In this document: positions 1 to 33,388 of the stretch, one piece after another
Layout: every line of letters begins with the position of its first letter
Numbering within the stretch: position 1 is the stretch's first letter
From: Candidatus Woesearchaeota archaeon
GTDB taxonomy: Archaea > Nanobdellota > Nanobdellia > SCGC-AAA011-G17 > JACPNG01
Length of the DNA stretch: 33,388 nt
Direction: 5' to 3'
NCBI GenBank assembly: GCA_017609525.1
Contig: JAFCDT010000017.1
Location: forward strand, 1 to 33,388
Program-made: the position numbers and the translations under genes
Notes under the pieces: generated by a model
What the model was told of the DNA's origin: nothing
Database searches by the model: none
What the model saw: the letters and a program-made list of their open reading frames with translations, nothing else

Positions 1-405
1 AGCATTGTGGGTTAAAGCACCATCCACGCTAATGCCATAAAAAAGTTCAACCATGTTATTTATTTCAAATAAAGCAATCATAGTCTTCCCAGTAAGATTT
101 TGATCTGGATCTATTGTAGCATATATCTTATTTTTGCTTAACAGATCTTTTCTAAATTCACCTGCAGGAAAACTTTCGATCTCCCTTGGACCATATCTCG
201 AGTTTAAAAAACTAGGTTCTTTTGCATTGTTAATGTACAGTATAGTTCTATAAAAAGTATTGTTGCCAATTTTTATTTCTTGAACATCAAACCCATTATA
301 TTCGTATCCGACAGGTTTAGTTTTAAAAAAGATAATCGCTATAAACACAGCCAATAGAATAAATAAGAATACAATTACAATGGCCGCCTGTTTTTCAGCT
401 TTCAT
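1..405 (-). CDS. Hypothetical protein with N-terminal membrane anchor, C-terminus cut by window edge
   Basis: Open reading frame of 135 codons read by hand from the reverse complement: MKAEKQAAIVIVFLFILLAVFIAIIFFKTKPVGYEYNGFDVQEIKIGNNTFYRTILYINN...; one N-terminal hydrophobic segment; start ATG overlaps the stop of the upstream ORF (402-404). Confidence 0.75.
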   Translation of the reverse strand, partial: MKAEKQAAIVIVFLFILLAVFIAIIFFKTKPVGYEYNGFDVQEIKIGNNTFYRTILYINNAKEPSFLNSRYGPREIESFPAGEFRKDLLSKNKIYATIDPDQNLTGKTMIALFEINNMVELFYGISVDGALTHNA

Positions 406-871
406 ATTCCATATAGATTAAGTATGATCTTATCAACAACTTTTATAAGATCCTTTTCATCTCCTTGTATTATTAAACAGTTCTGATCAAAACGACTTAC
501 AGGTACTCCTTCTTGAATTATTATCACTACTGTGTCCTTGTCTGCATTTCCACAGTCCTTAATGGGAATATTTTCCCTTACAGATACCTCTTCATCATAT
601 GTGGCAAGAATAGGTTTTATCGGAAAAGGAATAAACTTAAAATTAATGGGAATATAGTCTTTATAAGAAACATATATTTTTTTAACATTTCCAAAATAAA
701 CATCATCAATTTTGATATCTTCTAAAGATTCTGGATAACTTTCTCCTCACTATCATTCCCTCCTTGTAAAACACTTAAAACCATAATAGAAATTAAAAAA
801 AGGCCAATTCCAATGACCCCATACTTCTTAACTTTTGATTCTTTTCTTCTCCTCTTTGGTTTTACTTTCAT
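402..871 (-). pseudogene. Hypothetical membrane-anchored protein, frame interrupted near 730-760
   Basis: Frame 1: MKVKPKRRRKESKVKKYGVIGIGLFLISIMVLSVLQGGNDSEEKVIQNL* (871 to about 722). A second frame continues without stop: ...ESYPESLEDIKIDDVYFGNVKKIYVSYKDYIPINFKFIPFPIKPILATYDEEVSVRENIPIKDCGNADKDTVVIIIQEGVPVSRFDQNCLIIQGDEKDLIKVVDKIILNLYGI* ending at 402. The second part lacks its own good start near the junction. Confidence 0.55.
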
Positions 872-906
872 GTTTCTTTTGGGATATTCTTTCTTTAAAT
901 GTTTTT

Positions 907-1755
907 CTAGAACAAACTAGGAGTAATATACACCTCAACCAATGCGGCAAAGACCAAAAGCACAACAGCCAAGATAATTAAGTCAATAGAATCCATAAGC
1001 ACATGCCTAAATTCTTTAGTTTCTACCTCATGCCGTATAACAGCAACAGATATAATTCCTCCTGCTAATCCTCCCACAAAGTAAGCAGCTATTTCAAAAA
1101 CACCATGAGTCATATATTTAAAAAAACCAAAAGAAAAGATGTGGAAATATCCAGCTAACTTAGTCAAGCCCAAGGCTCCAGCATAATCTCCCAAGTTATT
1201 CCTTACAAATGTTCCAATAGCTCCAGAAATAACAGAAGCATTCCAAGTCAGGATAAAAATGGCGCCCGCACCATAAAAAAATGAGAAAAATATAGTAAAG
1301 AGTAAAACCTTAATATTGTTAGCAAAAATCTGACCCAGAAAAGATTCAGCAAAAAAATTCCCCACAATCTGAGAATTAATACTTTTAATTGTAGACAGCT
1401 GTGCAGAAAATAATGTTTGAGTTAATTCCGCAGGTAAAAAAACATACCATAAAGACAATGACACAACAAAACCTAAAAACAAGAAGATCAAATATGATAG
1501 TGCTCTGCCATGCTCTTTTAACAAAATACTTTCTTTGATTATTGAATCATCTTTTTTTTCTTCATATTTGATTGTTTTATACAACAAAGGAATGCAAGCA
1601 AAAACAGTTAAAAATACCATAATAAGGCTTGATTGTTCTTTAAATATCCAAAGACCAAGGATGACCGCAATAGAAGAAAACAATACTCCGAACCAAAACA
1701 TCCTTGTTGGTTTTGCTTCTGCTTGGGCCGGCCCTATCAAGGATTCAAGAACCAT
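907..1755 (-). CDS. SpoIIM-like (stage II sporulation protein M family) integral membrane protein
   Basis: ORF track 907..1818; likely start is the internal MVLESLIGPAQAEAKPTRMFWFGVLFSSIAVILGLWIF, typical of archaeal SpoIIM/DUF95 proteins; multiple TM segments. Confidence 0.75.
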   Translation of the reverse strand: MVLESLIGPAQAEAKPTRMFWFGVLFSSIAVILGLWIFKEQSSLIMVFLTVFACIPLLYKTIKYEEKKDDSIIKESILLKEHGRALSYLIFLFLGFVVSLSLWYVFLPAELTQTLFSAQLSTIKSINSQIVGNFFAESFLGQIFANNIKVLLFTIFFSFFYGAGAIFILTWNASVISGAIGTFVRNNLGDYAGALGLTKLAGYFHIFSFGFFKYMTHGVFEIAAYFVGGLAGGIISVAVIRHEVETKEFRHVLMDSIDLIILAVVLLVFAALVEVYITPSLF

Positions 1756-1870
1756 AAAAATGGTTTTTTTAATTTTATATATATATGTTTGGTGTAACTT
1801 GGGAATAATTAAATGCACAATAAAATTTTTAGTAAAAAAACTTATATACTATAATACTTCTTTAATTGCA

Positions 1871-2692
1871 ATGTCCTTCAATAAAATCTGCAAAGATATT
1901 AAATCATTAAGAATACAAGGTGCAGAGAATATAGCTAAAGCAGGAATAAAAGCATTAAGAATAAGAAACGATTCAAAAGCAATAAGAAAACTTATTTCTC
2001 AAAGACCAACAGAACCAGCATTAAGAAACACAATAAAATTCATAAAAGATGATCCCAAAAAACTTGGAAAATTAGCATTAAAACATTTCAAGGAATCCAA
2101 TAAGATCATTTCAAAATACGGAGCAAGACTAATAAAAAAGAATTCAACAATTTTTACCCACTGCCATTCAAGCGCCGTAATTAAAATTCTCAAAGAAGCA
2201 AAGAAAACAAAAAAATTCCAGGTATACAACACAGAAACAAGACCTTTGTATCAGGGAAGAACAACAGCTAAAGACTTATTAAAACTAAAAATACCTGTAA
2301 CACACTTTATTGATTCTGCAGGAAGAATTGCAATTAAAGATTGTCAGGCATTATTCTTTGGAGTAGATGCAATAACCTCAGATGGAAAAGTAGTGAACAA
2401 AATAGGAACAGAAATGTTTTGTGAAATAGCTTTTAAATATGATATCCCCGTTTACTTTTGTACAAATTCTTGGAAATTTGATCCTGACACAGTTAGAGGT
2501 TTCCAGGAAAGAATAGAAGAAAGACCTCCAAAAGAGATATGGCCAGATGCACCCAGAAAACTAAAAATAAAAAACTACGCATTTGAGTTTATCAAACCCC
2601 AGCTAGTAACCGCAATTATCTCTGAACTAGGAGTATACAAGCCACAAACATTTATACAAGAAGTTAAAAAGACCTATCCCTGGATGCTATGA
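1871..2692 (+). CDS. eIF-2B alpha/beta/delta family protein, likely ribose-1,5-bisphosphate isomerase
   Basis: In-frame ATG at 1871 (MSFNKICKDIKSLRIQGAENIAKAGIKALR...); motifs FTHCHSSAVIKIL, TETRPLYQGRTTAKDL, FFGVDAITSDGKVVNKIGT; gene neighbourhood with RuBisCO. Confidence 0.82.
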   Translation: MSFNKICKDIKSLRIQGAENIAKAGIKALRIRNDSKAIRKLISQRPTEPALRNTIKFIKDDPKKLGKLALKHFKESNKIISKYGARLIKKNSTIFTHCHSSAVIKILKEAKKTKKFQVYNTETRPLYQGRTTAKDLLKLKIPVTHFIDSAGRIAIKDCQALFFGVDAITSDGKVVNKIGTEMFCEIAFKYDIPVYFCTNSWKFDPDTVRGFQERIEERPPKEIWPDAPRKLKIKNYAFEFIKPQLVTAIISELGVYKPQTFIQEVKKTYPWML

Positions 2693-3327
2693 AAAGATTG
2701 ATTTGTTTTGACCTTGATGGAACGCTGCTTCATTCTCATAATGCTCATTCCTTGGCATTTAAAAAAGCATTAAAAAAACTAAAATTGCCAACAAAGACCC
2801 ACAAATTCATACAATCACAATTTGGAAAACCAAAACAAGAAGTAGCAAAGGCTATTGCACCAAAACAAAATAAAACAATCCAAAATCTAGTACTAAAATG
2901 GCACGACTATTATCTTTACAAAGAAACAAAGAAACACACAAAAAAAATAAAAGGAGTAATCTCTACTTTAAAGAAGTTAAAAAAGAATTATAAACTTGGA
3001 ATTGTTTCTAATTGTAAACACAGCAACATTATCCTTTTGCTTAAGGCCGCAAAACTATCACCAAAACTTTTTGATGTGATTATTGGCAACGATGATGTAA
3101 GACATTCAAAACCAGCTCCAGATGAAATACTCAAAGCAGAAAAACTAACACACGCAAACGCAGATTACATGGTAGGGGACACAATATATGACATAATTGC
3201 TGCTAAAAGAGCAAAAGCAAAAGCCATAGTGGTATTAACAGGCAATCAACCAAGAAAACTATTAAAGTCAAAGAAACCATTCAAAATCATAAAATCAATA
3301 CATGACCTTCCAAATGCATTAAAATGA
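2689..3327 (+). CDS. HAD-superfamily hydrolase, phosphoglycolate-phosphatase-like
   Basis: DLDGTLLHSHNAHSLAF motif I, SNCKHSN motif II, KPAPDEIL and VGDTIYDIIAAKRAKAKAIVV motifs III/IV; overlaps upstream stop by ATGA. Confidence 0.82.
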   Translation: MKRLICFDLDGTLLHSHNAHSLAFKKALKKLKLPTKTHKFIQSQFGKPKQEVAKAIAPKQNKTIQNLVLKWHDYYLYKETKKHTKKIKGVISTLKKLKKNYKLGIVSNCKHSNIILLLKAAKLSPKLFDVIIGNDDVRHSKPAPDEILKAEKLTHANADYMVGDTIYDIIAAKRAKAKAIVVLTGNQPRKLLKSKKPFKIIKSIHDLPNALK

Positions 3328-3779
3328 TACCGGAAATAATAAAGATAATTGCAATAGTTCTTTTAATTATATTTATAGTAAAAACAACAAAATTCATATT
3401 CAAATCAATTATTTTTATAGTCCTCCTCCTTTTTGTTTTAAGTTTCTTTTATCCAAGTTTTCCACTTGAACATGTAAAAGAATCCTTTAAGTTAGGAGTA
3501 AAAGAAAAAGTAGCTGAAAAAATGGAAGAATCAAAAGAAATAGCAGAATGTAAATTGAAACAAGGAATATGGCAAACAAATTCAAAAGGAAATAAGTTTT
3601 GTAATCTACCAACGCAAGATCAAAACAAGACATGTTTTAATTCAGATGAATGCGAAGGTCTTTGCATAGCCGATAACGAAACCACAGGACATTGCCAGGA
3701 TTATAACTATATCAAAGGGTGTTTTAAAATTTTAACAAATCAAACAAAAGATAAACAAGAAGAAATTTGTTTCGATTAA
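3324..3779 (+). CDS. Hypothetical membrane-anchored cysteine-rich protein
   Basis: Hydrophobic N-terminus followed by a domain with 8 Cys (CKLKQGIW...FC...TC...ECEGLC...HC...GC...IC); translationally overlapping with the upstream HAD gene. Confidence 0.7.
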   Translation: MIPEIIKIIAIVLLIIFIVKTTKFIFKSIIFIVLLLFVLSFFYPSFPLEHVKESFKLGVKEKVAEKMEESKEIAECKLKQGIWQTNSKGNKFCNLPTQDQNKTCFNSDECEGLCIADNETTGHCQDYNYIKGCFKILTNQTKDKQEEICFD

Positions 3780-3781
3780 AA

Positions 3782-5044
3782 ATGCAACAATATATAGATC
3801 TTAAACATAGGCCCAAAAAAACAAATGTAATAGCAGAATACTACTTAGAACCAAACAGGATATCATTAGAGAAAGCAGCCAACCATGTGGCGGGGGAGTC
3901 TTCTATTGACACATGGTCAGATATTAAAACCCTTTCTCCCAAAATAATCAAAAAACTAAGACCATATGTTTTCTCAATAAATAAAAAACAAAAAATAATC
4001 AAAATAGAATACCCAACAGAACTTTTTGAAAAAGGAAACATTCCACAAATTCTAAGTTCCTTGGCAGGAAACATATTTGGAATGAAGGCGGTAAGAAGCC
4101 TTAAACTACTAGACATACATTTTCCTGAAAAAATAGTCAAAAGTTTTAAAGGGCCAAGATATGGGATACAGGGAATAAGAAAATTAACAAAAATAAAAAA
4201 AAGACCTTTAATTGGAACAATAATAAAACCAAAACTAGGTCTTACTGCAAAAAAACATGCTAAACTTGCATATCAAGCATGGGTGGGTGGGGTAGATACA
4301 GTAAAGGATGATGAAAATTTAACTTCTATGATTTTTAATAGGTTCAAGAAAAGGATTGATTTAACATTAAAAATGAAGAGATTAGCAGAAAAAGAAACAG
4401 GGGAAACTAAAATTTATATGCCAAACATTTCAGCAGAAACAACAGAGATGATAAAAAGAATGAACTATGTTCAAAGAAAAAATGGAAATTATATAATGGT
4501 TGATGTCCTAACAGTTGGATTTTCTGCATTACAAACAGTAAGAAACAAATCAAAGTTACCAATACACGCCCATAGGGCAATGCACGCAGCATTAACTAAA
4601 GATAAAAAACACGGCATTTCAATGTTAGTCCTCGCTAAACTTGCAAGATTAATCGGTGTAGATACTTTACACGTTGGCACTGCTTTTATAGGAAAAATGT
4701 TTGAAACAAAAAAAGAAGTCCTAGATACAGAAAGAGAAATAGAAAGACAATATATTAAAAAAAATAGTCATCTATTAGAGCAGAGATGGTACAAGATAAA
4801 ACCAGTAATGGCTGTAGCTTCTGGCGGACTCAATCCAGTACAAATACCAAAACTAGTAAAGACAATGGGAAATAATGTTGTGTATAATTTTGGAGGAGGA
4901 ATTCACGCACACCCCCTAGGAACAGAAGCAGGAGCAAAGGCAGCAAGACAAGCACTAGAAGCAGTTATTAAGAAAAAAACATTAAAACAGTACTCTAAGA
5001 ATCACAATGAATTAAAACTAGCATTAGAAAAGTGGTCTAAATAG
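3782..5044 (+). CDS. rbcL: RuBisCO large subunit, form III-like
   Basis: GTIIKPKLGL, GGVDTVKDDENLTS (carbamylated Lys region KDDE), HAHRAMHAALTKDKKHGIS, HVGTAFIGKM (loop 6 region), ASGGL, FGGGIHAHPLGTEAGAKAA; GESSIDTW and NIFGMKAVRSLKL N-domain motifs. Confidence 0.93.
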   Translation: MQQYIDLKHRPKKTNVIAEYYLEPNRISLEKAANHVAGESSIDTWSDIKTLSPKIIKKLRPYVFSINKKQKIIKIEYPTELFEKGNIPQILSSLAGNIFGMKAVRSLKLLDIHFPEKIVKSFKGPRYGIQGIRKLTKIKKRPLIGTIIKPKLGLTAKKHAKLAYQAWVGGVDTVKDDENLTSMIFNRFKKRIDLTLKMKRLAEKETGETKIYMPNISAETTEMIKRMNYVQRKNGNYIMVDVLTVGFSALQTVRNKSKLPIHAHRAMHAALTKDKKHGISMLVLAKLARLIGVDTLHVGTAFIGKMFETKKEVLDTEREIERQYIKKNSHLLEQRWYKIKPVMAVASGGLNPVQIPKLVKTMGNNVVYNFGGGIHAHPLGTEAGAKAARQALEAVIKKKTLKQYSKNHNELKLALEKWSK

Positions 5045-5669
5045 CATTTAATTTAATACCATACCTTAAAAAATCTTTTCTTAACTTTTTATAATTTTTA
5101 AAATGAATCACATTCATTCCAATCTTTTTTGCAGGAAGAATATCATCTGTTCTTTTGTCCCCAATCATTATTGCTTCTTCTGGTTTACATCTAGCAATCC
5201 CAAGCAACCTTCTAAATAAACCCAAATCTGGTTTAATCTTCCCTGTTTTAAAAGAAAATAAAGGATAATCAATAAATTTTAATAAAGGAGTTGCTTTCTT
5301 TAAGTATTTTACATCAAAAACACTGCTATTAGACAAAAGACCGATTTTATATCCTTTCTTTTTTAGTTGCTTTAGCATTGGTAAGGTATGGGGATAAAGT
5401 TTTGTTTTAGAATTTGCATAATCCCTTAAACTCATTAATAACCTTACTGTTTCTTTGCTTGTGCCTATCTCAAGATCTTTACATAATTTTTCAAATGCTT
5501 TGTATTCTGATTTCCATTTCTTTGTTTGAACAGACTCTTCAAAGACTTTAACTAATCTTTTTTTAGAGAGATGGGGGTGAAACTTTTTTAAGATCTCTGA
5601 AGTAATACGATAACTTACCTCCCTATAAGCTAAAGTTTGCCACAAATCAAAGACAACCAGCTTGATCAT
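5037..5669 (-). CDS. HAD-superfamily hydrolase
   Basis: VFDLWQTLAYRE motif I, GLLSNSS motif II, KTGKIKPDLGLF, MIGDKRTDDILPAKKIGMNVIHF; 3' end overlaps the RuBisCO 3' end by 8 nt (convergent). Confidence 0.82.
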   Translation of the reverse strand: MIKLVVFDLWQTLAYREVSYRITSEILKKFHPHLSKKRLVKVFEESVQTKKWKSEYKAFEKLCKDLEIGTSKETVRLLMSLRDYANSKTKLYPHTLPMLKQLKKKGYKIGLLSNSSVFDVKYLKKATPLLKFIDYPLFSFKTGKIKPDLGLFRRLLGIARCKPEEAIMIGDKRTDDILPAKKIGMNVIHFKNYKKLRKDFLRYGIKLNAI

Positions 5670-5765
5670 AAATAAAATAAAGATATTGACCCAATATAAA
5701 GCTTTTATTTTAAAAATTTTAAAAACAAAAAACTTATAAAGAATCTATTTGGACTTTTCTTAATT

Positions 5766-6035
5766 ATGAAAGAAGAATTTTACGAAGAAGATCAAAGCGA
5801 AAACATCTATTCTGAAGAAGGAAGAGAAGAGCAACTAGAAGATGATGAAATAGATGACATTGAGCAGGGATTCATGCAAGGCTACGAACAAGGCGACAAA
5901 TTAGCAAAATGTGCCTTATGTGGGAAGATTCTTTCAGATAGGTATGTTGAAGAAGAAATTAATGATGAAACCTACCATTTCTGTTGCGAGCATCATGCAG
6001 AACTTTTTATTAAAAAATTACAAAAAGAAGAATAA
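5766..6035 (+). CDS. Small acidic protein with putative TRASH/zinc-ribbon-like C-terminus
   Basis: Acidic N-half; C-terminus KCALCGKILSDRYVEEEINDETYHFCCEHHAELFIKKL resembles a CxxC...FCCEHH metal-binding finger. Confidence 0.7.
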   Translation: MKEEFYEEDQSENIYSEEGREEQLEDDEIDDIEQGFMQGYEQGDKLAKCALCGKILSDRYVEEEINDETYHFCCEHHAELFIKKLQKEE

Positions 6036-6042
6036 GTTAATC

Positions 6043-6561
6043 TCAAAAAATACTTCTCCTAATAAGAACTATAGCTCCTAAAACCACAACAACAAGCATC
6101 AATGTGGTTGTAAGTATCATATAATCACTTTCTTTAATTGGACCGCCAGTCAAAACTATCTGCGTTTTTTCTTCCTTCTCTTCCACAGTTATTTCATTCT
6201 TTGTTTCTTTTCCAGTTTCCACAGCCTTTTGGATTGGGGGAATGCCGCACAAATCATTGCTGCAGCTTTCATCGCACACGCACCGTCTACAATTGCCATC
6301 CAATCTTAATCTTGCAACACCATCTTTAACATATTTAAGATCTATAACAATGGGGTTTATAGTTTTCTCTTTATTATCAGAAATTATTGTTTTAACATTA
6401 TTCACACAAATGATGGCTTTATCATCTTTTTCATTTAGATTAAGTATAGTAATATTCTTTCCTTGGAATTCATAACTTTCCCCCCTGCTTAGCTCCACAT
6501 CCATAACTGCTTCGCTAATAGAAACAATAACTAGAATAAATACTAAAATCCACCATTTCAT
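6043..6561 (-). CDS. Hypothetical secreted or membrane-anchored protein with Cys-rich segment
   Basis: N-terminal signal-like segment MKWWILVFILVIVSISEAV, CRRCVCDESCSNDLCGIPP cluster, C-terminal TM MILTTTLMLVVVVLGAIVLIRRSIF. Confidence 0.7.
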   Translation of the reverse strand: MKWWILVFILVIVSISEAVMDVELSRGESYEFQGKNITILNLNEKDDKAIICVNNVKTIISDNKEKTINPIVIDLKYVKDGVARLRLDGNCRRCVCDESCSNDLCGIPPIQKAVETGKETKNEITVEEKEEKTQIVLTGGPIKESDYMILTTTLMLVVVVLGAIVLIRRSIF

Positions 6562-6612
6562 ATAGATAATAAATAGAAAAAAGATTATTTAAAAGTTACT
6601 AAACCCCAACCT

Positions 6613-6762
6613 TTATTTCAAATTATCTACTTTCTTCTCAATGAAGTTTAAGATCTTATTAGTTCTGTCTAGTCGATGCAAAACCAAACAGGAATCCATC
6701 TTATCTTCTTCATAGGCTTTACACTCTTTTGTACACTCTCTATCTACAAATGGACACTTCAT
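6613..6762 (-). CDS. 49-aa small Cys-containing protein
   Basis: Not in ORF track (below its length limit); reverse strand reads MKCPFVDRECTKECKAYEEDKMDSCLVLHRLDRTNKILNFIEKKVDNLK*, preceded by GGAGGGATTTAA-ATG; ATGA overlap with the upstream RimK-like gene stop. Confidence 0.65.
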   Translation of the reverse strand: MKCPFVDRECTKECKAYEEDKMDSCLVLHRLDRTNKILNFIEKKVDNLK

Positions 6763-7838
6763 TTAAATCCCTCCTCCTTTTTTAAAATGAGCTTTCCTTT
6801 CTTAGCTATGATTAGGATGTTATCCTCTGACTTAAACTTAGCAATATTATTAAATAACTTGGGAATTTTTATAACTCCTTCTTTTATATTTAGGTTAGTT
6901 ACAACTTCTTTCTCATCCTTTGGACTTAAATTAGACATAACTTCACCATAATCTTTTTTTTGTTTATCTTCCTTAAGGCGTTTTGTTTTTTCATACAAAT
7001 ACTTAGCAACCTTTTTACAAACTTCTTGTTTAGTGGCTTTTGTAATTCCTCTAAGCCCTGGTGAAATATTTACTTCAATTACTGCTGGCCTATTTTCGCT
7101 ATCTAAAATATCAACTGCACAAATATCGGCATTTATAGCCTTTGCAGCCCTAATTGCTAGCTCCCTTACATCTTCACCAATAGTACATGCTATACCTATA
7201 CCGCCTGCATGGATATTTGCCCTAACATCCTCTCCAGTTCCCTTTCTTTTCATGCTTGCAACCACTTTATCACCAACAACAATAACCCTTGTGTCAGTAG
7301 ATTCACTTTCAATATATTCTTGAATATTAAATGCCTGTTTAAAAATATCTAATGTATCTAAAATAGTTCTAGCCGACGTAACAGAATCCGCATACATCAC
7401 CCCCTTTCCTTGGGTTCCTTCAGGGATTTTCATAATAATGGGGTAATTAACTTCCTTTAAGATTTTCTTAGCCCCTTTTACAGTTGCAGCAAGATATGTA
7501 GTAGGTAAAGGAACTTTGTTTCTATGTAATTCTAATAGAGTAAGAAATTTATTATGGGCTAAAGTAAAGCTTTTTGGGGCCAAAGGCATATAACATTTAT
7601 CAAACAAAGCTCGTGTTAATGATCTTTGTACTAATGCATATTTATAAGATCCCCTAACATAAATACAATCATAATCTTTGAGTTCTTGGCCATCATATAA
7701 AACATCAAATCCTTTTGTATTAACTCTTACATCAATCTTTCTTAAGTCTAAATCATCAGCTTCATCAAAGTATTTTTTACATTCTTCAAGAATTTGTGTA
7801 CTAGTCCACCCTCCCAAACTTATTATTGCTATCTTCAT
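6759..7838 (-). CDS. RimK-like ATP-grasp ligase
   Basis: ATP-grasp signatures: IMKIPEGTQGKGVMYADS, VVGDKVVASMKRKG, CAVDILDSENRPAVIEVNISPGLRGI; C-terminal extension resembles an AbrB-like strand region. Confidence 0.85.
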   Translation of the reverse strand: MKIAIISLGGWTSTQILEECKKYFDEADDLDLRKIDVRVNTKGFDVLYDGQELKDYDCIYVRGSYKYALVQRSLTRALFDKCYMPLAPKSFTLAHNKFLTLLELHRNKVPLPTTYLAATVKGAKKILKEVNYPIIMKIPEGTQGKGVMYADSVTSARTILDTLDIFKQAFNIQEYIESESTDTRVIVVGDKVVASMKRKGTGEDVRANIHAGGIGIACTIGEDVRELAIRAAKAINADICAVDILDSENRPAVIEVNISPGLRGITKATKQEVCKKVAKYLYEKTKRLKEDKQKKDYGEVMSNLSPKDEKEVVTNLNIKEGVIKIPKLFNNIAKFKSEDNILIIAKKGKLILKKEEGFK

Positions 7839-8170
7839 TTTTTACTGGGGTCAACTAAAAATCCCATCTTTAAAATGTTTTGCCCTATCAATACAGGATA
7901 TTTCATTTTTTTTCTGTCTGTGAGACTAAATGTTGCTTTGATTGGTTTTCCTTTAAGTTTTATACTTGTTTTAATAACCGCCCTTATCTCTTTCCCAACA
8001 GCAGACCTAAAAACTCTTGTTTTTAATAAAGGACCCAATTTAAGTCTTGATGCCAATCTAATATCCATGCTGCTCCTGTGTGCACCAGTATCTATCTTGG
8101 CAAGAACTTCCTCTTCCCCCTCTTCCCCGATTATCACCACTTTTTCAGTCAAACCAACAACCCTTTTCAT
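7835..8170 (-). CDS. Retropepsin-like aspartic protease (RimK-associated, 'ATP-dependent zinc protease' family)
   Basis: AKIDTGAHRSSMDIRLASRL...YPVLIGQNIL; directly upstream of and overlapping the RimK-like gene. Confidence 0.78.
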   Translation of the reverse strand: MKRVVGLTEKVVIIGEEGEEEVLAKIDTGAHRSSMDIRLASRLKLGPLLKTRVFRSAVGKEIRAVIKTSIKLKGKPIKATFSLTDRKKMKYPVLIGQNILKMGFLVDPSKK

Positions 8171-8252
8171 ATAGTATTGAAATTCTCAATCAATTTTTAA
8201 ATCTTTCTATATTAAAACTAAAATTTAAAAACTTTAAAATTAAACTCATTTT

Positions 8253-8804
8253 ATGCTTACAGACATTGTACAAACAAAAAACATAATTAATCTAGGTTTT
8301 GATGAAATTATAGAAGCTAAAATTCATAAAATAACATCTAGAAATCAAATACAAAAAATTAGAGATAAAATAATTATAATCGAAGGAGGAAAACTAAATC
8401 GCGAAATCTTAGAAAATAAAAGAGTCCATATTCTACTTTCTCCTGAAAAATACAAAGAAGAGGACTCTTTGCATCAAAGAAATTCTGGCCTGAATCAAGT
8501 TTTATGCAAAATAGCCCAAAAAAATAAAGTAGCAATCGGAATTAACTTCAATGAAATCTTACATTCAAAAAATAGGGCAAAAAGATTAGGAAAAATAATG
8601 CAAAACATTAAACTTTGTAGAAAATATAAAATTAGGATGATTTTAGCTACATTTGCTAAAACAAAATCTGACCTAAGAGCCCCAAAAGATCTAATTGCAT
8701 TTGCCCAATCATTAGGAATGACACCAAAACAAGCTAAAGAATCATTGAATATTAATCTTGTTCTGAAGGATAAAGAAAGCCTAAAAAGAATTAAAAAAAT
8801 CTAA
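8253..8804 (+). CDS. rnp3: RNase P protein component 3 (Rpp30 family)
   Basis: NLGFDEII, SGLNQVLCKIAQKNKVAIGINFNEIL, RAPKDLIAFAQSLGMTPKQAKESLN, typical of archaeal Rpp30; adjacent to Pop5-like gene. Confidence 0.82.
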   Translation: MLTDIVQTKNIINLGFDEIIEAKIHKITSRNQIQKIRDKIIIIEGGKLNREILENKRVHILLSPEKYKEEDSLHQRNSGLNQVLCKIAQKNKVAIGINFNEILHSKNRAKRLGKIMQNIKLCRKYKIRMILATFAKTKSDLRAPKDLIAFAQSLGMTPKQAKESLNINLVLKDKESLKRIKKI

Positions 8805-8847
8805 AACCAAACCTTTATAAATAAAACATCTTACTATTTTTTTGACG

Positions 8848-8875
8848 AGAGAAAAGGAAATGGAGATTTTTCTCT
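8848..8875 (+). promoter_or_regulatory. Predicted 5'-leader hairpin upstream of rnp2
   Basis: Perfect 8-bp inverted repeat AGAGAAAA (8848-8855) / TTTTCTCT (8868-8875), 12-nt loop, ending 5 nt before the GTG start; TATA-like TTTATAAAT around 8814-8822. Confidence 0.4.
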
Positions 8876-8880
8876 AAAAG

Positions 8881-9231
8881 GTGATTAAAATTAAACCTTT
8901 AAGTCCCAGTTTAAGGGAAAAAAAGCGCTATTTGGTATATGAAATAACATCAAAAGAAAAAATAACCAAAAATCAAGCAACCACAATACTAAAAAGCGCA
9001 ATTAAAAGGTATATAGGTGAATTGGGTCTTGCAAAAGCAGGAATAATTTACCTAGATTACAAAAATAATAAAGGGATATTAAGGATGAACAATAAAGAAG
9101 TTAATAATGTTAAAGCAGCCTTATCGCTTATTGATAACATGATATTCAAAACAATCTATACAACAGGCTTATTAAATAAAGCACGAAAAAAATTGGAGGT
9201 TGAAAAATGCAAGCAATGCAACATCAAATGA
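8881..9231 (+). CDS. rnp2: RNase P protein component 2 (Pop5 family), GTG start
   Basis: IKPLSPSLREKKRYLVYEI...AIKRYIGELGLAKAGIIYLDYKNNKGILRMNNKEVNNVKAALSLI; position between Rpp30 and PsmA as in many archaea. Confidence 0.78.
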   Translation: MIKIKPLSPSLREKKRYLVYEITSKEKITKNQATTILKSAIKRYIGELGLAKAGIIYLDYKNNKGILRMNNKEVNNVKAALSLIDNMIFKTIYTTGLLNKARKKLEVEKCKQCNIK

Positions 9232-9917
9232 TGGGTTATGATCGAACATCAACAATGTTCAGTCCAGATGGAAGATTATTACAAGTAGAATATGCTAAAA
9301 AAACAGTAAAACAAGGCTCTCCGGTTATTGGAATAATTTGCAGAGACGGAGTTTTATTAGTAGCAGATAAAAGAATCATGGAGAAATTAATAATTCCAAA
9401 ATCAGTAGAAAAGATATACCAAGTAGATGAGCATATTGGCGCAACAGCTACAGGTTTAGTTATGGATGGCCGAGTCCTTATTGAAAAAGCACAGTTAGTG
9501 GCACAACAACATAGGGTTACATTTGATGAACCAATAGACATACTAAGCCTAGTAAAAGAGATTTCAGACACAAAACAAGCTTATACACAGTATGGTGGGG
9601 CAAGACCATTCGGAGTTTCTATACTGTTTGCAGGCATTAACGATGAACCAAAATTGTTTGTAACAGACCCAACGGGAATATACTTTGAGTACAAAGCAAC
9701 AGCTGTTGGTGATGGAGAAACAGAAATAAAAGAAATTTTGGAAAAAAAATACAAAGAATCAATGTCTATAGAAGATGGATTAAAACTATCAGTTATGGCA
9801 TTAAAAAAAGTTCTTGGAAAAGAATTCCACATAGAAAGAATAGATGGAGCATATATCGCAACACAGGATAAAAAATTTAGAAGAATAGGCAGGGACCGAC
9901 TTTCAAAATTAGCATAA
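9207..9917 (+). CDS. psmA: Proteasome alpha subunit
   Basis: GYDRTSTMFSPDGRLLQVEYAKKTVKQGSPVIGI, DEHIGATATGLVMDGRVLIEKAQ; SD GGAGGT before ATG at 9207. Confidence 0.95.
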   Translation: MQAMQHQMMGYDRTSTMFSPDGRLLQVEYAKKTVKQGSPVIGIICRDGVLLVADKRIMEKLIIPKSVEKIYQVDEHIGATATGLVMDGRVLIEKAQLVAQQHRVTFDEPIDILSLVKEISDTKQAYTQYGGARPFGVSILFAGINDEPKLFVTDPTGIYFEYKATAVGDGETEIKEILEKKYKESMSIEDGLKLSVMALKKVLGKEFHIERIDGAYIATQDKKFRRIGRDRLSKLA

Positions 9918-9918
9918 G

Positions 9919-10617
9919 ATGGTAGATATAGACAAAGCAATTATAGCCAGAATAAAGAAGGAAGGAGAAACCTTCGAGGTATTAGTAGACTGTGATAAAG
10001 CAATTGAATTCAAACAAGGCAAGGCAACACTGGATGAAGCATTGGCTACAGAAGAAGTATTTAAAGATTCCAAAAAAGGACTTCATGCATCTGAACATGA
10101 AATGGAAAAGATTTTTGGAACACAAGACAACAAAAAAGTAGCCGAAATAATAATTAAAACAGGAGAAATACAACTGACAACAGAACGTAAAGCAAAACTA
10201 AGAGAACAAAAAAAGAGAAGAATAATTGATTTATTACACAAGAATGCAATAAACCCAAAAACTAATTTGCCGCATCCAATACAAAGAATTGAATTGGCTT
10301 TAAATGAAGCAAAAGTAAAAATAGATGAGTTTAAACCTGCTGAAGATCAATTACAGAATATAGCAAAATCATTAACTGCTATACTACCATTAAAATTCGA
10401 AATAAGACAACTGCAGGTTATTATTCCAGCACAATATGCTGCACAAGCATATGGTATATTTAAAAAAATAGGAAAACTTTTAGAAGACCAATGGCAAAAT
10501 GATGGTTCGTTGCTAGCTAAATTAGAAATACCAGCTGGTTTACAAGAAGATTTAGAATCAGAACTCAATCATTTAATCCATGGACAAGTAGAAATAAAGA
10601 TAATAGACAGGAGGTAA
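9919..10617 (+). CDS. Ribosome maturation protein SBDS/SDO1
   Basis: MVDIDKAIIARIKKEGETFEVLVDCDKAIEFKQGK...ALATEEVFKDSKKGLHASEHEMEKIFGTQD. Confidence 0.93.
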   Translation: MVDIDKAIIARIKKEGETFEVLVDCDKAIEFKQGKATLDEALATEEVFKDSKKGLHASEHEMEKIFGTQDNKKVAEIIIKTGEIQLTTERKAKLREQKKRRIIDLLHKNAINPKTNLPHPIQRIELALNEAKVKIDEFKPAEDQLQNIAKSLTAILPLKFEIRQLQVIIPAQYAAQAYGIFKKIGKLLEDQWQNDGSLLAKLEIPAGLQEDLESELNHLIHGQVEIKIIDRR

Positions 10618-10619
10618 AA

Positions 10620-11306
10620 ATGACATTAGTAGTAAAAGACAAGAGCATTGTTGTTCCTGGAGAAATACTGGCTCAAGGCATGGATCATGTGCCAGCGCAA
10701 GGAACATTCAGAGAAAATGAAAATATAATCGCTTCTCAAATTGGATTAGTCAATATCAATGGAAGACTAATAAAAGTTATTGCACTTTCAGGAAGATATA
10801 TTCCGAAAGTAGGAGACATGGTTATAGGAAGAATAACTCACATTTCATTTAGCAATTGGGCAGTAGATATTGGCTATGCTTATGAGGCTAACTTATCCCT
10901 TAAAGAAGCAACATCCGATTTTATTGCAAGGGGAGCAGATTTATCCCAATACTATGATTATGGTGATTTAGTAACCACAAAAGTTATTGGGGTTAATAAA
11001 CAAAAAGCAATCGATCTTACTATGAAAGGCCCAGGATTAAGAAAACTAAAAGGTGGAAGAATCATTCAAGTAACACCTTCAAAAGTACCAAGAATAATTG
11101 GTAAACAAGGGTCAATGATATCTATTGTAAAAGAAGCAACTAACTGTAAAATTACCGTAGGACAAAACGGGTTGGTTTGGATACAAGGAGAAGAACCAGA
11201 AAAAGTAAGATTGGCAGAGAAAGCAATACATAAAATAGATCAAGAAGCCCATAAAGAAGGGTTAACAGATGAGATTTCTAAATTCTTGAAGGAGAAGTTA
11301 AAATGA
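10620..11306 (+). CDS. rrp4: Exosome RNA-binding subunit Rrp4
   Basis: VVPGEILAQGMDHVPAQGTFRENENIIAS; S1 region and KH domain VPRIIGKQGSMISIVKEATNCKITVGQNGLVWI. Confidence 0.93.
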   Translation: MTLVVKDKSIVVPGEILAQGMDHVPAQGTFRENENIIASQIGLVNINGRLIKVIALSGRYIPKVGDMVIGRITHISFSNWAVDIGYAYEANLSLKEATSDFIARGADLSQYYDYGDLVTTKVIGVNKQKAIDLTMKGPGLRKLKGGRIIQVTPSKVPRIIGKQGSMISIVKEATNCKITVGQNGLVWIQGEEPEKVRLAEKAIHKIDQEAHKEGLTDEISKFLKEKLK

Positions 11307-11934
11307 AATACACTAAGAGATTTGACAAAAGAAAATTTGAGGAAATGAGGAAAATAGAAGCCAAAGTAGGAGTGGTTAAAAGGGCAAATGGCTCAGCAAT
11401 GTTTAGAACAGGAAACACAGTTGCAATTGCCGCAGTTTATGGTCCTCGTGAGCTTCATCCCTCTCACTTAAGAGATTCAGAAAAAGGAATCTTAAGATGA
11501 TAAATCTAGTTATGCAAAAAGCACTATTGCCTGTATTAGATCTTTCAGAATTTCCAAATACAGTAATAGACGTCTTTGTCGAATTAACTCAAACAGATGC
11601 AGGAACAAGATGTGCAGGAATAAATGCCGCAGCATTGGCTTTAGCTGATGCAGGGCTAGCAATGAAAGATCTTGTATCTTCAATTTCTGTAGGAAAGGTT
11701 GGAGATAAAGTTGTAGTTGACCTAAGCAAAGAAGAAGAAGACTTTGAAGGAGGTTCAACAGACATTCCAGTAGCTTTTATGCCTAGGACAAATAAATTAA
11801 CCTTATTACAATTAGATGGCAATGTTAAGAAAGATGAACTAAAACAAGCCTTAGAAATGGCAAAGAAAGCTTGTCAAACAATACAACAAATACAGGTTAA
11901 AGCATTAAAAGAAAAATATGGAGAATCAAAATGA
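11303..11934 (+). pseudogene. rrp41: Exosome subunit Rrp41, split into two ORFs (11303..11500 and 11497..11934) with an internal segment missing
   Basis: N-part KRFDKRKFEEMRKIEAKVGVVKRANGSAMFRTGNTVAIAAVYGPRELHPSHLRDSEKGILR*; C-part MINLVMQKALLPVLDLSEFPNTVIDVFVELTQTDAGTRCAGINAAALALADAGLAM. The usual segment after ...LR (RYxMxPFSxxERKxPxPSRREIEL) is absent; stop and restart overlap as ATGA. Confidence 0.8.
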
Positions 11935-12704
11935 ACATAAACAAAGAATATATAGAATCTTTATTAATAAAAAACACAAGACTAGACAATAGAAAATTCA
12001 AAGAATACAGGAAGATAACAATTGAAACAGATGTTTCTCCAAAATCTGCATTGGGTTCTGCAAGGGTTAAGATTGGCGATACAGAAGTTATTGCAGGAAT
12101 CAAAATGGATGTAGGAGAACCATATCCAGACACGCCAGATGAAGGGGCAATGATTGTTAATGCAGAGCTATTGCCTTTAGCATCCCCAAAATTTGAAGGC
12201 GGTCCTCCTGGAGTTAATGCTATAGAACTATCAAGAATAGTGGATCGAGCAATCAGAGAGTCAAAAGCAATAGATACAAAGAAACTTTGTATTAAGAAAG
12301 GAGAGAAAGTATGGATTGTTTTTATAGACATTTACCCAATTAATGACTCAGGGAATTTATTTGATGCAGCATATCTTGCTGCAATAGCAGCATTAAAAAA
12401 CACCAAGATGGTTAAATATGACGCAAAAACAGAAAAGATAGTATATGAAAAAACAAATAAATCACTTCCTTTGTTAAACCTACCCATTGAATGCACAATA
12501 GTAAAAATAAATGATGCATTTTTAGTTGATCCAAACTATGAAGAAGAAGAAGCAATGGATGCAAGATTAACAGTAGCAGTATTAGAAGATGACTCTATTT
12601 GTGCAATGCAAAAGGGAGGAGATCAACCACTTTCAATAGAGGAAGTTTTAAAAATGATAGATCTTGCTATAGAAAAAGCAAAGGACATAAGAAAGAAACT
12701 ATGA
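11931..12704 (+). CDS. rrp42: Exosome subunit Rrp42
   Basis: NTRLDNRKFKEYRKITIETDVSPKSALGSARVKIGDTEVIAGIKMDVGEPYPDTPDEGAMIVNAELLPLASPKFEGGPPG. Confidence 0.94.
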   Translation: MNINKEYIESLLIKNTRLDNRKFKEYRKITIETDVSPKSALGSARVKIGDTEVIAGIKMDVGEPYPDTPDEGAMIVNAELLPLASPKFEGGPPGVNAIELSRIVDRAIRESKAIDTKKLCIKKGEKVWIVFIDIYPINDSGNLFDAAYLAAIAALKNTKMVKYDAKTEKIVYEKTNKSLPLLNLPIECTIVKINDAFLVDPNYEEEEAMDARLTVAVLEDDSICAMQKGGDQPLSIEEVLKMIDLAIEKAKDIRKKL

Positions 12705-12907
12705 AAATAACAAAATATGAAAAAGCAAGGATTATTGGTGCAAGGTCTTTACAGATAGCAATGGGTGCACCCCTTTTATTAAAACTTAAAAAAGACCAGC
12801 TAGAGAAAATAAACTACAACCCAATAGAGCTTGCAAAAATAGAGTTTGAAAAGAAAATAATACCCATTACAATAAAAAGACCGCTGCCAATCAAACAAGA
12901 AGAATAA
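12701..12907 (+). CDS. rpoK: DNA-directed RNA polymerase subunit K
   Basis: In-frame ATG at 12701: MKITKYEKARIIGARSLQIAMGAPLLLKL...NPIELAKIEFEKKIIPITIKRPLP. Confidence 0.9.
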   Translation: MKITKYEKARIIGARSLQIAMGAPLLLKLKKDQLEKINYNPIELAKIEFEKKIIPITIKRPLPIKQEE

Positions 12908-12947
12908 AAGAAAATCTTTATATATCTCTTTTTTTCTTTTTATCTAT

Positions 12948-14072
12948 ATGAAAATAAAAAAGGTGACAGCAAGAGAAATATTTAATTCTAAGAATCAACC
13001 AACAATAGAGGTAACAATAAATAACAAATTTACTGCATCAGCCCCGGCAGGAACCTCAACTGGGAAACATGCAAAAAAACTTTACCCTGTTGGTGGAATA
13101 AAAGAAGCAATAAAAGAACTTAAAAGAATTAAAGGAATCATCATAAATGAATTTGAGGATTTAGAAGTTTTAGAGGAGATTACAAAAGATCTTGGAGCAA
13201 ATCCAACAATTGCATTGGAATTTGCAGCACTAAAAGCATTAAGCAAAAACAAAGTATGGCAATTCTTAAATCCATATGCAACTAAAATCCCCACCCCCCT
13301 AGGAAACGTTGTTGGGGGAGGAGCGCATTTTAAGGGCAAGGCATCAGACTTCCAGGAGTTCCTATTAATTCCAAGAACAAAGAAATTCTTTAATGCAGCT
13401 CTTGCAAATGAGTTGATTCATAACAGGATCAAAAGAAAATTTAATCCAACACAAAAAACATATGAAAATGCTTGGGTTCTTCCATTATCAACAAAGGAAA
13501 CACTAGAGTTTCTAACTGATTTTCTTTCTGACATGTCAAAAGAATTAGGATTTAAAATAGACCTTGGTCTTGATGTTGCTGCTTCTTCATTATGGAAAGG
13601 TCACAGTTATGTTTATGACAATTTTTCCAAAGAAGAACCAAAAAAACAACTTTCCCCAAGAGAACAAATTGAATTTATTAATCTCATCACAAGAAGATAC
13701 AATCTAGCCTACATAGAGGATCCCTTGCATGAAGATGATTTTGATGGTTTTGCCAAAATTAAAGGATTTGCTGTTGGCGATGATTTAATTACAACTGATA
13801 TTGAAAGATTAAAAAAAGCAGATATAAATGCAGTGATCATAAAACCAAACCAAATAGGTTCTTTAATTAAAACAAAAGAAGTAGTAGACTACGCAAAAAA
13901 CAACGACATCATCCCTGTCATCTCTCATAGGTCAGGAGAAACCATGGATAACACAATTTCTCATTTAGCTGTTGCTTGGAACATCCCCTATATTAAGTGT
14001 GGTATCGTAGGAAAAGAAAGGAAAGCCAAAATTAATGAATTAATAAGGATAGAAAGGGAAATAAAAGATTAG
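12948..14072 (+). CDS. eno: Enolase, short form
   Basis: AREIFNSKNQPTIEV, APAGTSTGKHAKKL, YIEDPLHEDDFDGF, AVGDDLITTDIERL, VIIKPNQIGSL, VISHRSGETMDNTISHLAVA; 374 aa. Confidence 0.92.
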   Translation: MKIKKVTAREIFNSKNQPTIEVTINNKFTASAPAGTSTGKHAKKLYPVGGIKEAIKELKRIKGIIINEFEDLEVLEEITKDLGANPTIALEFAALKALSKNKVWQFLNPYATKIPTPLGNVVGGGAHFKGKASDFQEFLLIPRTKKFFNAALANELIHNRIKRKFNPTQKTYENAWVLPLSTKETLEFLTDFLSDMSKELGFKIDLGLDVAASSLWKGHSYVYDNFSKEEPKKQLSPREQIEFINLITRRYNLAYIEDPLHEDDFDGFAKIKGFAVGDDLITTDIERLKKADINAVIIKPNQIGSLIKTKEVVDYAKNNDIIPVISHRSGETMDNTISHLAVAWNIPYIKCGIVGKERKAKINELIRIEREIKD

Positions 14073-14146
14073 ATAAATAATATAAAAATCTTACCACTAT
14101 AATAAAAATAATAAGTTTTATAAATCCTTCCTTTATAAAAAAAACA

Positions 14147-14746
14147 ATGGCAGAACAAAAATTATTGGTTCCCTTGGATCAGTATCTTAAGGTGGGAATC
14201 CACATAGGTACAAAGTATAAAACTAAGTATATGGAACCATTCATATACAAGATAAGATCAGATGGTTTAGCAGTATTAAATGTTCAAAAAATAAATGATC
14301 GAATAGCAATAGCAGCAAAATTCTTATCTCAATACGAACCAGAAGACATCTTGGTAGTATGTAGAAGGGAAAATGGACAAAGGGCCGCAAAGATGTTTGC
14401 AAAAGCTACTGGAATTAAAGCATTAGTAGGGAGATATCCGCCGGGAATCTTAACTAATCCCAATCTAGATACTTTCACAGAAAAGAAACTAATGCTGGCT
14501 GTTGACCCATGGCCAGACAAGAATGCAATGAAGGATGCCGCAAGAGTAGGTATTCCAGTTATAGCATTATGTGATACAAATAATGAAGCAAACGATATTG
14601 ATTTAGTTGTTCCTTGCAACAACAAAGGAAAAAAATCATTAGCTTTGTTTTTCTGGATAATGGCAAGAGAATACTTAAAATCCAGAGGGCTTATTAAAAA
14701 AGATTCTGATTTTAAATATAAAATTGAAGATTTTGCAGAAGACTAA
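14147..14746 (+). CDS. rps2: 30S ribosomal protein S2
   Basis: LVPLDQYLKVGIHIGTKYKTKYMEPFIYKIRSDGLAVLNVQKINDRI...VVCRRENGQRAAKMFAKATG...GRYPPGILTNP. Confidence 0.93.
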   Translation: MAEQKLLVPLDQYLKVGIHIGTKYKTKYMEPFIYKIRSDGLAVLNVQKINDRIAIAAKFLSQYEPEDILVVCRRENGQRAAKMFAKATGIKALVGRYPPGILTNPNLDTFTEKKLMLAVDPWPDKNAMKDAARVGIPVIALCDTNNEANDIDLVVPCNNKGKKSLALFFWIMAREYLKSRGLIKKDSDFKYKIEDFAED

Positions 14747-14760
14747 AAATCTTAGAAATT

Positions 14761-15435
14761 TTATTCTTTTTTCTCCTCTTCCTTAGGAGCTTCTTCTTTC
14801 TTCTCTTCTTTTCCTTCTTCGGCCTTTTCTTTAGCTTGTTCCTTCTTAGCCATCTTTGCTTTAATTTCTTCTCTTTCTTTCTCTAAAGATCTCTGTATTT
14901 TATCAAGCTGCTCTTCTAGTACTTTTTTCTTTTCTTCATCAAACTCTGTTTTTCCTTCATTAATCTCTTTATCATATCTCCCACTATTGATGTCTTTATT
15001 TATCTCTACTGCAGTCTTTCCTTCAATTAATAAACCCATAGAATTTGCTGCACCAACAACGGTTTTGACAGCAGCCTTTAAATCATTAACAAACATAGAA
15101 TCTTTCTTCATCTTAGCTACTTTAATTACTTGCTCAATAGCTAGATTACCAACCTTATCTTTGTTTGGAATTCCAGAACCTTTTTTTAACCCCAGTTCTT
15201 TTTTAATTAATTGAGATACAGGAGGAGTTCCTACCTCAATCTCAAACTCTTTTGTGTCAGTATCAATTATTACCTTAACAGGAACTTTCATTCCTTGAAA
15301 TTCTTTGGTTTTCTCATTAATGGCACTAACTACTTCAGAAATATTGACTCCCATAGGCCCAAGCGCGGGTCCAAGTGGTGGCGCAGCTGAAGCTTTCCCA
15401 CCCTCAATCAATGCGTCTATCTTTTCTTTTGCCAT
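14761..15435 (-). CDS. rpl11: 50S ribosomal protein L11 with long charged C-terminal tail
   Basis: IDALIEGGKASAAPPLGPALGPMGVNISEVVSAINEKT...GTPPVSQLIKKELGLKKGSG; C-terminal KE-rich extension EKAEEGKEEKKEEAPKEEEKKE. Confidence 0.93.
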   Translation of the reverse strand: MAKEKIDALIEGGKASAAPPLGPALGPMGVNISEVVSAINEKTKEFQGMKVPVKVIIDTDTKEFEIEVGTPPVSQLIKKELGLKKGSGIPNKDKVGNLAIEQVIKVAKMKKDSMFVNDLKAAVKTVVGAANSMGLLIEGKTAVEINKDINSGRYDKEINEGKTEFDEEKKKVLEEQLDKIQRSLEKEREEIKAKMAKKEQAKEKAEEGKEEKKEEAPKEEEKKE

Positions 15436-15491
15436 TTTGATTAAAAAAACCTTCTAATTAACAATTTATAAGCTTTTTGATAAAATTAAAA

Positions 15492-15965
15492 TTACTCCTT
15501 TTCTTCTTCCTCTTCATCAGTATCCCTTCTAATAACCTTAACAGAATCCAATTTTAGAGTCATTGGTATTGGGACTGCTGCTTCTAGCAATTCAACAACA
15601 ACTTCTTCCTTAACCTGGTCAATTCTTGTAATCTTGGCCTTTTCCCTCTTAAATGGTCCAGAAATAATCTCAACAATATCTCCTTTTTGAATATTAACTT
15701 CTTTCTTAACCTGCTCCAACATATGCTCAATCTCTTCATACTTAATGGGGTTAGGCAATAATCCTCGAGCATATGGGACACCTTTAAAGGATTCTTCAGC
15801 GCTTTGCTTGTCCTTAGCTTCTAAGAAAATATAACCTCTCAGACCATGGGGTTTTATTACTGAGTAAATATCTATCCCTTTTTTTCTAGCATTTTCACTA
15901 ACAAAATCAAATACTTGGTCCTCTCTATTTGCAGTAGTTCTTAAAGCAAAGATTTGACTTTCCAT
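15492..15965 (-). CDS. spt5: Transcription elongation factor Spt5 (NusG-like)
   Basis: IFALRTTANREDQVFDFVSENARKKGIDIYSVIKPHGLRGYIFLEA; KOW domain IQKGDIVEIISGPFKREKAKITRID. Confidence 0.92.
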   Translation of the reverse strand: MESQIFALRTTANREDQVFDFVSENARKKGIDIYSVIKPHGLRGYIFLEAKDKQSAEESFKGVPYARGLLPNPIKYEEIEHMLEQVKKEVNIQKGDIVEIISGPFKREKAKITRIDQVKEEVVVELLEAAVPIPMTLKLDSVKVIRRDTDEEEEEKE

Positions 15966-15966
15966 T

Positions 15967-16152
15967 TTAAAATATCCTTGGTATGATTTGAGCTATGATA
16001 TTAATTATAAAGCCTATAGTTCCAATTATTATGATCCCTAAGCCCGTAGCCTTAAAAATAGTCTTAAATTCAGACACTGTAGGCTTCCTAGTGATTTGAA
16101 AAACCCTTTTAGATTCTTTTAGAAAGGATTTAGTTCTAATCCACAATTTCAT
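15967..16152 (-). CDS. secE: Protein translocase SecE/Sec61-gamma subunit
   Basis: 61 aa, KSFLKESKRVFQITRKPTVSEFKTIFKATGLGIIIIGTIGFIINIIAQII; upstream of spt5. Confidence 0.87.
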   Translation of the reverse strand: MKLWIRTKSFLKESKRVFQITRKPTVSEFKTIFKATGLGIIIIGTIGFIINIIAQIIPRIF

Positions 16153-16197
16153 GGAATTTGTTTAAAAATAGCTATTTATAAAGTTTTTGGATTAAAG

Positions 16198-16647
16198 CTA
16201 CCACAACTCTTCAAAACCTCTTGCAGGGGGTGTCAAAGAATGATCAAAGCTTGGAAGCCAAACCTTCATAAAGTCCCCAACTTTCTTGCTTTGTAATTCA
16301 TAACTTCCCCTGATAGTTTGATCCCCACCTTCAAACAAAAGAGGTGGAAAACGAGATGTTTGTTCCAAGGAACGCCTTTCTCTAATAGAAGTAGCTAAAT
16401 CCATCCAGTTATAGATGTTATCCCCGCTAACAATTGCCTGAACAGGAATTATTGGCAATCCTTTTTGGTATCCAACGCAAATATAGCCCAAATTTGTAAG
16501 ATGCCCTTTACCCTTTAAATATGTCTCCAAAAAAACATTAAGCTCTTTTAGTCCTGGAAGAGAAGAGACACTACAATTATGAACATGTTTAACAGTTACA
16601 TCTAAATTATAGATTGGATCTCCTAAATTTAACATTCCTTTACCCAC
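16198..16647 (-). CDS. Hypothetical protein between ftsZ and secE
   Basis: 149-aa ORF MGKGMLNLGDPIYNLDVTVKHVHNCSVSSLPGLKELNVFLETYLKGKGHLTNLGYICVGYQKG...; 3 nt gap to ftsZ; no family recognised. Confidence 0.7.
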   Translation of the reverse strand: MGKGMLNLGDPIYNLDVTVKHVHNCSVSSLPGLKELNVFLETYLKGKGHLTNLGYICVGYQKGLPIIPVQAIVSGDNIYNWMDLATSIRERRSLEQTSRFPPLLFEGGDQTIRGSYELQSKKVGDFMKVWLPSFDHSLTPPARGFEELW

Positions 16648-16649
16648 CT

Positions 16650-17795
16650 TTAATCAACGAACTCAATGCCAAGCTCTTCTTCAATATCTTTCTTTAAGTT
16701 ATCACCTAGCTTTTTCTGAGGACCAAAAATCTGAGGGCTATAAACACCAGTAACAATTAACATTGTTCTAATAGTTTTTTCCAAATCCTCACTAATCTGT
16801 GCACCCCATATAACCCTGGCATCCTCATCCAATTTCTGAGAAATAGTCTCAACAACTAATTTTGCTTCATCTAAAGTTAAATCCTTTCCACCAGTGATAT
16901 TAATTAAAGCACCAGTAGCGCCCGAAACATCAACATCCAATAAAGGATTGTTAATTGCCTTTTCAACAGCTTCTACAGCCCTATTTTCTGTGTCAGATTC
17001 ACCAACACCGATCATGGCAACTCCTCCCTTGCCCATGACAGCTTTAATATCAGCAAAGTCTAAATTAACTAATCCCACCTTGGTTACTAATTCAGCAATT
17101 CCCTTAACAGCATTTGTTAAAATTTCATCAGCAACCTTAAAAGCAGTATGTAATGGCAAATCCGGTGCCAACTCTAACAACTTATCATTAGGTATTACAA
17201 TTAAAGTATCAACAATCGCCTCTAGCTTTTCTAAACCAACCATAGCATTATCCAGCCTTCTTCTTCCTTCCATCTCAAAAGGAATTGTAACAATGGCAAC
17301 AGTTAATGCTCCCAATTTTTTAGCTACCTCAGCAACAACAGGAGCAGACCCTGTTCCAGTACCACCACCCAGGCCACAAGTAATAAATACCATATCAGCA
17401 CCCATCAGCTTTTCTTTAATTTCCTGTTCACTCTCCTTGGCAGCCTGTTCCCCTACCTGGGGAATTGAACCAGCACCAAGTCCATGGGTAATTTCCCTTC
17501 CAATTAGGATTTTGGCAACTGCATTGGTGTACAACAAATCTTGAGCATCAGCATTAAGGGCAATAGTTTCTGCGCCAGTTATACCAACTTCAGACATCCG
17601 GTTTATAGTATTATTTCCAGCCCCACCGCAGCCAACAACCTTGATTTTTGCCCTTTGTTTAGAAAGAATTTCCTCTAATTCTTCATCTATGTTCTTGCTA
17701 GACTCAGTTCTTGTGTGTTCTTTTATAGGCTCTTCTTGATGCCCATTTTGGAAATCAATTGTTTCTTCTTCCCTATGATCTGTATATTCTTCCAT
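16650..17795 (-). CDS. ftsZ: Cell division protein FtsZ
   Basis: [76 protein letters not shown]; start taken at [10 protein letters not shown] within ORF 16650..17822. Confidence 0.95.
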
Positions 17796-17854
17796 TTTTT
17801 TTCCATATAAGAACAATTTCAATAGAAATAAAATAATCTCATATTTAAACTTAT

Positions 17855-18505
17855 TTATTTTTTATTAGTTAGTTTGAAAGATAGTTGTTTTATTCCCGGA
17901 ATTAGCGCCTTTATCTTGTCTTCTAGGAGTTTAGCAAACTCCCCAGGAACCTCTATATCTATATGGGCTTTGCCATCTTTAATTTCAACTCCCACATCCT
18001 TATTCAGCATAAGCCTCAAGAAGCCCCTTAACTTTTCATCATCATTCTCTATCTTCCTAAGTATAGTTACTTCATATTCAATTTCCTTTCCAGCCAAGGG
18101 ATGATTAAAATCAATTAATATTCTACCACCGCTTACACTTTTAATAATTCCCGCCATATTATCAACGCTAACCTGCATTCCAGGTATGGGTTTTAAATTT
18201 TGCTCCTTAAATTTGTTAGAACTAACCAACTGGAAAAGTTTAGGATCTTTTTTTCCAAATCCCAGTTCTGGTTTAATTTCAATAGTATATTTTTTACCAA
18301 CTTCTTTATCGATCAAACCTTCATCCAATCCCGGCACAACATGTTTTTCTCCCAAACATATGATTAAAGGATTATATTTAACCTTAGAGTCATACAAATT
18401 ATTCTCTTTAGCAATTTTTTCATCTGTTAGATCAAATATCTGCTTATTTTCTTTTACCCTTCCGACAAAATTTATCTCAACAAAATCTCCTTTCTGAACT
18501 TTCAT
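17855..18505 (-). CDS. FKBP-type peptidyl-prolyl isomerase (SlyD-like, long archaeal type)
   Basis: [35 protein letters not shown]...[35 protein letters not shown]...[17 protein letters not shown]. Confidence 0.88.
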
Positions 18506-18591
18506 GGTTTTCTTACTTTTTAGTGTATTTAAAAAGTTTTTTACTCTATACAAGCTAAATGCTTATATCTTTTATTTAATTAAAACAACAT

Positions 18592-18816
18592 ATGGTTTGG
18601 AGAAATAAGATAGATCCTTCACTTAAGCCCCATCTAGAAAGGCAGATCATTGAAGCATCTAAACAAAAAAAAGCCTATCTTAACACAAAAGATCCAGCAA
18701 TAACACAGCTTTGGTGTGCAATAGCAAACCTATCAAAAGAGATATTTGACCTAAATTTAAAAATTAATTATCTTGAAAAAACATTGCAACAAATGCTAAA
18801 AAAACAAAAAAAGTAA
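18592..18816 (+). CDS. Small hypothetical protein, predicted coiled coil
   Basis: 74-aa ORF MVWRNKIDPSLKPHLERQIIEASKQKKAYLNTKDPAITQLWCAIANLSKEIFDLNLKINYLEKTLQQMLKKQKK. Confidence 0.6.
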   Translation: MVWRNKIDPSLKPHLERQIIEASKQKKAYLNTKDPAITQLWCAIANLSKEIFDLNLKINYLEKTLQQMLKKQKK

Positions 18817-18875
18817 TTTACCCCTTAACAATATAAACAAAAAATTTAATAAAGGAAATCATCTTTACAACAACA

Positions 18876-19805
18876 ATGGATCCAATTATAAAATTTGAAG
18901 AAATTTCTAAAAAATTTGGAAAAAATCAAGTTTTAAATAATCTAAATTTTTCAATCCAAGAAGGGGATATTTATGGGATCATTGGTATAAGCGGATCAGG
19001 AAAAACAACCATACTTAATTTATTAATAGGTTTTCTCAGAGCAAATGCAGGAAAAATATTTTTTCAAAACAAAGACATAACTAAAAATAAAAAAAGCATA
19101 CTAAAACAATTTGGTTTTGCAACACAAACAGGATCATTTTATAACAGACTTACTGTAAAAGAAAACCTGCGCTTTTTTGGCAGACTATATAAACTTTCAA
19201 AAAAAGAATTAAATGAAAGAATAAATGAATTAATAGAATTAGTGGAGTTAAAAGGGGCAGAAAACCTTTTAGCAAAACAACTCTCAACAGGAATGAAAAG
19301 AAGATTAGATATTGCCTGTGCATTAATCACATACCCCAATGTTTTAATTCTCGACGAACCAACAGAAGATTTAGACCCATTCCTAAGAAAAGAAATCCTT
19401 CGTTTAATTAGAAAGATAAATCAGCAAAGGGGTACTACAACAATAATTACTTCTCACTTGCTGGGCGAAATGGAAGAAATCTGTAAAAATATTGCAATTC
19501 TTCACAAGGGTCAAATCATAGAATCTGGGTCCCCTGAATCATTAAGGGAAAATTATTCCAAAAACGAAGAAATTCACTTCTCAACAACACCCGGAGATTA
19601 TGAAAAAATACTTAATGTTTTACAAAAAAAGGACATAAGTCATATAATAAATAAAAAACACAAAATTGTGGTTTATACTCCTAATGCAGAAACTGTTTTG
19701 CATAATGTAGTTTATGCAATACAGGCTTCAAAAGAAAAACTTGTTAACCTTGATGTGAATAAACCAACATTAGAGGAAGTATTTGAATCATTAACAAAAA
19801 AATAA
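18876..19805 (+). CDS. ABC transporter ATP-binding protein
   Basis: Walker A GISGSGKTT, signature LSTGMKRRLDIACALI, Walker B VLILDEPTEDLDP, switch H TSHLLGEMEE. Confidence 0.94.
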   Translation: MDPIIKFEEISKKFGKNQVLNNLNFSIQEGDIYGIIGISGSGKTTILNLLIGFLRANAGKIFFQNKDITKNKKSILKQFGFATQTGSFYNRLTVKENLRFFGRLYKLSKKELNERINELIELVELKGAENLLAKQLSTGMKRRLDIACALITYPNVLILDEPTEDLDPFLRKEILRLIRKINQQRGTTTIITSHLLGEMEEICKNIAILHKGQIIESGSPESLRENYSKNEEIHFSTTPGDYEKILNVLQKKDISHIINKKHKIVVYTPNAETVLHNVVYAIQASKEKLVNLDVNKPTLEEVFESLTKK

Positions 19806-19807
19806 AA

Positions 19808-21348
19808 ATGCCCACAAAAACAAAAGAAGAGGTGAAAAAGGTTAAGAAACCTAGAAAACATATCTCAGTACCATCTTTTTTTATAGTCCTTTGGGAAATA
19901 ATCAAAAAAGATTTTAAATTACTAGTGAGGTCTAAAAGTTCTGCATTAGTTGTTCTTTTTGGTCCACTACTTATAATTTTCTTAGTGGGATTGGCCTTCA
20001 ATACATCCTCCTTGTACAATCTAAAAGTATCAGTATACTCAGAGTCATATTCAGATCTAACAAATTCAGTAATTGACTCATTATCAGACGAACAATATAT
20101 TATTAAGAAAGTAGAAACTCAGGACAAATGTATAAAAGGCGTTGGCCTGGGTGAAGCCCATATATGTGTAATATTTCCTCCTTCAATGACAATAGATAAT
20201 GCAGCAGACAACATAGTTACATTCCATGTAGATGAATCAAGAACCAATCTGGCACATATACTCTCTTTCACAATATCAAAAAAAATAGCTAAAAAATCTT
20301 CTGAATTAAGCCTAGGACTAACAAAATCATTAGTTAATGTCATAGATTCAACAAAATCAGAAATAGAAGGTAAACAAGAAATCCTCTCAGATATTGAAAC
20401 TACCAGTTCTTCTTCAAAATCAAAACTTGAGTCAATAGAAACAAGCTTCTCAAATATCAACCTGACTGTAGAAGAGTTTAATACCTCAGATATAGACAAA
20501 GAAATGGATGCCATAATAGAAAAATATAACTATAGTGCATCTATCTTTGAAGATCTTAATGATGCAATAGATGTATTTCAATCACGTGTTTCAACAATAA
20601 AGAATAAACTTGAAGATGTATCCATACTAAGAGACACCTTAATAAAATAAAAGCAGACATAGATTCAATTAAGATAACCAAGGCTGAATCAATAGTCAGC
20701 CCAATAACAGCATCAATACAGCCAATAACTTCTAAAAAAACCCACCTAAGTTTCTTATTCCCTACTTTGATAGTATTGGTTTTAATGTTTATCAGTATTT
20801 TATTGGCCTCAACAATAGTTACAAGAGAAAAAGTATCTCCGGCATATTTCAGAAATTTTATTACCCCGGTCAGCGATTTTACATTTATGCTAGGAACATA
20901 TATCACTAATCTGTTATTAGTGATATTCCAATTAGTTATAATATTCTTAGCCGCACTATACTTCTTAAAAGAAGAGATTCTTGTTACCTTAACAAACTCT
21001 TTTGTCGTGCTTCTTATTGCATCCACATTATTTATCTTGATCGGAATGTTCATTGGATACCTTTTCAAATCAGAAGAAACAGCAACACTTGGATCAATTG
21101 CTATAGGCAGCCTAATGTTGTTCTTCTCAAACACAATTTTACCAATAGAAACAATTCCAGGATTACTAAATAAAGTAACTCAGTATAATCCTTTTGTATT
21201 AAGCCAGGACATATTGAAGAAAGTATTATTATTTAATACACCACTAACAATGTTAACAGAACAAATCTTAACACTAATACTTTACATAATCATTTTCTTT
21301 GCCCTTTCTTTATTAGCAAGAGAAATAACAAAGAGATCAATTCAATAA
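19808..21348 (+). pseudogene. ABC-2 type permease, split by a frame change near 20640-20650
   Basis: ORF 19808..20650 encodes N-terminal TM plus coiled-coil-like ectodomain. The -1 frame is open across the junction (...NKIKADIDSIKITKAESIVSPITASIQPITSKKTHLSFLFPTLIVLVLMFISILLASTIVTREKVSPAYFRNFITPVSDFTFMLG...) to 21348, giving the ABC-2 membrane domain. Confidence 0.8.
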
Positions 21349-21405
21349 CAAAACTTATAAACAACTTTCTTCTTCTTTTAATCATGAATGAGGTGGGTTT
21401 CAAAT

Positions 21406-22515
21406 ATGAAAATAGATCCCTGGAAATCAATAGAAGTTAAAGATTACAGTAAAACTATGAAAGAATTTGGAATAGACCCAATTGCTACTTTATACAAAAA
21501 CCTCCCATTAAAATCTATTCTTTTTTCAAGAAATGTAATCTTTGGTCATAAGGACTTTGGGAAGATAATAGATGCCATAAAAAATAAGGAACCTTTTGTA
21601 ATGATGACTGGCCTAATGCCTTCTGGAAAATTCCACCTAGGTCACAAAATAGTTGCAGATATCATGGTTTATTTCCAAAAAATGGGTGCAGAATGTTATA
21701 TTGCAGTTGCAGATATCGAATCTAATCTAACAAGGAACACAAATAGGGAAGAATCAAAAAAACTAGCTATAGATCAATACCTTATAAACTATATTGCTCT
21801 TGGCCTAAAAAGCAAAAAAACAAAATTCTATTTTCAAAGTGAAGGTTCTATAGAATATAATAACTTAAGTAAATATGTTGCAAAAAGAACAACATTCAAT
21901 GAATTAAAATCAATATATGGGGGCCTATCTCCAGAAAAGATTATCTCTGCTTTTACCCAGGTAGCAGATATACTTCATCCGCAACTAAAGGAAAATGGGG
22001 GTCCAAAACCCGTTGTAGTTCCAGTAGGAGTAGATCAATTGCCCCACATAAACCTAACAAGAGACATTGCATCAAGAATGAAATCTGAATACAATTTTAT
22101 TCTGCCTTCTGCTACATTTAATAAAATGCTCCCTGGTCTAAAAAAAGGAAAAATGTCATCTTCAGACTCAACATCTTATATAGCATTGACAGACTCTCCA
22201 GAAGAGGCAGCAAACAAAATTAAAAAATATGCATTTTCAGGTGGAAGATCTACTATTAAAGAACACAGAGAAAAAGGGGGAAATCCCGATATTGATGTTA
22301 GTTATAAGTATCTAGAAATGTTATTTGAACCAGATGATAAAAAATTAAAAAAAATATATGAAGATTATAGGTCTGGGGCATTACTAACGGGAGAATTAAA
22401 ACAAATCCTTATAGAAAAAGTTCAGAAATTTCTTAAAGATCATCAGAAAAAGCGACAAAAAGCAAAAAAACAAGTTGATAAATTTATAGTTAAAACAAGC
22501 CCAAAAAAGCGTTAA
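21406..22515 (+). CDS. trpS: Tryptophanyl-tRNA synthetase
   Basis: MKIDPWKSIEVKDYSKTMKEFGIDP; TGLMPSGKFHLGHKIVADIM; GKMSSSDSTSYIALTD. Confidence 0.9.
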   Translation: MKIDPWKSIEVKDYSKTMKEFGIDPIATLYKNLPLKSILFSRNVIFGHKDFGKIIDAIKNKEPFVMMTGLMPSGKFHLGHKIVADIMVYFQKMGAECYIAVADIESNLTRNTNREESKKLAIDQYLINYIALGLKSKKTKFYFQSEGSIEYNNLSKYVAKRTTFNELKSIYGGLSPEKIISAFTQVADILHPQLKENGGPKPVVVPVGVDQLPHINLTRDIASRMKSEYNFILPSATFNKMLPGLKKGKMSSSDSTSYIALTDSPEEAANKIKKYAFSGGRSTIKEHREKGGNPDIDVSYKYLEMLFEPDDKKLKKIYEDYRSGALLTGELKQILIEKVQKFLKDHQKKRQKAKKQVDKFIVKTSPKKR

Positions 22516-22644
22516 AACCCTCAATTTCATTAAATTCAAATAAATTTACCACTCCTAAGTGTTGAAAAAACGAAAGCTTTATAAAGGACTTCTTATTCTT
22601 TAAATGTCTCATATTTAACCTTAAAAAGGAGTTATATTCCTAAG

Positions 22645-23439
22645 ATGATAGTTCACGAAGATTTTTTAAAAAAACTGAGGGCAGCATTTGACCTTAACAT
22701 ATATGAAGTTAAGGTTTGGACTGCATTACTCTCTAGGGGATTAGCAACTGCTGGAGAACTATCAGATATTTCTAATGTTCCTAGATCAAGAAGCTATGAT
22801 GTTTTAGAAAGTCTTGAGAAAAAAGGATTTGTAATAATGAAGCTAGGAAAGCCAATAAAGTACATAGCTGTTGAACCAAAAGAAGTAATAAAAAGAGTTA
22901 AAAAAGTAATTCAAAAACAATCAGAAAGACAGGTAAAAAGTTTAGAAGGAATAAAAACTACAAATCTTTTTGAAGAAATTCAATCATTGTTTAAAAAAGG
23001 CATTGTTAGAGTTGAGCCATCTTCTTTAGCAGGTTCATTAAAAGGAAGGGATGCCATTTATTCTCAAATGGACACAATGATATCTAACGCAGAAAAATCC
23101 ATCATCATTGCAACAAGTGCAGAAGGATTTCAAAGAAAAATGAATTATCTTAAAAAAGCACTTGAAAGAGCTTCAAAAAATAAAGTTAAAATTAGAATTG
23201 CTACTGAACTTACAGATGAAAATAAGAAACTCGCAGAAAAACTTAATGGTATTAAAGTCAAGAATATTAAAGATATAAAATCAAGATTCTGTGTTGTTGA
23301 TAATAAAGATGTAATCTTCACAGTAACTAATGACAAAGATCTTCATGAAAATTATGATATGGCTATTTGGGTTAATACACCTTATTTTGCTAAAACATTA
23401 GATCATTTATTTGATATTGCTTGGAATAAATCAAAGTAA
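22645..23439 (+). CDS. TrmB-family transcriptional regulator
   Basis: N-terminal winged helix FDLNIYEVKVWTALLSRGLATAGELSDISNVPRSRSYDVLESLEKKGFVIMKLGKPIKYIAVEPKEVI; PLD-like C-terminal domain. Confidence 0.88.
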   Translation: MIVHEDFLKKLRAAFDLNIYEVKVWTALLSRGLATAGELSDISNVPRSRSYDVLESLEKKGFVIMKLGKPIKYIAVEPKEVIKRVKKVIQKQSERQVKSLEGIKTTNLFEEIQSLFKKGIVRVEPSSLAGSLKGRDAIYSQMDTMISNAEKSIIIATSAEGFQRKMNYLKKALERASKNKVKIRIATELTDENKKLAEKLNGIKVKNIKDIKSRFCVVDNKDVIFTVTNDKDLHENYDMAIWVNTPYFAKTLDHLFDIAWNKSK

Positions 23440-23482
23440 AATTACACAACATTTTTAAATATCCTCTTTCTATTATCCATAT

Positions 23483-24991
23483 ATGGGAGATATCATAGAA
23501 ACACTACACCCCTTAGAAAGAAAAGTAATACCATTCTTAAAAGATAATATTACATTAACAGAATTATGTAAAAAAACAAAACTAAAAGAAGTAGAAGTAA
23601 TGAGAGCATTACAATGGCTAGAAAATAAAAACATCTTAAAAATAAAAAAAGATATACAAGAAGTTATTACAATAAACCCAGAATACACAAAAACAACAGA
23701 AAAAGGCCTACCAGAAAAAAGACTGTTATTGGCATTAAAAAAATCTTCTGAATTAAATGAAATTAAAAAAAATGCAGACCTAGACAAAAACGAATTTAAT
23801 ATTTCTTTAGGGCTATTAAAAAGAAAAAAAGCAATATCCTTTGAAAATAAAAGAATAATGATAACTAAGGAAGGGGAAAGATTACTTAAAGAAAACTTTC
23901 CAGAAGAAGATCTTTTCAAAAAACTTCCATTAAACTATTCTGAACTAAACGAAAAAGAAAAAAAATATTACAACGAATTTAAGAATAGACACATAATCCT
24001 TACCTCATTAAGAAAAGATAGATACATAACATTAACAGATTTGGGAAAAAAACTTATCAAAAAAGATATTGGAAAAGATCTAATAGATTCATTAAGTCCG
24101 CAAATAATCAAAACTAAATCTTGGCAAAATAAAAAATTCAGGAAATATGATGTTAAATTAGAAGTTCCTAAAATCTATCCTGGAAAAAGACATTTTGTTA
24201 ATCAGGCTACAGATTATGCAAGAAAAATCTGGACTGAAATGGGTTTTGAGGAAATGAAAGGAACTTTAGTAAACACCTCATTCTGGAACTTCGATGCCTT
24301 ATTTACAGCACAAGATCATCCAGTTAGAGAGCTTCAAGATACTTTTTATATTAAAAATCCAAAAAAAGGAAAACTGCCTGCCAAAAAATTAGTTGAAAGA
24401 ATAAAGAAAACACATGAAAATGGATGGAAAACAAAAAGCACCGGATGGGAATATAAATGGGATGAAGAAGAAGCAAAGAAAAATGTATTAAGAACCCATA
24501 CAACAGTTTTATCTGCTCAAACACTATCAAAAGTAAATAAATCAGAACTTCCCAAAAAATTCTTTGCCTTAGGAAAATGCTTCAGAAATGAAACCTTAGA
24601 CTGGTCACATTTATTTGAGTTTAATCAAACAGAAGGCATCGTGGTCGATAAAGATGCTAATTTTAAGCATTTGTTGGGCTACTTAAGGGAATTTTTCAAG
24701 AAAATGGGTTACCCAAAAATAAGATTCAGGCCCGGTTACTTTCCTTACACAGAACCAAGTGTAGAAGGAGATGTTTATGATCCAGTAAGAAAACAATGGG
24801 TTGAATTGTTTGGAGCAGGGATTTTTAGACCTGAAGTGGTTGTTCCATTGCTAGGAGAAGATATTCCTGTGTTAGCCTGGGGCCCCGGTTTTGACAGAGC
24901 ATTAACAGCCTATTACAATATCAAAGACCTTAGGAATCTGTATGAGAATGATCAAAAACAATTAAGAGAAATAAAACTTTGGTTAAAATAA
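23483..24991 (+). CDS. pheS: Phenylalanyl-tRNA synthetase alpha subunit
   Basis: HFVNQATDYARKIWTEMGFEEMKGTLVNTSFWNFDALFTAQDHPVRELQDTFYI; FRNETLDWSHLFEFNQTEGIVVD; GAGIFRPEVVVPLLG. Confidence 0.95.
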   Translation: MGDIIETLHPLERKVIPFLKDNITLTELCKKTKLKEVEVMRALQWLENKNILKIKKDIQEVITINPEYTKTTEKGLPEKRLLLALKKSSELNEIKKNADLDKNEFNISLGLLKRKKAISFENKRIMITKEGERLLKENFPEEDLFKKLPLNYSELNEKEKKYYNEFKNRHIILTSLRKDRYITLTDLGKKLIKKDIGKDLIDSLSPQIIKTKSWQNKKFRKYDVKLEVPKIYPGKRHFVNQATDYARKIWTEMGFEEMKGTLVNTSFWNFDALFTAQDHPVRELQDTFYIKNPKKGKLPAKKLVERIKKTHENGWKTKSTGWEYKWDEEEAKKNVLRTHTTVLSAQTLSKVNKSELPKKFFALGKCFRNETLDWSHLFEFNQTEGIVVDKDANFKHLLGYLREFFKKMGYPKIRFRPGYFPYTEPSVEGDVYDPVRKQWVELFGAGIFRPEVVVPLLGEDIPVLAWGPGFDRALTAYYNIKDLRNLYENDQKQLREIKLWLK

Positions 24992-24992
24992 A

Positions 24993-26639
24993 ATGCCAAC
25001 AATAAACATAAACAGAAAAGTATTCGAAAAATTAGTAGGAAAAAAACTACCTCTAGAAAAACTCAAAGATAGAATCAGCTATTTAGGAACAGATTTAGAA
25101 GAAATAACCAAGGATGAAATAATAGTAGAGGTCTTCCCTAATCGTCCAGACATGCTTTCAGAACAAGGTTTTGCTCGCGCATTTAGTTCTTTTATTGGAA
25201 TTAAAACAGGATTAAGAACTTATAAAGTAAATAAAAGCAACCATAAGATGATAATTGATAGTTCGGTAAAAACAGTAAGGCCCTTTACTGCATGCTGCAT
25301 AATTAAAAATCTTAATTTTAATGAAGAAAAAATAAGAGAGATAATTCAGATCCAAGAAAAATTGCACCTAACATATGGAAGAAAAAGAAAAAAAGTTGCT
25401 ATCGGAATATATCCCTCAGAGAAGATAAAATATCCAATAACCTTCAAGGCTTTGCCTCCAGAAAAAATAAAGTTCCAGCCATTAGAATATCCAATTGAAT
25501 TAACTGGAAAACAAATCCTAGAAAAACATCCCAAAGGAAAAGAATATGCTCATTTATTAGAAGGAAAAACAAAATATCCCCTTTTTGTAGATGCAAATAA
25601 CCAAGTTCTGTCAATGCCTCCCATAATTAATAGTGAAAATGTGGGAAAAATAACAGAAAAAACAAAAGATGTTTTTATTGAAGTATCAGGATTTGATTTC
25701 AAAGCATGCAAAATATGTTTAAACATACTTGCCACAACACTCGCAGATATGGGTGGAAAAATATATTCTATGGAAATAAACTTTGGAAATAAAAAAGAAA
25801 CTACTCCAAACCTAAACCCCTCCAAAATGAAATTAAATCTTGATTATATAAATAAAAGACTCGGATTAAATCTTAAAGAAAAAGAAGCCAAAAAACTTCT
25901 TGAAAGGATGGGTTATAAGTATTTAAATAAAACAGTATTAATTCCTGCATATCGTGCAGATATTCTTCATCAGGTTGACTTAGCAGAAGACATTGCAATT
26001 GCTTATGGCTATGAAAATTTTAATGAAGAAATCCCTAACATTTCTACAATTGGTCAGGAAGATCCTTTTGAGATCTTCAAAAGAAAAATATCCAATTTAT
26101 TGGTTGGACTAAATCTGTTAGAAGTAAGTACCTACCATATATTAAGCGAAGAAAATCACAATCAAAAAATGAATTACGATGCTGATGTTATAACTTTGGA
26201 CAATCCAGCAAGTACAGAATATTCTGTATTAAGGTCTTGGATAGTCCCAAGTTTAATGAAAATTCTAAGTGAAAATACTCACAATGAATATCCTCAAAAC
26301 ATATTTGAAATATCCGAAGTATTTATACATAACAAAAAAACAGAAACAAATGTTGAAGAAGCTACAAGGTTAGCAGTTGTCTTATGTGATAAAGATGCTA
26401 ATTTCACAAGAATAAAACAGGTTTTTGATGCCTTGATGCGATCATTAAAATTAAGTTATAAAATAGAAGAAACAAAACATCCCTCATTTATCCCAGGAAG
26501 AGTAGCTAGGATTAGCATAAAAGGAAAAAAAGTAGCATATATCGGAGAAGTACATCCAGAAGTTATTTCAAATTTTGATATTAAAATGCCTGTTGCTTGT
26601 TTTGAATTAAATTTGAGTGATTTATTTAAATTTATATAA
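24993..26639 (+). CDS. pheT: Phenylalanyl-tRNA synthetase beta subunit
   Basis: VFPNRPDMLSEQGFARAFSSFIG; PAYRADILHQVDLAEDIAIAYGYENF; follows pheS. Confidence 0.94.
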   Translation: MPTININRKVFEKLVGKKLPLEKLKDRISYLGTDLEEITKDEIIVEVFPNRPDMLSEQGFARAFSSFIGIKTGLRTYKVNKSNHKMIIDSSVKTVRPFTACCIIKNLNFNEEKIREIIQIQEKLHLTYGRKRKKVAIGIYPSEKIKYPITFKALPPEKIKFQPLEYPIELTGKQILEKHPKGKEYAHLLEGKTKYPLFVDANNQVLSMPPIINSENVGKITEKTKDVFIEVSGFDFKACKICLNILATTLADMGGKIYSMEINFGNKKETTPNLNPSKMKLNLDYINKRLGLNLKEKEAKKLLERMGYKYLNKTVLIPAYRADILHQVDLAEDIAIAYGYENFNEEIPNISTIGQEDPFEIFKRKISNLLVGLNLLEVSTYHILSEENHNQKMNYDADVITLDNPASTEYSVLRSWIVPSLMKILSENTHNEYPQNIFEISEVFIHNKKTETNVEEATRLAVVLCDKDANFTRIKQVFDALMRSLKLSYKIEETKHPSFIPGRVARISIKGKKVAYIGEVHPEVISNFDIKMPVACFELNLSDLFKFI

Positions 26640-26921
26640 TTTTTTCTTAAAATTAACTATTTTTCCTCTTCTAACTCCAACACCTTCTTTTTTTAATAAT
26701 TTTATTTTATTCATAATCCCAGAAGCAAAACCACCAATGCTTCCATCACTTTTTACAACCCTATGACAAGGCACTTTGGGTGCATAAGGATTTTTCCTCA
26801 TTAAACTACCAATGGCTCTATAGGCCTTAGAACCCACAGATTCAGCCAATAGCTTGTATGTAGTAACCTTTCCCTTAGGAACCTTTTTTAGCTTAGAATA
26901 CACTTTTTCACTAAAATTCAT
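26622..26921 (-). CDS. ogt: Methylated-DNA--protein-cysteine methyltransferase, C-terminal domain only
   Basis: FSEKVYSKLKKVPKGKVTTYKLLAESVGSKAYRAIGSLMRKNPYAPKVPCHRVVKSDGSIGGFASG; active-site PCHRV. Confidence 0.88.
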   Translation of the reverse strand: MNFSEKVYSKLKKVPKGKVTTYKLLAESVGSKAYRAIGSLMRKNPYAPKVPCHRVVKSDGSIGGFASGIMNKIKLLKKEGVGVRRGKIVNFKKKLYKFK

Positions 26922-26958
26922 AGTAAGTTATAAATACTTTTGGTTTATTTAAGTTTTT

Positions 26959-27696
26959 ATGCACGCAATAATTCTAGCAGCAGGATATGGAACAAGGCTT
27001 AGACACGTAATAGGAAATAAACCAAAAGCTTTAGTCAAAATAGGAGAAAAAACAATTCTAGATTACTTAGTTAAAAATATTGAAAATACAGACATAAAAA
27101 ATACAACAATAGTAACAAACAACAAATTCTATCAACAATTTATGGATTGGAAAGAACAATATAGGGGAAGTCTAAAAATAAACATAGTTAATAATAACAC
27201 CAACACAAACGAAGAGCGTTTGGGAGGAATAAAAGACCTGCATCTTGGGATAACAAGTTCAAACATAGAAGAGGACATACTTATTCTATCAAGTGATAAC
27301 ATTCTCAACTTTAGCCTTAACGAATTCATAAAGTATTTCAAAACCCATAATCAGATTACAAATGGCTCAGTGATTATTCCAAATAAAGAAGAAATCAAAA
27401 AAATGGGTGTTATTCAAATAGATGAATTAAAAAGAATAATCTCTTTTGAAGAAAAACCAGAAAATCCAAGATCTAATTTAGGAAGCATTGGCTGTTATAT
27501 CTTTCCAAAAAACAAATTAAATCTAATAAAAGAATATTTAGATAAAAACCACAATCCAGAAGGGCCAGGATTCCTAATACAACACCTCCATAACAAATAC
27601 CCTATACACTGCTTTATAACAAACACCGCCTGGTTTGATATTGGCACAGCAGAAACACTAAAACAAGCACAGGAAGCATTTAAAGATGAAATATAA
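26959..27696 (+). CDS. Sugar-phosphate nucleotidyltransferase family protein
   Basis: HAIILAAGYGTRLRHVIGNKPKALVKIGEKTILDYLV; ISFEEKPENPRSNLGSIGCYIF; WFDIGTAETL. Confidence 0.9.
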   Translation: MHAIILAAGYGTRLRHVIGNKPKALVKIGEKTILDYLVKNIENTDIKNTTIVTNNKFYQQFMDWKEQYRGSLKINIVNNNTNTNEERLGGIKDLHLGITSSNIEEDILILSSDNILNFSLNEFIKYFKTHNQITNGSVIIPNKEEIKKMGVIQIDELKRIISFEEKPENPRSNLGSIGCYIFPKNKLNLIKEYLDKNHNPEGPGFLIQHLHNKYPIHCFITNTAWFDIGTAETLKQAQEAFKDEI

Positions 27697-27961
27697 TCTA
27701 GAACTAAATAAAGCAATAGAGGAAATAAAAAAGATTAAAGCAAAGACAGTCTTAGTACAACTTCCAGACGGTTTAAAACCAAAAGCAACAGAAATAATAA
27801 AAGAACTCGAAAAAAACACAAAAGCTAAATTCTTTATTTGGCTTGGATCTTGTTATGGTGCATGCGACATCCCAAAAGCAGATGTGGATTTATTAATTCA
27901 GTTTGGCCATAGCAAATGGCACAAGTCATATGAAACTATGGGAGGAAAAAATGTCAGATGA
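27686..27961 (+). pseudogene. Truncated diphthamide biosynthesis protein Dph2-like
   Basis: MKYNLELNKAIEEIKKIKAKTVLVQLPDGLKPKATEIIKELEKNTKAKFFIWLGSCYGACDIPKADVDLLIQFGHSKWHKSYETMGGKNVR*; matches only the first domain (VQLPDGLK...CYGACD...DLLxxFGHS). Confidence 0.72.
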
Positions 27962-28184
27962 GGAAGTAGGTTATCATAAAGGGGCATTGATGACACTCGC
28001 AAAAGAAAGAGCAGAATTTGTAAGACTTCTACAAATAGTTGAGCAATTAATTAAAGCTCACATAGATGCATTAAAGAAACTTGGAGTGGATATAGAGAAA
28101 GAAGTAAGGGAAGAACAGGAATTATTAAAGAAAGTATCAGAACAAAAAAAACCTGATGAAGATATTGCAGATAAAATAGCATAA
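27951..28184 (+). CDS. Small alpha-helical hypothetical protein
   Basis: ATG at 27951 preceded by GGAGG; MSDEEVGYHKGALMTLAKERAEFVRLLQIVEQLIKAHIDALKKLGVDIEKEVREEQELLKKVSEQKKPDEDIADKIA. Confidence 0.65.
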   Translation: MSDEEVGYHKGALMTLAKERAEFVRLLQIVEQLIKAHIDALKKLGVDIEKEVREEQELLKKVSEQKKPDEDIADKIA

Positions 28185-28250
28185 AAGTTTTACTCTAGAA
28201 TGGATAAAAACATTTTTATATTATAAAATGTCTATATTTACTGATTAAAA

Positions 28251-28463
28251 ATGATAAGAAGAAAAAAAAGAGTAACAAAAAGAAAAAAAAGAGTAGTAAG
28301 AAGAAAAAAACCAGCCAGAAGAAAAAAAACAACAAGGAGAAAAACTAAGAAAAGGGTAAGCAAGAGAAAAACTTTCAAGACAAAAGCTCTTGCAAAAAAA
28401 GCAAGAAAGAAAAGACAAAAACTTTACAAAGTAAAAGGCGGCTGGAGATTAACAAAAAGGTAA
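28251..28463 (+). CDS. Very basic Lys/Arg-rich 70-aa protein, possibly nucleic-acid binding
   Basis: MIRRKKRVTKRKKRVVRRKKPARRKKTTRRKTKKRVSKRKTFKTKALAKKARKKRQKLYKVKGGWRLTKR; 41 of 70 residues are K or R by manual count. Confidence 0.65.
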   Translation: MIRRKKRVTKRKKRVVRRKKPARRKKTTRRKTKKRVSKRKTFKTKALAKKARKKRQKLYKVKGGWRLTKR

Positions 28464-28601
28464 ATAGCCTTACACTTTACTGCATTAAGAAAGAGAGATA
28501 GATATAGCTACCCAAGTCTAAGTACCCACAACATAATTTTATTTTTCTTAACTAGATTTTTCCATAAATATAAATACTAAAAGAATAAACAAAAAATAAT
28601 A

Positions 28602-31184
28602 ATGCATTATTACAACTTAGAAACAAAAGAGGTTGTTAAATCCTTAAATTCTAATCTCTCTGGCCTTAAAGAAGAAACCATAAAACAAAGGTTAAAAAAG
28701 TACGGCCATAATAAAATAAAAAAAACAAGAAAGATTTCTGGATTAAAAATCTTCCTAAATCAATTCAAAGATTTTCTCATCCTCATCCTAATAGTAGCCT
28801 TAATTATCTCTGCAATAATTCCAATATATAAAAAAGGAATTAATAATTTAGAACTCAAGGATCTAATAGACCCCATAGTGATTTTAGCAATTTTAATAAT
28901 GAACGCATTTCTGGGATTTTTTCAAGAATATAAAGCTGAAAAAGCAATTGCTTTACTTAAAAAATTAAGTCCAGAAAAAACCACAGTAATAAGAAATAAT
29001 CAAATAAAAGAAATAAATTCATCTAAAATAGTTCCGGGAGACATAATTCTATTAGAAGAAGGAGATAAGATATCGGCAGATGCGAGACTAATACACGTAG
29101 ATTATTTTAAAGTGGATGAATCAACACTAACAGGAGAGTCAATACCAGTAACAAAAATCACTAAACCACTAAGAGGAAAACAGCAACTAGCAGAACAAAT
29201 AAATATGGTTTTTGCAGGAACTATGGTGGTTGCGGGAAGAGCAAAAGCAATCGTAGTAAACACAGGACATAAAACAGAAATGGGAAAAATTGCGTCCTTA
29301 GTGCAAGAAACACAAGATACAATCACCCCATTGCAAAAAAGATTACAAAAATTAGGAGAAAAATTAGGAATAATCGTTATAGCAATCGCTTTTCTAGTAT
29401 TTGTCATTGGAGTAATAAACAAATTTGATATTACTCAAATGTTTATGGCTGGGTTAAGCCTAGCAGTAGCTGTAATCCCAGAAGGGCTTCCCGCAGTCGT
29501 TACAATTACATTGGCTCTGGGCATAAGAAAGATGTACAAAAAGAATGCCCTAATCAGAAGAATAAAATCAATAGAAACACTAGGAAGCATAACCATAATA
29601 TGTGCAGACAAAACCGGCACATTAACAAAAAACGACATGGAAGCAAAAACTCTGTTCATAAATAACCAGCTTATCACAACAGAAAAAGGAAAATTCTACC
29701 AAAACAAAAAAGAAATAGAACCTAAAAAGCTATCATTACTCCTGGATATTGCTGCAAGTTGCAATAACTCTACCTTACATACAGGAGACCCTACAGAAAA
29801 AGCATTGCTTAAACTAGCAAAAACACAACACATTGAAAAAAGAACAATTCTTAATCAACTGCCATTTAATTCAGAAAGGAAATACATGATTACAGAACAC
29901 CTAATCAACAATAAAAAAATATTGTATCTAAAAGGCGCTCCGGAGAAAATTCTTAACCTATGTAACTATATCAATATTGAAAACAGAGAACAAATACTTA
30001 CAAACAAAACAAAAAGCAGAATACTGGATATCAACAATTCTCTTGCCTCTGAAGCATTAAGAGTACTAGCAATGGCTTACAAACAAGGCAACAAAACAAT
30101 ATTTGTTGGTCTAATCGGAATGATGGACCCACCCAAACCAGAAGTTAAAAATGCACTAAAACTAGCTAAACAAGCAGGAATTAAAGTTAAGATGCTTACA
30201 GGTGATAACATAAAGACTGCAGAAGCAATAGCAAAACAGATAGGAATCATAGGAGATGCAATAACTGGCCAGGATTTGGATAGTCTAAATGAAAAAGAAC
30301 TAAAGAATAGAATAGAAAAAATTGCAATATTTGCAAGAATAGACCCAAGCCATAAGGTTAAGATTTTAAAAGCTCTACAGGATTCAGGAGAAATAGTGGC
30401 AATGTCTGGTGACGGAGTTAACGATGCTCCTGCACTTAAAAAAGCAGACGTAGGAATAGCCATGGGTCTTAAAGGAACAGACATAAGCAGGGAAGTCTCA
30501 GACATGGTTCTAACAGATGATCATTTCGCAAGCATTGTTGCGGCAATAAGACAAGGAAGAATTATCTATGATAACATTAAAAAATTCCTGAAATTTCTTT
30601 TATCTGTTAATTTTACAGAGATTCTTGTAATATTATTCACATTAATATTAAAATTTCCTTTGCCATTTTTACCATTACAAATCCTATGGATTAATTTAGT
30701 AACAGATAGCTTACCAGCATTAGCACTAGGTATAGATCCAGCAGAAAAAGACATAATGAAACGTAAACCTAGAAATCCAAAAGAATCTATTTTATACGGA
30801 ATAATCCCAATAATAATTTTTATAGCAACATTGGCATTTATTTCTACCTTAGGGATATATTTCCTTGAATATTATTCTGGCACACCAATAGATAAAGTAA
30901 GAACAATGACTGTAACAACCTCCATAGTGTTTGAATTGATTATAATATTTGGATTAAGGACTAAAAGAAGCTTATTAAAAGAAGGAATATTCAAGAATAA
31001 ATGGTTATTTTATGCAGTAATAGGGATACTTATTCTGCAATTTCTTGTTGTTCAAACTCCAATAAATTTTATATTTAAATTTGTTAGTTTGGGTTTGTTT
31101 GACTGGATAAAAATAGTTTTATTTTCTAGTTTTGGAATTGTGGCTTTAGAATTAGCAAAAAAACTAACACCGAAAATAATGTAA
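28602..31184 (+). CDS. P-type cation-transporting ATPase (Ca2+-type, P2)
   Basis: VDESTLTGESIPVTK, CADKTGTLTKNDM, MLTGDNIKTAEAIAKQIGI, MSGDGVNDAPALKKADVGIAMG, VNFTEI...PLQILWINLVTDSLPALALG. Confidence 0.95.
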   Translation: MHYYNLETKEVVKSLNSNLSGLKEETIKQRLKKYGHNKIKKTRKISGLKIFLNQFKDFLILILIVALIISAIIPIYKKGINNLELKDLIDPIVILAILIMNAFLGFFQEYKAEKAIALLKKLSPEKTTVIRNNQIKEINSSKIVPGDIILLEEGDKISADARLIHVDYFKVDESTLTGESIPVTKITKPLRGKQQLAEQINMVFAGTMVVAGRAKAIVVNTGHKTEMGKIASLVQETQDTITPLQKRLQKLGEKLGIIVIAIAFLVFVIGVINKFDITQMFMAGLSLAVAVIPEGLPAVVTITLALGIRKMYKKNALIRRIKSIETLGSITIICADKTGTLTKNDMEAKTLFINNQLITTEKGKFYQNKKEIEPKKLSLLLDIAASCNNSTLHTGDPTEKALLKLAKTQHIEKRTILNQLPFNSERKYMITEHLINNKKILYLKGAPEKILNLCNYINIENREQILTNKTKSRILDINNSLASEALRVLAMAYKQGNKTIFVGLIGMMDPPKPEVKNALKLAKQAGIKVKMLTGDNIKTAEAIAKQIGIIGDAITGQDLDSLNEKELKNRIEKIAIFARIDPSHKVKILKALQDSGEIVAMSGDGVNDAPALKKADVGIAMGLKGTDISREVSDMVLTDDHFASIVAAIRQGRIIYDNIKKFLKFLLSVNFTEILVILFTLILKFPLPFLPLQILWINLVTDSLPALALGIDPAEKDIMKRKPRNPKESILYGIIPIIIFIATLAFISTLGIYFLEYYSGTPIDKVRTMTVTTSIVFELIIIFGLRTKRSLLKEGIFKNKWLFYAVIGILILQFLVVQTPINFIFKFVSLGLFDWIKIVLFSSFGIVALELAKKLTPKIM

Positions 31185-31192
31185 AGAAATTT

Positions 31193-31261
31193 TGTGTTAA
31201 TGTCCGAAGTTTAAAAAGCAAAATCCGAAGACCTCACCTTCTAAATTCTCCCATTAACACA
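31193..31261. repeat. Tandem palindrome-closed 69-nt element, copy 1
   Basis: TGTGTTAATG-TCCGAAGTTTAAAAAGCAAAATCCGAAGACCTCACCTTCTAAATTCTCC-CATTAACACA; perfect 10-bp terminal inverted repeat. Confidence 0.85.
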
Positions 31262-31268
31262 TTAAGTG

Positions 31269-31337
31269 TGTACTAATGTCCGAAGTTTAAATGACAAAAT
31301 CCGAAGACCGCATCAAATAAATTCTTCCATTAGTACA
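31269..31337. repeat. Tandem palindrome-closed 69-nt element, copy 2
   Basis: TGTACTAATG-TCCGAAGTTTAAATGACAAAATCCGAAGACCGCATCAAATAAATTCTTC-CATTAGTACA; same length as copy 1; stem differs at two base pairs, both compensated. Confidence 0.85.
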
Positions 31338-31380
31338 TCAAATTAAACACTTTTTAGGTATTTAAAGCTTTTGTTTTAAC

Positions 31381-31407
31381 TTTAGAGGGTATAAAAAAAC
31401 CTCTAAA
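31381..31407 (-). terminator. Possible metK terminator: inverted repeat over the stop codon with T-run
   Basis: TTTAGAGG (31381-31388) / CCTCTAAA (31400-31407); minus strand has TTTTTTT directly downstream of the TAG stop. Confidence 0.4.
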
Positions 31408-32557
31408 TTCCCCCTTCCTGCCTTAAAATCTCTGCTTTATCAGTCTTTTCCCAACTAAAATCATCTCTGCCAAAATGCCCATATGCTGCAGTTTTCTTAT
31501 ATATTGGTCTTCTTAGATCTAGGTGTTTAATGATTTCAGATGGTTTTAATGGGAAATGTTTTCTAACTAATTCCTCTATCTTCTCTTCTGGAACCTTATT
31601 TGTACCAAAGGTATTAACCAAGACAGATACTGGGTCTGCTATTCCAATACAATATGCCAATTGGATTTCGCACCTATCAGCCAAACCACTAGCAACAATG
31701 TTTTTAGCAATATACCTTGCAGCATAAGCTCCACTTCTGTCAACCTTGCTTGGATCTTTTCCAGAAAAACATCCACCTCCGTGAGAACCAACTCCACCAT
31801 AGGTATCTACGATTATCTTTCTTCCTGTTAATCCTGCATCAGCTACAGGACCGCCAAGAACGAATCTACCAGTACCATTGACAAAATATTTTGTGTTCTC
31901 ATCTAGCCATTCTCCGCAAACAGGCTTAATAACCTTTTCAATAATTTCAGATCTAAGTTGTTCATCTGAAACCTCTGGTGAATGTTGAGCAGCAATAACC
32001 ACATTATTAATTCTTTTTGGTTTTCCTTCCTCATATTCTATGGTTACTTGAGATTTACCGTCTGGTCTTAGGTATGGTAATTCTTTATTTCTCCTTACTT
32101 CTGTAAGTTTCATTGTCAATTTATTAGCCAACATTATTGGTAAAGGCATTAATTCAGGAGTCTCATTGCTTGCATAACCAAACATCATTCCCTGGTCTCC
32201 TGCACCTTGCTCATGATCTGTCGTTTCATTAACACCTTGTGCAATGTCCCTGCTCTGTTCAGACAAGGAAACCAAAACTCCGCAACCATCAGCATCAAAT
32301 CCATACTCTGGTTCATCATATCCTATTTCTTTGATAGTATCTCTCACAACCTTTTGCACATCAACATATGCATTAGTTGTTATTTCTCCTATAACCAACA
32401 CAATTCCAGTCTTAGTCGCACATTCACACGCAACCCTCGCGTTTGGGTCTTTTTCATAAATTGCATCCAGTATTGCGTCTGAAACTTTGTCCATCATCTT
32501 ATCTGGATGACCTTCAGTAACGCTCTCTGATGTGAATAGATATTTTCCGTTTTTCAT
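31403..32557 (-). CDS. metK: S-adenosylmethionine synthetase, bacterial/eukaryotic-type (not the archaeal MAT family)
   Basis: [90 protein letters not shown] 9 nt before ATG at 32557. Confidence 0.95.
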
Positions 32558-32674
32558 TTCAATCAACCTCCATATAGATTCCTTAATTTCATTAAAATCT
32601 GAATTTGTTTCTTTTATATAATTGCTTGAAAGAAATATTCTTATTGGAATAAAATTTTCACACTATGAGTAGTG

Positions 32675-33217
32675 TCACTTAAAACCTTTTAAGATCATAT
32701 CAGTTTTAGTTATAACTCCCCTTATCCTTCCTTTATCACTTACAAGGATTAAACCAAAATATTTCAAAAGATTTGTTATTACTTCTACCGTAGTTGTTAA
32801 AGAGACAGTCGGAGGAGCATCTTCCATTATTTCTTTTATTTTATCCTTCATGCCCTTTTTTTGTTTTATGGCTTCTAATATTGTTGCTTCAGATACCAGA
32901 CCAATTGGTTGCTTATCAACTACTGGCAACCTGGAGATGCCATATTTCTTTATTTTTGCAATTGCTTCTTTTAATGTGTCGTTTGGAGATAGTGGAATAA
33001 CCTTCTTATTCATAATGTCCCGTGCTTTCAAAGCTTTTTTTTCCAACAATGTTTCCAATGCATCAAATATCTTTTTTGCTTTAGTATAGGTGGGATCAAT
33101 TTTTTGAGATTCTACTTTAGCAATAAGTGATTGTGAAACATCTGCAGCTTTAGCTAGCTGTATTTGAGTCAATCCCGATCTTTTTCTTAATACTTTTATT
33201 TCACTTATGTCTCTCAT
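32675..33217 (-). CDS. Xre-type HTH plus CBS-domain transcriptional regulator
   Basis: HTH: LRKRSGLTQIQLAKAADVSQSLIAKVESQKIDPTYTKAKKIFDAL; CBS pair: ARDIMNKKVIPLSPNDTLKEAIAKIKKYGISRLPVVD... . Confidence 0.9.
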   Translation of the reverse strand: MRDISEIKVLRKRSGLTQIQLAKAADVSQSLIAKVESQKIDPTYTKAKKIFDALETLLEKKALKARDIMNKKVIPLSPNDTLKEAIAKIKKYGISRLPVVDKQPIGLVSEATILEAIKQKKGMKDKIKEIMEDAPPTVSLTTTVEVITNLLKYFGLILVSDKGRIRGVITKTDMILKGFK

Positions 33218-33227
33218 TATCTTAGAA

Positions 33228-33256
33228 AAGAATAATTTATTTATAAATTTATTCTT
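33228..33256. promoter_or_regulatory. Palindromic promoter element upstream of the HTH-CBS gene
   Basis: AAGAATAA (33228-33235) / TTATTCTT (33249-33256) inverted repeat bracketing a TATA-like TTTATAAAT sequence, 11 nt upstream of the start codon. Confidence 0.4.
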
Positions 33257-33350
33257 CTTAGAATATAATGCCCAACAATACCTTTACATTTATTATATGT
33301 TTTTTAACTTAGTCAAGTTTATATAATACTTGATGTTTATGTGACTTAAA

Positions 33351-33388
33351 ATGGCAGACATTGGAATAGTTGGTTATGGCTTTGTAGG
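33351..33388 (+). CDS. N-terminus of NAD-binding dehydrogenase (nucleotide-sugar dehydrogenase-like), cut by window edge
   Basis: MADIGIVGYGFVG, a Rossmann GxGxxG start; only 12 complete codons visible. Confidence 0.45.
   Translation, partial: MADIGIVGYGFV

What the first reader, a model, noticed from the sequence alone, without database searches (positions are those of the whole stretch)
31193..31337. Tandem 69-nt elements with perfect closing stems and compensatory base-pair changes
Between the convergent P-type ATPase (stop 31184) and metK (stop 31403) lie two elements of identical length (69 nt, period 76 nt). Each is closed by a perfect 10-bp inverted repeat. Copy 1 has TGTGTTAATG/CATTAACACA and copy 2 has TGTACTAATG/CATTAGTACA: stem positions 4 and 5 changed and both partners changed with them (G-C to A-T, T-A to C-G). 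By hand alignment 56 of 69 positions match. The interior keeps TCCGAAGTTTAAA, CAAAATCCGAAGACC and TAAATTCT; TCCGAAG occurs twice per copy. A second internal pairing GAA(G)TTTA/TAAATTC is possible in both. Covariation within a tandem pair suggests selection on base pairing, such as a structured RNA in the ATPase 3' UTR, a dual sRNA, or a palindrome-closed mobile or recombination element. I do not recognise it as a tRNA, a C/D box RNA or a known riboswitch. The pairing and covariation are seen in sequence; function is inference.
Basis: partly seen in the sequence, partly recalled or inferred. Interest (0 to 1): 0.75.

Follow-up and report, generated by a model that had tools for sequence, protein, structure and literature searches.

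The report
New BHB hairpin RNA family, nanosized archaea
The two odd repeats are one gene for a small structured RNA, unnamed until now and found in dozens of tiny symbiotic-type archaea, whose conserved core looks like the mark that the tRNA-splicing enzyme cuts, so it may release tiny circular RNAs.

Summary
They are the only such pair in the window. The RNA is on the MINUS strand, not the ATPase 3' UTR strand. Covariance models found homologues in about 44 Woesearchaeota/Pacearchaeota-type genomes from 13 families, and nowhere else I searched. Covariation is overwhelming: all 10 closing-stem pairs change on both sides. G·U outnumbers A·C 240:18. There is no Rfam match. In 32 of 37 arrays an archaeal TATA box lies about 30 nt upstream of the first hairpin, against 5 expected. 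So it is a stand-alone small RNA gene of 1-5 tandem hairpins.

The conserved core has the geometry and handedness of the archaeal bulge-helix-bulge (BHB) splicing motif: outer helix, 4-bp helix, 5' bulge AA(U), inner helix, 3' bulge GGA. The genome's own pre-16S rRNA and intron-containing tRNAs have similar BHBs. Cutting as in tRNA introns and joining the ends would give a 42-nt circular dumbbell capped by cUUCGg at both ends. That explains why CUUCGG is nearly invariant while its partner strand varies. The family and its promoter are shown; cutting, circularisation and cellular role are inferred.

The parts
31359..31367 (-). TATA box CTTTAAATA of the proposed promoter; BRE-like AACAAAAG at 31368-31375. 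Predicted start of transcription near 31336-31337
   Evidence: Read directly. Same placement in 32 of 37 homologous arrays against 4.9 expected in shuffles.
31269..31337 (-).
   Evidence: Model R1 E = 4.1e-19; fold -22.8 kcal/mol, z -4.8. It was a member of the seed alignment, so the E-value is not independent.
31193..31261 (-).
   Evidence: Model R1 E = 7.7e-21; fold -29.1 kcal/mol, z -7.4. Seed member likewise.
31322..31327 (-). 5' half of the BHB-like core in the first hairpin: central-helix strand GAAG (31324-31327) plus bulge AA (31322-31323); proposed cut after 31322. In the second hairpin: 31246-31251 (GGAG AA)
   Evidence: Scan; column counts 14 G 53/53, 15 R 53/53, 18 A 52/53, 19 A 51/53.
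31279..31285 (-). 3' half of the BHB-like core in the first hairpin: CUUC (central helix) plus GGA bulge; proposed cut between 31280 and 31279. In the second hairpin: 31203-31209
31299..31307 (-). Distal cUUCGg tetraloop with its neighbours in the first hairpin (UCUUCGGAU). In the second hairpin at about 31223-31231
   Evidence: cNNCGg-type loop in 51 of 53 homologues.

Best explanation
This is a stand-alone small RNA gene on the minus strand, driven by its own TATA promoter between metK and the hairpins. It makes a transcript of about 145 nt holding two tandem hairpins. [Shown: conserved structure, strand, upstream TATA box, distribution.] Each hairpin carries at its core a bulge-helix-bulge motif: outer helix P1, 4-bp helix GRAG:CUUC, 5' bulge AA(U), inner helix P3, 3' bulge GGA. 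The tRNA-splicing endonuclease EndA would cut after the second base of each bulge, as in tRNA introns and pre-rRNA. [Inferred from geometry, handedness and comparison with the genome's own BHBs.] The released inner piece, joined by RtcB, would be a circle of about 42 nt in which C(UUCG)G closes the junction end and a second cUUCGg closes the other. [Inferred.] P1 and P3 keep pairing but not sequence, so the product's shape rather than its sequence is likely what matters. My best guess is a stable circular double-stranded RNA that binds a protein or keeps EndA/RtcB occupied. [Speculative.]
For: (1) Family: order 11 genomes with strong hits, further class members, 19/180 and 11/49 in two further families. 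(2) Covariation 0.624 against 0.256 +/- 0.012 shuffled; P1 94% paired with all 10 pairs changing on both sides; slid controls collapse. (3) Strand: G-U 240 against A-C 18. (4) Promoter: 32/37 TATA boxes against 4.9 expected; about half of 17 further hairpins scored later reach the same cut-off (some of these are not first in their array). (5) BHB: type II hairpins fit strict 3-4-3 hBHBh' (L022 c and e, L151), and type I hairpins L147, L026, L159 also fit strictly. The type I to II change of the central helix (GRAG:CUUC to GAGC:GCUY) is compensatory. (6) Same genome, same handedness: tRNA introns CTTA(TAT)..TAAG(ACA) and TTGG(CAA)..CCAA(TTT), and pre-16S AAGC(AAAC)..T GCTT(AGA), against W1 GGAG(AAT)..A CTTC(GGA). 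(7) CUUCGG 64-69 is near invariant while its partners at 15 and 17 vary; excised pieces fold as two-capped dumbbells in 46/53, and for both window copies the predicted cut is the best of 121 offsets. (8) EndA and RtcB are present. (9) Published precedent: the joined ends of archaeal circular 23S rRNA form a GNRA tetraloop (PMC12918454), and a 46-nt BHB circle comes from a Haloferax 5' UTR (PMC7714728).
Against: No transcript or cleavage data were available. In most type I hairpins the 5' bulge is strictly 2 nt, because U20 can pair with R63 (52/53), so the BHB is relaxed; yet EndA here is a single short protein, which suggests the strict homotetrameric type. The default fold of both window copies is a different conformer (3x3 purine loop GRA/GGA plus bulged C), about 2 kcal/mol better than the BHB conformer. 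In 13/53 hairpins the fourth central pair is a mismatch. Seven of 53 do not fold as a two-capped dumbbell. In the held-out set 12 of 19 distinct hairpins do, and three lack CUUCGG at the junction. EndA and RtcB are near universal, so their presence is weak support.
Confidence: 0.55

Rival explanations
1. A stand-alone structured small RNA that is not cut. The conserved internal loop (GRA/GGA 3x3 purine loop with a bulged C, capped by UUCG) is a binding site for an unknown protein, and tandem hairpins give two sites.
For: All the family, strand and promoter evidence applies equally. RNAfold prefers this conformer in the window copies. Invariant unpaired bases are typical of protein-binding loops.
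Against: It does not explain why C67 stays C when base 17, its partner in this fold, is C or U (13/53), why exactly CUUCGG recurs at both ends, or why type II hairpins switch to GAGC:GCUY with 3-nt bulges on both sides.
Confidence: 0.33
2. The BHB-like hairpin is an EndA decoy or regulator that binds without (or regardless of) being spliced; the products have no function.
For: The only sequence conserved across families is the EndA-like recognition core and the tetraloop; P1 and P3 vary freely.
Against: A strong, dedicated UUCG cap at the would-be junction is not needed for a decoy. Most relatives lack the RNA yet have EndA.
Confidence: 0.07
3. H/ACA-like guide RNA: two-sided pocket above a 9-10 bp stem, in tandem hairpins.
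For: Tandem hairpins with a closing stem of the right length and a conserved two-sided internal loop.
Against: An ANA box within 3 nt of P1 in only 21/53; no k-turn; UUCG-capped upper stem; no Rfam match.
Confidence: 0.02
4. A hairpin repeat or mobile DNA element, or a transcription terminator shared by the convergent genes.
For: Palindromic, tandem, patchy distribution, and in this window lying between convergent genes.
Against: One locus in the genome; own TATA box; mixed gene orientations, 12 of 38 arrays having an opposite-strand gene upstream and a same-strand gene downstream; G-U bias for one strand; no related viral contig.
Confidence: 0.03

Closest known systems
Archaeal BHB (hBHBh') motifs in pre-16S/pre-23S rRNA
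   Same: Outer helix, 4-bp central helix, bulges on opposite strands in the same handedness; excision would free and circularise the inner piece. In circular 23S rRNA the joined ends also form a tetraloop (GNRA; PMC12918454).
   Different: Here the released piece is only about 42-50 nt with no rRNA in it. The hairpin is a gene of its own, repeated in tandem, and the junction loop would be UUCG.
Archaeal tRNA introns and their circular products
   Same: Same motif geometry as introns in this genome; similar intron size.
   Different: No tRNA around it; the 'exons' are only the two arms of a 10-bp stem.
BHB-flanked 46-nt circle from the 5' UTR of HVO_1309, Haloferax volcanii (PMC7714728)
   Same: A short circle released by EndA from a non-tRNA, non-rRNA transcript.
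   Different: Single case in an mRNA leader; not a conserved stand-alone RNA family.
Circularised SRP RNA of Thermoproteus (PMC4731332)
   Same: A functional non-coding RNA matured through circularisation of the BHB type (from the abstract and general knowledge; paper not read in full).
   Different: Restores a known RNA from permuted pieces; the present RNA resembles no known RNA.

Membership tests
BHB (hBHBh') splicing substrates of archaeal EndA | 4-bp central helix | tested here: met
   Columns 14-17 with 64-67: three pairs formed in nearly all 53 and the fourth in 40/53. Type II GAGC:GCUY complete.
BHB (hBHBh') splicing substrates of archaeal EndA | Two 3-nt bulges on opposite strands | tested here: inconclusive
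   3' bulge GGA/UGA is 3 nt throughout. The 5' bulge is strictly 3 nt in type II and some type I, but AA plus a pairable U in most type I.
BHB (hBHBh') splicing substrates of archaeal EndA | Handedness: bulge follows the central helix on both strands | tested here: met
   Same order as tRNA introns L194 and L201 and pre-16S of the same genome.
BHB (hBHBh') splicing substrates of archaeal EndA | Cleaved by EndA and ligated | not testable with these tools
   Needs biochemistry or circRNA-seq.
H/ACA guide RNA | ANA box 3' of the closing stem and a k-turn/k-loop | tested here: not met
   ANA within 3 nt in 21/53; upper stem is UUCG-capped.
Riboswitch / 5' leader element | Lies upstream of, and on the same strand as, a regulated gene | tested here: not met
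   In the window both neighbours converge; across loci the downstream gene is opposite in 16 of 38 arrays and unrelated between families.
Any Rfam 15 family | Match above the gathering score | tested here: not met
   Window stretch: nothing near a gathering score. 20 homologous loci: only tRNA and 5S neighbours.

The most novel reading that the evidence does not exclude
A dedicated class of genes in Woesearchaeota and Pacearchaeota whose only purpose is to make tiny circular double-stranded RNAs: tandem BHB hairpins cut by EndA and sealed by RtcB, with the splice junction itself folding into a UUCG tetraloop so that the circle is a dumbbell capped at both ends.
Probability: 0.45. Interest if true: 0.87.

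Novelty: new variant of a known kind. Interest (0 to 1): 0.74.

Why it matters
Non-coding RNAs of the very small DPANN archaea are almost uncharted, and this is a well-supported family that spans 13 families of them with its own promoter. If the BHB reading is right, it shows splicing machinery used not to remove something from an RNA but to manufacture a free-standing circular RNA, with the sequence at the cut doubling as the cap of the product. That can be tested directly with purified EndA and RtcB, or in existing metatranscriptomes.

Tried and rejected
Rfam at gathering and permissive thresholds gave only chance hits (a human lncRNA model scoring 20 bits where 40 is required). DNA blastn in the own genome found no further copies. 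IMG/VR patterns: 0 hits for the strict pattern, 46 for the loose one, and the best of these scored only E = 0.011 with the model, with poor P1 pairing. Genome collection pattern: 16 hits, all 12 archaeal ones true, none of the 4 bacterial ones matched the model. K-turn, C/D box, H/ACA, archaeal SECIS and riboswitch readings were considered and dropped on anatomy or context. A shared neighbour gene across families was sought: only local synteny inside families was found (next to a Dph2-like ORF and aIF5B, or next to RNase_H_2 and Band_7 genes), so no partner protein could be named. The forced-BHB energy comparison did not enforce pairs in all sequences, so only the W1 and W2 values, which show the intended conformer, are used. 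Literature searches found no description of such an RNA in DPANN.

Full report
Observation. No other perfect 10-bp arm pair of that span exists in the window, and shuffled windows average 0.1. The minus strand folds much better than the plus strand.

Homologues. blastn against 60 relatives found weak but clear copies. Their alignment gave model R1, which found 11 strong positive genomes of 103 in the order, exactly two hairpins in the window's own genome, and more in the class. Refined model R2 extended this across the phylum sample (all hits fall in the same class) and within two families (19/180; 11/49). In all about 44 genomes of 13 families carry it. A pattern search of named genomes gave 12 archaeal hits, titled Woesearchaeota, Pacearchaeota, Nanoarchaeota or plain 'archaeon', all confirmed by the model. 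Within the window's order the presence is patchy: close relatives lack it even with laxer filters.

Structure. On 53 hairpins 86% of cells pair against 65.5% shuffled. The covariation score is 0.624 against 0.256, and sliding the partner by one column collapses it. All ten P1 pairs change on both sides. The shuffle control does not allow for relatedness, but the slid control does, and the families are diverse. G-U outnumbers A-C 240 to 18, so the modelled strand is the RNA.

Gene. In 32 of 37 arrays an 8-mer matching TTTAWATA at 7 or more positions lies 24-36 nt before P1, against a mean of 4.9 (largest 10) in mononucleotide shuffles. In the window it is CTTTAAATA at 31367-31359, which puts the start of transcription at about the first base of the first hairpin. 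T-rich stretches follow most arrays. Neighbouring genes differ between families and orientations are mixed, which argues against a leader element or shared terminator. Arrays hold one (25), two (11) or three (2) hairpins found by the model, some with added type II hairpins.

Core. Numbering as in alignment A1: G14 R15 A16 N17 A18 A19 U20 on the 5' strand and R63 C64 U65 U66 C67 G68 G69 A70 on the 3' strand. Two pairings compete. One is a 3x3 loop (14-16 against 68-70) with 17-19 paired to 65-67 and C64 bulged. The other is a bulge-helix-bulge: 14-17 paired to 64-67, AA(U) bulged 5', GGA bulged 3'. The first is about 2 kcal/mol better for the window copies. The second is favoured by type II hairpins, which fit strict 3-4-3 BHB with a different helix (GAGC:GCUY), and by some type I hairpins that fit it strictly. 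It is also favoured by the same genome's tRNA introns and pre-16S stem, which show the motif in the same handedness; the pre-16S one carries the same small departure (extra base next to the 5' bulge opposite one base). In one clade bases 16 and 17 become G and C/U together, which allows the helix to shift register by one (63-66); this was noticed by eye and not tested formally.

Product. If cut after the second base of each bulge, the released piece runs from U20 to G69. Closed into a circle, C64-UUCG-G69 caps it and U20-R63 continues the stem; 46 of 53 fold so, and for both window copies that cut is the best of 121 offset combinations. Of 19 later, held-out distinct hairpins 12 do so, and three lack CUUCGG at the junction. 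This explains why 64-69 is almost invariant while its pairing partners at 15 and 17 are free. The published finding that ligated ends of circular archaeal 23S rRNA form a tetraloop (PMC12918454) is a close parallel. EndA and RtcB are in the genome, but also in relatives without the RNA.

Limits. No expression or cleavage data; MAGs only; the models' seeds include the window copies, so their E-values are not independent; relatedness is not fully corrected. What the RNA does in the cell is unknown; binding a protein, or acting on EndA/RtcB, is a guess.

Noticed in passing
window 27686-27961 (+): A stand-alone 91-aa ORF matching only the first ~59 positions of the diphthamide synthesis family PF01866; homologous ~95-aa ORFs sit 55-86 bp from this RNA in six Pacearchaeota-type loci. 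Possibly a minimal Dph-like protein or a broken gene.
   Followed up: partly
L035 and L041 (genome G068), downstream of the type I hairpin: A large multibranched palindromic structure with several UUCG loops follows the hairpin at both loci of this genome.
   Followed up: no
L153/L051 (genome G221), about 45 nt after the array: The two-hairpin array lies just upstream of a 5S rRNA gene and tRNAs on the same strand.
   Followed up: no
L205 (G000:C44), 16S at 2743-4210: The pre-16S processing stem has an extended BHB (14-bp outer helix, AAGC:GCUU, bulges AAA and AGA); no clear BHB was seen around 23S.
   Followed up: partly
L022 c, e; L151 266-323; L034 downstream: Type II hairpins GAGC-AAY...GCUY-UGA are near-perfect strict BHBs and may be a family of their own.
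   Followed up: partly
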